Position numbers and translations under genes: made by a program
The notes under the pieces: generated by a model
Told to the model about the DNA's origin: nothing
What the model saw: only the letters and a program-made list of their open reading frames with translations
Databases searched by the model: none
Source of the DNA: Pseudomonas sp. PSE14
GTDB lineage: Bacteria; Pseudomonadota; Gammaproteobacteria; Pseudomonadales; Pseudomonadaceae
Direction: 5' to 3'
Assembly (NCBI RefSeq): GCF_029203285.1
Contig: NZ_CP115669.1
Coordinates: 5,394,001 to 5,458,000, forward strand
Length of the DNA: 64,000 nt
Part shown: piece by piece, positions 1 to 64,000 of the stretch
Layout: each line of letters begins with the position of its first letter
How positions within the stretch are numbered: the first letter of the stretch is position 1

Positions 1-362
1 TAGGTGGCGGCCTTGCGGCAGTCATTCCAGTGCCCCTCGACGCCATCGGGATAGAGCACCAGGAAGCCCTCGCGGTCTGCCAGGGCATCGAAGCGATAGC
101 CACTGTCACGACGCATTCGCTCGCCATTGCTCATGGAGCCGTGCAGCACCACCAGCAAGGCCGGCCGCTCGGCGAGCTGCCGCGGCGCATAGAGCACGTA
201 GCTGCGCCGCCGCTCAGCGAGGCGGATCGAGGAGTCCTCGCTGGTCCCACTCAGCGTAGGTCGTTGCCGCAGTTCCCCCGGCAGGTACCACCAGACTCCC
301 ACCAGCAGCAACATCACGAGCAACAGGATGAGTCCCTGCACGACGCGAATTGCGATACGCAT
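1..362 (-). CDS. PHB-depolymerase-like alpha/beta hydrolase (partial, C-terminus outside window)
   Basis: The frame opens at an ATG at 362 and runs off the left edge, so about 120 N-terminal residues are visible. They begin with a hydrophobic segment (about residues 8-27) that looks like a signal anchor or signal peptide. The hydrolase core follows: an RSYVLYAP strand, then LLVVLHGS with the HG oxyanion motif, and FLVLYPDGVEGHWNDC. The YPDG...W.DC pattern is typical of LpqC / esterase PHB-depolymerase family proteins, which are secreted or periplasmic serine hydrolases acting on polyester or feruloyl-type esters. The catalytic Ser, Asp and His lie outside the window, so activity cannot be checked and the substrate is unknown. 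Confidence 0.75.
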   Translation of the reverse strand, partial: MRIAIRVVQGLILLLVMLLLVGVWWYLPGELRQRPTLSGTSEDSSIRLAERRRSYVLYAPRQLAERPALLVVLHGSMSNGERMRRDSGYRFDALADREGFLVLYPDGVEGHWNDCRKAAT

Positions 363-499
363 GGCGTCTCTCCTCGCCCGCTCCACGGGCTTCGTGAACG
401 TCGGCCTTGGTCCAGGACAACACGCGCGGCGCCACTCCATGACAAACTCTAGCCGTCACATTCGAACGTCTTAGTCTTTGGTAACCCAGGAATCCGAAA

Positions 500-886
500 A
501 TGTTCCGAAGCTCTGTCCTGATGGCCGCCCTCCTCACCCTCGGCTGCACTACGCCGCTGCTGGCTGCCGAAGCCCTGACCGGCTGCGCCGCCAAGCAGGA
601 CGCCATCGAACGCCAGCTCGAAGAGGCCAAGGCCCACGGCAACGACAACCGGGTCGCCGGTCTGCAGACGGCGCTGGAGAAGGTGAAAACCTACTGCACC
701 GACGCCGGCCTGACGCAGGAGCGCAAGCAACGGGTGCTGGATGCGGAGCAGGAGGTCAGCCGGCGCGAGAAGGACCTGCGCAAGGCGATGGACAAAGGCG
801 ATGCGCAGAAGATCGAGAAGCGCAAGAACAAGCTGGCCGAGGCCCGCGCCGAGCTGGAGCAGGCCAAGCGCGAACTGGAGGAGTGA
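500..886 (+). CDS. DUF1090 family periplasmic protein (YqjC-like)
   Basis: The 128-residue product starts with a cleavable signal peptide ending near LLAAEA. The mature part has one conserved Cys pair (in TGCAAK and TYCTDAG) and a long charged, heptad-like helix rich in Glu, Lys and Arg (about residues 70-128), consistent with a coiled coil. This layout matches the DUF1090 / YqjC family of small periplasmic proteins, whose biochemical role is not established. An AGGA-type ribosome site lies just before the ATG. It stands alone, divergent from the esterase upstream and followed by repeats. Confidence 0.85.
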   Translation: MFRSSVLMAALLTLGCTTPLLAAEALTGCAAKQDAIERQLEEAKAHGNDNRVAGLQTALEKVKTYCTDAGLTQERKQRVLDAEQEVSRREKDLRKAMDKGDAQKIEKRKNKLAEARAELEQAKRELEE

Positions 887-903
887 TGCGTACGGGCGCG
901 GTT

Positions 904-1006
904 GTAGGCCGTTGCACCCCGCCCCGTCGTCAGCTCCGGAGCTGAGTTCGGAGCGTTCCGGGACCAAGGCCAAACGGCGTATAACGTTGAACGTTACACG
1001 CCCTAC
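904..1006. repeat. palindromic intergenic repeat with GTAGG...CCCTAC ends (copy 1)
   Basis: This segment ends in CGCCCTAC and contains the dyad ATAACGTTGAACGTTA. Its reverse complement matches the element starting at 61035 over about 70 bases: GTAGGGC, TAACGTTC, ACGTTATACGCCGT and CCTTGG are shared in order. A third relative lies at 41764. It carries no coding sequence. Confidence 0.6.
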
Positions 1007-1066
1007 GTTCCGGATATTCGCAGGACCCAGTCAGCGCTCCGCAGGGTAATCCGACCCTGGTCCGGG

Positions 1067-1133
1067 TTCGCGAGCAAGCTCGCTCCTACAGGGGCGCGCC
1101 GTGCTTTTCGTAGGAGCGAGCTTGCTCGCGAAC
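1067..1133. repeat. REP pair (BIME), inverted REP units
   Basis: Two REP units with the core TAGGAGCGAGCTTGCTCGCG face each other, at 1067-1090 (reverse) and 1110-1133 (forward), separated by about 19 bases. The same core recurs at 16361, 30671, 44796 and 55584. Together with the repeat at 904-1006 it fills the gap of about 300 bp between the DUF1090 gene and the convergent cytochrome gene; nothing else was recognised there. Confidence 0.9.
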
Positions 1134-1189
1134 CGCACGGCACGGCACGGCACGGCACCGAGCGCGAATCAGGCGCGCCCGCTATCGAC

Positions 1190-1657
1190 TCAGAGCGCGC
1201 GGAATTTCTTGTGGCAGGCTTCGCAGGCGTCTTCCACCGCGGCGAAGTCCTTGCGCACGCCCTCGGGCGTCGGCGCGGCATTGCGGGTGTTCTCGCCCAG
1301 GGCTCGGACGGCCTGCTGGAAGGTCTTGGCGTCGGCCTGGAACTCCAACTGGCGCTGCCAGATTTCCGCCTTGGCGCGGGTATCCTCGTTTTCCACCTGA
1401 TCAGCCGGCGGCTGGGTGCTGGGGAAGTATTGCCAGGGCTTGTCCGCCAGCTCGCCCAGCTTGGTCGAGCCTGCGCGGAACTTGTCCGCATCGAAGGGGA
1501 TGCGACCGCGCAGCATGCCGCCCATGTCCTCACTGGTCTTGAGCATCTCCTTGAACACCACCTGGCGCTTGGCCTCCGGCGAGTTGGGATCCAGGCGATG
1601 GCAACCGGCAAGCGCCGTGCCGGCGAGCAGCAGAACGAGCAGGGTCTTCAGCTTCAT
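1190..1657 (-). CDS. cytochrome c' / c-556 family lipoprotein
   Basis: This 155-residue product has a lipoprotein signal (LLAGTALAGC, lipobox LAGC) and a single haem-binding CxxCH motif (CEACH) nine residues from the C-terminus, followed by KKFR. A C-terminal CxxCH on a four-helix bundle is the hallmark of the cytochrome c' / c-556 family, monohaem proteins of the periplasmic side. It is probably anchored to a membrane by its lipidated Cys and may carry electrons or bind NO. The frame stays open upstream to 1795, but the ATG at 1657 is chosen because it begins the signal peptide. Confidence 0.88.
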   Translation of the reverse strand: MKLKTLLVLLLAGTALAGCHRLDPNSPEAKRQVVFKEMLKTSEDMGGMLRGRIPFDADKFRAGSTKLGELADKPWQYFPSTQPPADQVENEDTRAKAEIWQRQLEFQADAKTFQQAVRALGENTRNAAPTPEGVRKDFAAVEDACEACHKKFRAL

Positions 1658-1798
1658 GGGAGAACTCTTGTAGGACGGCGAAACACGGAAGCGCCGGATT
1701 ATCCGCCCCGATTTCCGAATGATCCAGAGCATCGGGAAGCGGCTGCGGCTATCCGCCGCAGCCGCCTGGATTTCGTTCAGCCGCCGTTCAGCCACCCA

Positions 1799-2629
1799 TC
1801 AGAGCTTCATCACCAGCATCCCCGCCAGCACCAGACTGCACGCCGCCAGGCGCGGCAAGCCGAAGGGCTCCTTGAGGAAGCGCATGCCGAACAGTACCAC
1901 CAGCAGCACGCTGGTCTCGCGCAGGGCCGCGGCCTCGGCGATGGAGCCCAGTTGCATGGCCCAGAGCACCAGCCCGTAGCTGAGCAGGACACAGAGACCG
2001 ACGCTGATACCGAGCTTCCAGTCGTTGATCCAGAATTTGGCGAAAGCGCGGGTGCGGCCGACCATGGCCATCACCGGGAACGGCAGGCCGGAGAGCAGCG
2101 ACAGCCAGACCAGGTAGTCCAGCGGACGTGGCCAGAGTTTCAGCGCGTTGCCGTCGATCCAGGTGTAGCTGCCGATGCACAGCCCCATCAGCAACACGGT
2201 GGGATAGGCGATCCAGGGCAGCTTCGAACCGCCGCCGCCCTTGAGCAGGAACAGCATGCCCAGCGGGATCAGCAGGATGCCGAGGATCTGCTTGCCGGTC
2301 AGGTGCTCGCCGCCGAAATACAGGGTCAGCGCCAGCACCACCAGCGGCGAGAGGCCGCGCATCAGCGGATAGACCAGCCCCAGGTCGCCGACCTTGTAGG
2401 CCTGGATCAGCAACACCCGGTAGACCAGCTGCAACGACACGGCGGCCAGCAGCCAGGGCCAGACCTCGGCGGGCGGAATCGCGATCCAGGGCAGCAGGGC
2501 CAGCGCGGCGCCCAGGCCGACCATGTCCATGCAGGCGACCACCAGCAGGCGGTCATTGCTGAATTTGACGAGGGTGTTCCAGGTGGCGTGCAGCAGGGCG
2601 GCCAGCAGCACCAGGGTAGTGGCGAGCAC
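1799..2629 (-). CDS. EamA/DMT-family inner-membrane transporter
   Basis: The 276-residue product has about ten hydrophobic segments in two similar halves, the normal architecture of EamA (drug/metabolite) transporters. Motifs include YPLMRGLSPL at the end of the first half and ALRETSVLLVVLFG in the second, both typical of EamA repeats. Substrate cannot be told from sequence. The chosen GTG start at 2629 has an AGGAG ribosome site seven bases upstream, which itself touches a perfect 14-bp palindrome (2640-2653). The gene is divergent from lemA. Confidence 0.85.
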   Translation of the reverse strand: MLATTLVLLAALLHATWNTLVKFSNDRLLVVACMDMVGLGAALALLPWIAIPPAEVWPWLLAAVSLQLVYRVLLIQAYKVGDLGLVYPLMRGLSPLVVLALTLYFGGEHLTGKQILGILLIPLGMLFLLKGGGGSKLPWIAYPTVLLMGLCIGSYTWIDGNALKLWPRPLDYLVWLSLLSGLPFPVMAMVGRTRAFAKFWINDWKLGISVGLCVLLSYGLVLWAMQLGSIAEAAALRETSVLLVVLFGMRFLKEPFGLPRLAACSLVLAGMLVMKL

Positions 2630-2639
2630 GGAATGACTC

Positions 2640-2653
2640 CTGGTATATACCAG
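2640..2653. promoter_or_regulatory. perfect palindrome CTGGTATATACCAG at the EamA gene start
   Basis: This 14-bp perfect palindrome directly abuts the AGGAG ribosome site of the EamA transporter. A possible -10 hexamer TAGAAT reads leftward at 2663-2658, which would put the transcript start inside the palindrome. It has the same length and TATATA centre as the HutC-type palindromes at 39601 and 40171, so a GntR-family operator is plausible. The binding protein is unknown. Confidence 0.45.
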
Positions 2654-2773
2654 ATCGATTCTACCCTGAGCGCCCCTACCGCCGGCAAGCGCCCGCGCTT
2701 TCGGACATTTCCCGCTGCGTACTCGGCCGGAACTGGCCTAGACTGGGCATTTCCGCCTGCACGAGCCCTTGCC

Positions 2774-3388
2774 ATGCCACGTCTGATCAAGTTCCTGACC
2801 TGCTACATCCTCGTCACCCTGCTCTCCGGCTGCGGCTACAACGCCATGCAGGCCGGCGACGAACAGGTGAAGGCCGCCTGGTCGGAAGTCCTCAACCAGT
2901 ACCAGCGCCGCGCCGACCTGGTGCCCAACCTGGTCAGCACCGTGAAGGGCTACGCCGCCCACGAAGCCAGCGTGCTGACCCAGGTGACCGAGGCCCGCGC
3001 CAAGGTCGGCAGCACCACGCTCAATGCCGATCAGTTGGGCGACGAAGCGGCGGTCAGGCGCTTCCAGCAGGCCCAGGGCGAGCTCAGCTCGGCGCTCTCA
3101 CGCCTGCTGGTGGTCTCCGAGAACTACCCGCAACTCAAGGCCGACGGCCTGTTCAAGGACCTGCTGACCCAGCTCGAAGGCACCGAGAACCGCATCACCG
3201 TCGCCCGCGGCCGCTATGTGAAAGCCGTGCAGGCGTACAACGTGCTGATCCGCCAGTTCCCGGAGGTCATCACCGCGAAAGTGCTCGGCTACCAGCCCAA
3301 GGCCAACTTCAGCGTGGAGAACGAAGCCGCCATCTCTACCGCGCCTAAAGTCGACTTCGGCAACGCCCCGGCGCAGCCCGCACAATGA
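2774..3388 (+). CDS. lemA: LemA family lipoprotein
   Basis: The 204-residue product opens with a lipoprotein signal (LVTLLSGC). It continues with the LemA signature: VKAAWSEVLNQYQRRADLVPNLV, then VTEARAKVG, SRLLVVSENYPQLKA, and the RYVKAVQAYN / FPEVITAKVLGY tail. LemA proteins are helical-bundle membrane proteins usually encoded beside a TPM-domain protein; their exact function is unsettled. The ATG at 2774 is chosen because it starts the signal peptide, although the frame is open far upstream. Its stop overlaps the next start by four bases (ATGA), implying translational coupling. Confidence 0.92.
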   Translation: MPRLIKFLTCYILVTLLSGCGYNAMQAGDEQVKAAWSEVLNQYQRRADLVPNLVSTVKGYAAHEASVLTQVTEARAKVGSTTLNADQLGDEAAVRRFQQAQGELSSALSRLLVVSENYPQLKADGLFKDLLTQLEGTENRITVARGRYVKAVQAYNVLIRQFPEVITAKVLGYQPKANFSVENEAAISTAPKVDFGNAPAQPAQ

Positions 3389-4368
3389 TCCTGGCGCGCG
3401 GGCTGCTGGCCGCCCTGCTGCTGTGCTGGGCGGCCCTGTTGCAGGCCGCGCCAGTCGCCATCCCGCCGCTCAGCGCGCGCGTCACCGACCTCACCCAGAC
3501 CCTCGACGCGGGCCAGCGCACTCAGCTCGAAAGCCAGCTCGCTGGCCTGGAGCAACGCAACGGCGCGCAGATCGCCGTGCTGCTGATTCCCTCCACCGGC
3601 GAGGACAGCATCGAGGATTACGCGGTACGCGCTTTCGAGCAGTGGAAGCTGGGCCGCAAAGGTGTGGATGATGGTGTGCTGCTGGTGATCGCCAAGAACG
3701 ACCGCACGCTGCGCATCGAAGTTGGCTACGGGCTGGAAGGCACCATCACTGACGTGCAGGCCGGACGGATCATTCGCGAACAGATCGTCCCCTTCTTCCA
3801 GAAAGGCGACTTCGCAGGAGGCGTCCAGGCCGGCGTGAACAGCCTGGTCGCCCTGATCGAACCTCCGGCCAACGCTGCCGCACCGGACAGCACCGATGAC
3901 GAGCTGCCGCGCACCGGCCCTGCCGAGAACTACAGCGATACCTACTCCAACCGCAATGCCGCGGCCAGCGAGGAAATCCCGCCCACGCGCCTGGCGGCGA
4001 TGTTCGGCCTGCTGATCGGCGTACCGCTGCTGGGCATGCTGCTGCCGGTGTCGTGGATGCGCCAGCGCAGCATGGGCCGTTACCTGCTGTGCAGCGCCGT
4101 AGTGGGTGCGGCGGCCTCCGGCGTGCTGCTGCTCAGCGAGGCGAACCCTGCGGCGCTGCAACAGCAGATGATCGGCGCCTTCTCGATCCCGCTGGTGCTG
4201 TACATCTTCTTCCTGCCGCCGATGTGGCTGACCATGGGCGTGCTGCAGCTGCTGATGAGCATCCTCAGCTCCATCGGCCGAGGTGGTCGCGGTGGCGGCG
4301 GAGGGGGCGGCGGGTTTCGGGGCGGCGGTGGTTCCAGCGGCGGCGGCGGTGCCTCCGGCCGCTGGTAA
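3385..4368 (+). CDS. TPM-domain (YgcG-like) membrane protein
   Basis: The 327-residue product has a signal peptide (about 1-22) and a TPM domain (about 28-155; LSARVTDLTQTLDAGQR at the start, IAVLLIPSTGEDSIEDYA, VLLVIAKNDRTLRIEVGYGLEG in the middle). A Ser/Asn-rich linker, three or four membrane segments (about 200-300) and a C-terminal Gly-rich tail ending SGRW follow. This is the classical YgcG / LemA-partner layout, with the TPM domain outside the inner membrane. The Gly tail after the last helix is characteristic of the family. Its start overlaps the lemA stop, so the two are one operon. Molecular role is uncertain; links to photosystem repair (plants) are only by domain. Confidence 0.9.
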   Translation: MILARGLLAALLLCWAALLQAAPVAIPPLSARVTDLTQTLDAGQRTQLESQLAGLEQRNGAQIAVLLIPSTGEDSIEDYAVRAFEQWKLGRKGVDDGVLLVIAKNDRTLRIEVGYGLEGTITDVQAGRIIREQIVPFFQKGDFAGGVQAGVNSLVALIEPPANAAAPDSTDDELPRTGPAENYSDTYSNRNAAASEEIPPTRLAAMFGLLIGVPLLGMLLPVSWMRQRSMGRYLLCSAVVGAAASGVLLLSEANPAALQQQMIGAFSIPLVLYIFFLPPMWLTMGVLQLLMSILSSIGRGGRGGGGGGGGFRGGGGSSGGGGASGRW

Positions 4369-4381
4369 CGACCGCTGAGAA

Positions 4382-5158
4382 TTACAGGGCGGCGACGCCC
4401 TGTTCTTCCTCGCGGATCGAGCGCAGCACCTGGCGCTGCAAGTCGATGAACTCGGCGCTGGCGGCCATGTCCTCGTGGCGCGGGCGGCCGAGCTTCACAT
4501 CGAAGGTGGCCTTGATCCGTCCCGGCCCCAGGCCCATCACCACGATGCGGTCGGACAGGTAAACCGCCTCTTCCACATCGTGGGTGACGAACATCACCGT
4601 AAGGCGATGGGTTTCCCAGATCCGCGTCAGCAGTTCCTGCATCTGGTGACGGGTCATGGCGTCCAGCGCACCGAAAGGCTCGTCCATCAGCAGGATCTTC
4701 GGCCGGTAGGACAGCGCGCGGGCAATCGCCACGCGCTGCTTCATGCCGCCGGACAGCTCGTTCGGATAGGCGTCGGCAAACTTCGTCAGCTTCACCAGTT
4801 CAAGGTGCTCATCGGCGATCTCGCGGCATTGCGCGCGGGACAGGCCGGCCGCCTTGAGGGCGAACTCGACGTTCTGCCGGGCGGTGAGCCAGGGCAGCAG
4901 GGTGTAGGACTGGAACACTACGCCGCGGTCCAGCCCCGGCCCGGTGATCGGCACGCCGTCGACCTTCACGCTGCCGCTGTCGAATTCCTCGAGGCCAGCG
5001 GCGATGGACAACAGCGTGCTCTTGCCGCAGCCCGAGGTGCCGACGATGGACACGAACTCGTTGTCTGCCAGGGTCAGGTCGATGTTGCGCAGCACCTCAC
5101 GGCGTGACTGGCCGACCGCGAAGCTCTTGTTCAGGCCGGAGATTTCCAAAGTCGCCAT
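4382..5158 (-). CDS. ABC transporter ATP-binding protein, taurine/sulfonate (TauB/SsuB) type
   Basis: This 258-residue ATPase has Walker A GTSGCGKST (about residues 41-49), Q-loop VVFQSYTLLPW, signature LSGGMKQR, Walker B ILLMDEPFGALD and the switch His in VTHD. The short single-domain form and the LLPWLTARQNVEFAL segment are typical of the TauB/SsuB/ThiZ group that energises import of taurine, sulfonates, nitrate or pyrimidine-like compounds. It overlaps the permease gene by one base (TGATG). Substrate is set by the binding protein and is not known. Confidence 0.88.
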   Translation of the reverse strand: MATLEISGLNKSFAVGQSRREVLRNIDLTLADNEFVSIVGTSGCGKSTLLSIAAGLEEFDSGSVKVDGVPITGPGLDRGVVFQSYTLLPWLTARQNVEFALKAAGLSRAQCREIADEHLELVKLTKFADAYPNELSGGMKQRVAIARALSYRPKILLMDEPFGALDAMTRHQMQELLTRIWETHRLTVMFVTHDVEEAVYLSDRIVVMGLGPGRIKATFDVKLGRPRHEDMAASAEFIDLQRQVLRSIREEEQGVAAL

Positions 5159-5964
5159 CAGCTGCGCCTCCGGTTGTAGCGGAACAGGACCTTCTCGCCG
5201 GCGCGCATGGCCTGGTCGGTGACCAGGCCGAGGAAGCCGAGCAGGAGGATGTAGCCGATGATGGTGTCGGTCTGGAAGAAGCGCTGGGACACGGTGATGC
5301 GGTAGCCCAGGCCCGAAGTCGCGGCCACGAGCTCCGCCAGCACCAGCCAGGTCCAGGCCCAGCCGAGACTGATCCGCAGGGCATCCCAGATGCCTGGCAG
5401 CGCACTGGGCAGGACGATCTTCAGGAGAATGCGGCGATCCGGCATGCCGAGGGTACGACCCAGGCCAACGAAGTCCGCCGGCACGCGCTTGATCGCGTCC
5501 ATCACCATCAGCACCTGCTGGAAGAAGGTGCCGATCCAGATGATGAGGAATTTCTGGAAGTCGCTGGTGCCGGCCCAGAGGATGGTCAGCGGGACGAAGG
5601 CGACCACCGGCATGTAGCGCACGAAGTCCACCAGCGGCTCGGTGGCGGCCTTCCAGAAGCCGTAGCAGCCGGCGAACACGCCGATCACGATGGACATCGC
5701 CGAAGACACCAGGAAGGCCACGGCGATGCGGTACACGCTGACCTTCAGGTCTGCCCAGAGGGTGCCGTCGGCGGCCAGCTTGAGCATGCGTGCCCAGACA
5801 TCGCCGGGCGCCGGCAGGAATATCTTCGGCACCGCGCCGCTGGCGCCGGCCAGCCACCAGAGCAGCGCCAGCAGCACGAATACGGCGCCGCCGATGAGCA
5901 GGAAATGACGCTGCGCGATCGGCTTGCCGATGGTGAACAGCGGGTTGGATTTACGGGCTTTCAT
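5158..5964 (-). CDS. ABC transporter permease, taurine/sulfonate (TauC/SsuC) type
   Basis: The 268-residue product has an N-terminal membrane helix (about 22-42), the signature IFLPAPGDVWARM just before the transport core, and about five further helices. The EAA-like coupling loop is seen as GLGRTLGMPDRRILLKIVLPSALPGI, the part that docks on the ATPase. This matches TauC/SsuC permeases of the inner membrane. It lies between the binding-protein gene (66 bp upstream) and the ATPase gene (1-bp overlap), forming a three-gene operon. Confidence 0.88.
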   Translation of the reverse strand: MKARKSNPLFTIGKPIAQRHFLLIGGAVFVLLALLWWLAGASGAVPKIFLPAPGDVWARMLKLAADGTLWADLKVSVYRIAVAFLVSSAMSIVIGVFAGCYGFWKAATEPLVDFVRYMPVVAFVPLTILWAGTSDFQKFLIIWIGTFFQQVLMVMDAIKRVPADFVGLGRTLGMPDRRILLKIVLPSALPGIWDALRISLGWAWTWLVLAELVAATSGLGYRITVSQRFFQTDTIIGYILLLGFLGLVTDQAMRAGEKVLFRYNRRRS

Positions 5965-6030
5965 GTCGGGCTCGTCGAACGGAGAAAGACGCGCGCCGGC
6001 TCAGGGGCCGGCGCACGATGTATCAGAGCG

Positions 6031-7038
6031 TCAGAGTGCCTCGATGAAGCGTGTGTCGATGGCCTGCGCCGGGGTGACCGGCTGCTGCAGGATGCCGGCC
6101 TCACTGGCAGCTTTCTGGATGTGCTCCAAGGAACCCTTCTGGAACGAGCCCTTCAGCTCGGCTTGGTTCTCCTTCACCGAGTAGAAGTGCACGCCGTCGA
6201 AGGCAGTGCTCAGCTCGGACTCCTCGGCGCCCACACCCTTGGCGATGGCGGCGCGGCCTTCGGCGGTTTTCTCCTGGTAGTGCTTCAGGCCCGCTTCCCA
6301 GCTCCTGATCAGCGCCAGCACCTGGCCGGGACGCTCCTTGAGCACCTCGTCGCGGACCACGAACACGTCGCTGATGATGCCCGGATCATCCGAGCCCTTG
6401 TACAGCAGGTTGACCTTGGGGTTCTGCTGCTTGGCGGCGGACAGGTAAGGCTCGTAGGTCACCGCGGCCGGTACCTGGCCGGCGATCAGCGCGCTGCCGG
6501 CGTTGGCGGCGGGCATCGGCACCGGCTGCACGTCGGCGATGGTCAGGCCGGCCTTGCGCAGGGCGCTGTGCAGGAGGATATCGCTGGTGGTGCCTTCCTC
6601 GTAGGCGACCTGCTTGCCCTTGAGGTCGGTCAGGGTCTTGATCGACGGATCGACGATCAGCGCATCGGCGCTGGTGCTCTGGTCCAGCAGCAGGACGATC
6701 TTCACTGGCAGGCCGGCGGCGACCATGGCCATGGCGGTGTGGGTGGCAAGGTTGCCGCCGTCGATCTGGCCGCTGGCCAGGGCGGCGTTCATGTCCTTGT
6801 CTTCGGTGAAGTTGACCAGTTCGACCTGCTCCAGGCCATTGGCCTTGAAGGCGCCAGCCTGCTCGGCGACATACCACTGGCCGTAGCCCAGCCAGGGCTG
6901 CATGCCCATCTTGAAGGTGCCGGCCTCGGGCTTGGTGTCGGCCTTGATCGCTGCGGCGTGCGCGGCGCCGGCCAGCAGCAGGCTGGCACAGGTGGCCACG
7001 GCCAGTTGGCGCAGCGCGGATGCGAAGGTGGTGTGCAT
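6031..7038 (-). CDS. ABC transporter substrate-binding protein, NMT1/SsuA/TauA-like
   Basis: The 335-residue product has a Sec signal peptide (cleavage near AAHAAA). A periplasmic type-II binding fold follows: MGMQPWLGYGQWYVAEQAGAF at the N-lobe, NAALASGQIDGGNLATHTAM, KGKQVAYEEGTTSDILLHSAL and AAVTYEPYLSAA in the hinge region. These are landmarks of the SsuA/TauA/NMT1 group. The ATG at 7038 is chosen over an upstream in-frame start because it begins the signal peptide and has a GGGGAGAG ribosome site. It is the first gene of the operon. No adjacent sulfonatase, deaminase or other enzyme hints at the ligand. Confidence 0.87.
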   Translation of the reverse strand: MHTTFASALRQLAVATCASLLLAGAAHAAAIKADTKPEAGTFKMGMQPWLGYGQWYVAEQAGAFKANGLEQVELVNFTEDKDMNAALASGQIDGGNLATHTAMAMVAAGLPVKIVLLLDQSTSADALIVDPSIKTLTDLKGKQVAYEEGTTSDILLHSALRKAGLTIADVQPVPMPAANAGSALIAGQVPAAVTYEPYLSAAKQQNPKVNLLYKGSDDPGIISDVFVVRDEVLKERPGQVLALIRSWEAGLKHYQEKTAEGRAAIAKGVGAEESELSTAFDGVHFYSVKENQAELKGSFQKGSLEHIQKAASEAGILQQPVTPAQAIDTRFIEAL

Positions 7039-7232
7039 GGTCTCTCCCCGGTCATTGTTTTGCAGCTGCATTCCTGGCGAATGAAGTACTGCTGGATCGG
7101 CGGGGAGCTTGCGTCGGCCCATGCCCGCCGTGGGCGGGCACAGGCTCACACTCAATCAATGCAAATGCAAAGGTTTCGCCGTAGTCCGGCTTGGCTCCGG
7201 GCACGCAGGCAATCACCGTTGCGCATCAGCCG

Positions 7233-7640
7233 TCAGGGCTGGGGAATGGCGTCGTCCTTGAACTGGTCCTTGATGTACTTGATCTCGGTGCGACCGTGGG
7301 GCGCCGGCTGGCCGTCCGGACCGATGTTCACGAAGACCATCTTGTCGACCGTGAGGATGCTCTTGCGGGTGATCTTGTTGCGCACTTCGCAGGTCAGGGT
7401 GATCGAGGTGCGGCCGAACTCGGTGGCGGTGATGCCCAGCTCGATGATGTCGCCCTGGCGCGCGGAACTGACGAAGTTGATCTCGGAGATGAACTTGGTG
7501 ACCACGCGCTGGTTGCCCAGCTGGACGATGGCGTAGATCGCCGCTTCTTCGTCGATCCATTTCAGAAGGCTGCCGCCGAACAGGGTGCCGTTCGGGTTGA
7601 GGTCTTCAGGCTTGACCCATTTGCGGGTGTGGAAATTCAT
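7233..7640 (-). CDS. acyl-CoA thioesterase, YciA-like hotdog protein
   Basis: This 135-residue single hotdog domain has the motif NPNGTLFGGSLLKWIDEEAAI, containing the catalytic Asp/Glu region, and VVTKFISEINFVSSARQGDIIELG, both typical of the YciA/BFIT-type acyl-CoA thioesterases. Such enzymes hydrolyse acyl-CoA to free acid and CoA in the cytoplasm. Its position next to glutaryl-CoA degradation genes is suggestive but it is transcribed away from them. An AGGAGC ribosome site precedes the ATG. Confidence 0.88.
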   Translation of the reverse strand: MNFHTRKWVKPEDLNPNGTLFGGSLLKWIDEEAAIYAIVQLGNQRVVTKFISEINFVSSARQGDIIELGITATEFGRTSITLTCEVRNKITRKSILTVDKMVFVNIGPDGQPAPHGRTEIKYIKDQFKDDAIPQP

Positions 7641-7745
7641 GGAAGCTCCTTCTTGGGAGGTTGCGCCTCGTGAGCGCGATGACGGGCAAAGCCCCGCCGG
7701 CTATGCAAGTCTGGACCCGGCCGAAACCCGGCACCTTGCCTTGGC

Positions 7746-8654
7746 TCAGCCGAGCCCGGCTTCGGCGCGGTAGCGGGCAGCTTCGTCCACCAACCAGTCG
7801 CGGAAAGCGCCCAGGGTCGCCGATTCCACCTTGCGTTCGGGAATCATCAGGTAATAGGCATTTTCGCTCAAATAGGCATGTTGCATCGGCACGATAAGCC
7901 GCCCGTCGGCCAGCTCGCGCTGGATCAGCATCGGCGGGATCAGCGCCACGCCCATGCCGTGCATGGCCGCCTGGGCCAGCATGGAGAACAGCTCGTAGCG
8001 GGTGCCGCTCATGTCGTGGGCGACGCTCATGCCCAGCGAACCGAACCACTGACGCCAGGCGTAGGGCCGGGTGGTCTGCTGCATCAGCGGCAGCTCGGCG
8101 ATCTGTGCGGCGGACAGCTCGGTTCGCCCACCCAGCAGTTCGGGGCTGCAGACCGGTACCGGGTTCTCGTGCATGAGGAAGTTGGCCACCGTACCGGACC
8201 ACACGCCGTCGCCGAAATACAGCGCCGCATCGAACTCGGTGTCGGCGAACAGGAACGGCCGGGTGCGGTTGGTCATGTTGACCGTGACGTCCGGATGCAG
8301 GCGCTTGAAGTCCTTGAGCCGTGGCAGCAGCCACTGGGTGGCGAAGGTCGGTACCACCGCCAGCTCCAGCGCACCACCGCCCTGTTGGCCCATCACCGCC
8401 AGGGTGTCGCGCTCCACCGCGTCCAGGCGCGCAGCGACGCGGCGGCTGTAGTTGAGCCCGGCCTCGGTCAGCTTCACCCCGCGCCGCGAACGGCGGAACA
8501 GCTCGACGCCGAGGAACTCTTCCAGCGCGGCGATCTGCCGACAGATGGCGCTCTGGGTCAGCGACAGCTCCTCGGCGGCCTTGGTGAAACTTTCGTGGCG
8601 GGCGGCGGATTCGAAGGCGACCAGCGCAGCGGTGGTCGGGATCTTGCGTCGCAT
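7746..8654 (-). CDS. gcdR: LysR-family regulator, probable activator of glutarate genes (GcdR-like)
   Basis: This 302-residue LysR protein has an N-terminal winged helix-turn-helix (LVAFESAARHESFTKAAEELSL, then TQSAICRQIAALEEFLGVELF) and a C-terminal effector domain. It is divergent from gcdH, the usual position of its regulator in pseudomonads. It belongs to the GcvA-like branch (RSRRGVKLTEAG, FATQWLLPRLKDF). The ATG at 8654 is chosen because the HTH begins within a few residues; an upstream in-frame start adds sequence of no known family. The gene name rests on context; the effector (glutarate or glutaryl-CoA) is inferred. Confidence 0.82.
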   Translation of the reverse strand: MRRKIPTTAALVAFESAARHESFTKAAEELSLTQSAICRQIAALEEFLGVELFRRSRRGVKLTEAGLNYSRRVAARLDAVERDTLAVMGQQGGGALELAVVPTFATQWLLPRLKDFKRLHPDVTVNMTNRTRPFLFADTEFDAALYFGDGVWSGTVANFLMHENPVPVCSPELLGGRTELSAAQIAELPLMQQTTRPYAWRQWFGSLGMSVAHDMSGTRYELFSMLAQAAMHGMGVALIPPMLIQRELADGRLIVPMQHAYLSENAYYLMIPERKVESATLGAFRDWLVDEAARYRAEAGLG

Positions 8655-8782
8655 CGAATGCCTCTTCGGAATCTCGTGATGCGAGCGGGCCACGCAAAAC
8701 GCCTTAAATAGAGGCGGCAAGGCATAAGCACGCATCAGCAATGCAATGACGGAGTGAAAAAATAGCACAACAGCGTGCGAAT

Positions 8783-8815
8783 TAGTCAGTTGCCCGGCTT
8801 CCCGACGGCTGACTA
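8783..8815. promoter_or_regulatory. inverted repeat in the gcdR-gcdH intergenic region, candidate regulator site
   Basis: TAGTCAG at 8783-8789 is mirrored by CTGACTA at 8809-8815, a perfect 7-bp dyad with a 19-bp spacer, 65 bp before the gcdH start. It is the clearest symmetry in the 226-bp divergent region. Assignment to the LysR protein is inference from position. Confidence 0.4.
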
Positions 8816-8880
8816 GGATGGCCCACACCGTACCCGCCTAGACTTGTCGGGTCCTTCACTGTCTGTTCCGAGGTTTCTCC

Positions 8881-10062
8881 ATGGCCACCAAAGCAAGCTT
8901 CAACTGGGAAGATCCGCTGCTGCTGGATCAGCAACTCACCGAAGAAGAGCGCATGGTGCGCGACAGCGCCTACCAGTTCGCCCAGGACAAGCTGGCCCCG
9001 CGCGTACTGGAAGCCTTCCGCCACGAGCAGACCGACCCGGCGATCTTCCGCGAGATGGGCGAAACCGGCCTGCTCGGCGCGACGATCCCCGAACAGTACG
9101 GCGGCAGCGGCCTGAACTACGTGTGCTACGGCCTGATCGCCCGTGAAGTCGAGCGCATCGACTCCGGCTACCGCTCCATGATGAGCGTGCAGTCCTCCCT
9201 GGTGATGGTGCCGATCAACGAATTCGGCAACGAAGCCACCAAGCAGAAATACCTGCCGAAACTGGCCAGCGGCGAATACATCGGCTGCTTCGGCCTGACC
9301 GAGCCTGACCACGGTTCCGACCCGGGCTCGATGATCACCCGCGCCAAGAAAGTCGACGGCGGCTACCGCCTGACCGGCGCCAAGATGTGGATCACCAACA
9401 GCCCGATCGCCGACGTCTTCGTGGTCTGGGCCAAGGATGACGAAGGCCAGATCCGTGGCTTCGTCCTGGAAAAAGGCTGGGAAGGCCTGTCCGCCCCGGC
9501 GATCCACGGCAAGGTCGGCCTGCGCGCCTCGATCACCGGTGAGATCGTGATGAACAACGTGTTCGTCCCCGAAGAAAACGCCTTCCCCGAAGTGCGCGGC
9601 CTGCGCGGCCCGTTCACCTGCCTGAACTCCGCCCGCTACGGCATCTCCTGGGGCGCCCTGGGCGCTGCCGAAGCCTGCTGGCACACCGCCCGCCAGTACA
9701 CCCTGGACCGCAAGCAGTTCGGCCGCCCGCTGGCCGCCAACCAGCTGATCCAGAAGAAGCTGGCCGACATGCAGACCGAGATCACCCTCGCCCTGCAAGG
9801 CTGCCTGCGCCTGGGCCGCATGAAGGATGAAGGCACCGCCGCGGTGGAAATCACTTCGATCATGAAGCGCAACAGCTGCGGCAAGGCCCTGGACATCGCC
9901 CGCATGGCCCGCGACATGCTCGGCGGCAACGGCATCTCCGACGAGTTCGGCGTAGCCCGCCACCTGGTCAACCTGGAAGTGGTGAACACCTACGAAGGTA
10001 CCCACGATGTCCATGCGCTGATCCTCGGCCGCGCCCAGACCGGCATCCAGGCGTTCTTCTAA
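8881..10062 (+). CDS. gcdH: glutaryl-CoA dehydrogenase
   Basis: This 393-residue flavoprotein of the acyl-CoA dehydrogenase family oxidises and decarboxylates glutaryl-CoA to crotonyl-CoA in lysine, hydroxylysine and tryptophan breakdown, passing electrons to ETF. The FAD/substrate motifs are clear: [27 protein letters not shown], and [24 protein letters not shown] with the Arg expected for glutaryl carboxylate binding. The C-terminal [21 protein letters not shown] carries the catalytic Glu at about residue 372. Length equals that of other bacterial GcdH. It is followed 139 bp on by a CoA-transferase, as in other pseudomonads. Confidence 0.96.
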
Positions 10063-10201
10063 GCGCCTCGCGCCGGCCCGCCCAGCTCTTCGCAAAAGCA
10101 GGCCGGCGCACGTTCCACCTCTCGTCCGAGAGGCCCCGGGAAGGGACGTGGAGTCCCCGCACTGCGCCCTCCCCGCCCCACTTCACGTTGCAGGTGATTC
10201 C

Positions 10202-11425
10202 ATGTCCGGCGCCCTTTCGCACATCCGTGTCCTCGACCTCTCCCGCGTTCTCGCCGGCCCCTGGGCCGGGCAGATCCTCGCCGACCTCGGTGCGGAAGTG
10301 ATCAAGATCGAGCGTCCCGGCAGCGGCGACGACACCCGCGCCTGGGGCCCGCCGTTCCTCAAGGACGCCGAGGGCCGCGACACCAGCGAAGCGGCGTATT
10401 ACCTGTCGGCCAACCGCAACAAGAAATCCCTGACCATCGACTTCACCCAGCCCGAGGGCCAGCGCCTGGTGCGCGAGCTGGCGACCAAGGCCGATATCCT
10501 GCTGGAGAACTTCAAGGTCGGAGGGCTGAAGGCTTACGGCCTGGACTACGAGTCGCTCAAGGCGATCAACCCGAAGCTGATCTACTGCTCGATCACCGGC
10601 TTCGGCCAGTTCGGCCCCTACGCCAAGCGCGCCGGCTACGACTTCATGATCCAGGGCCTGGGCGGCCTGATGAGCATTACCGGCCGCTCCGACGCCGAGG
10701 AAGGCGCCGGTCCGGTGAAGGTCGGCGTGGCGCTGACCGACATCCTCACCGGCCTGTACTCGTCCACCGCGATCCTCGCCGCTCTCGCCCACCGCGACGT
10801 CAGCGGTATCGGCCAGCACATCGACATGGCGCTGCTGGACGTACAGGTCGCCTGCCTGGCCAACCAGACCCTGAACTACCTGACCACCGGCAATCCGCCG
10901 CGGCGCCTGGGCAACGCGCACCCGAACATCGTGCCGTACCAGGACTTCCCCACCGCCGACGGCGACTTCATCCTCACCGTCGGCAACGACGGGCAGTTCC
11001 GCAAGTTCGCCGAACTGGCGGGCCACCCGGAATGGGCCACCGACGAGCGCTTCGCCACCAACAAGGCCCGCGTAGCGCACCGCGACGTGCTGATCCCGCT
11101 GATCCGCCAGTCCACCGTGATGCGCACCACCGCCGAGTGGATCGCCGTACTGGAGCAGGCCAGCGTGCCGTGCGGCCCGATCAACGACCTGTCGCAGGTC
11201 TTCGCCGATCCGCAGGTGATCGCCCGCGGCCTGCGCGTGGACCTGCCGCACCCCCTGGCCGGCAGCGTGCCGCAGGTGGCCAGCCCGATCCGCCTGTCCG
11301 AGACGCCCGTCGAGTACCGCAACGCTCCGCCGACCCTCGGCCAGCACACCCAGGAGATTCTCGAAGGCGTGCTCGGCCTGGACGAAGCGGCCATCGGCAA
11401 GCTGCGCGAAAGCGGCGTCATCTGA
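10202..11425 (+). CDS. gcdG: class III (CaiB/BaiF) CoA-transferase, probable succinyl-CoA:glutarate CoA-transferase
   Basis: The 407-residue product has the family hallmarks: RVLDLSRVLAGPWAGQILADLGAEVIKIE at the N-terminus, NRNKKSLTID, and VGVALTDILTG, where Asp at about residue 180 is the expected nucleophile that forms the acyl anhydride. Class III enzymes move CoA between carboxylates. Here the neighbour gcdH makes glutarate activation with succinyl-CoA the likely reaction, supplying glutaryl-CoA. The ATG at 10202 has an AGGTG ribosome site and begins directly with the conserved domain, so the longer in-frame start at 10148 is rejected. Confidence 0.85.
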   Translation: MSGALSHIRVLDLSRVLAGPWAGQILADLGAEVIKIERPGSGDDTRAWGPPFLKDAEGRDTSEAAYYLSANRNKKSLTIDFTQPEGQRLVRELATKADILLENFKVGGLKAYGLDYESLKAINPKLIYCSITGFGQFGPYAKRAGYDFMIQGLGGLMSITGRSDAEEGAGPVKVGVALTDILTGLYSSTAILAALAHRDVSGIGQHIDMALLDVQVACLANQTLNYLTTGNPPRRLGNAHPNIVPYQDFPTADGDFILTVGNDGQFRKFAELAGHPEWATDERFATNKARVAHRDVLIPLIRQSTVMRTTAEWIAVLEQASVPCGPINDLSQVFADPQVIARGLRVDLPHPLAGSVPQVASPIRLSETPVEYRNAPPTLGQHTQEILEGVLGLDEAAIGKLRESGVI

Positions 11426-11552
11426 TTGCACGGCCCGCCAGGCGGGCCGCTACCGAGCATCTCCTGACTGGCTTCCAGCGCCGGGTTTTCACGGCCCCGT
11501 CGCTGAAAGCCAGCGGAGATCACCTTTGGCAGACCGGCGGCGCACGCCGGAC

Positions 11553-13161
<1,609 letters not shown>

Positions 13162-13184
13162 GAGCAGCCGCAAGCTGCACGCCA

Positions 13185-13220
13185 CAAGCTGCAAGCCGGG
13201 CCAGCCCGGCTTGCAGCTTG
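13185..13220. repeat. perfect 17-bp inverted repeat between ahcY and metF
   Basis: The left arm 13185-13201 is exactly mirrored by the right arm 13204-13220 with only two bases between, forming a very strong GC-rich hairpin built on CAAGCTGCAAGCCGGG. No T-run follows on either strand, so it is not a standard terminator. Further AAGCTGC-like copies flank it (13170-13180, 13221-13240), a pattern common in Pseudomonas intergenic repeats. Confidence 0.8.
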
Positions 13221-13259
13221 AAGGCTGACGCTTGACGCTGGGAAGGGAACCTTCTCCAT

Positions 13260-14105
13260 ATGTCTCAAGAACGCCGTTTCAGCTTCGAATTCTTCCCCGC
13301 CAAGACCGAAGCCGGACACGAAAAACTGATGGCCACCGCGCGCCAGCTGGCCGCGTACAAGCCTGACTTCTTCTCCTGCACCTACGGCGCCGGCGGCTCG
13401 ACCCGCGACCGCACCCTGAGCACCGTGCTGCAGCTCGACGGTGAAGTGCAGATCCCCACCGCCCCGCACCTGTCCTGCGTTGGCGACACCAAGGCCGAAC
13501 TGCGCGCCCTGCTCGCCCATTACAAGGACGCCGGCATCCGCCGCATCGTCGCCCTGCGCGGCGACCTGCCCTCGGGCATGGGCATGGCCAGCGGCGAACT
13601 GCGCTACGCCAACGAGCTGGTGGAGTTCATCCGCGCCGAAACCGGCGATCATTTCCACATCGAAGTTGCCGCCTATCCGGAAGTTCACCCGCAAGCGCGC
13701 AATTTCGAGGATGATCTTGCGAATTTCGTGCGCAAGGTCAAAGCCGGCGCCGACTCCGCCATCACACAATACTTCTTCAACGCCGACAGCTACTTCCATT
13801 TTGTCGAGCGTGCGGAGAAACTTGGTGTCAGCATTCCGGTCGTACCGGGTATCATGCCGATCACCAACTACACCAAATTGGCCCGCTTCTCCGACGCCTG
13901 TGGCGCGGAAATCCCCCGCTGGATTCGCAAGCAGCTGGAAGCCTACGGCGACGATATCGCCAGCATCCAGGCCTTTGGTGAGCAGGTCATCACCGAAATG
14001 TGCGAACGCCTCCTCGAAGGCGGCGCACCCGGTCTGCACTTCTACACCCTGAACCAGGCTGAACCCAGTCTGGCGCTCTGGAACAACCTCAAGCTCCCCC
14101 GCTGA
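13260..14105 (+). CDS. metF: 5,10-methylenetetrahydrofolate reductase
   Basis: The 281-residue FAD-dependent TIM-barrel enzyme reduces methylene-THF to methyl-THF, the methyl donor for methionine synthesis from homocysteine. Family motifs are present: FSFEFFPAKTEAG near the start, FFSCTYGAGGSTRDRT with the Glu/Asp catalytic region, ALRGDLP, and ADSAITQYFFNADSY binding FAD and folate. The length is standard for the short bacterial form without a regulatory domain. Placement directly after ahcY links homocysteine production with its remethylation; a strong hairpin separates the two genes. Confidence 0.97.
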   Translation: MSQERRFSFEFFPAKTEAGHEKLMATARQLAAYKPDFFSCTYGAGGSTRDRTLSTVLQLDGEVQIPTAPHLSCVGDTKAELRALLAHYKDAGIRRIVALRGDLPSGMGMASGELRYANELVEFIRAETGDHFHIEVAAYPEVHPQARNFEDDLANFVRKVKAGADSAITQYFFNADSYFHFVERAEKLGVSIPVVPGIMPITNYTKLARFSDACGAEIPRWIRKQLEAYGDDIASIQAFGEQVITEMCERLLEGGAPGLHFYTLNQAEPSLALWNNLKLPR

Positions 14106-14259
14106 GGATCATTGCTCCGGGCTTACCGTCCGCGATCCCGGCCAGCGCAAAGCCGGCGTATCGTGGACGGAGTGCTCCCAGCCCACGGCTGAGCGCTCGC
14201 CCCGAGCTTGAAATCACGCGCCCTCGAGCCGGCAGGTCGCCGGCCTACAGGAACCCCGC

Positions 14260-16278
14260 ATGTCCTTCTCTTCCCTCGGTCTCTCCGAGGCCCTGGCTGG
14301 CGCCGTTGAAGCCGCCGGCTACGCGCGCCCCACCCCCGTTCAGGAACGCGCCATCCCCGCCGTTCTGCAAGGCCGCGACCTGATGGTTGCCGCCCAGACC
14401 GGCACCGGCAAGACCGGCGGCTTCGCCCTCCCGGTGCTCGAGCGCCTGTTCCCCGAAGGTCACCCCGACCGCGAACACCGCCACGGCCCGCGCCAGGCGC
14501 GCGTCCTGGTTCTGACTCCGACCCGCGAGCTGGCCGCCCAGGTGCATGACAGCTTCAAGGTCTACGCTCGCGACCTGCCCCTGAAAAGCGCCTGCATCTT
14601 CGGCGGCGTCGGCATGAACCCGCAGGTCCAGGCCGTCTCCAAGGGCGTCGACGTGCTCGTCGCCTGCCCCGGTCGCCTGCTCGACCTGTGCGGCCAGGGC
14701 AGCATCGACCTGTCCCACGTGGAAATCCTGGTTCTCGATGAAGCCGACCGCATGCTCGACATGGGCTTCATCCACGACGTGAAGAAGGTCCTCGCCAAGC
14801 TGCCGCCCAAGCGCCAGAACCTGCTGTTCTCGGCGACCTTCTCGAAAGACATCGTCGACCTCGCCAACAAGCTCCTGCACAACCCGGAGCGCATCGAGGT
14901 CACCCCGCCGAACACCACCGTCGAGCGCATCGAACAGCGCGTGTTCCGCATTCCCGCCGTACAGAAGCGCGTTCTGCTGGCGCACCTGGTGACCGTAGGC
15001 GCCTGGGAACAGGTGCTGGTGTTCACCCGCACCAAACACGGCGCCAACCGCCTGGCCGAATACCTGACCAAGCACGGCCTGCCGGCCGCCGCGATCCACG
15101 GCAACAAGAGCCAGAACGCGCGCACCAAAGCCCTGGCCGACTTCAAGGCCAATGACGTGCGCATTCTGGTCGCCACCGACATCGCCGCCCGCGGCCTGGA
15201 CATCGACCAGCTGCCCCACGTGGTCAACTACGAGTTGCCGAACGTCGAGGAAGACTACGTCCACCGTATCGGCCGTACCGGCCGCGCGGGTCGTACCGGT
15301 GAGGCCATCTCCCTGGTGGCGCCGGACGAAGACAAGCTGCTCAAGGCCATCGAGCGCCTGACCAAGCAGCGCATCCCCGACGGCGATATGCAGGGCTTCG
15401 ACCCCGACGCCGTGCTGCCGGAAGTCCAGCTGCCCGAACCCAAGGAAGCCACCCAGCGCCAGCCGCGCAAGGACAAGGCCAAGCGTGGCGAGCGCAAGGA
15501 CCGCAGCAAGGAAAAGCCCCAGCAACCGCAGGCCGAGGAGCAGCAGAACGCCGCCGCTCCCGCTGCCGGCGAAGCCGCTGAAGGCGACAAGCCCGCCGGC
15601 AAGCGCCGCCGCCGTGGTGGACGTGGCAAGAAGAAGGGTGAAGGCCAGGGCAGCGACGCCCAGTCCAACACCAATGCTCAGCCGCGCCAGCAGGGACAGG
15701 GCCGCCAACAGCAGCAGCCCAAGCCCCCGCGCGCGCCGAAGGTCGATCCGGACCGCGACCCGGAAGAATTCCTCGACGACGATTTCGACAACTTCGGCAA
15801 CCGCGCCGACTACGTCAGCCCCTTCCCGGACAAGGACCAGCCGCGCGGACAGCGCCGCCGTGGCGGACAGGGCCAAGGCCAGAACCAGGGTCAGGGCCAA
15901 CAGCGCGCCCGCGGCCAGGGTGGTCAGGGCGGCGGCCAGGGCAACGGTCAGAACCGTGGCCAGGGTCAAGGTCAGGGCCGGGCCGCGAAGAAGCCCAATG
16001 GCAGCGGTCGCGGTCAGGGCCAAGGCCAGAGCGGCAACGGCCAGGGTAAGCCAGGTCAGCGCAAGCGCGGCGGCAAGGCTCCGGCCTCGCGGATGAACGA
16101 TGCCCCGCTGCGCGAGCCGAGCGAGTACGGCGCCGCCAAGCCTACCCGCCAGCCGGTGGTGATCAACAAGCGCGACCTGGTCCGCAGCGACCGCTTCCCC
16201 ACTGCCGAGCAGTTGGAAGAACTGGAACCGCGCCGCAAGACCGAGCGTCCGGCGCTGCTGACCCGCAACCGCGACTGA
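14260..16278 (+). CDS. rhlE: DEAD-box ATP-dependent RNA helicase, RhlE type with long disordered tail
   Basis: The 672-residue product has a two-domain helicase core (about 1-375). The Q motif is near residue 28, then AQTGTGKT (45-52), PTRELA, CPGRL, DEAD (160-163), SAT (191-193), ARGLD and [11 protein letters not shown]. The core matches RhlE and probably unwinds structured RNA in decay or ribosome assembly. The remaining 300 residues are low complexity, first Lys/Arg/Glu-rich and then strongly Gly/Gln-rich with GQGQ repeats and RG pairs. They end in a conserved-looking segment ([19 protein letters not shown]). From memory it corresponds to RhlE2 of P. aeruginosa. A terminator follows at once. 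Confidence 0.93.
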
Positions 16279-16289
16279 TGCTGATTAGA

Positions 16290-16319
16290 GAGACCGCCCT
16301 TCGGGGCGGTTTCTTTTTG
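16290..16319 (+). terminator. rho-independent terminator of rhlE
   Basis: A 7-bp GC stem ACCGCCC / GGGCGGT with a TTCG tetraloop (16293-16310) is followed by TTCTTTTT, just 14 bases after the rhlE stop. Confidence 0.92.
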
Positions 16320-16360
16320 CCCGGGAGTTATGGGGCTCCCTGGATACCGGAAGGCTTTTC

Positions 16361-16428
16361 GTAGGAGCGAGATTGCCCGCGAACTGAGTCCGCAGCGGAG
16401 CTTGTTCGCGAGCAAGCTCGCTCCTACA
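16361..16428. repeat. REP pair (BIME)
   Basis: A forward REP unit (TAGGAGCGAG..., slightly degenerate) at 16361-16384 and a reverse unit at about 16405-16428 flank a spacer containing CCGCAGCGGAGC. The unit sits between two terminators in the 226-bp gap between convergent rhlE and the ABC operon. Confidence 0.9.
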
Positions 16429-16459
16429 AGAGCCGCGCCCTCGCACACCGAACAAGCAC

Positions 16460-16486
16460 AAAAAAGCCGCCCGAAGGCGGCTTTTT
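16460..16486 (-). terminator. terminator of the amino-acid ABC operon (bidirectional form)
   Basis: AAAAAGCCGCC and GGCGGCTTTTT form a 10-bp stem with a small loop. On the minus strand it follows the ATPase gene stop by about 18 bases and ends in a T-run; by symmetry it can also act on the plus strand. Confidence 0.88.
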
Positions 16487-16504
16487 GCCCAACGGCACCG
16501 AACC

Positions 16505-17239
16505 TCAGAGCACCTGCCGCAGGAAAGTCTGCGCACGCGGGTCCTGGGGCTGGGCGAAGAACTGCGCGGGCGGCGCGTCCTCCAGCAGCTTGCCGTGATC
16601 GAAGAACAGCACGCGGTCGGCAACTTCGCGGGCGAATCCCATTTCGTGGGTGACGCAGACCATGGTCATGCCTTCCACGGCCAGGGTTTTCATCACATCC
16701 AGCACCTCGCCGACCATCTCCGGGTCGAGCGCCGAGGTCGGCTCGTCGAACAGCATCACCTTCGGATCCATGCACAGCGCACGGGCAATGGCCACGCGCT
16801 GCTGCTGGCCACCGGAGAGGCGCGAGGGGTACTCGTTGGCCTTCTGGCCGATGCCGACCTTGGCCAGCAGCGCCTTGGCCTTCTCCTCACGCTCGGCCTT
16901 GCCGCGCTTGCGCACGACTTTCTGCGCCAGGCACAGGTTCTCCAGCACGGTCATGTGCGGGAACAGGTTGAAGTGCTGGAACACCATGCCGACTTCGCGG
17001 CGGTAGGCATTGATGTCGGTCTTGGGGTTGGCCAGGTCGACGCCGTCGATGCTCACCGAGCCGGAATCGAACTCCTCCAGACCATTCAGGCAGCGCAGGA
17101 AGGTGGACTTGCCCGAGCCGGACGGGCCGATCACCACCACCACTTCCCCCTTGGCCACGCCAGTAGTCACGTCATCGACCGCACGAACGACTTGGCCGCG
17201 GGTATCGAAGACCTTGGTCAGGTTACGAACTTCAATCAC
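16505..17239 (-). CDS. polar amino-acid ABC transporter ATP-binding protein (GlnQ type)
   Basis: This 244-residue ATPase has Walker [10 protein letters not shown], the GlnQ/HisP-type Q-loop [17 protein letters not shown], signature LSGGQQQR, Walker [15 protein letters not shown] and the switch segment [15 protein letters not shown]. The [10 protein letters not shown] block is diagnostic of polar amino-acid importers. It overlaps the permease gene by eight bases, so the two are translated together. The ligand is unknown. From memory, the three-gene set stands next to opgH in P. aeruginosa as well. Confidence 0.92.
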
Positions 17240-18194
17240 TTTGGCCGAGCCTCCGTTCCAGACGGCCTGCCAGGTGCGACAGCGGCAGGTTGATCACAAG
17301 GTAGAGCGCCGCGACGCAGAACCAGATTTCGAAGGTGGAGAACGAGGTGGTGATCGCCTCGCGGCCGCTCTTGGTCAGTTCGGTGATGGCGATTACCGAG
17401 ACCAGCGAGGTGTCCTTCACCAGACTGATGAACTGCCCGGCCAGCGGTGGCAGCACGCGCTTGAAGGCCTGCGGCAGGATCACATGGCGCATCGACTGCG
17501 CGGCGTTCAGGCCCAGGGATCGCGCCGCCTCGTCCTGGCCACGGGCGATGGACTGCACGCCGGCACGGACGATCTCGGCCACATAGGCACCGGTGAACAG
17601 CGCCAGCGCGGCCACACCCGCGAACTCGCGGGACAGGTTCAGCACCGTGCCGATGAAGAAGTAGAAGATGAAAATCTGCACCAGTAGCGGCGTGCCACGC
17701 ACCAGCTCGACGTAGAGGGTCGACAGGTCGTGCAGGGTCGGGTTCTTCGACAGGCGGCAGAGACCAGCCAGCAGGCCGATCAGCAGGCCGATGGCGCCGG
17801 AGATGAAGGAGATCCACAGCGTGGTCCACAGGCCCCAGGCCAACGGCCCGGCCGCCCAATGGCGCTGCACGCCGACCACATCGCCCTCGGCGACATCGTC
17901 ATTCTCGGCGAACTGCAGGCTGTCGGCGGCCACGCTCAGCACCTGCTGCTGGCCATCCTCGCCCTGCAGGGTGACGCGCGCGTCGTGCCCGGTCTGTTCG
18001 ATCTTCTCCACCCGCGAGATGCCCTCGGCCCGCTGCGGCTCCTCCGCCTGGTAGGCGAAGTACTGCGGGACGCGATTCCAGCGCCACTCGTAGGAAATCA
18101 GCGAAGTGGAGTACCAAAGCCCGAAGCCGATCAGCAGGATGATCAGGCCGGTCAGCCCATGCCAGGGCCAGGTTGCGCGTTTCGTTCTAGCCAC
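17232..18194 (-). CDS. polar amino-acid ABC transporter permease with a periplasmic insertion
   Basis: The 320-residue permease is longer than usual. After a first membrane helix (about 13-32) comes a soluble, charged stretch of about 75 residues ([15 protein letters not shown] to [11 protein letters not shown]) predicted to be periplasmic. The HisM/GlnP core follows: [31 protein letters not shown] and the EAA coupling loop [25 protein letters not shown]. It is the only permease in the operon, so a homodimer is expected. It is encoded between the binding protein and the ATPase. Confidence 0.9.
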
Positions 18195-18266
18195 GAATCT
18201 CTACCGTGAAAATGCGAACGCGCAGGCCGGGGCCTGCGCGTCGGGTGAACCAGCGTCAGACGCGGA

Positions 18267-19064
18267 TTACTCCATGTCCTTCAGCCAGTCGGTGCTCTTG
18301 AACCACTTGTCATGCAGACGATCGTAGGTGCCGTCTTCGTGGATCTGCTTGAGGAAGTTGTTGATGAAGTTGATCGAGTCGTAATCGCCCTTCTTCAGGC
18401 CGAAAGCCAGCGGCTCGTAGGTGAACGGCTGGTCCAGGAAGACCAGCTTGCCGGCGCCGAACTTGTTGACGGCCACGACGTTGTAGGGCGAATCGTAGAT
18501 GAAGGCGTCGGCCTTGCCGTTGACCACGTCCATGACCGCTTCGGGCTCGTTGTCGAAGCCGTGGTACTGGGCCTTGGAGAGCTGCTTCTTGGCGACGAAC
18601 TCACCGGTGGTGCCGATCTTGGAGGTGATGCGGTACTTCGCATCGTTCAGGTCCTTGTAGGACTTGATGGTGCCTTCCAGGTCCTTGCGGATCAGCAGGG
18701 TCTGGCCAACCACGATGAAGGGATCGGAGAAGTTCAGGCGCAGGTTGCGTTCCTGGGTCAGGGTCATGCCCGAGCCGATCATGTCGAACTTGTCGGTCAG
18801 CAGGGCCGGGATGATGCCGTCGTAGCTGGTGGAAACCAGTTCCAGCTTGACGTTCATGGCCTTGGCCATGGCCTTGAGCAGGTCCACCTCGAAGCCGACG
18901 ATCTGACCGCGCTTGTTGGTCATCTCGAACGGCATGTAGGTCGGGTCCATGCCCACGCGCAGGGTGCCGCGCTTGGCCGCTTCATCGATGGCGCCAGCCT
19001 GCGCCGAGGCCACGCCCACCAGGGCGCAAACGCCCATGACCAGCAATGCCAGGTACTTTTTCAT
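18267..19064 (-). CDS. polar amino-acid ABC transporter substrate-binding protein
   Basis: The 265-residue product has a Sec signal (cleavage near ASAQA) and the SBP_bac_3 fold: GTLRVGMDPTYMPFEM at the N-lobe, GFEVDLLKAMAKAMN, DMIGSGMTLTQERNLRLNFSDPF, KIGTTGEFVAKKQL, and a C-terminal LHDKWFKSTDWL. These match periplasmic receptors for amino acids such as glutamine, histidine or cystine. The ATG at 19064 begins the signal and has GGAG upstream, so a longer in-frame start is not used. It is first in the operon with the permease and the ATPase. The 237-bp gap to opgH shows no gene. Confidence 0.92.
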   Translation of the reverse strand: MKKYLALLVMGVCALVGVASAQAGAIDEAAKRGTLRVGMDPTYMPFEMTNKRGQIVGFEVDLLKAMAKAMNVKLELVSTSYDGIIPALLTDKFDMIGSGMTLTQERNLRLNFSDPFIVVGQTLLIRKDLEGTIKSYKDLNDAKYRITSKIGTTGEFVAKKQLSKAQYHGFDNEPEAVMDVVNGKADAFIYDSPYNVVAVNKFGAGKLVFLDQPFTYEPLAFGLKKGDYDSINFINNFLKQIHEDGTYDRLHDKWFKSTDWLKDME

Positions 19065-19301
19065 CCCCAAACTCCCAAGCAAATAGAAAGGTCTTCTTGT
19101 TGTTCCAGAAATCGAATCGCGCATCCATGACGGCGGGCAATACAGCGCACTGTGCATCGGAAGGGTGCGAAGCCTACCCCATGCACCTGATATCTCAATC
19201 TTTTCTGGATAGCTGGCGCAGGGTACCAGCAGCGCCGCACGGGGAAAACAGGGAAACTCGCCGGCCGCCCTCGTCCGCAGCGGGACGAGGGCGAGCGAGC
19301 G

Positions 19302-21878
19302 TCAGGACTGCGCAGCGGGCAGCGTCAGCGGGGGCTGCTCGGCGACCGGCGCCAGCGGCACGGCCGGTGCGTGACTATCGGCCCGCAGCGACTGCTGCCA
19401 CTGGCCGATCCACTGTTCCTTGTTGCCCTGCCAGAGCGCCAGGTGCAGGCGCGACAGCGCAACCGGATCGCTCAGCAGCGCCAGGCGCAGGCTGCCGTCC
19501 AGTTGCTCGGGGCTGGCATCCAGCGCCCTCTGAACGCGCTCGGCGCGCATCGCCTCGATGGAATCGGCCTTGCCGTGGCGGGCCGTACCCATGGCGCAGG
19601 CCAGGGCGTTGAGCACCGGGTCGACGGCGGCGCGGACGAAACCGTCCTTCAGCGCCTGCCAGCGGTTCTGGTAGGTGTACTCGTCGGTAGCACGCAGTTC
19701 GCGCGGGGTGTCGTACTCCTCGGGGATGAGGAACAGCTTTTCATCGCGCGAGGCCAGGCCCAGCTTGACCCGGCTGCTGATCACCGAGACCGGGATCGAC
19801 AGCATCAGGGCGCCGACGATGGGCGACAGCCACCACAGGAAACGCGGGTTGAGCCAGGCCACCAGCAGCGCCCAGCACAGGCCCAGCAGGGTCTGCAGGC
19901 CGTGGCGGCGGATCGCCTCGCTCCACGGGGTGTCATCGTCGTCACGCTGCGGCGACTTCCACTGCGCTTCCCAGCCAAGGAACGCGGCCAGCACGAAGCG
20001 GGTGTGGAAGAGCATGCGTACCGGGGCGAGCAGCACGGAGAAGAGCATCTCCAGGAGCATGCTCAGGGTCACCTTGATCACGCCGCCGTAGCCCTTGGCG
20101 CCTTTGGCCCAGATCAGCATGACGCTGAGCAGCTTGGGCAGGAACAGCAGGGTCAGGGTGGTGGAGAACAGGGCGATGGCCTTTTCCGGGTGCCACTGCG
20201 GCCAGATCGGGAACAACTGGCGCGGCTCGAGGAAGTACTGCGGCTCCATCAACTGGTGCACCGCCAGCAGCGCGGTGGACAGCACCAGGAAGAAGAACCA
20301 CAGCGGCGCCGACAGGTAGGACATCACGCCGGTGAGGAACACCGCACGGTGCACCGGGTGCATGCCCTTGACCAGGAACAGGCGGAAGTTCATCAGGTTG
20401 CCGTGGCACCAGCGGCGGTCGCGCTTGAGCTCGTCCAGCAGGTTGGGCGGCAATTCCTCGTAGCTGCCTTCCAGGTCGTAGGCGATCCACACGCCCCAGC
20501 CGGCGCGGCGCATCAGCGCGGCTTCGACGAAGTCGTGGGAGAGGATCGCACCGGCGAAGGAGCCCTTGCCCGGCAACGGCGCCAGGGCGCAGTGCTCGAT
20601 GAAGGGCTTCATGCGGATGATCGCGTTGTGGCCCCAGTAGTGCGACTCGCCCAACTGCCAGAAGTGCAGGCCGGCGGTGAACAGCGGGCCGTACACGCGG
20701 GTGGCGAACTGCTGCATACGCGCATATAGGGTGTCCATGCCCGACGCCTTGGGCGCGGTCTGGATGATGCCCGCCTCGGGGTTGGCCTCCATCAGGCGCA
20801 CCAGCTTGGTCAGGCAGTCGCCGCTCATCACGCTGTCGGCGTCCATGACGACCATGTACTTGTACTGGCCGCCCCAGCGACGGCAGAAGTCGTCGATGTT
20901 GCCGCTCTTGCGCTTCACCCGGCGCCGGCGGCGGCGGTAGAAGATGCGACCGAAGCCCTTGGCCTCGTTGCACAGCTCGATCCAGGCCTTTTCCTCGGCC
21001 ACCGCGATGTCCGGCTGGTTGGTGTCGCTGAGCACGAAGAAGTCGAAGCGGTCCAGCTCGCCGCTGGCGGCCACCGACTCGAAGGTCGCGCGCAGGCCGG
21101 CGAAGACCCGCGGAACGTCCTCGTTGCAGATCGGCATGACGATCGCGGTACGCGCTTCCGGGGCGATCGGCTCGTTGCCGGCGCTGCTGCCGGAAATCCG
21201 GTAGCGGTCACGGCCGGTGAGCAGTTCCCAGAAGCCCATCAGGGCGGTCCAGAAGCCGGCGGACACCCAGCAGAAAAGGATGGCGAACAGCGTCAGCACG
21301 CCGAACTGGATCAGGTACGGCAGCACCTGCTCCAGGGTCTGCAGCCAGGTCTGGCGGTTGATCTCTTCCAGATCGACGAACGCCCAACCCTGGTACGGCA
21401 GGATGCCCTTCATGTAATAGGTGGCGACGCTGGTCTGGCCCAGCATCAGCAGCACCAGGATGAAACGGCGCCAGGAGCCGACCCGCTGCCAGCGCGCCTT
21501 GGGCAGGTCGCGAACCGGTCTGGACGGGTTGCTGCGCCCGGTGAGGCGACGCCAGCCGCGAATCAGCGGGTTGGTGCGCCAGGGTTCGGGGATGACCTTG
21601 GTGCGCTGGATCGGCGGCGCGGCCTTGAGGTAGGTACGGCCGTTGTCGTCCATACCCAGCATCCGGGCGTCGTCCAGCTCCTGGCCGTAGCCGTGGCGCA
21701 GGCGCGCCCCGACCGAGGCCAGCGCGACGTCGTCGCTCTGGGAATCATCGCCAGCGAGCTGCTCGTGCAGCTCGCTGAAGGACCCGGCCCGGGCCAGACG
21801 CTCACGCTCGGCCGCCGAAAGCGGCAGGTGCGCGAGGTAGTCGGCCACCGGCGCGGTGGTAGCGGTGGAGTTATTCAT
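19302..21878 (-). CDS. opgH: glucans biosynthesis glucosyltransferase H
   Basis: The 858-residue inner-membrane GT2 enzyme polymerises the beta-1,2-glucan backbone of osmoregulated periplasmic glucans from UDP-glucose. It has a long cytoplasmic N-terminus, paired helices near residues 145-230, the GT2 domain with [27 protein letters not shown], the acceptor-site Asp region, and RDRRWCHGN as the (R/Q)xxRW motif. Several C-terminal membrane helices follow. The ATG at 21878 is preferred to an upstream start because the protein then matches the family N-terminus. It overlaps the opgG stop by eight bases, giving an opgGH operon. Confidence 0.96.
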
Positions 21879-23433
21879 CGGCAGGCAGCTGGTAGCTCCA
21901 GGTTTCGGAAATGGTCTGGCCGCCATTCACCAGCGCGGCGCGCATTTCCGTCGGCTTCTTCGGATCCTTGACCTTGATCCGCAAGGTCAGACGCCAGCCT
22001 TGGGTCACCGGGTTGTAGCGCAGGTTGTTCTCCTTGACCTCGGCATTGTCGTCCGTGCTTACCTGAGTGCTCACCGGCGCATCACCGGCCAGCGCCTTCA
22101 GGGTCGGGCCGACGAAGTCGACGACCAGAGCGGTGCTGCCGTCCGGCTGGCGGATCAGGTTCTTCTGCTTCACGTCACCCACGGAACGCAGGGTCTGCAT
22201 GACCCAGGAGGATTTCGGATCGTGCAGCGCCTCTTCGTCCCTGGTCCAGCGCATGCGGTAGGCGAAGTCCAGCGGCTCGCCGGCTTCGGGACGCTTCTCG
22301 GGGTTCCAGAAGGCGACGATATTGTCGTTGGTTTCGTCCGGAGTGGGGATCTCCACCAGCTCGACGGTGCCCTTGCCCCAGTCACCCTGCGGTTCGACCC
22401 AGGCGGACGGGCGCAGGTCGTAGCGGTCATCCAGGTCCTCGTAGCGGGAGAACTCGCGGCCGCGCTGCAGCAGGCCAAAGCCTTTCGGGCTCTCGACGCT
22501 GTAGGCGCTGACGGACAGGTGTTTGGGGTTGTTCAGAGGACGCCAGATCCACTCGTCGTTGCCGGCGTGGATCTGCAGGCCGGTGGAGTCATGCAGCTCC
22601 GGACGGAAGTTGTGCTCGGCGGACGGCTGGTTGGAGCCGAACAGGAACATGCTGGTCAGCGGCGCCAGGCCCAGTTTGGACACCTTGTCGCGCAGGAAGA
22701 CGCGCGCCTTCACATCGACCACGGTGTCGTTGCCCGGGCGGATGATGAAGCGATACGCACCGGTGGCACGCGGCGAATCCAGCAGGGCGAAGATCACCAG
22801 ATGCTTGTCGGTGGGCTTGGGATGCTCGATCCAGAACTCGCGGAAGCGCGGGAACTCCTCGCCGGACGGCAGCGCGGTGTCCATCGCCAGGCCACGGGCG
22901 GACAGGCCCCACCACTGGTCCTTGCCGATGATGCGGAAGTAGCTGGCGCCCAGGAAGGTGCCGATCTCGTCCTGCTTTTCCGGGGAATTGATCGGATAGA
23001 GGATGCGGAAGCCGGCGTAACCCAGGTCCTTGGTGGCATTGGCGTCGAATTTCAGCGTACCGAAGTCGAAACGCGAGGGATCGTACTTGATCTCCTTGAC
23101 GCTGGTGGAGGTCACTTCGTTGATCTTCACCGGCGTGTCGAAATGCATGCCCTGGTGATAGAAGCTGATCTTGAAGGGAGTCTTGTCGCCAGCCCAGTAA
23201 GCCTTCTCGTTGCGGAAGCGGATCTGCTGGTAGTCAGCGAACTTCATTTCGCTGAATTCCGATGGCAGGTTGCTGGTCGGTGCGCTGTACTTTTCGCCCG
23301 CCAGCGACTTGGCGCGCTCGGCCACGTCGTCAAGATTGAAAGCCCACGCCTGGCTGGTGCTCAACGCCACAAGAGCGGAACCGACCAGCACGCGCAGGAA
23401 GCTAAGAGGTTGTTGAACGGAACGGAAAATCAC
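21871..23433 (-). CDS. opgG: glucans biosynthesis protein G (periplasmic)
   Basis: The 520-residue product has a Sec signal peptide ending at QAWA before FNLDDV. The conserved OpgG/OpgD fold is seen in [53 protein letters not shown], and FREFWIEHP. OpgG works in the periplasm on the nascent glucan chain (branching or release) together with OpgH. The preceding 200 bp is AT-richer than average and probably holds the operon promoter, but no confident -35/-10 pair was assigned. Confidence 0.96.
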
Positions 23434-23634
23434 GAGTCCCCCTCGTCCGTGAACACAAAACTAATAAGGCCAGCAAAGGCGATGCCAATTTGCCGGCGAT
23501 TGAATTCCGACCCCGGTGAGCCTGAATGATTCCCCGTTATTTTCCACGGGTACTTACGACTCCCGGAGACGCATTGTTCTAGATGCATATGCCCTAACCA
23601 TCATCCCACGGCGTTATGACAAGCTGCCGCGCGT

Positions 23635-24072
23635 TCAAGCCTCCAGAAGAAAGGTCACCGGCCCGTCATTGACCAGGTGGACCTGCATGTTGGCGCCGAA
23701 ACGACCCGTGGCGACCAGCGGATGACGGGCTCGTGCCTGTTCCACGAGTAGATCGAACAACGCGGCGCCCCTTTCGGGTGGCGCCGCGCTGGAAAAGCTT
23801 GGCCGAAGCCCCTTGCGGGTGTCCGCGGCCAGGGTGAACTGCGAAACCAGCAACAAACCGCCACCGACATCGCTCAACGAAAGGTTCATTTTACCTTCAT
23901 CGTCGCCAAACACTCGATAGTTAAGCAGCTTGTGCAACAAACGATTTACCGACTCCTCGCTGTCCTGCGGCTCGACGCCCACCAGGACCAGCAGGCCGTG
24001 ATCGATGGAACCGACCACTTCACCCTCGACTTCGACGCGGGCGCCACGCACCCGCTGGATCAAACCCTTCAT
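23635..24072 (-). CDS. dtd: D-aminoacyl-tRNA deacylase
   Basis: The 145-residue product matches Dtd in full length. It has the two catalytic or specificity motifs: [12 protein letters not shown], with the SQFTL active-site loop, and NDGPVTF near the C-terminus (Gly-cisPro type). The enzyme removes D-amino acids, and glycine wrongly attached to tRNA-Ala, protecting translation. Its start overlaps the pip stop by four bases (ATGA), so the pair is one operon. Confidence 0.97.
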
Positions 24073-25040
24073 TCAGCCTCCGGCGGGAGGTTCAGCAGGC
24101 GGCGGCCGATTTCATTGGTCGCACGCACCAGCGCATCGGTGATTCCCGCCTCGCTCGCCGCGTGGCCGGCGTCGCGGACGATCTGCAGTTCGCTGTTGGG
24201 CCAGGCCTTGTGCAGCGCCCAGGCATTGTCCAGCGGACAGACCACGTCGTAGCGGCCGTGGACGATCACGCCCGGCAGGTGGGCGATCTTGTGCATGTCG
24301 CGCAGCAGCTGGTCCGGCTCCAGGAAGCCGCGGTTGACGAAGTAGTGGTTCTCGATGCGGGCGATGGACAGCGCGCGATGCGGGTCGGAGAAACGATCGA
24401 CCACCGCCGGGTTCGGCCGCAGCGTGGCGGTGCGCCCTTCCCAGGTAGACCAGGCACGGGCGGCGTGCATCTGGGCGATCTGGTCGGGGCCGGTCAGGCG
24501 GCGATGGAAGGCGTTCACCAGGTCGTCCTGCTCGTCCGCCGGGATCGGGGCCAGGTAGTCCTCCCAGTAATCGGGGAACAGGCGGCTCGCGCCTTCCTGG
24601 TAGAACCAGTGGATTTCCTGCGGGCGGCACAGGAAGATGCCGCGCACGATCAGCGCCAGCACGCGCTCGGGATGGCTCTGGGCATAGGCCAGTGACAGGG
24701 TCGAGCCCCAGGAGCCGCCGAACAGCACCCACTTGTCGATGCCCAGGTGCTCGCGGATGCGCTCGATGTCCTGCACCAGGTGCCAGGTGGTGTTGTTCTC
24801 CAGGCTCGCGTAGGGCGTGGAGCGACCGCAGCCACGCTGGTCGAAGGTGACGATGCGGTAGATGTTGGGATCGAAGAAGCGGCGCGACATGGCATCACAC
24901 CCGGAGCCCGGGCCGCCATGGATGAACAGAACCGGCAATCCATCGGGCATACCGCTTTCATCTACATAAAGGACGTGCGGCTCCTCGACGGCCAGTTCAT
25001 GGCGGGCGTAAGGCTTGATTTCCGGATACAAAGATTGCAT
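24069..25040 (-). CDS. pip: proline iminopeptidase (alpha/beta hydrolase)
   Basis: The 323-residue enzyme releases N-terminal proline from peptides. The catalytic pattern is complete: HGGPGSGC oxyanion segment, [12 protein letters not shown], nucleophile elbow GGSWGS, acid in HGRYDVVCP and base in DAGHAASE. Length and sequence match the monomeric cytoplasmic S33 family. The ATG at 25040 is chosen because [21 protein letters not shown] is the family N-terminus; the open frame extends further upstream. It is translationally coupled to dtd. Confidence 0.95.
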
Positions 25041-25218
25041 GGCTCGCTCCTGGATCAGTGCATACGGTCGCTCCCGGGCCATTAACCATCCTAGGGCCTG
25101 CACCGACTTGTCGAAAATCGCATTGCCGTAGCGCGATCTCTATCAAAGGTCTTCGGCGTCCACGGTGTCGGGCATGATACTCGGGCCAGCGAAAAACCCA
25201 TAAGGGAGTTAGTGCGCC

Positions 25219-25647
25219 ATGCCACGGAAGTTGTTTCTTTCTCTGATATTGCTGTTGGTGGCGTTGACCGGTTGCGGTCGCGAAGACCCTCGCGTGCAAC
25301 TCGACGCCGCCGTCAAGCAATTGCAGGACAACCTGGAAGCCAAGAATAGCGGGGCGGTGATGGATCAGCTGCATGCCGACTTCCGCGCCAACGGCGAGTT
25401 CGACCGCGACTGGGCGCGGCGCACCATGACGCTGATGTTCCTGCGCCACCAGCAGGTAAAGGTGATCGTCCTCTCCAGCGACAGCCAGCTCGACCCGACC
25501 TACTCCAGCCGCGGCCACACCCAGGCCCAGGTCGCCCTCACCGGCGCCGAGAACCTGATCCCCGACAGCGCCGCGCACTACAGTGTGAAACTGGAATGGT
25601 GGCGCGAAGGCTCCGACTGGAAACTGGCGAGGCTCGACTGGCAATGA
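25219..25647 (+). CDS. hypothetical lipoprotein
   Basis: The 142-residue product has a lipoprotein signal (LLLVALTGC, lipobox LTGC). The mature part starts with a helix (LDAAVKQLQDNLEAKNSGAVMDQLHADF) and continues into alternating strands ending in VKLEWWREGSDWKLARLDWQ. The pattern of helices followed by a curved sheet with a terminal DWK..DW strand recalls NTF2-like or SnoaL-like folds, but this is a weak impression. Function is unknown. Its stop overlaps the Nudix start (ATGA). Confidence 0.75.
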   Translation: MPRKLFLSLILLLVALTGCGREDPRVQLDAAVKQLQDNLEAKNSGAVMDQLHADFRANGEFDRDWARRTMTLMFLRHQQVKVIVLSSDSQLDPTYSSRGHTQAQVALTGAENLIPDSAAHYSVKLEWWREGSDWKLARLDWQ

Positions 25648-26120
25648 CTTCTCCCCTGCAACACCGCATTCGCGCCGCCGGCCTGCTGGTGCGCGACGAA
25701 CACATCCTGCTGGTGCGCCACGAGGTGGCCGGGGACGTGTACTGGATCCCACCGGGCGGCGGCTTCGAGTCGGACAAGGACGAATCCACCCGCGACACGG
25801 TGCGCCGCGAGTGCCGGGAGGAAACCGGGCTGGCGGTGGAGGTTGGCCCGCTGGTGTACGTGCGCGAGTTCGCCGAACCGGTGGCCGGGCGCTTCCACAT
25901 GGAGCTGTTCTACCGCGTCGATGCCTGGGACGGCCGGGTCAGCCTGGACAACCTGCACGGTCTGGGTGGCGACGAGTTCGATATCCGCGAAGTCGCCTGG
26001 GTGCCGCGAGGGCAGCTGCCGCACCTGCCCTCCTTCTACCCCGCCGAATTGCTCGACGACGTCTGGGAACGCCTGGCCGAGGCGCAGCCGATGATCCGCC
26101 ACCTCGGCCTGCAACGCTGA
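25644..26120 (+). CDS. Nudix hydrolase
   Basis: The 158-residue product contains a complete Nudix box, Gx5Ex7REx2EExG, seen as GGGFESDKDEST followed by RDTVRRECREETGL. It coordinates the metal for hydrolysing a nucleoside diphosphate linked to another group. The N-terminal AAGLLVRDEHILLVRHE and WIPPGGG fit ADP-ribose or mutator-type Nudix proteins, but the substrate is not predictable. The ATG at 25644 overlaps the lipoprotein stop; a longer in-frame start inside that gene is rejected. It converges on dguC with six bases between. Confidence 0.92.
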   Translation: MTSPLQHRIRAAGLLVRDEHILLVRHEVAGDVYWIPPGGGFESDKDESTRDTVRRECREETGLAVEVGPLVYVREFAEPVAGRFHMELFYRVDAWDGRVSLDNLHGLGGDEFDIREVAWVPRGQLPHLPSFYPAELLDDVWERLAEAQPMIRHLGLQR

Positions 26121-26126
26121 CCAGGG

Positions 26127-27026
26127 TTACTGCACGGGCTCGCTGGTCGGCTTGGCGATGATCGCCTGGAGTTCGGCAGTCATGGGGAATTCCAGGTTGA
26201 GGTTCTTCGGCGGGATCGGCTGCTCGAACCAACGCTGATAGATGCCCTTGATCTCGCCGGAGGCGTAAAGATCGGCCAGCGTCTGGTTGACCAGGGCGAG
26301 GAACTGCGGATCGTCCTTGCGCACCATGCAGGCATAGATTTCCCGCGATTGCGGCTCACCCACCACCACCCACTGGTGCGGGTCACGGGCCTTGGCCTTC
26401 TCGCCGTAGAGCAAGGCGTCATCCATATAGAAGGCCACCGCACGGCCGGACTGCAGCATGAGGAAGGCTTCGCCGTGGTCCTTGGCGCTGACCACGTTCA
26501 TGCCCAGGTTGTGTTCGGCGTTGTAGGCCTTGAGGTAGCGCTCGTTGGTGGTGCCGGCGGTGGTTACCACGTTCTTGCCCTTGAGGTCGGCAAAGTCGTG
26601 GATGCCGCTGTCCTTGGCGGTCAGCAACTGGCCCTTCACATAGATGAAGCCGTAGGAGAAGGCGACCTGCTTCATGCGCTCCGCGGTGACGCCGGTGGAG
26701 CCGCATTCCAGGTCCACGGTGCCGTTCTGCACCAGCGGGATGCGCGTCTGCGAGGTCACCAGGTTGTACTTCACCTTCAGGTCCGGTTTGTCCAGCTTCT
26801 GCTTCAGGCGCTCGACCACCTTGCCGGCCAGGTCCACCGAGTAGCCCATGGGCTGGCCACTGTTGTCGCCCAGGTAGGAGAACGGCACCGAGGCATCGCG
26901 ATAACCCAGGGTTATCGTGCCGCGCTCAGCGACTTTCTTCAGCGTGCCGTCCAGTACCTCGTCGGCCTGCGCCAGCGCGCAGACCAGGCTGGACGCCGCC
27001 AGCATTCCCAGTGCAAATCGTTTCAT
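26127..27026 (-). CDS. dguC: periplasmic amino-acid binding protein, D-glutamate utilisation
   Basis: The 299-residue product has a Sec signal (LVCALAQA) and the GltI/AatJ-type receptor fold: LKKVAERGTITLGYRDASVPFSYL, GYSVDLAGKVVERL, VDLECGSTGVTAERMKQVAFS, TTAGTTNERYLKAYN and a C-terminal GIYQRWFEQPIPP. The CGSTG segment and PPKNLNLEFPMT end are typical of dicarboxylic amino-acid receptors. Its place after a RidA protein and a D-amino acid dehydrogenase matches the dguABC locus described in P. aeruginosa. No permease or ATPase is next to it, so it presumably works with a system elsewhere or as a sensor. Confidence 0.88.
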   Translation of the reverse strand: MKRFALGMLAASSLVCALAQADEVLDGTLKKVAERGTITLGYRDASVPFSYLGDNSGQPMGYSVDLAGKVVERLKQKLDKPDLKVKYNLVTSQTRIPLVQNGTVDLECGSTGVTAERMKQVAFSYGFIYVKGQLLTAKDSGIHDFADLKGKNVVTTAGTTNERYLKAYNAEHNLGMNVVSAKDHGEAFLMLQSGRAVAFYMDDALLYGEKAKARDPHQWVVVGEPQSREIYACMVRKDDPQFLALVNQTLADLYASGEIKGIYQRWFEQPIPPKNLNLEFPMTAELQAIIAKPTSEPVQ

Positions 27027-27065
27027 GGGTTTGATCCTTCTTGTTGTTGTGAGTCAGGTTGAGGT

Positions 27066-27416
27066 TCAGGGCCTGGCGGCGATCACCGTGATTTCCACCA
27101 GAACCTGCGGCCGCGCCAGCAAGGCCTGCACCGTGGTGCGGGTCGGTGCGCAACCGGCTGGCAGCCAGTCCGACCACACGCCGTTCATGGCCTCGAAGTC
27201 GGTCGTGATGTCCTTGAGGTAGATGGTCGCGCTGAGAATATTCGCCTTGTCGGTGCCGGCCTCGGCCAGCAGCGCGTCGATCTTCGCCAGCACTTCCTCG
27301 GTTTGCCCCCGGATATCGGTGGCTTGGGCAGGCACCTGCCCGGAGAGGAACACCAGCGAGCCGAAGACCATAGCGCCGGAGAGGCGGTCGTTGGTGGCGA
27401 TTCGGGTAAGTTGCAT
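27066..27416 (-). CDS. dguB: RidA-family enamine/imine deaminase
   Basis: The 116-residue product is a single RidA (YjgF/YER057c) domain: FLSGQVP, DIRGQTEEVLAKIDALLAEAG, ILSATIYLKDI and PTRTTVQA with the Arg that contacts substrate carboxylate. RidA proteins hydrolyse reactive 2-imino acids formed by amino-acid oxidation. Downstream of a D-amino acid dehydrogenase it would clear the imino product of D-glutamate. The ATG at 27416 starts the conserved domain; an upstream in-frame start is rejected. Confidence 0.92.
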   Translation of the reverse strand: MQLTRIATNDRLSGAMVFGSLVFLSGQVPAQATDIRGQTEEVLAKIDALLAEAGTDKANILSATIYLKDITTDFEAMNGVWSDWLPAGCAPTRTTVQALLARPQVLVEITVIAARP

Positions 27417-27439
27417 GGTCAATCTCCAGATTCGCGAAA

Positions 27440-28684
27440 TCAGCTGGCCAGACGCTGGGGCGTCAGGCCCTGGGTATCGATGCCGGGGCGGCGCCCGGCG
27501 ATTTGTGCGGCGATGAGCTGCGCGCTGCCGCAGGCCAGGGTGAAGCCGAGCGCACCGTGGCCAATATTCAGCCAAAGCCCGCGCGGCCCGCAGGCGCCCA
27601 CCAGTGGCACACCCGTGGGCGTCGCCGGGCGCATGCCGGCCCATTCGATGGCGGCGCCGTAGTCGCAGGCGTCGGGCAGGGTATCCACCGCCTGCTGGCG
27701 GATCAGCGCCAGCCGCTTGGGCTCCAGGCGCGGATCGAAGCCGACGATATCGACCATGGCGGCAATGCGCAGGCGATCGCCGATACGTGCATAGACCACC
27801 TTGCGGTCGTAATCGGTGAGGCTCACGTCGGGCGCGCGGTCGCCGGCGCGGATCGGCGCGGTCAGGCTGTAGCCCTTGAGCGGATAGAGCGGCAGGCGCG
27901 GCCCGCCCGGCAGCAGGGCCGCGCTGCGATAGCCGGCGGCGAGCACGACGTGATCGGCCTCGAAGCTCTCCCCGCCCGCCTCGACACCCGCCACGGCACC
28001 ATTACGCAGGAGCAGCCGCGAAGCCGGGTGGGCGTAGAGCAGACGGCAACGCCCGGACGCCTGAAGCCGCTCGGCCAGCCGCTGGCAGAACAGGAAGCAA
28101 TCGGCGACCTCCTCGTCCGGCGTGTGGATGCCACCCACAAAGGGCGCACGCTCCAGTGCCGGGTCCAACTCACGGCACTGCTGCGCCGAGAGCACGAACT
28201 GCGCGGAGGGATCGGACAGGTTCTGCCGAGCGCTGCGGAAGCTGCCTGCGTCGCGAAAGGCCACCAGCTTGCCGTTACGCCGCCAATCGAAGCCGTCCAG
28301 ACCGATTTCTCGCCACTGCGCCAGCGTCGCCTGGCTGAACAGCGCCAGGCGCAGCAGATGCTTGGCGTTGGCCTGGTTCACCGAACGCCGGCAGGCCGCC
28401 GTGAACTCCATCAGCCAGCGCCACTGCGCCGGGTCCAGGCGCGGGCGCAGGCGCAGCGGCGAGTCCCCGCGCAGCAGCCAACCCAGCGCCTGCTGCGGTA
28501 CGCCGGCATCGGCCAGCGGCGCCACATAGCGGTAGGACAACTGGCCACCGTTGGCGAAGCTGGTTTCCAGCCCGGCCGCATCGCGCGCCTCCAGCACGGT
28601 GACGTCGAATCCTTCGAGGACCAGCGCCTGGGCGGTGGCCAGTCCGACCACGCCCGCGCCGATGATGCAAACCCGCTGTGCCAT
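27440..28684 (-). CDS. dguA: FAD-dependent D-amino acid dehydrogenase, D-glutamate type
   Basis: The 414-residue DadA-like flavoprotein begins with a Rossmann FAD motif (CIIGAGVVGLATAQAL), followed by VLEARDAAGLETSFANGGQLSY, the DadA fingerprint. It ends with a second FAD-contact segment (WAGMRPATPTGVPLVGA, then LWLNIGHGALGFTLACGSAQ). It oxidises D-amino acids at the membrane face and passes electrons to the respiratory chain. D-glutamate specificity is inferred from the dgu gene order. The ATG at 28684 begins the FAD motif. Upstream in-frame starts lie in the operator region. Confidence 0.92.
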   Translation of the reverse strand: MAQRVCIIGAGVVGLATAQALVLEGFDVTVLEARDAAGLETSFANGGQLSYRYVAPLADAGVPQQALGWLLRGDSPLRLRPRLDPAQWRWLMEFTAACRRSVNQANAKHLLRLALFSQATLAQWREIGLDGFDWRRNGKLVAFRDAGSFRSARQNLSDPSAQFVLSAQQCRELDPALERAPFVGGIHTPDEEVADCFLFCQRLAERLQASGRCRLLYAHPASRLLLRNGAVAGVEAGGESFEADHVVLAAGYRSAALLPGGPRLPLYPLKGYSLTAPIRAGDRAPDVSLTDYDRKVVYARIGDRLRIAAMVDIVGFDPRLEPKRLALIRQQAVDTLPDACDYGAAIEWAGMRPATPTGVPLVGACGPRGLWLNIGHGALGFTLACGSAQLIAAQIAGRRPGIDTQGLTPQRLAS

Positions 28685-28748
28685 TTCCGCCCCACCACCC
28701 GAGAGATTCCAGGCCTCGACCTTAGGGCCGGATGACAGGCGGCGAACA

Positions 28749-28801
28749 ATGAATAAAGATGGGCAACCCATAACCTTGCGTTATACACGTTCGTTATTCA
28801 T
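28749..28801. promoter_or_regulatory. dguA-dguR divergent control region with LysR-type dyads
   Basis: ATAAC-N5-GTTAT at 28770-28784 is a perfect short dyad that fits the LysR T-N11-A rule (T28771, A28783). It is nested inside an outer inverted repeat, ATGAATAA (28749-28756) and TTATTCAT (28794-28801). The region is AT-richer than its surroundings and lies between the divergent dguA and dguR starts. Confidence 0.5.
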
Positions 28802-28816
28802 ACAAGGGGGAGACCC

Positions 28817-29728
28817 ATGCGCCTGCGCCATATCGAAGTGTTCCAGGCCATCCGCGAGACCGGCTCGGTCAGCGGCGCCGCGCAGTTGCTGCACGTTTCC
28901 CAACCGGCGGTGACCAAGGTGCTGCAGCACGCCGAGCAGCAACTGGGCTTCCCGCTGTTCCTGCGCGTACGCGGAAAACTGCAGGCAACGCCCGAGGCGC
29001 TGGAACTGGAGCGCGAAGTGGCCAAGGTCAGCGAAAGCCTGCAGGGCGTGCGCCGTCTGGCGCAGAGCCTGCGCGGCCAGCCGGAGAACCGCCTGCGCGT
29101 GGGCGCCACGCCGGCCATGGCGCTGTCGCTACTGCCGCCGGTGATCCGCGAATGGACCGACCGCTATCCGCAAAGCAGTTGCGAGCTGGCCACCCAACAT
29201 TCCCGCGAGCTGATCCAGAACCTGCTGATGCGCGAGCTCGACCTCGCCCTGACCCTGCAGCAGACCGACCACCCCGGCCTGCGCTCGCAGCCCATCGCCA
29301 GCGGCCCGCTGGTGGCCTTGGCGCCGAGCGGGCACTGGCCTGAGGAACGCCTGGGCAAACCCCTGACACTGGGCGAACTGGCGGGCGAACCGATGATCGG
29401 ACTGTCCACTTCCGATCCGCTGTCCGCCCGCCTGGAAGGCCACCTGGCGAATATCGAACCGCCGCCGCGTGTGCGTATCGCGGTGCAGACCTACGCACTG
29501 GCGCGCACGCTGGTGGAAGCCGGGACGGGATTGGCGCTGGTCGATCCCTTCACTGCGCTGGGCGCGGACGAGCGCCTGACGGTGCAACGCACCTTGTCGC
29601 CCACCGTGAAGGTGACCCTCTATGCCCTTACGCGCGCCGACGAAACGCCACCACACACCCAGGCGCTGCTCCTGGAGATGCTGGTGCGGCATGCCGAGGG
29701 ACAACTGGCGCAGCACCGCTTCGAATAA
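28817..29728 (+). CDS. dguR: LysR-family regulator of D-glutamate utilisation
   Basis: The 303-residue product has an N-terminal winged HTH (RLRHIEVFQAIRETGSVSGAAQLLHV, then SQPAVTKVLQHAEQQLGFPLF) and an effector domain beginning near residue 90 (LRVGATPAMALSLLPPVI). It is divergent from dguA, the normal position for its activator. Ligand is presumed to be D-glutamate by analogy with the P. aeruginosa locus. The ATG is preceded by AAGGGGG. Confidence 0.88.
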   Translation: MRLRHIEVFQAIRETGSVSGAAQLLHVSQPAVTKVLQHAEQQLGFPLFLRVRGKLQATPEALELEREVAKVSESLQGVRRLAQSLRGQPENRLRVGATPAMALSLLPPVIREWTDRYPQSSCELATQHSRELIQNLLMRELDLALTLQQTDHPGLRSQPIASGPLVALAPSGHWPEERLGKPLTLGELAGEPMIGLSTSDPLSARLEGHLANIEPPPRVRIAVQTYALARTLVEAGTGLALVDPFTALGADERLTVQRTLSPTVKVTLYALTRADETPPHTQALLLEMLVRHAEGQLAQHRFE

Positions 29729-29825
29729 AAGACAGCCCCCTGCCGCCCCGGGGAAACGCCGCCGGGATGCGTGGTCCAGCGGCGCCGCGCCGACAACCCC
29801 CGGCGAGGCAGGAAGCTGCGTAAAC

Positions 29826-30629
29826 TCAGCGCCCGTAGCGTTCGCGACCCCAGGCGATGAAGGTTTCCAGCATGCGCCGGAGCACCTGGGCGGTGGGCGC
29901 GGCGAGGTCTTCGCGGTAGCCGAAGGGCGCCTGCTCATCCATGTAGTTGCACTGCGCGAGCTCCAACTGCACCGCGTGCACGTTGTCCTGCGGCTGGCCA
30001 TAGTGGCGGGTGATATGCCCGCCCTTGAAGCGGCCGTTGAGGATGTGGAGATAGGCAGGCGCGTCGGCGCAGACCGCTACCAGTCGCTCGGCCAGCTCCG
30101 CGTCACAGCTGGCGCCGCTGTTGGTGCCGATGTTGAAGTCCGGCAGCTTGCCGTCGAACAGGTGGGGGATCACCGAGGCGATCGAGTGGGCATCCCACAG
30201 CAGCGCGTAGCCGAATTCGGCCTTCAGGCGCGCCAGCTCGTCGGCCAGGGTCTGGTGATAAGGGGTCCAGACTTCGGCCAGGTAACGCGCACGCTCCTCG
30301 GGTGACGGAGTCTGGCCGTCCTTGAACAGCGGGCGGCCGTCGAACAGGGTGTCCGGGTAGAGGCCGGTAGTGGCGGTGCTGTACAGCGGCTTATCGTCGG
30401 CCGGGCGGTTGAGGTCGATGACGTAACGCGAGTAGCCGGCAGCCAGGGTGCTGGCGCCCAACTCTTCGGCGAAGGCGTAGAGCTGGGGAATGTGCCAGTC
30501 GGTATCGGCCAGTTCGCGGGCTTCGTCGACCAGACCGGCTTCCACCGCCGGGGTCAGGCGGGTGCCGGGGTGCGGCATGCTGATCAGCAGGGGGACGCGG
30601 CCGCGTTTGAATTCGAGAACGTTATCCAT
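29826..30629 (-). CDS. hutG: N-formylglutamate amidohydrolase
   Basis: The 267-residue metal-dependent hydrolase converts N-formyl-L-glutamate to glutamate and formate, the last step of the five-step histidine route used by Pseudomonas. Typical segments are LLISMPHPGTRLTP, RYVIDLNRP, LLWDAHSIASVIPHLFDGKLPDFNIGTNSGASCD, and GGHITRHYG with the metal-ligand His residues. It is the last gene of the hut operon, separated from hutI by 119 bp that hold a REP pair, so its expression may be lower than that of the preceding genes. Confidence 0.95.
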   Translation of the reverse strand: MDNVLEFKRGRVPLLISMPHPGTRLTPAVEAGLVDEARELADTDWHIPQLYAFAEELGASTLAAGYSRYVIDLNRPADDKPLYSTATTGLYPDTLFDGRPLFKDGQTPSPEERARYLAEVWTPYHQTLADELARLKAEFGYALLWDAHSIASVIPHLFDGKLPDFNIGTNSGASCDAELAERLVAVCADAPAYLHILNGRFKGGHITRHYGQPQDNVHAVQLELAQCNYMDEQAPFGYREDLAAPTAQVLRRMLETFIAWGRERYGR

Positions 30630-30670
30630 GGGGTGCTATCTCCAGACCCAGCGAGATGTAATCATTTTTC

Positions 30671-30738
30671 GTAGGAGCAAGCTTGCTCGCGAACCCATCT
30701 CCGCAGCGGGGCTGTTCGCGAGCAAGCTCGCTCCTACA
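30671..30738. repeat. REP pair (BIME) inside the hut operon
   Basis: Forward (30671-30694) and reverse (about 30715-30738) REP units flank CCGCAGCGGGGC. The element lies in the hutI-hutG gap, so it will be transcribed as a stable stem-loop within the polycistronic mRNA. Confidence 0.92.
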
Positions 30739-30748
30739 AAGAGCAACA

Positions 30749-31945
30749 TCACAGCTCTTCGCCGTGACGAATGATGCGCTTGGGCAGGTCGCCGCCGAGC
30801 CAGTAGGCCAGTTCGGCGGGACGCTGGATGTCCCAGGCGATGAAATCGGCGACCTTGCCCGCTTCCAGGCTGCCGTGGCTGTCGGCCATGCCCAGGGCGC
30901 GCGCAGCGTTGAGCGTGACGCCGGCCAGCGCTTCTTCCGGCGTCAGGCGGAAAGATGTGCAGGCCATGTTCATCATCAGGCGCAGGGACAACGCCGGCGA
31001 GGTGCCGGGGTTGAGGTCGCTGGCGATGGCGATGTTCACGCCGTGCTTGCGCAGGGCGTCCATCGGCGGCAACTGGGTTTCGCGCAGTACGAAGAAGGCG
31101 CCCGGCAGCAGCACCGCAACGGTGCCGGCCTCGGCCATAGCGATGGCGTCGCTTTCGTCCATGAATTCGAGGTGGTCGGCGGACAACGCGCCGTAGCGTG
31201 CGGCCAGGGTGGAGCCGTGCAGCGACGACAGTTGCTCGGCGTGCAGTTTCACCGGCAGGCCCAGGCGCTGGGCGGCCTGGAACACCCGCTCGACCTGCGC
31301 CGGAGAGAACGCCAGGTGTTCGCAGAAGGCGTCCACCGCGTCCACCAGCCCTTCCTCGGCCAGTACCGGGAGGATGTGGGTGCAGATACGGTCGATGTAC
31401 TCATCGGCGCGGCCGGCGTATTCCGGGGGTAGCGCATGGGCCGACAGGCAGGTGGTGCGCACGGTCACCGGCAGTTCCTGCTCCAGCCGGCGGGCCACGC
31501 GCAGCATGCGGCGCTCGCTTTCCAGATCCAGGCCGTAGCCGGATTTCACTTCCAGCACGGTCACGCCATCGGCCAGCAGTGGGCGGGCGCGCTTGATGGC
31601 GCTGGCCAGCAGCTCGTCCTCGCTGGCCTCGCGGGTGGCGCGTACGGTACTGGCGATACCGCCACCGGCGGCGGCGATCTCGGCGTAGCTGACGCCATTC
31701 AGGCGCTGCTCGAATTCGCCGCTGCGATCACCACCGAACACCAGGTGGGTATGGCAGTCGATGAGGCCAGGCGTGACCCAGGCGCCGCCCAGGTCGGTGC
31801 TCTGTGCGGGTCGCTCGGGCAGTTCGGCGCGCGGGCCGATCCAGGCGATGCGATCACCTTCGGTGATGATCGCAGCGTCCTCGATGATGGCGTAGCGACC
31901 GCCCTTCATGGTCGCCGCGTGACAGTGGTGCCAGAGGTGTTTCAT
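30749..31945 (-). CDS. hutI: imidazolonepropionase
   Basis: The 398-residue amidohydrolase-fold enzyme opens the ring of imidazolone-5-propionate to N-formimino-L-glutamate. Metal and substrate motifs are clear: [58 protein letters not shown] and [11 protein letters not shown] with the conserved Asp. Length is standard. Its start overlaps the stop of the HutH-like gene by four bases (ATGA), tying its translation to that gene. Confidence 0.97.
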
Positions 31946-33474
31946 TGCAGTCTCCCGATGCTCGCGCCGACGCCTTGCAGCGCCGCCGGGTCGGCCAGCA
32001 GCGCGGTGGCGCGGTCGATGTCCGGCGCCAGCCAGCGGTCGCTGTCGTAGGCCGGTACCTGTTCGCGCAGCAGGCTCCAGGCGCAGTCAGTGCCGGCGCC
32101 GAAGCGCTGCGGCTTGAGGAATTCGAAGGCCTGGGCGGCCAGCAGGTATTCGATGGCAAGGATACGTCGGGTATTGTCGATGGCCCGGCCTAGTTTGAGC
32201 GCAGCGCTGGTGCCCAAGCTCAGGTGGTCTTCCTGCAGGCCGGACGTGACGTAGTTGTCGACCACCGCCGGTTGCGCCAGCTGGCGGTTCTCGCCGGCCA
32301 GGGAGGCGGCGACGTACTGCACGATCATCATTCCCGAGTTGACGCCCGGCTGGCTGACCAGGAAGGCCGGCAGACCGCTGACCAGCGGGTTGATCAGGCG
32401 GTCCAGGCGGCGCTCGGCAACGCCGCCCAGCTCGGCCACCGCAATCGCCAGCAGGTCGGCGGCCATGGCCACGGATTCGCCGTGGGGGTTGGCCTGGGAC
32501 ACCACGCGGTAGTCGTCCGGCGTGCCCAGCACCAGCGGGTTGTCGGTGGCGGAATTGAGCTCGGTCTCGATCTGCTTCGCCGCGTGCTCCAACTGGTCGC
32601 GGCAGGCGCCATGGATCTGCGGCATGGAGCGAATGCTCAGGGCGTCCTGGGTGCGGATGCCCTTGCTGGCGGCGATCACTTCGCTGCCTTCGAGCAGCGC
32701 GCGCAGGTTGGCGCCGACCTTCTGCATGCCCGGGTGCGGCTTGAGCGCGATGATCTCGGCGTCGAAGGCGTCGATCTGCCCGCGCAGGGCTTCGAAGCTC
32801 ATGGCGCCGATGACGTCGGCCCACTGGCTCAGGCGCGTCGCGTCGTCCAGGGCGAGGCAGCTCAGGCCGGTCATGCACGGCGTGCCGTTGACCAGGCAGA
32901 GCCCGTCCTTGGCGCCCAGTTGCACCGGCTCCAGGCCTTCAGCAGCCAGGGCGCGGGCCGCGGGAACGACTTCGCCGCGATAGCTCACGTCCCCGATACC
33001 CAGCAGCGCCACGCCAACGTGGGCCATGTGGGTCAGGTAACCCACCGAGCCCTGGGATGGCACGCGTGGGGTGATGCCGTGGTTGAGCAGCGCCAGCAGG
33101 GCTTCCACCACGCGGCGGTGCAGGCCGGACTTGCCGTGGCTGTAGTTGCCGATGGCGGCAGCGATGATCGCGCGGGTCTGCTCGTCCCTCAGCGGCTCGC
33201 CCACGCCGCAGGCATGGCTGAGCAAGGTGTTGCGCGACAGTTGCGCCAGTTGCTCGCCCTGCAGCACCACGTTGCACAGCGCGCCCAGCCCAGTGCTGAT
33301 GCCATAGGCCCGCTCACCCCGGCTGACGATGCGTTCGACGATGCCGTGGGCGTTGTCGATGCGCGCCCAGGCCGCCGTCGACAGTTGCAGGCGCGCGCCG
33401 TGGCGCGCCACCGCGACCAGGTCCTGCCAGCGCAGCGGGCCGTTGCCGAAGGTGATGGTGGAAGAGGACGACAT
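31942..33474 (-). CDS. histidine ammonia-lyase-like protein lacking the MIO triad
   Basis: This 510-residue protein is full-length for the aromatic amino-acid lyase family. Canonical HutH in this window reads PSQGSVG, then ASG, then DLAPLAH. Here PSQGSVG (residues 139-145) runs straight into YLTHMAH, so Ala-Ser-Gly, which cyclises into the MIO electrophile, is precisely absent. DNA at 33037-33042 confirms Gly145-Tyr146. Tyr57, Ser86-His87, Asn196, Gln276, Arg282 and the QEDH motif remain, but the Tyr of QDPYSLR is Leu. It sits between the transporter genes and hutI (4-bp overlap). Standard deamination is not expected. A regulatory, binding or different catalytic role is possible. From memory, PAO1 has a second HutH-like gene in the same place. 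Confidence 0.9.
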
Positions 33475-33523
33475 GCGGAACTCCTGTAGGCGGGGAAGCC
33501 CCCTTCCCCGCCGGTAAATGGCG

Positions 33524-34339
33524 TTAGATCGCCGCGACGCGGCGCTGGACGAAGCGGTCGACGTACTCGTCGGCGGGCTTGTGCAGGATGTCGGTCGGCG
33601 CGCCGACCTGGATCAGCTGGCCGTCCTTGAGGATGGCGATGCGGTTGCCGATGCGCACGGCTTCATCGAGGTCGTGGGTGATGAAGACGATGGTCTTGTG
33701 CAAGGTCTTCTGCAGCTCCAGCAGTTGGTCCTGCATGTCGGCGCGGATCAGCGGGTCGAGGGCGCTGAAGGCTTCGTCCATGAGGATGATGTCGGTGTCG
33801 GCGGCCAGTGCGCGGGCCAGGCCAACCCTTTGCCGCATGCCGCCGGAGAGCTGGTGCGGGTAGGACTTCTCGTAGCCCTTCAGGCCCACGGTGGCGATCC
33901 AGTGCAGCGCACGCTCCTGGCATAGCGCCTTGCTCTCGCCGCGGATCTTCAGGCCGTAGGCGACGTTGTCGAGCACGCTCTTGTGCGGCAGCAGGCCGAA
34001 GCTCTGGAACACCATGCTGATCTTGCGCCGACGGAAGTTCTCCAGGGCGGCGGCGTCGTAGGTGAGGATATCTTCGCCGTCCACCAGGATCTGCCCGCTG
34101 GTGGGGTCGATCAGGCGGTTGAAGTGGCGCACCAGGGTCGACTTGCCGGAACCGGACAGGCCCATGATGACGAAGATTTCCCCGGCCTCGATGGACAGCG
34201 AGAGATCGTTGACGCCAACCACGCAATCGGTGGCGGCCAGCACCTCGGCCTTGCTCTTGCCCTGGCGGATCATCCCCAGCGCAGCGTCGGCCTTGGCGCC
34301 GAAGATCTTGTAGACGTTCTTGACCTGGATCTTGCTCAT
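33524..34339 (-). CDS. hutV: histidine ABC transporter ATP-binding protein (HutV)
   Basis: This 271-residue ATPase belongs to the ProV/OpuAA group: an N-terminal extension with GKSKAEVLAATDCVVGVND, Walker A GLSGSGKSTL, Q-loop MVFQSFGLLPHKSVLDN, signature LSGGMRQR and Walker B IILMDEAFSALDPL. Unlike many ProV proteins it lacks the C-terminal CBS pair, so osmotic gating is unlikely. Within the hut operon it fits HutV of the HutXWV histidine importer. It overlaps hutW by four bases. Confidence 0.9.
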   Translation of the reverse strand: MSKIQVKNVYKIFGAKADAALGMIRQGKSKAEVLAATDCVVGVNDLSLSIEAGEIFVIMGLSGSGKSTLVRHFNRLIDPTSGQILVDGEDILTYDAAALENFRRRKISMVFQSFGLLPHKSVLDNVAYGLKIRGESKALCQERALHWIATVGLKGYEKSYPHQLSGGMRQRVGLARALAADTDIILMDEAFSALDPLIRADMQDQLLELQKTLHKTIVFITHDLDEAVRIGNRIAILKDGQLIQVGAPTDILHKPADEYVDRFVQRRVAAI

Positions 34340-35190
34340 TTGCTGGCCTCATGGTGGCGCGAGCGGCCGTAAGCCTGGGTGATGCGGTCGATGACCACGG
34401 CGAGGATGACGATGGCCAGACCCGCTTCCAGGCCCTTGCCGACGTTGAGGGTCTGGATGCCTACCAGCACGTCCTCGCCCAGGCCGCGGGCACCGATCAT
34501 CGAGGCGATGACCACCATCGACAGGGCCATCATGGTGGTCTGGTTGATGCCGGCCATGATGCTCGGCAGCGCCAGCGGCAGCTGCACACCGAACAGTTGC
34601 TGGCGGCGGTTGGCGCCGAAGGCGGTGATGGCTTCCATCACTTCGCGGTCGACCTGGCGGATGCCCAGGTCGGTCAGGCGGATCAGCGGCGGTGCGGCGT
34701 AGATCACGGTGGCGAAGATCGCCGGTACCTTGCCCAGGCCGAACAGCATCAGCACCGGGATCAGGTACACGAAGCTGGGCATGGTCTGCATGATGTCCAG
34801 GAGCGGCAGCAGCACGGCGCGAAAGCGATCGCTACGCGCGGCAACGATGCCCAGCGGGATGCCGATCAGCACCGAGATGATCGTCGCGACCATCATCAGC
34901 GCGAGGGTCTGCATCAGCTTGTCCCACAGACCCACGGCGCCCACCAGGAACAGCAGTCCGACGATCACGACGGTCGGCAGGATGCGCCGGGTGGCGTGCC
35001 AGGCGATGCCGGCGACGATGGCCAGCATCAGCCACCAGGGAGTGGCCCGCAGCACGCCTTCCAGGTTGACGATGGCCCAAAGCAGGGTATCGGAGATGTG
35101 GCGAAACACGTCACCGTAATTGGTGACCAGGGCATCGACCCAACCGTTGACCCAGTCGGCGATGGAGAAGGTGAAGCGTTCGGGGAACAT
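34336..35190 (-). CDS. hutW: histidine ABC transporter permease (HutW)
   Basis: The 284-residue ProW-like permease has a short N-terminal amphipathic part (FTFSIADWVNGWVDALV) and about six membrane helices. The central domain contains GLWDKLMQTLALMMVATIISVLIGIPLG, DIMQTMPSFVYLIPVLMLFG and ATVIYAAPPLIRLTDLGIRQV, with the coupling loop near EAITAFGANRRQQLFGVQLPLA. These are diagnostic of quaternary-amine/histidine permeases. It is encoded between hutX and hutV. Confidence 0.92.
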   Translation of the reverse strand: MFPERFTFSIADWVNGWVDALVTNYGDVFRHISDTLLWAIVNLEGVLRATPWWLMLAIVAGIAWHATRRILPTVVIVGLLFLVGAVGLWDKLMQTLALMMVATIISVLIGIPLGIVAARSDRFRAVLLPLLDIMQTMPSFVYLIPVLMLFGLGKVPAIFATVIYAAPPLIRLTDLGIRQVDREVMEAITAFGANRRQQLFGVQLPLALPSIMAGINQTTMMALSMVVIASMIGARGLGEDVLVGIQTLNVGKGLEAGLAIVILAVVIDRITQAYGRSRHHEASK

Positions 35191-35255
35191 GGCACGTACT
35201 CGTCAGGAGTGGGCATCACCGGGGACCGTGCTAGCGGCCCCCGGATTCGGCGGCG

Positions 35256-36227
35256 TCAGAGCGCAGCCTGGACCTTCTTCGCAGCGTCCTCGCTGACCCA
35301 GGTGGTCCACACTTCCGGGTGCTCCTTGAGGAAGGACTTGGCCAGTTGCTCGGAGGTGAGTTTCTCCTTGGCCATCTTCGCCAGGTTCTGGTTCAACAGG
35401 TCGATCGGCAGATTGACCTTCTCCAGCACGGCCACCAGCTCCGGCGCCTGATCGTGGAAGGTCTTCGACAGACCGACCTGGATCTTCACGTCCTTGTTCA
35501 CACCCGGTTCATCCAGCTTCACCAGGTCGGCCTGGCCCATCAGCGGCGTCGGCGACCAGTAGTAGAAGAGGATAGGCTCCTTGCGCTTGTAGCTCGACAG
35601 CACGGCGGCATCCAGGGCCGGGCCGGTGCCGGGACGGAAGTTGGTGTATTTGTCCTCGAGGCCGTATTTCTTCAGCATCTCGGAGTTCTCCAGCTCGCAG
35701 GTCCAGCCGGCCGGGCAGTTGTAGAAGCGGCCCTTGCCCGGCTCTTCCGGGTCGCGGAACAGCTCGGCGTACTGTCCAAGGTCGGTCACGGCCTTCAGGT
35801 TCGGTGCCTTGGCTTCGATGCCACGCGCCTTGTCGCCTTCGATCACGAAGCGCGGCACGTACCAGCCTTCGGTGGCGCCGACGATGGGGGCGCCCACGCC
35901 GACCACCTTGTTGGCGGCGGCGGCCTTGTTCCAGGCGTCGCTGCGGCCGATCCACTCTTCACCGAAGACCTGAATGTCGTTGTTGGCCAGGGCCTGTTCC
36001 ATGGTGATGGAGTTGCCCGGCAGGCTGTCGGTTTCGCAGCCGTAGCCGTTCTTCAGGATGATCTGCATGACGTCGGTGAGCAACATGCCGCTCTCCCAGT
36101 TCAGTCCGGCGAATTTCACCGGCTTGCCACTTTCGCACCAGCCGGCAGCCTGGGCCGAAGCCATGGTGCCGCCCAGCAGACCGGCGGAAAGGAACAGTCC
36201 CAGCAGCGTCTTCTTGGTGTTGTTCAT
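35256..36227 (-). CDS. hutX: histidine ABC transporter substrate-binding protein (HutX)
   Basis: The 323-residue periplasmic protein has a signal peptide (cleavage near ASAQAA) and the OpuAC/ProX-type fold: WCESGKPVKFAGLNWESGMLLTDV, NDIQVFGEEWIGRSDAWNKA, GWYVPRFVIEGD and EPILFYYWSPTPLMGQADLVKLDEPG. The Trp/Tyr-rich segments suit binding a cationic or aromatic ligand. Location in the hut operon supports histidine as ligand, by analogy with HutXWV of other bacteria. It begins the XWV cluster, 74 bp after the permease gene. Confidence 0.9.
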   Translation of the reverse strand: MNNTKKTLLGLFLSAGLLGGTMASAQAAGWCESGKPVKFAGLNWESGMLLTDVMQIILKNGYGCETDSLPGNSITMEQALANNDIQVFGEEWIGRSDAWNKAAAANKVVGVGAPIVGATEGWYVPRFVIEGDKARGIEAKAPNLKAVTDLGQYAELFRDPEEPGKGRFYNCPAGWTCELENSEMLKKYGLEDKYTNFRPGTGPALDAAVLSSYKRKEPILFYYWSPTPLMGQADLVKLDEPGVNKDVKIQVGLSKTFHDQAPELVAVLEKVNLPIDLLNQNLAKMAKEKLTSEQLAKSFLKEHPEVWTTWVSEDAAKKVQAAL

Positions 36228-36301
36228 CTGATGCTCCTAAACGTGAATGAGGTTGGGCAGTGCAAGGGCCGCCTCCTTGCGCAGGCGGCCGGCCGGTCTG
36301 T

Positions 36302-37714
36302 TCAGGTGCGGGCCGGCAGGATCAGCCGGTCCGGTACTGCCCGCGTAACGCGCCGGGCGACCAGGTAATAGAGAACGGCCGGAACCACGAGGCCGATGAT
36401 CCAGGAGATATCCACGCCACCGAGGGCGTCCACCAGCGGGCCGGTGTAGAACTTGGTGGAGATGAACGGCAGCTGCACCAGCACACCGATCACGTAGACG
36501 CTGATGCCGGGGATGTTCCAGCGACCGTAGCGGCCATCGGGGTCGGCCAGCGCCGGCACGTCGTAGTGCTCACGGGTGATGCAGTAGTAGTCCACCAGGT
36601 TGACCGCGCTCCACGGGGTGAAGAAGGCCAGCAGGAAGAGGATGAACGACTTGAACGCGCCGAGGAACGAGTGCTGGCCGAGCAGCGCGATCAGGGTCGC
36701 GGCGCCCACGATCAGCAGGACGAACACCAGCCGCTGCAGGCGCGACACTTCCAGGTGGCCACGGAAGCCGCTGATCACGGTGGCGATGCACATGAAGCTG
36801 CCGTAGGAGTTCAGCGTCGAGATGGTGATCTTGCCGAAGGCGATGCTGAAGTACAGCGGCGCGGCGACGGCGCCACTGCCGCTCAGGCCGACGATATAGG
36901 CCACTTCATGGCCGGCGAATTGCCCGTTGGCCCCGGCCGCAGCGAACACGCCGAAGATCATCGCCACTTGCGCACCGATCACCGAACCTGCGCCGACGGC
37001 GAGGAAGGTCTTCACCGACGACGTCTTGCTCGGCAGGTAACGCGAGTAGTCGGCGACGTAGGGGCCGAAGGCGATCTGCCAGGAGGCCGCCAGGGACACC
37101 GCGAGCAGGAAGCTGCTCCAGCTGAAGTGGCGGATTTCCAACAGCGCACTGATGTCGGTCTGGCTCATCAGGCGGCTGAACAGGTAGACGAAGGCGATCA
37201 CGCCGATGACGCTGGCGATGCGGCCGATGACATGGATCACCCGGTAGCCGAGCACGGTCACCAGCACGATGACACTGGCGAACATCAGGATGCCGACGCT
37301 GTCGCTGACGCCGAACAGCTGGCCCAGCGCCTGGCCGGAAAGCACCGTTCCGGTGGCGGTGAAGCCCAGGTACATCAGGCACACCAGCACGATCGGGATG
37401 GCTGCGCCGTAGACACCGAACTGCACGCGGCTGGAGATCATCTGCGGCAGGCCGAGCTTCGGCCCCTGCGCCGCATGCAGCGCCATCACGCCACCACCCA
37501 GCAGTTGGCCGATCAGCAGGCCGATCAGCGACCAGAACACGTCGCCACCCAGCACCACGGCCAGGGCGCCGGTGACGATGGCGGTGATCTGCAGGTTGGC
37601 GCCCAACCACAGGGTGAACTGGCTGTAGAGCTTGCCGTGGCGCTCGGCCTCGGGAATGTAGTTGATCGAGCGCACCTCGATCAGGGGTTTGGAGCTATCA
37701 CTGGCCTGGGACAT
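36302..37714 (-). CDS. NCS1/CodB-family permease, probable urocanate or histidine transporter
   Basis: The 470-residue product has about 12 hydrophobic helices and NCS1 landmarks: QFTLWLGANLQITAIVTGAL at helix 1, GPKLGLPQMISSRVQFGVYGAAIP, WQIAFGPYVADYSRYLPSKTSS and FFTPWSAVNLVDYYCITR. NCS1 carriers import nucleobases, hydantoins or similar heterocycles with Na+ or H+. In the hut operon directly after hutU, urocanate or imidazole-type substrates are likely; a urocanate transporter HutT(u) is known in related species, but symbol use varies, so none is given. Confidence 0.88.
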   Translation of the reverse strand: MSQASDSSKPLIEVRSINYIPEAERHGKLYSQFTLWLGANLQITAIVTGALAVVLGGDVFWSLIGLLIGQLLGGGVMALHAAQGPKLGLPQMISSRVQFGVYGAAIPIVLVCLMYLGFTATGTVLSGQALGQLFGVSDSVGILMFASVIVLVTVLGYRVIHVIGRIASVIGVIAFVYLFSRLMSQTDISALLEIRHFSWSSFLLAVSLAASWQIAFGPYVADYSRYLPSKTSSVKTFLAVGAGSVIGAQVAMIFGVFAAAGANGQFAGHEVAYIVGLSGSGAVAAPLYFSIAFGKITISTLNSYGSFMCIATVISGFRGHLEVSRLQRLVFVLLIVGAATLIALLGQHSFLGAFKSFILFLLAFFTPWSAVNLVDYYCITREHYDVPALADPDGRYGRWNIPGISVYVIGVLVQLPFISTKFYTGPLVDALGGVDISWIIGLVVPAVLYYLVARRVTRAVPDRLILPART

Positions 37715-37823
37715 CGTTATTGTTCTCCCGAAGGGAATTCTTGTCGGTCGATGTACATCTCTACGGACCGGGCCGCCGCACCACGCCGTGCGGCGGCCCC
37801 CTCCCTGGTCCTGGACTGCTGAA

Positions 37824-39491
37824 TTACTTGCCGGTGATCATCGGCAGGTTCAGGCCCTGCTCCTTGGCGCAATCAATCGCAATCTGGTAGCCGGCGTCGG
37901 CATGGCGCATCACGCCGGTACCCGGGTCGTTGGTCAGTACGCGGGCGATGCGCGCGGCGGCCTCGTCGGTGCCGTCGCAGACGATCACCATGCCCGAGTG
38001 CTGGGAGAAGCCCATGCCCACGCCGCCGCCGTGGTGCAGCGAAACCCAGGTGGCGCCGCTGGCGGTGTTCAGCAGGGCGTTGAGCAGCGGCCAGTCGGAC
38101 ACGGCGTCGGAGCCGTCGCGCATGGCTTCGGTCTCGCGGTTCGGGCTGGAGACCGAGCCGGAGTCGAGGTGGTCGCGGCCGATCACGATCGGGGCTTTCA
38201 ACTCGCCGCGGCGCACCATTTCGTTGAACGCCAGGCCGAGCTTGGCGCGCTGGCCCAGGCCGACCCAGCAGATGCGTGCCGGCAGACCCTGGAAGCTGAT
38301 GCGCTCCTTGGCCATGTCCAGCCAGTTGTGCAGATGGGCGTCGTCCGGGATCAGTTCCTTGACCTTGGCGTCGGTCTTGTAGATGTCCTCGGCATCACCG
38401 GACAGCGCCGCCCAGCGGAACGGACCGACGCCACGGCAGAACAGCGGGCGGATGTAGGCCGGGACGAAGCCGGGGAAGTCGAAGGCGTTGGCGACGCCCT
38501 CTTCCTTGGCCATCTGGCGAATGTTGTTGCCGTAGTCGAAGGTCGGCACGCCCTGCTTCTGGAATTCCAGCATGGCCTGGACATGCACGGCCATGGATTG
38601 CTTGGCGGCCTTCACCACGGCGGCCGGGTCGGTCTGCGCGCGGTCGCGGTACTGTTCCCAGGTCCAGCCGGCCGGCAGGTAGCCGTTGAGCGGGTCGTGG
38701 GCGGAGGTCTGGTCGGTGACCATGTCCGGGCGCACGCCGCGCTTGAGCAGTTCCGGGAGGATTTCCGCGGCGTTGCCCAGCAGCGCGATGGAGATGGCCT
38801 TGCCTTCGGCGGTGTATTGGGCGATGCGCGCCAGGGCGTCGTCGAGGTCCTTGGCCTGCTCGTCGACGTAACGGCTGGCGAGGCGGAAGTCGATGCGGCT
38901 CTGCTGGCATTCGATGTTCAGCGAGCAGGCACCGGCCAGGGTCGCGGCCAGCGGCTGAGCACCGCCCATGCCGCCCAGGCCGGCGGTGAGCACCCAGCGG
39001 CCCTTGAGGTTGCCGTCGTAGTGCTGGCGGCCGGCCTCGACGAAGGTTTCGTAGGTGCCCTGGACGATGCCCTGGCTGCCGATGTAGATCCAGGAGCCGG
39101 CGGTCATCTGGCCGTACATGGCCAGGCCCTTGGCGTCCAGTTCGTTGAAGTGTTCCCAGTTGGCCCAGTGCGGCACCAGGTTGGAGTTGGCGATCAGGAC
39201 GCGCGGGGCATTGGCGTGGGTCTTGAACACGCCGACCGGCTTGCCGGATTGCACCAGCAGGGTCTCGTCTTCATTCAGCGCTTTCAGGGTCTCGACGATC
39301 TTGTCGTAGCACTCCCAGTTGCGCGCGGCGCGGCCGATGCCGCCGTAGACCACCAGTTCCTTCGGGTTCTCCGCGACTTCCGGGTCGAGGTTGTTCATCA
39401 GCATGCGCAGCGGCGCTTCAGTCAGCCAGCTCTTGGCGTTCAGTTGGGTGCCGCGCGGTGCACGGATTTCGACGTCACGGAATTTGGTCAC
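37824..39491 (-). CDS. hutU: urocanate hydratase
   Basis: The 555-residue NAD-dependent enzyme hydrates urocanate to imidazolone-propionate. Key segments are [38 protein letters not shown] (NAD site), [20 protein letters not shown] with the active-site Cys, and [27 protein letters not shown] start at 39491 is chosen: GAAGGAG stands six bases upstream and the product then begins [13 protein letters not shown] like other HutU. The frame remains open upstream to an ATG at 39593 lacking a ribosome site, which would add 34 acidic, Pro-rich residues. It is first in a minus-strand operon running to hutG. Confidence 0.96.
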
Positions 39492-39600
39492 GGGAGACTC
39501 CTTCGATAGCTCGGTTTCGGGAAGCTCGGGGGCAGCTTCGGGCGGTTCGTTCGAAGGTTCCGAGCTGTCAGGCGAATCGCTCAGAATCTTCATGTCTATG

Positions 39601-39614
39601 CTTGTATGTACAAG
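39601..39614. promoter_or_regulatory. HutC-type operator at the hutU promoter
   Basis: CTTGTATGTACAAG has perfectly complementary 6-bp arms around TG. It covers the start site predicted from the adjacent sigma-54 promoter (near 39609). The same TGTAtnTACA core occurs at 40171 and 43384, the other two hut promoters, which supports HutC as ligand. Confidence 0.8.
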
Positions 39615-39617
39615 TAT

Positions 39618-39635
39618 AAGCAAACGAAAGGCCAA
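39618..39635 (-). promoter_or_regulatory. sigma-54 promoter of the hutU operon
   Basis: Read on the minus strand the sequence is TTGGCCTTTCGTTTGCTT. The invariant GG (-24) and GC (-12) are separated by exactly ten bases and the -12 block TTTGCTT fits consensus. The predicted start is near 39609. A sigma-54-dependent hut promoter is known in fluorescent pseudomonads. Confidence 0.8.
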
Positions 39636-40150
39636 CCTTGCTCAAACTGAATCGAAGGACGTCTAAATTAAAATTTAACCAATTGATTTATAAGAATTTA
39701 TTTTTATTGATCGGCCAGATTGGAACGACTGAGAGGCGTTTCGGAACGAAGGCAAACGCACCAGGAAGAAGCTCATCTGCACCCTTTCGTGGCATTCGGT
39801 AACACCGCCCGTTACGAAGGAACGCAGGTTGTATAGACAAGCAACTCGCCGTTACCCCGTATGCTCGGCGATTCGCTTCCACTCCGCTTCGATCTTGCTG
39901 ATCACCCGACCTGTGATCACTGCTACCGCCCCGATGAAAAAGCCGTTTCGGCGGAGCAAGGCCGTAACTGCAACAGCCGAAACATCCGTGCCAGCCCCGG
40001 AGCCCTTCAGGGAAGTTGTGGGGCATGTCACTCCCCCGGTGCCCGCAGCAGATCACGACCATCGGACTGGAAATGCCCCGGACGGCAACATTCACTTACT
40101 GGAGAACGGCCGCACGCAGCACCGACCGAGGCTGGCGCAAATCCGAGGCC
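39636..40150. other. long non-coding region between divergent hutU and hutH promoters
   Basis: This stretch of about 515 bp has no convincing gene: the short frames in it lack ribosome sites and family similarity. The first 85 bp are very AT-rich, unlike the rest of the window, and contain an IHF site. Further in, GTAAC/GTTAC half-sites occur at 39799-39803, 39811-39815, 39851-39855 and 39964-39968. The first two form a GTAAC-N7-GTTAC dyad about 190-205 bp upstream of the hutU start. They resemble CbrB recognition half-sites (TGTTAC/GTAACA), but the spacing is not the published one, so this is tentative. Confidence 0.5.
39676..39688 (-). promoter_or_regulatory. IHF binding site in the hutU promoter
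   Basis: The minus strand reads AATCAATTGGTTA, a full match to the IHF consensus WATCAANNNNTTR, inside an AT-rich tract. It lies about 67-79 bp upstream of the predicted hutU start, the usual place for bending DNA between an enhancer and a sigma-54 promoter. Confidence 0.7.
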
Positions 40151-40151
40151 A

Positions 40152-40167
40152 TGGCACGGCGATTGCT
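40152..40167 (+). promoter_or_regulatory. sigma-54 promoter of hutH
   Basis: TGGCACGGCGATTGCT is a full match to the sigma-54 consensus TGGCAC-N5-TTGCT, with GG (40153-40154) and GC (40165-40166) ten bases apart. Transcription should begin near 40178, about 48 bp before the hutH ATG. Confidence 0.92.
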
Positions 40168-40170
40168 ATA

Positions 40171-40184
40171 CCTGTATATACAGG
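40171..40184. promoter_or_regulatory. HutC-type operator at the hutH promoter
   Basis: CCTGTATATACAGG is a perfect 14-bp palindrome starting four bases after the -12 block and covering the predicted start site. Its TGTATATACA core recurs at the hutF promoter. Confidence 0.85.
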
Positions 40185-40225
40185 ATACGACCACGGTAAC
40201 ACTTCACCGATTCCAGGAAGCTGAC

Positions 40226-41755
40226 ATGTCCGAAACCCTGCTCCTGACGCCCGGCCAGTTCGACCTCGACCAGCTGCGCGCCATCTATCAACACCAACCC
40301 GCCCTGCAGCTCGCCGACGAGTGCCGCGAGACCATCCTGCGCAGCGCCCAGACGGTCAGCCAGATCATCGCCGACCAGCGCACCGTCTATGGCATCAATA
40401 CCGGCTTCGGCCTGCTCGCCCGCACCTCGATTCCCGAGGACCAGTTGGCGACCCTGCAACGCAACCTGATCCTCTCCCACTGCACCGGCACCGGCCCCTT
40501 GCTGGACGACGCCAGCGTGGCGCTGATCATGGCGCTGAAGATCGGCTCCCTGGCGCGCGGTTTCTCCGGCGTCGGCCTGCCGGTGATCGAGACGCTGCTC
40601 AAGCTTTACCAGGCGCGGGTCTATCCTTGCATTCCGTCCCAGGGCTCGGTGGGCGCCTCGGGCGACCTGGCGCCGCTGGCGCACCTCTCCTCTGCACTGA
40701 TCGGCGTCGGCCAGGTCCGCCACGAAGGACGCATCCTCGACGCGGTGGAGGGCCTGGCCCTTGCCGGCGCCACGCCACTGACCCTCGGTCCGAAGGAGGG
40801 CCTGGCGCTGATCAATGGCACCCAGGTCTCCACCGCCCTGGCGCTGCGCGGGCTGTTCGCGGCGGAGAAGCTGTTCATTTCGGCGGTGGTCGCCGGCAGC
40901 CTGAGCGTGGAAGCACTGAAAGGCTCGTTCGTACCCTTCGACGCACGCATCCAGGCCGTGCGCGGCCAGCCGGGACAGATCGCAGTTGCCACGCTGTACC
41001 GCGAGCTGCTGCATGACAGCCCGATCAACCAGTCGCACATCGACTGCAAGCGCGTGCAGGACCCCTACTCCCTGCGTTGCCAACCGCAGGTGATGGGCGC
41101 CTGCCTCGACCACCTGCGTTTCGCCGCCGGGGTGTTCCTGCGCGAGGCCAACGCCGTCTCCGACAACCCGCTGGTGTTCAGCGCGGACGGCGACGTTCTG
41201 TCGGGCGGTAATTTCCATGCCGAGCCGGTGGCCATGGCGTCGGACGTGCTGGCGCTGGCGATCTCCGAGATCGGTGCACTGTCGGAGCGGCGCATCGCCC
41301 AACTGGTGGACCCGGCGATGTCCGGCCTACCGGCCTTCCTGGTCAAGGAAGGCGGCCTGAACTCCGGCTTCATGATCGCCCAGGTCACCTCGGCGGCGCT
41401 GGCCTCGGAGAACAAGACCTGGGCGCACCCGGCCTCGGTGGACAGCCTGCCGACCTCGGCGAACCAGGAAGACCACGTGTCCATGGCCACCTTCGCCGCC
41501 CGTCGCCTGCTGGACATGGCCGGCAACAGCGCCGGGGTCGTCGCCATCGAACTGCTCGCCGCAGCGCAAGGCGTGGACTTCCACGCGCCACTGCAGAGCT
41601 CGCCGCAATTGCAGGAAGTGCGCACGCTGATCCGCAGCCAGGTGCCGCATTACGAGCAGGACCGCTACTTCGCCCCGGACATCGCTGCGGCGCGGGCCTG
41701 GGTCGAAGAGGGGGTGATGAGCCGCTGGATTGGCTACGAGCGGTTGTATTCGTAA
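40226..41755 (+). CDS. hutH: histidine ammonia-lyase (canonical)
   Basis: The 509-residue enzyme eliminates ammonia from histidine to give urocanate. The MIO triad Ala144-Ser145-Gly146 is intact in [14 protein letters not shown]. Tyr55 ([10 protein letters not shown]), Ser-His (ILSHCTGTG), Asn in INGTQ, QDPYSLR and the QEDH motif complete the active site. It is transcribed alone, divergent from hutU, from its own sigma-54 promoter; from memory hutH lies inside the main operon in P. aeruginosa. The ATG at 40226 has AGGAAG upstream; the open frame before it spans the promoter and is not coding. Confidence 0.97.
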
Positions 41756-41763
41756 CCCACGAT

Positions 41764-41842
41764 GTAGGGCGCATAACGCCTTTGGCGTTATCCGCCGCTC
41801 GGCCATGACGGCGGATAAAGCGTTCCGCTTCATGCGCCCTAC
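41764..41842. repeat. palindromic intergenic repeat with GTAGGGCGCAT ends (copy 2)
   Basis: This 79-bp element has perfect 11-bp terminal inverted repeats, GTAGGGCGCAT and ATGCGCCCTAC. Inside are ATAACGCC/GGCGTTAT and GGCGGATAA-type dyads. It belongs with the repeats at 904 and 61035, which share GTAGGGC ends and TAACG cores. Confidence 0.75.
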
Positions 41843-41861
41843 GGATCAACATCCCACCAAC

Positions 41862-41888
41862 AAAAAGGGCGCCTCCCGGCGCCCTTTT
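41862..41888. terminator. bidirectional terminator between hutH and hutD
   Basis: AAAAGGGCGCC and GGCGCCCTTTT form an 11-bp stem with a TCCC loop, giving T-runs on both strands. It serves hutH (+) and the convergent hutCD (-), whose stop is at 41893. Confidence 0.93.
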
Positions 41889-41892
41889 CTGT

Positions 41893-42483
41893 TCAGCGTG
41901 CTTCGAGTTCTATCACGCAGATACCCGCACTGCCCGCCACCGTCAGCCGCCACTCGCGCAGCATACCGTCGCCTTCGGCGATCAGCGTGTCGTGCAGTCC
42001 CAGCACGGCGCTGGCCTGGCCGTTCAGGCTGGCGTGAATCCCCTCGCCGGCACTGAATAGCAGCACCGTCGACGCGCTGCTGAAGAAGTGCGCGTCGCGG
42101 TCCAACCGCAGCCACTGCAAACGTGCCCGGTAGCGAGAGGGCGAATAGATCAGGTTGAAGTCGCGAATCGCGCCGCCCAGCAGGGTGCAATCCACCGCAC
42201 TGGCGCCATCGAAGGCGAATGCATCGAGGACGCGCAGGTCACGGGAATCGATGCCATCTACGTTCAGGCGCATGCCCTCGCCTTCCAGGACGCTGATGAC
42301 ACGCTGGTAACCAGTGAAAGCCGAGAAAGGCCCTGGGGCGCCAACGTCGGCGATGGACACGCGCCAGCCGAAACCTTCCAGCCCGTCGCCAGCGTCGCGG
42401 ACGATCTCACGGGTAGTGCCCGCGCCGTTCTTCCAGGGCATCGCCGGGTAGTCGGCGGCGCGCAAAAGCTTCACATCGGTCAT
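41893..42483 (-). CDS. hutD: HutD family cupin protein
   Basis: The 196-residue product matches HutD/Ves: LRAADYPAMPWKNGAGTTREIV at the N-terminus, WRVSIADVGAPGPFSAFTGYQRVISVLEGEGM, and a second cupin half with FSAGEGIHASLNGQ. HutD is a bicupin thought to bind a histidine-pathway metabolite and limit over-induction of hut genes. The ATG at 42483 overlaps the hutC stop by four bases, so HutC and HutD are made from one transcript. A longer in-frame start inside hutC is rejected. Confidence 0.94.
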   Translation of the reverse strand: MTDVKLLRAADYPAMPWKNGAGTTREIVRDAGDGLEGFGWRVSIADVGAPGPFSAFTGYQRVISVLEGEGMRLNVDGIDSRDLRVLDAFAFDGASAVDCTLLGGAIRDFNLIYSPSRYRARLQWLRLDRDAHFFSSASTVLLFSAGEGIHASLNGQASAVLGLHDTLIAEGDGMLREWRLTVAGSAGICVIELEAR

Positions 42484-43247
42484 GAGCTGAAACGTCCTTC
42501 CAGGCGGTAGCGCGACCCCGGATAGAGCAGGCGCGCGCTGGTCACGGTATTGCGTCCCGACCAGGTGCGCCGACGAATCAGCAGGCACGGCTCGTGGCGG
42601 TCGATGGACAGTAGCTTGCATTCCTCAGGGCTGGGCAGCACCGCCTCGACCACGTGCTCGCCCTCGCTCAGTGGCGCGACCTGGGTGAGGTAGGCGAACG
42701 GCGTCTGCCCGGTGAAATCCTGCTTCAGGTAATCCGGCGCCACGGCGGCGTTCACGTAGCGGTCCTCGATCTGCACCGGGATATCGTTCTCGTAGTGCAC
42801 GATCACCGAGTGGAAGATGCGCTGGCCTTCGCGCACATCCAGCGCCAGGGCGCGCTCGGCACTGGCCAGCTCCTCCACCAGGCTGACCACCACCAGGTGA
42901 TGCTTGTGCCCGCGGGCGGTGATTTCCTCGGCGATGTTCTGCACCTGGAACAGCGCCGACTGGCCCTTGGGCTCGGCGACGAAGGTCCCCACACCCTGCA
43001 TGCGCACCAGCAGGCCGTCGGCGGTCAGCTCGCGCAGCGCGCGGTTGATGGTCATCCGGCTAACACCCAGTTCCGCCACCAGTTCGGCTTCCGATGGCAC
43101 TCGGTGGTGAGGCGGCCAGGTGCCGGACTGGATCTGCTGGACGATCATCTGCTTGACCCGCGCGTACAGCGGCGCGGGAATTTCCCCCATCTGCGCGGCG
43201 AGCGACGAACCCTCGACGGGCGGGGTAGGCGTGGGCGATGCGGGCAC
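42480..43247 (-). CDS. hutC: GntR-family histidine utilisation repressor
   Basis: The 255-residue product has an N-terminal GntR winged helix (PAPLYARVKQMIVQQIQSGTWPPHHRVPSEAELVAELGVSRMTINRALREL) and a C-terminal UTRA ligand domain (from about residue 100, ending RLLYPGSRYRLEGRF). HutC represses hut genes and is released by urocanate. A GTG start at 43247 with AAGGAG six bases upstream is favoured, the same arrangement as hutU; the open frame further upstream crosses the hutF operator and is not coding. It is divergent from hutF and coupled to hutD. Confidence 0.93.
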   Translation of the reverse strand: MPASPTPTPPVEGSSLAAQMGEIPAPLYARVKQMIVQQIQSGTWPPHHRVPSEAELVAELGVSRMTINRALRELTADGLLVRMQGVGTFVAEPKGQSALFQVQNIAEEITARGHKHHLVVVSLVEELASAERALALDVREGQRIFHSVIVHYENDIPVQIEDRYVNAAVAPDYLKQDFTGQTPFAYLTQVAPLSEGEHVVEAVLPSPEECKLLSIDRHEPCLLIRRRTWSGRNTVTSARLLYPGSRYRLEGRFSS

Positions 43248-43356
43248 GGGAAACTCCTTGTCGTGGCGACAGTACGGGGCAACTGCGGTATGACTCCGGC
43301 ATGTACCGGATTCGACTCGTGCAGACAAGTCCTCAGACCGTCGGGTTGCCACGCAG

Positions 43357-43393
43357 TTTACGGACTTGGCAAACGTCTGTATATGTATATACA
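43357..43393 (+). promoter_or_regulatory. hutF promoter with overlapping HutC-type sites
   Basis: A sigma-70-like pair, TTTACG (43357-43362) and TATATG (43380-43385), has 17-bp spacing. TGTATATACA at 43384-43393 equals the core of the hutH operator, and a partial copy TGTATATGTA overlaps it at 43378-43387. No GG-N10-GC sigma-54 element fits here, so this promoter differs from those of hutU and hutH. The same site could autoregulate the divergent hutC. Confidence 0.65.
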
Positions 43394-43422
43394 AATTCCA
43401 AGAACCCTGCGAGGCCCCGCGC

Positions 43423-44787
43423 ATGTCCGTCCTGTTCGCCGAATCCGCCCTGCTGCCCTCCGGCTGGGCGCGCAATGTCCGCTTCGAGATCGATGCCGAC
43501 GGCTTGTTCACCGCGATCACTCCGGACGCCAGCGATGCAGGCGCCGAGCGTGTTGCCGGCCCGCTGCTCGCAGGCATGCCGAACCTCCACTCGCACGCAT
43601 TCCAGCGCGCCATGGCGGGCCTGGCGGAGGTCGCCGGCAATCCCAACGACAGTTTCTGGACGTGGCGTGACTTGATGTACCGCCTGGTCGGCCGCCTGTC
43701 GCCCGAACAGGTCGGGGTGATCGCCCGCCAGCTCTACATCGAGATGCTCAAGGCCGGTTACACCGGCGTCGCCGAATTCCATTACGTGCACCACGACGTC
43801 GACGGCAAGCCCTACGCCAATCCGGCGGAGCTGGCCCTGCGCGTCAGTCAGGCCGCGGCCGACGCCGGCATCGGCCTGACCTTGCTGCCGGTGCTCTATT
43901 CCCACGCCGGCTTCGGTGGCCAGGCGCCAAGCGTAGGCCAGCGCCGCTTCATCAACAGCACCGAAGGCTACCTGAAGCTGATCGACGGCCTGCGGTCGCA
44001 CCTGGCGACCCAGCCGCAGCAGAGCCTCGGCCTGTGTTTCCATTCCCTGCGCGCGGTCACTCCGCAGCAGATCGCCGAGGTGCTGGGCGCCGACTCCACC
44101 GGCTGCCCGGTGCACATCCACATCGCCGAGCAGCAGAAGGAAGTCGACGACTGCCTGGCCTGGAGCGGCCGCCGCCCGTTGCAGTGGCTGTACGAGAACG
44201 TCGATGTGGACGAGCGCTGGTGCCTGGTCCACGCCACCCATGCCGAGGCCGACGAAGTGACCTCGATGGCGCGCAGCGGCGCGGTAGCCGGCCTGTGTCT
44301 GACCACCGAAGCGAACCTGGGCGACGGCATTTTCCCGGCGGTGGACTACCTCGCCCAGGGCGGCCGCTACGGCATCGGTTCGGACAGCCACGTCTCCCTG
44401 AGCGTGGTCGAGGAACTGCGCTGGATGGAATACGGCCAGCGCCTGCGCGACCAGCGCCGCAACCGCCTGTATGGCGCCAACCAGCCGATGGTCGGACGCA
44501 CCCTGTTCGACGGCGCCCTCGCCGGCGGCGCCCAGGCTCTTGGCCAACCCACTGGCGCACTGGCCGTCGGCAAGCGTGCCGACCTGCTGGTGCTCGATGG
44601 CAGCGATCCGTACCTGCAGACCGCCAGCGGCGACGCCATCCTCAACCGCTGGCTGTTCGCCGGCGGCGACCGCCAGGTGCGCGACGTGATGGTCGCCGGA
44701 CAATGGCGGGTGCGCGAAGGCCGGCATGCTCTTGAGGAGCAAAGCACCCAGGCGTTCGCTGGCGTGCTGCGCGAACTGCTGGACTGA
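43423..44787 (+). CDS. hutF: formimidoylglutamate deiminase
   Basis: The 454-residue amidohydrolase converts N-formimino-L-glutamate to N-formylglutamate, the step that defines the five-step Pseudomonas route together with HutG. Metal-site motifs are PLLAGMPNLHSHAFQRAM, PVHIHIAEQQKEV, LVHATHAEADEV and GIGSDSHVSLS. Length is standard. The ATG at 43423 begins the conserved domain; the frame is open upstream across the operator but that part is not coding. Expressed divergently from hutCD. Confidence 0.96.
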   Translation: MSVLFAESALLPSGWARNVRFEIDADGLFTAITPDASDAGAERVAGPLLAGMPNLHSHAFQRAMAGLAEVAGNPNDSFWTWRDLMYRLVGRLSPEQVGVIARQLYIEMLKAGYTGVAEFHYVHHDVDGKPYANPAELALRVSQAAADAGIGLTLLPVLYSHAGFGGQAPSVGQRRFINSTEGYLKLIDGLRSHLATQPQQSLGLCFHSLRAVTPQQIAEVLGADSTGCPVHIHIAEQQKEVDDCLAWSGRRPLQWLYENVDVDERWCLVHATHAEADEVTSMARSGAVAGLCLTTEANLGDGIFPAVDYLAQGGRYGIGSDSHVSLSVVEELRWMEYGQRLRDQRRNRLYGANQPMVGRTLFDGALAGGAQALGQPTGALAVGKRADLLVLDGSDPYLQTASGDAILNRWLFAGGDRQVRDVMVAGQWRVREGRHALEEQSTQAFAGVLRELLD

Positions 44788-44795
44788 CAGGCCCC

Positions 44796-44865
44796 TGTAG
44801 GAGCGAGCTTGCTCGCGAACAATCTCCGCAGCGGGGCTGGTTCGCGAGCAAGCTCGCTCCTACAA
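44796..44865. repeat. REP pair (BIME)
   Basis: Forward and reverse REP units flank TCTCCGCAGCGGGGCT, a spacer shared with the pair at 30671. It lies directly after the hutF stop, between it and a terminator. Confidence 0.93.
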
Positions 44866-44904
44866 ACAGCCCGCACAGGCAGTACCACCGGAATAGCCGC
44901 CACG

Positions 44905-44930
44905 AAAAAAACGCCCCTTGGGGCGTTTTT
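44905..44930. terminator. bidirectional terminator between hutF and the lipocalin gene
   Basis: AACGCCCC and GGGGCGTT form the stem, with A6/T6 runs on either side. It directly abuts the stop of the minus-strand lipocalin gene. Confidence 0.9.
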
Positions 44931-45482
44931 TCATTGGGCCGCTGAAGTGGAATCGGCTGCCCGCCAGATCAGGTCGTCAGTCTGATAACCCCGCGCGTGC
45001 GCCAGCTCCAGCATCTTGTCCCGCGTCGCATCCGGCACCACTGGCTTGCGCGAGAGCAGCCAGAGATACTCGCGGTTGGGGTTGCCCACCAGCGCCGTCT
45101 GGTAATCGTCGTCGACGTAGAGCACCCAGTAATCGCCCTTGGCGATACCGGGGAAAATCTTCGAGAAGGTGTTATCGAAGCGCACCCAGAGCTTGTCGGT
45201 TCGCCCCGGAACCTGCGCCTCGGCGCGACCGGTGGCCTGGTCCCATTCACCGTCCCTGGTCAGGCATCGGTTGGTTACGGCGAGGCTGGCGTCGTCCTGC
45301 AGGCGGTAGTGCGCTTCGGATTGGGTGCACTGCCGCTGGAAGAACATCGGCTTGCGCGCCAGCTCGTACCAGGTTCCCTCATAGCGCCTGAGGTCGACCT
45401 GTACAGTCTGCGGCGGCTGCATGGAGCCCGCGCAACCGCTCAGAACAACGAGGCAGGCCAGCCAGGTGATGGATCGACGCAT
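44931..45482 (-). CDS. blc: outer-membrane lipocalin (Blc family)
   Basis: The 183-residue lipoprotein has lipobox LSGC and the bacterial lipocalin signature: VDLRRYEGTWYELARKPMFFQRQC (with the GxW motif), AVTNRCLTRDGEWDQATGRA, GDYWVLYVDDDYQTALVGNPNREYLWLLSR and a final helix ending GYQTDDLIWR. Blc proteins bind fatty acids or lysophospholipids at the outer membrane under envelope stress. It lies in a minus-strand series with the next small lipoprotein (35 bp upstream). Confidence 0.94.
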   Translation of the reverse strand: MRRSITWLACLVVLSGCAGSMQPPQTVQVDLRRYEGTWYELARKPMFFQRQCTQSEAHYRLQDDASLAVTNRCLTRDGEWDQATGRAEAQVPGRTDKLWVRFDNTFSKIFPGIAKGDYWVLYVDDDYQTALVGNPNREYLWLLSRKPVVPDATRDKMLELAHARGYQTDDLIWRAADSTSAAQ

Positions 45483-45517
45483 TCACTCCTCCTCGGCTGC
45501 CTGCCCTGCCTGGGCGA

Positions 45518-45772
45518 TTACTTCAGGCCTTGGGCGGAGAACAGCAGCACCTTGTCACCGGCGTACTGGATGCTGATGAATGCCTTCTCATCACCCCAGG
45601 TGCAACTGGATACGCCCAGCGCGCCGGAGCATTCGGTCGGCTTGCCGAGCAGGCTCTCGACCTCGGCCTTGGTCATGCCGGTTTTGATCTTGGAATAGTT
45701 TTCCTGGTTGATCTTGCTGCAAGCGGCCAGAACGACACAGAACGCGACGAGCGCAAGGCGGCGGAAGGACAT
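45518..45772 (-). CDS. small lipoprotein, DUF3862 / SmpA-like
   Basis: The 84-residue product has lipobox LAAC. A compact domain follows with ENYSKIKTGMTKAEVESLLGKPTECS and SCTWGDEKAFISIQYAGDKV, the Mx3EVExLLGxP pattern of the SmpA/OmlA superfamily (DUF3862). A Cys pair (CSGALGVSSC) may form a disulfide. Such proteins sit on the periplasmic face; function here is unknown. The ATG at 45772 is chosen because GGAG lies six bases before it; an in-frame ATG four codons upstream is less well placed. Confidence 0.85.
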   Translation of the reverse strand: MSFRRLALVAFCVVLAACSKINQENYSKIKTGMTKAEVESLLGKPTECSGALGVSSCTWGDEKAFISIQYAGDKVLLFSAQGLK

Positions 45773-45845
45773 CGACAACTCCATTGTTTGAGGGACATGC
45801 CAACAAGCTTGGCACAGGGCGGCCGAATCGGCCGCCGTGTTGGAG

Positions 45846-46454
45846 TCAGAAACGCGAGCCGGGTTCCGTGAGGAACTGCGTTTCCTCGCCGCTGCACGGT
45901 CGGCCGAGGATGGCGTTGCGGTGGGGGAAGCGACCGAAGCGGGCGATCACCGCCTGATGCTTGCGCGCGTAGGCGAGATAACCGGCGAACAGGACCTTCT
46001 CGCTGTCGCTGGCTTCGGCCTGCAGCGCTTCGTACAGACGCACCGCCTCGTCCTGGCTGGCCAGGTCTTCGGCGTGCTCCAGCACGATGTAGACGAACAC
46101 CCGCTCGATGCGCGGCAGCTGGCGGTCGAAACCGGCTTCCAGACCCTGGCGCACCAGTTGCTGGGCGCGGGCGTCACCGGCATAGGCGCGCGGGCTGTCG
46201 CGAAAGATCATGCGCGGCAACTGGTCCAGCAGCAGGATCAGCGCCAGCCAACCCTGCGGTGTCTCGGCCCAGTCCTCCAGGCCGCCGTCCAGGGCCTGGC
46301 GCACCAGGCCGCCGAAACGGTTCTCGGAGTCCACGTCCTGGCAGGCGCTCTTGCCGAACCACAGCGCATTGCGCTGGGCGGCCACCTCATTGGCATCCAG
46401 CGAGCTGCCGAACCACCAGTCCAGCAGTGCCTGCCAGTGCGACTCTGCGGCCAT
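45846..46454 (-). CDS. DUF924 family protein
   Basis: The 202-residue product matches DUF924: an N-terminal LLDWWFGSSLDANEVAAQRNALWFGKS, then GWLALILLLDQLPRMIFRDSPRAYAGD, the best-conserved block, and a C-terminal RFGRFPHRNAILGRPCSGEETQFL. The fold is all-helical (TPR-like) and no enzymatic role is established. It overlaps the fbp stop by one base (TGATG), so it is co-translated with fructose-1,6-bisphosphatase. Confidence 0.93.
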   Translation of the reverse strand: MAAESHWQALLDWWFGSSLDANEVAAQRNALWFGKSACQDVDSENRFGGLVRQALDGGLEDWAETPQGWLALILLLDQLPRMIFRDSPRAYAGDARAQQLVRQGLEAGFDRQLPRIERVFVYIVLEHAEDLASQDEAVRLYEALQAEASDSEKVLFAGYLAYARKHQAVIARFGRFPHRNAILGRPCSGEETQFLTEPGSRF

Positions 46455-47467
46455 CAGCCTTCCTTGTGGTAGGCAGTGGCGCGCTCGACTTCTTCCTTGG
46501 AACCCAGGAACACCGCGACACGCTGGTGCAGGTTTTCCGGCTGGATCTCGAGGATGCGCTGGTAACCGTTGGTGGCGGCGCCGCCGGCCTGCTCGATGAT
46601 GAAGGACATCGGGTTGGCTTCGTACATCAGGCGCAGCTTGCCGGGCTTCTCCGGCTCGCGGGAGTCGCGCGGGTACATGAACACGCCGCCGCGGGTCAGG
46701 ATGCGGTGCACGTCGGCCACCATGGAGGCGATCCAGCGCATGTTGTAGTTCTTGCCCAGCGGGCCTTCCTTGCCGGCCAGCAGTTCGCTGACGTAGCGCT
46801 TCACCGGGGCTTCCCAGTGACGCTCGTTGGACATGTTGATGGCGAACTCGGCGGTGCTGGTGGGAACGGTGATGTTCTCGTGGGTCAGCACGAAGCTGCC
46901 CAGCTCGCGGTCCAGGGTGAAGCCCTTCACGCCGTTGCCCAGGGTCAGGATCAGCATGGTCTGCGGGCCGTAGATGGCGTAGCCGGCGGCGACCTGGGTG
47001 GTGCCCGGCTGGAGGAAGGCTTCTTCGCGCAGGCTGTCGTTCTGGCTCAGGTACTCATGGGGGCAGCGCAGCACGGAGAAGATGGTGCCGACCGAGACGT
47101 TGACGTCGATGTTGGAGGAGCCGTCCAGCGGATCGAAGACCAGCAGGTAGGCGCCTTTGGGGTACTTGCCGGGGATCTGGTAGGGATGGTCCATTTCCTC
47201 GGAGGCCATGCCGGCCAGGTTACCGGCCCACTCGTTGGCTTCCAGCAGGATTTCGTTGGACATCACGTCCAGCTTCTTCTGCACTTCGCCCTGCACGTTC
47301 TCGGTGCCCATGCTGCCCAGCACGCCGCCGAGGGCTCCCTTGGACACGGCATGGCTGATTTCCTTGCAGGCGCGCGCCACCACCTCGACGAGGAAGCGCA
47401 GGTCGGCCGGGGTGTTGTGACTGCGGGTCTGCTCGATCAGATAGCGGCTCAAGGTAACGCGGGACAT
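46454..47467 (-). CDS. fbp: fructose-1,6-bisphosphatase, class I
   Basis: The 337-residue enzyme hydrolyses fructose-1,6-bisphosphate to fructose-6-phosphate in gluconeogenesis. Metal-binding [34 protein letters not shown], and phosphate-site [25 protein letters not shown] are present. Gluconeogenesis is central for pseudomonads feeding on amino acids such as histidine. The ATG at 47467 starts the family N-terminus. A 144-bp gap separates it from gloA upstream; no clear promoter was assigned there. Confidence 0.96.
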
Positions 47468-47611
47468 GAAAGGCTCCAGGGGAGAAGGGGAAAAATCAGG
47501 GCGCATTCTAGCGTGGAATCGGGCGCGATGCCTCCTGCACGGTGGTCGCGCCGATTGCTTGGAACCCGCCAGCCACGGGCAGTTCCCCGGCCCGAAGCGC
47601 GGCTGCGGCCT

Positions 47612-48142
47612 TCAGCCGCGTCCCAGCTCGCCGTTGAGCGAGGCCTGGACGATCTCGACCCAGTAACCATCGGGGTCGGCAATGAAAGCGACGTTCTTCA
47701 TGCCGCGCTCCAGCGGCTTGACGAACGGTACGCCCAACGCCTCGAAGCGCGCACAGGCGGCGCGGATGTCCGGCACCGAGAAACAGATATGGCCGAAGCC
47801 GCGCGGCTCGCTGTTGCCGTTGTGGTACTGGCTGTCATCGGACTCGGTGCCCCAGTTGTGGGTCAGTTCCAGCACCGACTCGCGGCCGAATGTGTAGCGC
47901 TGGCGCTCGCCGGTGTTCTCCGGCACGTCATGTCCCTTGGTGTGAGCAAGGAAGTACAGGGAGAAGCGGCCTTCCTCGAAGTCCAGCCGGCGCAGCAGGC
48001 GCATGCCCAGCACGCGGGTGTAGAAGTCCAGCGACGGCTCCGGGCTCTTCACCCGCAGCATGGTGTGGTTGAACACGTAGTCCTGGGTGACGGCTTCCGG
48101 CTCGGCACAGACGCCGGGCTGCAGTTCGGTGGTGAAGGTCAT
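47612..48142 (-). CDS. gloA: lactoylglutathione lyase (glyoxalase I)
   Basis: The 176-residue metalloenzyme turns the methylglyoxal-glutathione hemithioacetal into S-lactoylglutathione. The conserved start YVFNHTMLRVKSPEPSLDFYTRVLGMRLL, VLELTHNWGTESD, GFGHICFSVPD and VAFIADPDGYWVEIVQ carry the metal ligands (His, Glu, His, Glu). The insertions are of the longer, zinc-type GloA class seen in GloA3 of P. aeruginosa. The ATG at 48142 has a GAGGA site upstream. Confidence 0.95.
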   Translation of the reverse strand: MTFTTELQPGVCAEPEAVTQDYVFNHTMLRVKSPEPSLDFYTRVLGMRLLRRLDFEEGRFSLYFLAHTKGHDVPENTGERQRYTFGRESVLELTHNWGTESDDSQYHNGNSEPRGFGHICFSVPDIRAACARFEALGVPFVKPLERGMKNVAFIADPDGYWVEIVQASLNGELGRG

Positions 48143-48261
48143 GGCGGGTCCTCGAATAACGGACCGGCAGTCTAGCGACACGAGGATTTGGCGGGGTAAC
48201 AGCGGGGTATTACGGGCGAGGGAGGCCCGGCGCGCGCCGGACTCCCTGCCCTCTCGACTCG

Positions 48262-50169
48262 TCAGAAATCCAGACTCAAAGCCAGGTTCACGCCCTGTGC
48301 CAGGTCATCGCTGCTGTGGTGCGCGCTATAGCCTCCACGCAGCGACAGCTCCGGCGTCAGCTTCTGCGAGAAGCCCAGCGACAGGCGCTGCATGTGGCTC
48401 TGCGGAGTGTAGCCCTGCAGGGTGAAGTCGTTGGCCGGCAGGCTGGTGAAGTTCATCCCGACGTTCTGGGTGTCATCGGCGTATTCGCGCTCCACCGCCA
48501 CCTCGCCGAACAACTGGGTCTCGGCGGAGAGGTCGAGCTTGCCCTGCAAGCCGACGCCAAGACGCCGGGAGTAGCGATCCTGCTCGTCGAAGGCCAGCGA
48601 GGTGGAGTTGCCGCCATCCTCTTCGTAGCTGTCCACCTTCACCCGCGCCCAGTCGGCGCTGACGAAGGGCGACAGGTGCCAGTTCTCGCCGCCCTGGGCG
48701 ATGTCGTAGCCGAGGCGGCCGCTGAAGGCCAGCAGGCTGCCGTTGGTGTCCCCCTTCTCCTCGACGGTGCGGTCAACGAGGGCGAACTTGCGGTTGGCCT
48801 CGTCGTAGTCGAGGTAGCCGCCGGTCACCGCGGCGTCGGCCCACCAGCGGTTCTGCTGGTACTGCGCGAACAGGCTGCCCAGGTAACTGTTGAGCTTGTA
48901 GTCGGAGTCCTCGGCACCCGCCTCCAGCTTCTGCCGGTAGAAGCCGGCGGCGGCGCCGATGCGCCAGGCGTCGTCCAGGCGGTAGCTGCCGCCCAGGGTC
49001 AGGTTGTAGCCGAAACCATCGCCACTGGCGGCGCTGTCCTGGTCGTCGTAGTCCAGGTGCTGGCCACCCCCGGAGATGAAGCCGCGCCACTGACCTGTGG
49101 CCTGCCAGCTCTCCCAGTCAGCCAGCCATTGGCTGTGCAGCGTGTCCTGGAAGCCGTTGTAGGTACCCAGCGCCATCTCCGGCAGCATGGTGGCCTCCCA
49201 GGGCGCGGCCAGTACTGAATAGGCGTAGTCGGCAATCAGGCGTTGGCCGGCGATGGTCGGGTGCACGCCGTCGTTGAAGATCAGCTTGGTCGGATCGGGG
49301 GTTGCGCTGTGGCGGCCGTAGAGCGGGTTTTCCGGGCAATTGTTGCCGCTGAAGCAGGTACCCACCAGGTTGGTACCGGTAGCCAGGCCGTAGGCACCCG
49401 GGTCGGCCAGGACTTCCTTGAGCAACCCCGGGATGTTCAGCGGGATGACATTGGCGTCGGACGCGGCGAGCTGGTTGACCAGCTCCTCGTTGAAGATGCC
49501 GGACAGCTGAGTGCCGAAGGACTGCAACGGAGTACCGTTGGTGGCCGGGGCCAGACCGAGATCGGGCAGCAACCAGACCATGATGTAGCGCGCGCCGGCG
49601 TTGTGCAGCGCGTCAACACTGTCCACCAAGCGCCCGGCCGCCGCGCGCGCGGTGGGGTCGTTGGTGATACGCAGCTGGAGGAAGTCGTTGCCGCCACCAG
49701 TGAGGTAGTAGAGCGCGTTCGGGTCCGCCCGGCGCCCAACCAGGTAGCCGTCGCGGGTGCGGGTATTGCCCCCGGCGCTGACCACCGAGCCACCCGGCGC
49801 GGTGATGGAGTCGTAGATCTGGTCGGTGCGGTAGCCGCCCACCGCCCAGTTGTTGCCGTCCTGGGTGCCGCCGACCAGCGAGGTCGAGGGGTTGAGGTCG
49901 GACGAGGAGACGCCCAGCTTGCCGCCGAGGATCATCGGCGCGGTCGGCCCGAAGGCTTCGCCGTGGCCTTCCAGATAGCTCGGGCCGGTGCGGTTGGTGA
50001 AGCGCGTGGAGGCGCCTGCCGGGCCGCCGGCGTCGGGGAACTGACCCGAATCGCTGAGGCTGTCGCCGAACACCACCATGGTCGAATAGGGGGAAGGGGC
50101 TGCCGAGGCCTGCGAGGCAATCGCCAATACGCAGGCAGCCGCCAACGGGGTGAGCGCCTGTCTGATCAT
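48262..50169 (-). CDS. estA: autotransporter GDSL esterase EstA
   Basis: The 635-residue product has a signal peptide (cleavage after QASA, residue 23). A GDSL passenger follows with nucleophile Ser37 in [11 protein letters not shown], block III GGGNDF and the Asp/His of [11 protein letters not shown] near residue 310. The C-terminal autotransporter beta-barrel covers about residues 355-635 and ends in the classical Phe (LALSLDF). EstA is an outer-membrane esterase of pseudomonads linked to rhamnolipid production, motility and biofilm. Mature numbering puts the Ser at 14, as in P. aeruginosa EstA. Confidence 0.96.
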
Positions 50170-50274
50170 CCTGCTACTCCGTGCTTGTTTTTATTGGGCT
50201 GACAGAACGCCCTCACAGTAGCAGAGTTTTCCCAGGCGACCCCCCTATCTCGCGGCGATCTCCGTGAACCTTGC

Positions 50275-51636
50275 TCAGTTTTGCGGGCGACTGCTACGCA
50301 ACAGGCTCAGCGCCATCACCCCGAGCAGGCCGACGCCGGCCAGCAGCACGGCCCACAGGCCGTAGCGCTTCCAGCGGCCATCCGCCTTGGGTTGCACGCC
50401 CGGCGCCTCGACCACCGGGGTCTGCAGGTTGCCTTTGAGATGGGCCTCGCCCAGGGTGGACAAGCGCTTGGGCTCGAAGCCCGGCACCAGGGTGGACAGC
50501 GGCAGGCTGCCATCAGTGGCCGATGGGCTGCCGACCGCCAGTTGATAAGGCTCGCCACCGCGGGCGAGGAAAACGACTTCGGTGGCGCGCACGCCAATGC
50601 TCAGGTTCGCCGTCGAGCCGCCCAGGCCACCGCCCCGGGTATCCGGTTGCAGGCGCAATTGGCTGACCGCGCCCCCCGGCAGTTCCAGTTCCTCCTGGGT
50701 GATCTCGCCGCTCTCCCCCGGCAAGCGATACAGCACGCCACGCGCCAGCGGCGTCCACTGCACATTGCCGTCGTGGCGACCGGAGACCACCACCGGCGCC
50801 AGGGTATTGGCCTGTTGCAGCGGAATCCGTACCCGCTCCACCGGCAGCGCCAGCGGCAGGCTCCAGCTGAATTCGCCGTTGGCATCGGCCTTGGCCGCCA
50901 GCGGTACCGACCACAGCATGGGGATCGGCCCGCTGCTGTTGCGGCTGCCGCTCAGGGTGGCGCCGTTCAACTGCGCGGCCTGCTCCGGCGACGCCCACCA
51001 CAAGCGCAGGTAGCGCGCCGTTTCGCCGGGCAAGGCAATGTCGTTCTGTTCGATACGCTGGCCGTTGAAGTCCAGCCGCGCCAGCTGCCCTTCGCCGAGG
51101 GAACGCCAGTGCTCCAGGTCGTCGCTGGCCTCGATGCGCAGGCGCTGGAAGCCATCGGTCGCGGCCGTCCAGTCCAGTTGCAGGCGGTCCAGCGGCAGGT
51201 CACCGCTGCCGGTTTCCAGCAGCCAGCCGCGCAGGGCTGGTTGCGTGTCCTGAGCCGGCACGTTCGGGGTGATTTCCAGAATGGTACCCGTGGTGCTGCG
51301 CACGACTTTCACGCTGTCGGCGGCGGCGCTGCCGCTCTGCCCGCGCAGCGGGAAGATGCGCGCCTGCACCTCGCTGCGCACGCGGCTCTCGCTGGCGGCG
51401 CTGGTACGCAGGCTGTAGGGCAGCGCCTCACCTTCGGCGTTGAAGATACGCACATCGCGCAGGTCGCCATGGCGCGCTGCGAACAGCACCTCGATGGGCA
51501 GCTGGACGCGGTACCACGGGCCATTGCCGGACGTTTCCAGCGGCACACGCTGGGCAAAATCGGCCGGCGTCGGCGCGGCGCCGGCTGCGCCGCAGAACCC
51601 TGCTGCGGCGAGCAGGACGAGAGCTTTGAGCTTCAT
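50275..51636 (-). CDS. DUF3999 family membrane-anchored protein
   Basis: The 453-residue product has a signal peptide (GFCGAAGAAP). The long beta-rich periplasmic region opens DFAQRVPLETSGNGPWYRVQLPIEVL, and a single C-terminal membrane helix (YGLWAVLLAGVGLLGVMALSLL) ends in an RSSRP tail. This is the DUF3999 family, always seen beside a DUF2339 gene. Discoidin-like strands (RLRIEASDDLEHWRSLGEG, RYLRLWW) suggest carbohydrate or envelope binding. The ATG at 51636 overlaps the stop of the DUF2339 gene by four bases (ATGA). Function unknown. Confidence 0.88.
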   Translation of the reverse strand: MKLKALVLLAAAGFCGAAGAAPTPADFAQRVPLETSGNGPWYRVQLPIEVLFAARHGDLRDVRIFNAEGEALPYSLRTSAASESRVRSEVQARIFPLRGQSGSAAADSVKVVRSTTGTILEITPNVPAQDTQPALRGWLLETGSGDLPLDRLQLDWTAATDGFQRLRIEASDDLEHWRSLGEGQLARLDFNGQRIEQNDIALPGETARYLRLWWASPEQAAQLNGATLSGSRNSSGPIPMLWSVPLAAKADANGEFSWSLPLALPVERVRIPLQQANTLAPVVVSGRHDGNVQWTPLARGVLYRLPGESGEITQEELELPGGAVSQLRLQPDTRGGGLGGSTANLSIGVRATEVVFLARGGEPYQLAVGSPSATDGSLPLSTLVPGFEPKRLSTLGEAHLKGNLQTPVVEAPGVQPKADGRWKRYGLWAVLLAGVGLLGVMALSLLRSSRPQN

Positions 51637-54600
51637 GCGGAAGGTTGCTCCTGTTGCGGTTGCTCGTCGGGCGCGGGCCGGCGCGGCGGCAGCGGCGCGA
51701 AGTAGCCGACGATCAGCATCAGCACGCCGACGCCGATGAAGGAAATGATGCGTTCCAGGCTGCCGCCGCTGGCGCGGTCGACCAGGAACAGCTTGACCAC
51801 CACGACTACCAGCAGCGCCGCGCCGACCAACCAGAAATCGCGGCGACCACGCAGGTGCCCGGCGATCATCAGACCCAGCGCGATCAGCGCCCAGACGATG
51901 GACAGGCCTGCCTGCACCAGCATCGACTCGCGCAGGGCGAAGGCCTCGAACGGCACGCCGCCCCAGTGATGCGCGGTACGGCACACCGCCATGGTCAGCA
52001 GTGCGAACAGCGAGGCGCCCAGCACGGCTTGCACCGGCAGACGCAGCCTCGCTTCGGCGATCCCGAGTTGCGGCAGGCCCAGGCGTGTCCACTGGAACAC
52101 CGCCGCCAGCACGATCAACATGCCCAGCTCCAGCGGGTTGAGCAGCGGCAGGTAAGGCAGCGGCTCCGCCGAACCGTCGCTGAACAGGTTAACCAGCCAG
52201 AACCAGCCCAGCAGCGCCACTGCTACCGGCACGGCGACAATCGCCCGGTATTCGCGCTCGAAGGCCGCCACCGGCCACGGCAGGCGCCGCACGCCGCCCA
52301 TCAGGATCAGGTAGCAGCTCGGCACCAGCGCCCAGCCCAGCCAGCGCCAGGCGTTGTAGTGCTCGGCCAGGGCGAAGAACAGGTAACGCAGCTCCAGCGC
52401 CGCCACCGCGAGGATCAACCAGCAACCCAGCACGTGGGCCGCCCGCGCCGCCACGCGTGGCAACAGCGCATCGAGTCGGCGCAGCGCGAAGAAATGCACC
52501 GCGAACAGCGCCAGCCAACCGAGCCAGCCCAGCTGCGCCAACGGGTGGTATTCCAGGTTCCAGGCACTGGCCAGCGCCACCACGCCCAGCGGCGACAGCG
52601 CCAGGCACAGCAACGCCAGCGCACGCCATTGATCGCGGCGCGCCAGCAGCGACCAGAGCGCCACGCTGACGGCGGCCACCAGCAGCGCCACGTGCTCGCG
52701 CATCGGCGCCGGCACGAAGCGGGCGATCTCCCACAGCGCGGTCAGCGCCCACCAGCCGGCGCCCCAGATCAACAGCAATTGCGACAGTTGCTCCAGGCCC
52801 AGCCCGCCCAGCGCCAGACGACGCTCGTGCGCGCTGGCCCGATGCAGGCGCCAGGCACCGACCAGCGCCGCCAGCGCCAGTACCGCCGGAGTCCAGAAGC
52901 CCATGTGCGCCAGCGGCTTCAGCCCCTCGCTAGGCAGGTCGCCGAACAGCGCCGGGCCACCGAGCAGGAAGGCTCCGGCACCGATCACCTGCAGCACCAG
53001 GCCGAAGACGAAGGCCGCGCGCTGCTGCAGTTGCAGGCTCAGCCAGAGGATCAGCAGGCCGCTGCCGGCCCAGACGGCGGCCGCCGTGCGCCACGGCAGC
53101 ACGAACAGCACGGCGAGGTTGATGAAGGCCAGCCCCAGCAGCAGGACGACGCTCAGACCGAGCATCAGCCGGCGGTCGTCGCGCACCAGGGAATCCCGCG
53201 CGGCGATCAGCATGGCGGCAATCAGCGCGAGGCCAATCAACGAGGCGGTCACCAGTCCGCGCCAACCCGAGCCGAGCACACCGCTCCCCGCCTCGGCTCC
53301 GCGCAGATGCAGGAGGAAGATCGCACCGCCCAGCAGTTGCACCGCGAAGGCGCAGGCCAGGAAGGTACGCGAACGCAGGCGCAGGCCGGCGAACAAGGTC
53401 GCCAGCCCCGCCACCGCCCAGATCATCGCGGTGCCGTCGGCCCCCAGGCACAGCGGCGCGATCAGGTAGAGGAAGCCCAGGCCGAAGGTCGCCAGCAGCG
53501 GGCGGACGTTCGGCTCCCAGCTGCGCAGCGTCTGCGTATTGGCATTGCGCAGGTTCCAGAAGCTGAACAGCAGCGCCACACCGAGCATCAGTGCGCCCAG
53601 CGGCGCGCCCTCCAGCAGGTGCAGCGACAGCGGATCGGAACGCAGGTCGGCGAGGAACGCCAGCGCCGCGCCGATCTGCAACAGCAGCGCGAAGATGCGC
53701 GCCAGCGGCCGCTGCTGACGCAGGCCGAGCCAGTAGATACCGGCGCCCTCCACGGCCCAGGCAGCGGAGGTCCAGCGTGCGTCCAGGCCCAGCGGAATGG
53801 CCAGGGTGCCGAACACCACGCCCAGCGCCAGACAGGTCTCCACCAGCAGCAATGCGCGGCCGGCGGTGCGCCCGGCCAGCAGGCGCGCCAGGATCATGTA
53901 GAACAGCCCCAGCGCCAGGGCACTGAATGCCGCGCCGAACTCCAGGTGCTGGATGACGCCGTATTGCAGGCCGAAGCCCACCAGCGGCGTGCCGAACAGC
54001 ACGGTGCCATCGACATAGTCGGTCTGCCGCGCCGACCAGCGCAGCAAGGCGTCACGGGAGTCATCCTCCGGCGCCCCGGTGGCTTCGCGCAGGCGGCGGC
54101 GGGCGAACAGCAGGCCGATGGCGACATAGGTGAGGAAGAACAGGACCAGGAACGGTTCGGTGGTGGCGAACAGCTCGGGCTTGTAGGAGCGCAGCCCCCA
54201 AGCCAGGCCGATGCCGAAGGTACCGAAGAAGCCGATCAGGTTGAGCATGCGCCAGGCCTTGAACCAGGCGATGGCGAGGATGCCGGCGTTGAGCAGGGCG
54301 AAATAGCTGAACAGGGCGACGTGATTACCGCCCCCGCTGGATGCCAGGATCGGCGCGGCGAAGCCGCCCAGCGCGGCAGCGGCGGCGAGGCCGAGGGCGT
54401 CCTGGAGGATGGCCAGGATCGCCGAGAACAGGGTGACCGCCACTAGCAACGCGAAGCCGGCCTGCGGGTCGATCAGTACCTCGCCGTGGTTCATGGCCGG
54501 GTACAGCTTGATACCGGCGAACACCGTCAGGTACAGCACGGCGACGCCGGTGCCCTGCAGGACCAGCGCGTAGGCCGGGCGCCGTTGACGCAGCCACCAG

Positions 54601-55358
54601 CCAAGGCCGAGCAGCGCCAGTGCCGCGAAAGCAGTGCCGATATACGGGCCCTGGGGCGGCATGGTCATGCCTTCGGTGGCGTAACGCAGCAGGAAGGCCA
54701 GGCCGAGGAACAGCAGCACCACGCCGACGCGCAGCACGGTGTTGCCACCCAACAGCCAGTCGCGGGCAGCGCCGAAAGCCCGATCGAACAAGGACGGCGC
54801 CGGCGGCTTGGGCGGCGACGGTGGAACGGCGGGAGCGGCCTGGGGCCGGGGCGCCTCGGCGCGCGCCTGGGATTGGCTCGGGGAAGGCTGAGACGTTTCC
54901 AGCGGTTCGAGGGCCAGCTCGGACCATTCGATGGCCGGCTCGGCGGGAGCGGCGGCAGCGGGCGCCGGCGACGGCTCGGCGGCAGGCAGCTCGATATCCC
55001 ATTCCAGCTCCGGCGCAGAGGTTTCGGCAACGGGCTGCACCGTTTCGGCTGCCGGAGCGGGTTCCACTGGAGCCTCGGGCTTCTCGGGAGTGACGAATTC
55101 GACGCTGGACAACGGCGTCTGCTCAGCGCGGCGCTCGACCTGCAGCAGCCGTTCATACAGCGCCTGGGTACCCTGCTCGAAGCGCTCGCCAAAGGCTTTC
55201 AGCTCGCGACGCAGGCCGGCGTTCTCCTGCCTCAGCCCCTGCAACGCGACGGCTTGCCCCAGGGCGAGGCCGGCGACCGCACCCAGTACAGCGCCGATGA
55301 TCGACTCACCCGCAGCGGCGCCGATGACCAGACCGACCAGCATGAAAATCCATTGCAT
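51633..55358 (-). CDS. DUF2339 family giant polytopic membrane protein
   Basis: The 1241-residue product begins with a short hydrophobic glycine-zipper-like segment (about 5-35), a coiled-coil (about 38-75) and a Pro/Ala/Glu-rich linker of about 100 residues. The rest is roughly 30 membrane helices. Motifs such as RVGVVLLFLGLAFLLRYATEGM and ALGGFAAPILASSGGGNHVALFSYFALLNAGI are typical of DUF2339. It is translationally coupled to the DUF3999 gene. The pair probably forms an envelope complex, but no substrate or role is established. Confidence 0.92.
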   Translation of the reverse strand: MQWIFMLVGLVIGAAAGESIIGAVLGAVAGLALGQAVALQGLRQENAGLRRELKAFGERFEQGTQALYERLLQVERRAEQTPLSSVEFVTPEKPEAPVEPAPAAETVQPVAETSAPELEWDIELPAAEPSPAPAAAAPAEPAIEWSELALEPLETSQPSPSQSQARAEAPRPQAAPAVPPSPPKPPAPSLFDRAFGAARDWLLGGNTVLRVGVVLLFLGLAFLLRYATEGMTMPPQGPYIGTAFAALALLGLGWWLRQRRPAYALVLQGTGVAVLYLTVFAGIKLYPAMNHGEVLIDPQAGFALLVAVTLFSAILAILQDALGLAAAAALGGFAAPILASSGGGNHVALFSYFALLNAGILAIAWFKAWRMLNLIGFFGTFGIGLAWGLRSYKPELFATTEPFLVLFFLTYVAIGLLFARRRLREATGAPEDDSRDALLRWSARQTDYVDGTVLFGTPLVGFGLQYGVIQHLEFGAAFSALALGLFYMILARLLAGRTAGRALLLVETCLALGVVFGTLAIPLGLDARWTSAAWAVEGAGIYWLGLRQQRPLARIFALLLQIGAALAFLADLRSDPLSLHLLEGAPLGALMLGVALLFSFWNLRNANTQTLRSWEPNVRPLLATFGLGFLYLIAPLCLGADGTAMIWAVAGLATLFAGLRLRSRTFLACAFAVQLLGGAIFLLHLRGAEAGSGVLGSGWRGLVTASLIGLALIAAMLIAARDSLVRDDRRLMLGLSVVLLLGLAFINLAVLFVLPWRTAAAVWAGSGLLILWLSLQLQQRAAFVFGLVLQVIGAGAFLLGGPALFGDLPSEGLKPLAHMGFWTPAVLALAALVGAWRLHRASAHERRLALGGLGLEQLSQLLLIWGAGWWALTALWEIARFVPAPMREHVALLVAAVSVALWSLLARRDQWRALALLCLALSPLGVVALASAWNLEYHPLAQLGWLGWLALFAVHFFALRRLDALLPRVAARAAHVLGCWLILAVAALELRYLFFALAEHYNAWRWLGWALVPSCYLILMGGVRRLPWPVAAFEREYRAIVAVPVAVALLGWFWLVNLFSDGSAEPLPYLPLLNPLELGMLIVLAAVFQWTRLGLPQLGIAEARLRLPVQAVLGASLFALLTMAVCRTAHHWGGVPFEAFALRESMLVQAGLSIVWALIALGLMIAGHLRGRRDFWLVGAALLVVVVVKLFLVDRASGGSLERIISFIGVGVLMLIVGYFAPLPPRRPAPDEQPQQEQPSA

Positions 55359-55583
55359 GCTTTCAAATCCTTGAAGTTCTGTACGAATCCATCCCGAGCC
55401 GGACGGCGATGTCCGGGAGGCTGAGTATATCGGTCCGAGTCCGTGACCGGTCTGCTACACACTCACAGCCTTGAACATTCAGACGTCGCGACACTGCCTT
55501 GCGGCCACGCGAAGGCGGTGGCTTTTCGTTGGACCGAGGGGCGCTGGGCCCCTGTTCACGCACAAAGCCCCGCGGTGGAGTCG

Positions 55584-55609
55584 GTTCGCGAGCAAGCTCG
55601 CTCCTACAA
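55584..55609. repeat. single REP unit
   Basis: One reverse REP unit (TTCGCGAGCAAGCTCGCTCC) without an intact partner. The 330-bp gap between the DUF2339 gene and typA holds only this REP, a terminator and the upstream region of the DUF2339 gene. Confidence 0.88.
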
Positions 55610-55643
55610 GGAGCGGCGGCGGTCGGGCCCGAATGCCGGGCAA

Positions 55644-55674
55644 GAAAAAGCCGGGCATAAGCCCGGCTCTTTCG
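55644..55674 (-). terminator. typA terminator
   Basis: AGCCGGGC and GCCCGGCT (55649-55668) form an 8-bp stem with a TTAT loop on the minus strand, followed by TTTTTC. It lies about 20 bases after the typA stop. Confidence 0.9.
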
Positions 55675-55688
55675 TGTTGCTGGTCGAT

Positions 55689-57509
55689 TTAGACCTTGCT
55701 GCGCTCGTAGCGCTTGCGGTCGTTCTCGTTCAGCATCTTCTTGCGCAGACGGATGGACTTCGGAGTCACTTCCACCAGCTCGTCGTCGTCGATGAATTCC
55801 AGGGCCTGTTCCAGGGTGAATTTCAGCGCCGGGGTCAGCTGGATGGTCTCGTCCTTGCCCGAAGCGCGCATGTTGTCGAGCTTCTTGGCCTTGGTGGGGT
55901 TGATCACCAGGTCGTTGTCGCGGCTGTGGATGCCGGCCAGCTGGCCTTCGTAGACTTCGTCGCCCGGGGACAGGAACAGCTTGCCGCGGTCCTGCAGGGT
56001 TTCCAGGGAGTAGGTCAGCGCGGTGCCGGTGGCCATGGACACCAGCACGCCGTTCAGGCGGTGAGCAACGTCGCCGGCCTTGATCGGACCATAGTGGTCG
56101 AAGGTGGAGGTCAGGATGCCGGTGCCCGAGGTCATGGTCAGGAAGGCGTTACGGAAGCCGATCAGGCCGCGAGCCGGGATCACGTATTCCAGGCGGATAC
56201 GGCCCTTGCCGTCGGGGATCATGTTGGTCATGTCGCCCTTGCGCAGACCCATCTGCTCCATCACCGGACCCTGGTGCTGTTCCTCGATGTCGATGGTGAC
56301 GTTCTCGTAAGGCTCCTGCTTCTCGCCGTCGGCCTTCTCGATGATTACCACTTCCGGGCGGCCCACGGCCAGCTCGAAGCCTTCACGGCGCATGGTTTCG
56401 ATCAGAACCGACAGGTGCAGCTCGCCACGGCCGGAGACCTTGAACTTCTCCGGGGAGTCGCCTTGCTCGACGCGCAGGGCCACGTTGTGCAGCAGTTCCT
56501 TGTCCAGACGCTCCTTGATGTTGCGGCTGGTGACGAACTTGCCTTCGCGGCCGGCGAACGGCGAGTCGTTGACCTGGAAGGTCATGCTCACGGTCGGCTG
56601 GTCGACGGTCAGCGGCGGGCGCGCTTCGACGTTCTGCGGATCGCACAGGGTGTCGGAGATGAACAGCTCGTCCATACCCGATACGCAGACGATGTCACCG
56701 GCTTCGGCTTCGGCGACTTCAACGCGCTGCAGACCGGAGTGACCCATGATCTTCAGGATGCGGCCGTTGCGCTTGGTGCCGTCGTCGCTGATGGCGACCA
56801 CCGGGGTGTTGGTCTTGACCTTGCCGCGGGCGATACGGCCGATGCCGATCACGCCGAGGAAGCTGTTGTAGTCCAGCTGGGAGATCTGCATCTGGAACGG
56901 GCCGTCGACGTCGACCTGGGGAACCGGAACGTGGTCGATGATCGCCTGGAACAGCGCGTCCATGTTGTCGTCCATCTTCTCGTGGTCGAGGCCGGCGATG
57001 CCGTTCAGGGCGCTGGCGTAGACGATCGGGAAGTCCAGTTGCTCGTCGGTAGCGCCCAGGTTGTCGAACAGGTCGAAGATCTGGTCGATGACCCAGTCAG
57101 GACGCGCGCCCGGACGGTCGATCTTGTTCACCACCACGATCGGACGCAGGCCGGCCTTGAAGGCCTTCTGGGTCACGAAGCGGGTCTGCGGCATGGGGCC
57201 GTCCTGGGCGTCGACCACCAGCAGTACGGAGTCCACCATGGACATCACGCGCTCTACCTCGCCACCGAAGTCGGCGTGGCCGGGGGTGTCCACGATGTTG
57301 ATGTTGTAGTCATTCCATTTGATGGCGGTGTTCTTCGCCAGAATGGTAATGCCACGCTCTTTTTCCTGGTCGTTGGAGTCCATCACGCGCTCGTTTTCCG
57401 CTTCTTTGCGGTCGAGGGTGCCGGACAGCTTCAGCAGCTTGTCAACGAGGGTGGTCTTGCCATGGTCGACGTGGGCGATGATGGCGATATTGCGCAGTTT
57501 TTCGATCAC
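55689..57509 (-). CDS. typA: ribosome-associated GTPase TypA/BipA
   Basis: The 606-residue translation-factor GTPase has G1 [10 protein letters not shown]2 with RGITI, G3 [13 protein letters not shown]4 NKIDRP, then EF-G-like domains and the BipA-specific C-terminus ([20 protein letters not shown], ending RKRYERSK). It binds the 70S ribosome and aids 50S assembly, stress and cold growth. A GTG start at 57509 is chosen so the product begins [19 protein letters not shown] as in other TypA; the open frame extends further upstream without family similarity. Confidence 0.97.
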
Positions 57510-57677
57510 AGTGTCAGTCTCGATAGTGAATCTTTGGCTGCCTCTCTGGCAGCGGGGCCGGGCCGTGGCGCGGCGGTGCAAAAGGTCAGGGCGTGAGCCT
57601 ACGCACCGAATGTGTCGGGTGGTCGATGGCGGATGCTGCCGCCGAACAGTCCGGGCTGGCGGCGTTGGTCCGCGCCT

Positions 57678-59132
57678 TTATTGCGGACGGTAAACACGCA
57701 CATTGGTGTGCCCTTCGTTGACCAGATGGTGGGCATGCAGGCGACTCATCACGCCCTTGTCGCAGTACAGGAGGTACTGGCGGTTGGGGTCCAGTTCCTT
57801 GAACTTGCTGTTGATGGCATAGAACGGCATGGCCAGGACTTCGATGCCTTCGAGCGCCAGCGGTTCATCTTCCTGGGCATCCGGGTGGCGGATGTCGACC
57901 ACGATCTGGCCGGGCAGCACCTCGTCGACCATTTCCACCGGCAGGTCCTTGCCCAGCTCGTCGATCACGCGGTCGACGGTCATCTGGGTGGAGCGCTCCA
58001 GGGCGCGGTCGAGCACGGCCATGTCGAACTTGGTTTCTTCGTGGTCGACGCGGTAGGGCTTGGCCTGGGTGGTCGGGTTCACCGAGATCACGCCGCAGTA
58101 CTCGGGCATGTGCTTGGCGAACTCGGCGGTGCCGATCTTCGTCGCGGTGTCGATGATGTCCTGCTTGTGGCTGACGATCAGCGGGCGCAGCACCAGGGTG
58201 TCAGTCACCCGGTCGATCACCGAGAGGTTCGGCAAGGTCTGGCTGGACACCTGGGAAATCGCCTCGCCAGTCACCAGCGCGTCCAGCTCCAGGCGCTCGG
58301 CCACGCGGCTGGCGGCGCGCAGCATCATGCGCTTGAGGGTCACGCCCATGTAGCTGTCGTCGACCTTGGTGAGAATCTCGCCGACCACTTCCTCGAAGGG
58401 CACGCTGACGAACAGCACGCGCTGGGAACGGCCGAACTTCTCCCATAGATAGTGGGCGACTTCCATCACGCCCAGTTCATGGGCACGGCCACCGAGGTTG
58501 AAGAACACGAAGTGGCTGATCATGCCACGGCGCATCATCTGGTAGGCCGCCACGGTGGAGTCGAAACCACCGGACATCAGCACCAGCACCTGCTCCAGCG
58601 CGCCCAGCGGGTAGCCGCCGAGACCCTCATGCTGGGCGTGGATCACGTACAGGCGGTCGTAGCGGATTTCCACCCGCACCTGCACTTCCGGATTCTTCAG
58701 CGACACGCCCGCGGCGCCGCACTGCTGGCGCAGGCCGCCGCCGACGTAGCGCTCGACATCGATGGAGGTGAACGGATGCTTGCCGGCGCGCTTGCAGCGC
58801 ATGGAGAAGATCTTGCCCGGCAGCTTGTCGCCGAAGTGCAGCTTGCACTTCTCCAGGATGTCGTCGAAGTCGCCCAGCGGGTACTCGTGCACTTCCAGGA
58901 AGTGGCCGATGCCCGGCGTGCAGGTCAGGCGCTCGATCATCTCGCGCAGGACCTTCGGGTCGGTGACCTGGGTCTCGACGTCCAGGTTGTCCCACTCGCC
59001 TTCCACCCGCAGCTCGGGGTCGAGGTCGCGGAGCACCGTGCGAATGTTCTTCGCCAGCTGGCGGATGAAGCGCTTGCGCACCGGCCGGCTCTTGATGGTG
59101 ATTTCCTGGAAGACCTTGACGATGAGTTTCAT
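57678..59132 (-). CDS. thiI: tRNA 4-thiouridine synthase / thiazole sulfurtransferase
   Basis: The 484-residue product has the N-terminal ferredoxin-like and THUMP domains (about 1-165), a PP-loop ATPase with [16 protein letters not shown], and a C-terminal rhodanese domain. The sulfur-carrying Cys is in [11 protein letters not shown] (about residue 457); a partner Cys lies in [11 protein letters not shown]. ThiI activates U8 of tRNA and transfers persulfide sulfur to make s4U, and also serves thiamine thiazole formation. Divergent from glnA across a 330-bp control region. Confidence 0.97.
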
Positions 59133-59228
59133 GCGGACCGGGCGATTGCCATGGGACAGAAAAAAAGGGGCAAGATTATATCCGAAATTGCTCAAGACTT
59201 GAGCAGAATTCGGAGACTTTCTTTTGGG

Positions 59229-59275
59229 TGCACCAAAATGGACGGATGCACCATGACGAGGCACTAAAACAGTGC
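59229..59275 (+). promoter_or_regulatory. NtrC-like enhancer sites upstream of glnA
   Basis: GCACTAAAACAGTGC (59261-59275) is a perfect NtrC-type dyad (GCAC...GTGC). Two weaker TGCACC-initiated sites precede it at 59229 and 59247. They lie about 100-146 bp before the predicted sigma-54 start, a normal enhancer distance. Confidence 0.72.
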
Positions 59276-59348
59276 ACAATTACCCCGCAATTCCTGGTTA
59301 CGTTCGCCAAAGCCCCGGAAATCAGCGCTTCTGCACGATTGCGGGCAC

Positions 59349-59364
59349 TGGCACGCAACTTGCT
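59349..59364 (+). promoter_or_regulatory. sigma-54 promoter of glnA
   Basis: TGGCACGCAACTTGCT matches the sigma-54 consensus in full, with GG (59350-59351) and GC (59362-59363) ten bases apart. The predicted start near 59375 gives a leader of about 88 nt ending in GGAGGA before the glnA ATG. Confidence 0.93.
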
Positions 59365-59462
59365 CTCTTGTGAGGCAGGTTGCCCTGGCGGACTATCCGG
59401 CCGGCATCACCCGATACTGGGGCACAGAAAGCTCCCAGCTCTAATCCCTCCTGGAGGACAGC

Positions 59463-60872
59463 ATGTCGTACAAGTCGCAACAACTGATCAAAGATCATGA
59501 CGTGAAGTGGGTTGACCTGCGCTTCACCGATACCAAAGGCAAGCAGCAGCACGTCACCATGCCCGCCCGCGACGCGCTGGACGATGACTTCTTCGAAGCC
59601 GGCAAGATGTTCGACGGCTCCTCCATCGAAGGCTGGAAAGGCATCGAAGCCTCCGACATGATCCTGCTGCCGGACGACAGCACCGCCGTGCTCGATCCGT
59701 TCACCGAAGAGCCGACCCTGATCATCGTCTGCGACATCATCGAGCCGAGCACCATGCAAGGCTACGAGCGCGACCCGCGCAACATCGCCAAGCGCGCCGA
59801 GGAATACCTGAAGTCCACCGGTATCGGTGACACCGTATTCGTAGGTCCGGAGCCGGAGTTCTTCATCTTCGACGAAGTGAAGTTCAAGTCCGACATCTCC
59901 GGCTCGATGTTCAAGATCTTCTCCGAGCAGGCTTCCTGGAACACCGACGCTGACATCGAGTCGGGCAACAAGGGCCACCGTCCGGGCGTGAAAGGCGGCT
60001 ACTTCCCGGTACCGCCGGTCGACCACGACCACGAAATCCGTACCGCCATGTGTAACGCCATGGAAGAAATGGGCCTGGTCATCGAGGTTCACCACCACGA
60101 AGTGGCCACCGCTGGCCAGAACGAGATCGGTGTGAAGTTCAACACCCTCGTTGCCAAGGCTGACGAAGTGCAGACCCTGAAGTACTGCATCCACAACGTT
60201 GCCGATGCCTACGGCAAGACCGTGACCTTCATGCCGAAGCCGCTGTACGGCGACAACGGCTCGGGCATGCACGTTCACATGTCCATCTCCAAGGATGGCA
60301 AGAACACCTTCGCTGGCGAAGGCTATGCCGGCCTGTCCGACACCGCCCTGTACTTCATCGGCGGCATCATCAAGCACGGTAAAGCCCTGAACGGCTTCAC
60401 CAACCCGGCCACCAACTCCTACAAGCGTCTGGTTCCGGGCTTCGAAGCCCCGGTCATGCTGGCCTACTCGGCCCGCAACCGTTCCGCCTCGATCCGTATT
60501 CCGTACGTTTCCAGCCCGAAAGCCCGCCGCATCGAAGCGCGCTTCCCGGACCCGGCTGCCAACCCCTACCTGTGCTTCGCCGCGCTGCTGATGGCCGGCC
60601 TGGACGGCATCCAGAACAAGATTCACCCCGGCGATGCCGCTGACAAGAACCTGTACGACCTGCCGCCGGAAGAGGCGAAGGAAATCCCGCAGGTTTGCGG
60701 CAGCCTGAAAGAGGCGCTGGAAGAACTCGACAAGGGCCGTGCGTTCCTGACCAAGGGCGGCGTGTTCACCGACGAGTTCATCGATGCCTACATCGAGCTG
60801 AAGTCGGAAGAAGAAATCAAGGTGCGCACCTTCGTGCACCCGCTGGAATACGACCTGTACTACAGCGTCTGA
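59463..60872 (+). CDS. glnA: glutamine synthetase, type I
   Basis: The 469-residue enzyme makes glutamine from glutamate and ammonia, the main nitrogen-assimilation step. Catalytic segments are [43 protein letters not shown]-like metal site (seen as [16 protein letters not shown]), [12 protein letters not shown] and [20 protein letters not shown]. The adenylylation Tyr is present in NLYDLPPEE, so GlnE control is expected. A sigma-54 promoter and NtrC-like sites upstream indicate induction under nitrogen limitation. Confidence 0.98.
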
Positions 60873-60903
60873 TCCACGAATACCTATAAATAGCGTCAGT
60901 ATT

Positions 60904-60930
60904 AAGGCCTCCTTCGGGAGGCCTTTTTTA
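60904..60930 (+). terminator. glnA terminator
   Basis: AAGGCCTCC and GGAGGCCTT form a 9-bp stem with a TTCG loop followed by a T-run (TTTTTT), 31 bases after the glnA stop. Confidence 0.95.
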
Positions 60931-61034
60931 TGGGCGGATAAAACAGCGGCTCCAGGGAAACACCCGGGCCGTGCCTGCGAACGAACTCTCCGACCGGGTC
61001 CTACCCTACGCCATACAAGCAAGCACCACGGAGC

Positions 61035-61162
61035 GTAGGGCATATAACGTTCGACGTTATACGCCGTCTGACCTTGGCCCCAGACCACTCCGGGGCTGGC
61101 CACGGCTCCGACGACAGGGCGCGGTGAATCGGCGTACAACCGCGAACGGCTGTACGCCCTAC
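61035..61162. repeat. palindromic intergenic repeat with GTAGGGC...GCCCTAC ends (copy 3)
   Basis: This 128-bp segment begins GTAGGGCATATAACG and ends TGTACGCCCTAC. Its left 70 bases match the reverse complement of the repeat at 904-1006. The right part carries a second dyad (GGCGTACAACCG / CGGCTGTACGCC). It abuts the 3' end of the MscS-family gene (stop at 61170). Confidence 0.7.
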
Positions 61163-61169
61163 GGATACC

Positions 61170-63368
61170 TCAGATCCCGCCGTCCGCCGGCGCGCCACGC
61201 CCGTCGTCATCGTCGCGCTGCGAAGTGCGCATCCGTGAAAGCTGCACGTTCAGGCGCGGCATCGCCAGCTCCAGGCCAGCCTTGTCCAGCTTCTGGCGCA
61301 GGCGCAGGTTGAAGGCGCGCTGCACTTCCCACTGTCGGATCGGCGCGGTCTTCAGGCGGAAGCGCAGGATCGCCTGGCCGTTGTCAAAGCTCTCCACACC
61401 CTGCATCTCCAGCGCCGACCACATGGCGCGGCTGATGGTGCGGTCGCCGCGCAGGTCGCGGGTCACCTCATGGACCAGTGTCACCGCATCGTCGATCGGC
61501 ATGCTGGCGGGCACCGGCCAGCGGAACATCGCGTAGCCGAACTCCCGCGAGTAGTTCTTGATGCTCTTGATCTCGCTGAACGGGATGGTATGCACCACGC
61601 CGTCCAGGTCGCGCAAGCGCACGGTGCGGATGGTCAGGCCCTCGACGGTGCCGAGGTGGCCGCCGACATCCACGTAATCGTCGATGGACAGCGAGTCCTC
61701 GATGATGATGAACAGGCCGGTGATCAGGTCCGCCACCAGCGACTGCGCGCCGAAACCGATGGCCAGGCCAATGACGCCCGCGCCTGCCAGCAGCGGGGTG
61801 ACGTTCATGCCCATGTTGGCCAGCGCGACGATCAGCGCAATCACCGCAATGGTCACGAAGAGCACGTTGCGGATCAGCGGCAGCATGGTCAGCGCGCGGG
61901 TGTTGCTGCGGTTCTTGCCGCCCAGGCCAAGGCTGTGCTGGACCGCCGTGTCGGCAAGAATCCACACCAGCCAGGCCACCAGCAGGGTGGTGCCGAAGCT
62001 GATCAGCTTGAGGCTGATCTCCGAGCCGTCGCCTTCGGTGAAGGCGATCAGCGACATGCCCCAGACGCGCAGGCCGATCTCCAGGAACACCAGCAGGTTG
62101 GCGATGTGCAGCAAGGTGTAGGCGAAATTCTGCAACTGCTCGACATAGGGCGCGCTGCGGCGGCTGCCATGGCGCGAGGAACGCAGGTGGGCGCGGCGGA
62201 TCAGGCCGTTGACGGTCATCGCCACCACCGCGATCAGGGCGCACAACAACGCGCGGCGCAGGGCATAGGTACTGTCGCCGGCGGTGACCACGGTGGCGAA
62301 CAGGGAAATCCCCACCAGCACCAGCACCGGCAGGAACCACAGCGAACCCACCAGCTCGACCAGCTCGTGCAGGCCTCGGCGCTTGAGGCGGCGTTCCAGC
62401 GGCTGATTGCGGATCAGGTGGGCGATCGGCCGGCGGAACTGCAGGACGAACAGCGCGGTGAACAACGCCGCGAAGATGTTCGCTAGCGAGCCGACGCACA
62501 GCGCCGTGCTCGGACCGAGGCTGTCGGTGACGCGCGGGTCGTGCATCACCTCGCCCAGCGACGCCAGGCTGCCGATCAGCCACAAGGGGCGAAAGGCGCG
62601 CCGCCGCAGGATATCCAGCGCACGCATGCGGTGCGGGCCGCTGAGCAGCGACAGGGAAATCACGCACAGCGCGGAGAACAGCGTGCCGCACACCAGCACA
62701 TAGGCCATCACCATCGCCAGCAGCTTGCCCAGGGAGCTGGGCAGCACCACCGACAGGTAGAGGGTGATCAGGAACGCCACCAGCCAGGGGCCGAGCTTGC
62801 GCAGGGCGAACAGCAGCAGGTCGCGGGTCTTGGGATGCTGCGGAAGTTCGTTGGCCAGGCCGAAGCGCTCCTGCATGCGCCGCGCCACCCAGCGCAGCCC
62901 CACGGCCACGCAGGCCCAGAGCAAGGTCACCAGGAAGAAGTCGAAGAGCATCCCCGACCATTCCTGCCAGGACGGGATGCGGGTCTCCAGTTCGTCGCGG
63001 GCCTGGGCGAACAGCGAACTCCAGCGCAGCACCGGGCTGTTGGCGCCTTCGAACTGCTTCTCCAGGCTGCCCAAGGTGTCGCCGATCAGGCCCAGTACGC
63101 CGCCCTGCTCGTCCGCGCTCTTCTTGCTCACATCGCGCAACTGCTTGAGCTTCTTCAGCAGGTCGGCCCGCTGCTGCTCGTTCTCCAGCGTCTTGATGAC
63201 CTGGTCCAGCGACTGCTGCAACTGCGCATCGCTGACCTTGTCGCCGCTCCCCGTCACATTCGCCAGGGGCCCCGGCAGCGCCGCCAGCGCGGGCCCTGCG
63301 AGCAGGCCGAGACTCAGGCAGCACAGCAGCAGGCACTGACGGAAACAGGAACGGAACAGGTCGGTCAC
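61170..63368 (-). CDS. large MscS-family mechanosensitive channel
   Basis: The 732-residue product has a signal peptide (AGPALA). A periplasmic coiled-coil stretch follows (about 30-110; LENEQQRADLLKKLKQLRDVSKK), then about ten membrane helices and the MscS core. The pore helix is GMNVTPLLAGAGVIGLAIGFGAQSLVADLITGLFIIIEDS, with the beta domain IDDYVDVGGHLGTVEGLTIRTVRLRD and a cytoplasmic cage. It resembles the YbiO/YnaI-type long channels that release solutes on hypo-osmotic shock. The GTG at 63368 is chosen because GGGG lies seven bases upstream; GTG 63374 and TTG 63386 are alternatives. Confidence 0.92.
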   Translation of the reverse strand: MTDLFRSCFRQCLLLCCLSLGLLAGPALAALPGPLANVTGSGDKVSDAQLQQSLDQVIKTLENEQQRADLLKKLKQLRDVSKKSADEQGGVLGLIGDTLGSLEKQFEGANSPVLRWSSLFAQARDELETRIPSWQEWSGMLFDFFLVTLLWACVAVGLRWVARRMQERFGLANELPQHPKTRDLLLFALRKLGPWLVAFLITLYLSVVLPSSLGKLLAMVMAYVLVCGTLFSALCVISLSLLSGPHRMRALDILRRRAFRPLWLIGSLASLGEVMHDPRVTDSLGPSTALCVGSLANIFAALFTALFVLQFRRPIAHLIRNQPLERRLKRRGLHELVELVGSLWFLPVLVLVGISLFATVVTAGDSTYALRRALLCALIAVVAMTVNGLIRRAHLRSSRHGSRRSAPYVEQLQNFAYTLLHIANLLVFLEIGLRVWGMSLIAFTEGDGSEISLKLISFGTTLLVAWLVWILADTAVQHSLGLGGKNRSNTRALTMLPLIRNVLFVTIAVIALIVALANMGMNVTPLLAGAGVIGLAIGFGAQSLVADLITGLFIIIEDSLSIDDYVDVGGHLGTVEGLTIRTVRLRDLDGVVHTIPFSEIKSIKNYSREFGYAMFRWPVPASMPIDDAVTLVHEVTRDLRGDRTISRAMWSALEMQGVESFDNGQAILRFRLKTAPIRQWEVQRAFNLRLRQKLDKAGLELAMPRLNVQLSRMRTSQRDDDDGRGAPADGGI

Positions 63369-63570
63369 GGGCACACCCCAAGGCAAATAAAGGAACGCTC
63401 GCCGGCATCATACAGAGGACTCAGCCCGGCAATGGACTACCGAGCCATATGAAAAGGTCCGTCGGCGAGCGGCAGCGCACACTCTGAGCTGCCATGCTGA
63501 ATCACAATAGGCAACTTGCCAGCCGTCGTCGGCAGTGCAAGGCTTGGCATGACCATCCGGAGATCGCCCA

Positions 63571-64000
63571 TGCGCCTGATCCTCACCGCCCTGCTGCTCG
63601 CCGCCGCGTTGCCAGCCAGTGCGCAGATCTACAAGTACACCGATGCCAGCGGCAAGACGGTGTTCACCAACCAGCCGCCGAGCAATGTCGGCGCGCAGCC
63701 GGTGCAGTTGCCCCCGACCAACACCGTGGCCCCGCAAGCGCCGGTGAACACCGACAGCGGGAACGGCGCCGCCGAGGCCCAGAGCGCCTACACCATCCTG
63801 GCGCTGAGCAACCTGCCCAACGACGAAGCCCTGCGCGTCAACAACGGCACCTTCGTCGTCGAGGTGGTGGTGCAGCCGGCGCTGGCCATGGACCACCAGT
63901 TGCAACTACTGCTCGACGGCCAGCCGTATGGCGCTCCGACCCAAGCCACCAGCATCGCCATGCAGAACATCGACCGTGGCGAACACACCCTCGCCGTCGA
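63571..64000 (+). CDS. DUF4124-domain periplasmic protein (partial, C-terminus outside window)
   Basis: The 143 visible residues start with a signal peptide (LLLAAALPASAQ) and a DUF4124 domain (IYKYTDASGKTVFTNQPP), a short motif common to envelope proteins of gamma-proteobacteria. A Pro/Asn-rich linker follows, and then a beta-sandwich-like part (YTILALSNLPNDEALRVNNGTFVVEV, LLLDGQPYG) similar to Ig-like folds. GGAG precedes the ATG by eight bases. From memory a homologue stands upstream of ntrBC in P. aeruginosa; those genes are not in this window. Function unknown. Confidence 0.85.

Follow-up and report, generated by a model that had tools for sequence, protein, structure and literature searches.

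The question raised by this locus is what a HutH-like protein may do once the Ala-Ser-Gly triad of the MIO group is gone. The window (the whole stretch of 64,000 nucleotides analysed from Pseudomonas sp. PSE14) contains a hut region with two hutH-like genes, a canonical one and a paralogue lacking the triad. Comparison of the homologues suggests that the MIO-less HutH is very probably a conserved enzyme, and neither a dead copy nor a pseudoenzyme. The more specific reading, an MIO-free lyase which would convert hercynine (histidine betaine) to urocanate and trimethylamine, is about evenly balanced, with catalysis, substrate and product alike putative. The relevant features of the region are as follows.

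29826..30629, minus strand: hutG, N-formylglutamate deformylase
30749..31945, minus strand: hutI, imidazolonepropionase; its start and the end of the MIO-less gene share 4 bases
31942..33474, minus strand: 510-aa HutH paralogue without MIO (hutH1 type), proposed to be a hercynine trimethylamine-lyase
33019..33051, minus strand: deletion site in the MIO-less gene, codons for residues 142-152 (11 residues, against 14 in the canonical HutH)
33524..34339, minus strand: ABC ATPase immediately upstream of the MIO-less gene, assigned to the betaine/proline/choline family by TIGR01186 proV (360.6 bits, cut-off 326.6)
34336..35190, minus strand: ABC permease, ChoW/ProW-like, below the equivalog cut-offs
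35256..36227, minus strand: substrate-binding protein, OpuAC family (PF04069)
36302..37714, minus strand: NCS1-type permease (PF02133); urocanate or histidine would be a guess at its cargo
37824..39593, minus strand: hutU, urocanate hydratase (1034 bits, cut-off 375; below the thiourocanate-hydratase cut-offs)
40226..41755, plus strand: canonical hutH with the ASG triad, the comparison gene; on the opposite strand to the MIO-less gene and divergent from hutU
42480..43613, minus strand: hutC, histidine utilization repressor; the HutC model covers residues 150-375, and the true start is probably later
43366..44787, plus strand: hutF, formimidoylglutamate deiminase

The MIO-less gene is an intact ORF with an ATG start and no frameshift. 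Its product can be aligned over the full length of the canonical HutH (205 of 504 positions identical, 41%), and both points agree with the original prediction. An exact deletion of Ala-Ser-Gly had also been claimed. The triad is indeed gone, and the MIO segment is three residues shorter than in the canonical HutH; which three residues were deleted depends on the alignment. In the MAFFT alignment Tyr146 lies opposite Ala142 and Ser143-Gly144-Asp145 are deleted, and Ala-Ser-Gly is absent in either placement. The stop of the gene and the start of hutI share the bases ATGA (31942-31945), which makes the claimed translational coupling plausible. The NCBIfam hutH equivalog model TIGR01225 accepts the window protein (546.9 bits, cut-off 539.15) under the name histidine ammonia-lyase; two other members of its clade fall below the cut-off (L143 with 444.4 and L228 with 494.3 bits). 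By the defining feature, the MIO triad, the window protein is not HutH.

Most of the wider loci were obtained with a DNA pattern spelling the gapped motif, which gave at least 119 matching stretches in public genomes; the remainder came from whole-protein searches of genus, family and phylum genome samples that overlap. The gene was present in 20 of the 25 genus genomes (own genome included), the other 19 copies being 74-98% identical, and the triad was absent in all 20. Matches at E up to 1e-110 were found in 32 of 119 family genomes; one of them (G027, L055) is a canonical triad-bearing HutH, and the other 31 are 59-100% identical to the window protein. The phylum sample gave matches in 27 of 398 genomes (22 triad-less and 5 canonical). 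Among the matches listed for the DNA pattern, all 119 loci carried a HutH-like ORF best matching the window protein; the genera include Pseudomonas, Burkholderia, Paraburkholderia, Erwinia, Pantoea, Serratia, Halomonas, Paracoccus, Nitrospirillum, Paenibacillus, Brevibacillus and Sulfobacillus.

The 231 near-full-length locus sequences that were aligned comprised 157 triad-less and 74 triad-bearing ones. All 74 triad-bearing sequences were at most 43.6% identical to the window protein, and the 152 triad-less sequences with at least 45.8% identity all had the same three-residue gap. The other five triad-less sequences (below 38% identity) were three of a second-paralogue type and two ergothionase-like ones; these five and the ergothionase 6s7j are left out of the residue counts over 152 sequences. 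A tree was reconstructed from 84 rows (thinned at 85% identity), in which one branch splits the triad-less from the MIO rows (97/84), and the 58 rows of the MIO-less HutH type group at 95/87. The triad-less HutH makes up one supported branch across Pseudomonadota and Bacillota. L051 and the ergothionase group also fall on the triad-less side, and 6s7j sits on a long branch; given these, a single loss of the triad and several losses both fit the tree.

Pairwise dN/dS values (NG86, stop-to-stop ORFs trimmed to shared columns) had a median of 0.146 for the MIO-less copies of the genus (range 0.05-0.40; 153 pairs, 18 sequences) and of 0.203 for canonical HutH (range 0.07-0.35; 21 pairs, 7 sequences). 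The genus copies are under purifying selection. A sequencing error or a decaying copy was ruled out by this value together with the triad-less homologues in 20 of the 25 genus genomes. The original prediction of a gene that is maintained rather than decaying is borne out by the intact ORF, the shared gap and the dN/dS; the old conserved clade and the purifying selection that it put forward for checking were both recovered, and none of the 152 close homologues carries the triad.

Residues were compared with P. putida HAL (PpHAL), using the residue numbers and roles of HAL work; ASG fell at 142 in the alignment, and positions 53, 83, 195, 277, 280, 283, 329 and 414 carried the residues expected there. 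Tyr53, His83, Asn195, Gln277, Arg283 and Glu414 were unchanged in all 58 thinned rows, and in window numbering Tyr57, His87, Asn196, Gln276, Arg282 and Glu415 were kept in 152/152 homologues. The alignment agrees with the earlier statement that the first five of these and the QEDH motif are retained, and that the Tyr of QDPYSLR became Leu. Beyond that residue list, Phe329 became Pro or Ala, Val386 became Tyr387 and Asn412 became Leu413. The replacements over the 58 rows are: Ala142 by Tyr (58) with positions 143-145 deleted (58), Pro148 by His (58), Tyr280 by Leu (57) or Met (1), Phe329 by Pro (37), Ala (20) or Cys (1), Val386 by Tyr (58), and Asn412 mostly by Leu (53). Tyr146, His149 and Tyr387 are common to 152/152 homologues, and Leu279 to 151/152. 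PDB titles list the HAL mutants Y280F, F329A, F329G and D145A; all three positions are altered in the MIO-less clade. The predicted monomer (mean pLDDT 93.9, pTM 0.93) matched HAL with a TM of 0.93, and the HAL fold is kept; two active-site stretches have lower confidence, residues 141-150 (mean pLDDT 74) and 401-420 (76 and 69).

Two known enzymes are useful for comparison. HutH (EC 4.3.1.3; PpHAL, PDB 1b8f) is similar to the MIO-less protein in fold, in sequence, in the residues on the imidazole and carboxylate side and in the hut operon setting; whereas the MIO-less protein has no triad, has Tyr280, Phe329, Val386 and Asn412 replaced, and adjoins importer genes. The T. denticola ergothionase (PDB 6s7j) also has an MIO-free HAL fold (TM 0.90 to the predicted monomer) and Leu at 280, and a trimethylammonium substrate is a further likeness that is proposed only. 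It is 29% identical to the window protein, and its triad was lost in another way (SSIGEGD). In 6s7j and two relatives, the PpHAL-386 column is Lys and Asn195 is replaced; whereas the MIO-less HutH has Tyr387 at this column and keeps the Asn. This Lys has a catalytic role in ergothionase; with Tyr in its place, the ergothionase mechanism is not simply transferable. In the tree, 6s7j and the second copies in L228 and L226 form a group (100/100) outside the 58-row clade. Identity of the window protein with ergothionase was rejected on the basis of the tree, of Tyr387 instead of Lys, and of the hutU, which is of the urocanate and not the thiourocanate type. The MIO-less HutH is neither HutH nor ergothionase and represents one more branch of the HAL fold without MIO. 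Relatives of 6s7j, separate from the triad-less HutH clade, were found in Salinicola corii, in the same-phylum genome G502 and in a Burkholderia (loci L228:2510-4045, minus strand, L271 and L277).

The gene neighbourhoods point to imported substrates. Among the matches listed, 14 of the 119 pattern loci were cut by an edge and excluded; in 97 of the other 105 an importer gene lies directly upstream of the MIO-less gene. These are a proV-type ATPase in 60 loci, a polar-amino-acid-type ATPase in 32 (a label meaning resemblance to one reference ATPase, at L143, and a family-3 binding protein at one representative), and a BCCT carrier in 5, two of which (L104 and L160) are near copies; the rest have no classified neighbour (7) or hutC (1). 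The upstream ORFs of six of these seven unclassified loci were scanned, giving ABC permeases at L086, a TsaD ORF at L102 and no family at the other four. BCCT genes (PF02028) adjoin the MIO-less gene in L228, L227 and L056. In the control with canonical hutH, which counts three importer types only, an importer was directly upstream in 2 of 43 genes, both proV-type. The other upstream neighbours were an NCS1 permease (3), the MIO-less gene (2), another hut gene (15), and unclassified or none (21, which may include histidine permeases). The importer association recurs in Pseudomonadaceae, Halomonadaceae, Burkholderiales, Enterobacterales and Paenibacillaceae, related species within these not being independent.

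Linkage to the hut pathway is also frequent. Among the matches listed, 94 of the 119 loci have another hut gene within the fetched stretch, and 69 have a hut enzyme gene other than hutH; no hut gene was found within the fetched stretch of up to 8 kb in 25. The clustered hutU genes (that of the window and 7 others) scored as urocanate hydratase with 945-1034 bits, one partial gene with 414, all below the thiourocanate cut-offs; the compound feeding HutU should therefore be urocanate. Nineteen clusters of unclassified neighbour ORFs recurred in at least 3 loci, some of these ORFs being likely antisense artefacts. The 10 cluster representatives scanned were an ABC permease, a family-3 binding protein, an amino-acid permease, a flavin reductase (5 loci), an RNA methyltransferase, an outer-membrane receptor, a LysR regulator, an alpha/beta hydrolase, an N-acetyltransferase and one without a match; no trimethylamine-handling gene was among these 10.

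Departure of a primary amine needs MIO, and ammonia is a poor leaving group without it. The substrate of the MIO-less HutH would be a histidine with a better leaving group than ammonia, most likely hercynine (N-alpha-trimethylhistidine). The adjoining importer HutXWV (betaine/ProU family) would take it up, and its imidazole and carboxylate would be bound as in histidase (His87, Arg282 and Glu415). Removal of the beta proton and expulsion of trimethylamine would give urocanate, which could then be converted to glutamate via HutU, HutI, HutF and HutG. A quaternary ammonium leaves more easily, which would have allowed loss of the triad and of the residues supporting it; Tyr146 and Tyr387, as placed by the alignment, perhaps hold the trimethylammonium in an aromatic seat.

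The adjoining importer genes and the MIO-free relative ergothionase, taken together, suggest a trimethylammonium substrate. Ergothionase is described in PMC13405746 as a trimethylamine lyase acting on ergothioneine with an HAL fold without MIO, and by this precedent an MIO-free HAL fold can expel trimethylamine. Hercynine would be the best fit because it could be imported, matches BCCT or ProU/OpuC-type carriers, would yield urocanate on elimination, and would need no MIO. However, a ProU-type importer is no proof of a betaine cargo, since HutXWV of P. fluorescens takes part in histidine uptake according to PMC8871633. Against hercynine there are also, among the matches listed, the polar-amino-acid-type importers in 32 of the 105 loci, the BCCT genes upstream in only 5, and the 25 of 119 loci with no hut gene in the fetched stretch; the absence of trimethylamine-handling genes among the 10 scanned neighbour representatives likewise counts against it. 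Whether this widespread MIO-free histidase branch, with its importer, gives histidine betaine an entry to the hut pathway and constitutes an unassigned bacterial source of trimethylamine could at present go either way.

An active MIO-free lyase or related enzyme might instead act on another imported imidazole compound, which is possible but somewhat unlikely. The candidates are mono- or dimethyl-histidine, ring-methylated histidine, ergothioneine or its oxidation products, and cis-urocanate (as an isomerase). The conserved pocket and the importer linkage fit any imported imidazole acid, and the 32 polar-amino-acid-type importers would suit less-methylated substrates; whereas the BCCT and OpuAC-type neighbours favour a quaternary ammonium. 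For ergothioneine in particular, the separate group of 6s7j and its two relatives, the urocanate type of the scanned clustered hutU genes, and the ergothionase-like genes beside the MIO-less gene in Salinicola corii and elsewhere in a Burkholderia genome carrying the MIO-less gene all speak against it. It is improbable in our view that the protein is a catalytically dead pseudoenzyme which, with histidine or urocanate bound, modulates HutH, for example in mixed tetramers. The loss of MIO with the same fold would agree with it, as would the position of canonical hutH directly downstream of the MIO-less gene in 42 of 44 cases (pattern loci, among the matches listed). However, the substrate-side residues are invariant over two phyla and not obviously needed by a dead scaffold, the gene is linked to importers, and an intact canonical HutH was not found in 6 of 25 carrier genomes chosen for diversity (G637, G640, G647, G649, G652 and G661; the BCCT genes of G640 and G647 show these two to be closely related), the other 19 having one. 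A sole role as partner or inhibitor of HutH, one option of the original prediction, is disfavoured by these genomes and by the conservation of the substrate-side residues in 152/152; its option of MIO-independent chemistry is favoured.

Two genomes are instructive. In Salinicola corii (L104; G640, whose match coordinates equal those of G256) the MIO-less gene lies with hutF, hutU, BCCT, hutI and hutG, together with genes for an OpuAC protein and for a relative of ergothionase (6s7j as best PDB match, E 1.4e-78). A canonical gene of the HutH type was not detected in this genome; its sole triad-bearing HAL-family match is distant (37%, L224), lies elsewhere in the genome, and might in principle serve as its histidase. 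The cluster of Paenibacillus eucommiae comprises OpuAC-like and proV-like genes, the MIO-less gene, hutU and hutI; when this genome was searched with canonical HutH at E up to 1e-50, the MIO-less gene was the only match. Such clusters, where the MIO-less gene is the only HutH-like entry enzyme, and the TIGR01225 score of the window protein would fit an MIO-independent histidase with the ordinary reaction. This reading is nevertheless very doubtful, as the MIO-side residues are altered along with the triad, ammonia leaves poorly without MIO in HAL chemistry, and hutH1 of P. fluorescens SBW25 is reported to be dispensable for growth on histidine. Serratia rubidaea and Polaromonas sp. P2-4 have an intact MIO-less gene, and canonical hutH occurs in them only as interrupted pieces (G652:C1:851624-852848 and G661:C1:3802581-3803180) with an inside stop; decay and assembly error are alike possible.

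If the hercynine lyase is real, a hut-region gene is misnamed in many Pseudomonas, Burkholderia and Enterobacterales and in some Bacillota, and a trimethylamine source is now annotated, at least partly, as histidine ammonia-lyase. The hut operons would also admit a betaine, which would be another trimethylamine route in soil and plant bacteria, and the dispensability of SBW25 hutH1 would be explained. The pair of enzymes would also be a natural experiment on MIO, with one fold and one imidazole pocket with or without the electrophile according to the leaving group. Among the titles and abstract openings listed from open-licence PMC papers, none was about a hercynine lyase or a hut-operon HutH lacking MIO.

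The gene order in P. aeruginosa PA7 (L116) is proV, the MIO-less gene, hutI and hutG; with hutI at PA5092, PA5093 should be the MIO-less gene. PA5093 is called hutG in PMC12772324, whereas the gene order suggests the MIO-less HutH paralogue. The deletion reported there under that name impaired growth on histidine and urocanate and was complemented; if it hit the MIO-less gene, a role beyond betaine entry would be implied.

A second MIO-less HAL homologue was found in the genome of PSE14 itself (L003:1456-3024, minus strand; G000:C1:3171499-3172974). It has the same three-residue gap with Tyr in place (PGEGSVGYLGPEGH); however, it is 37% identical, keeps Tyr280 and Phe329, and has QEDP instead of QEDH. 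Its neighbours encode S-(hydroxymethyl)glutathione dehydrogenase, a Rieske oxygenase and reductase, and an ABC system with a family-3 binding protein, which suggests a demethylation pathway.
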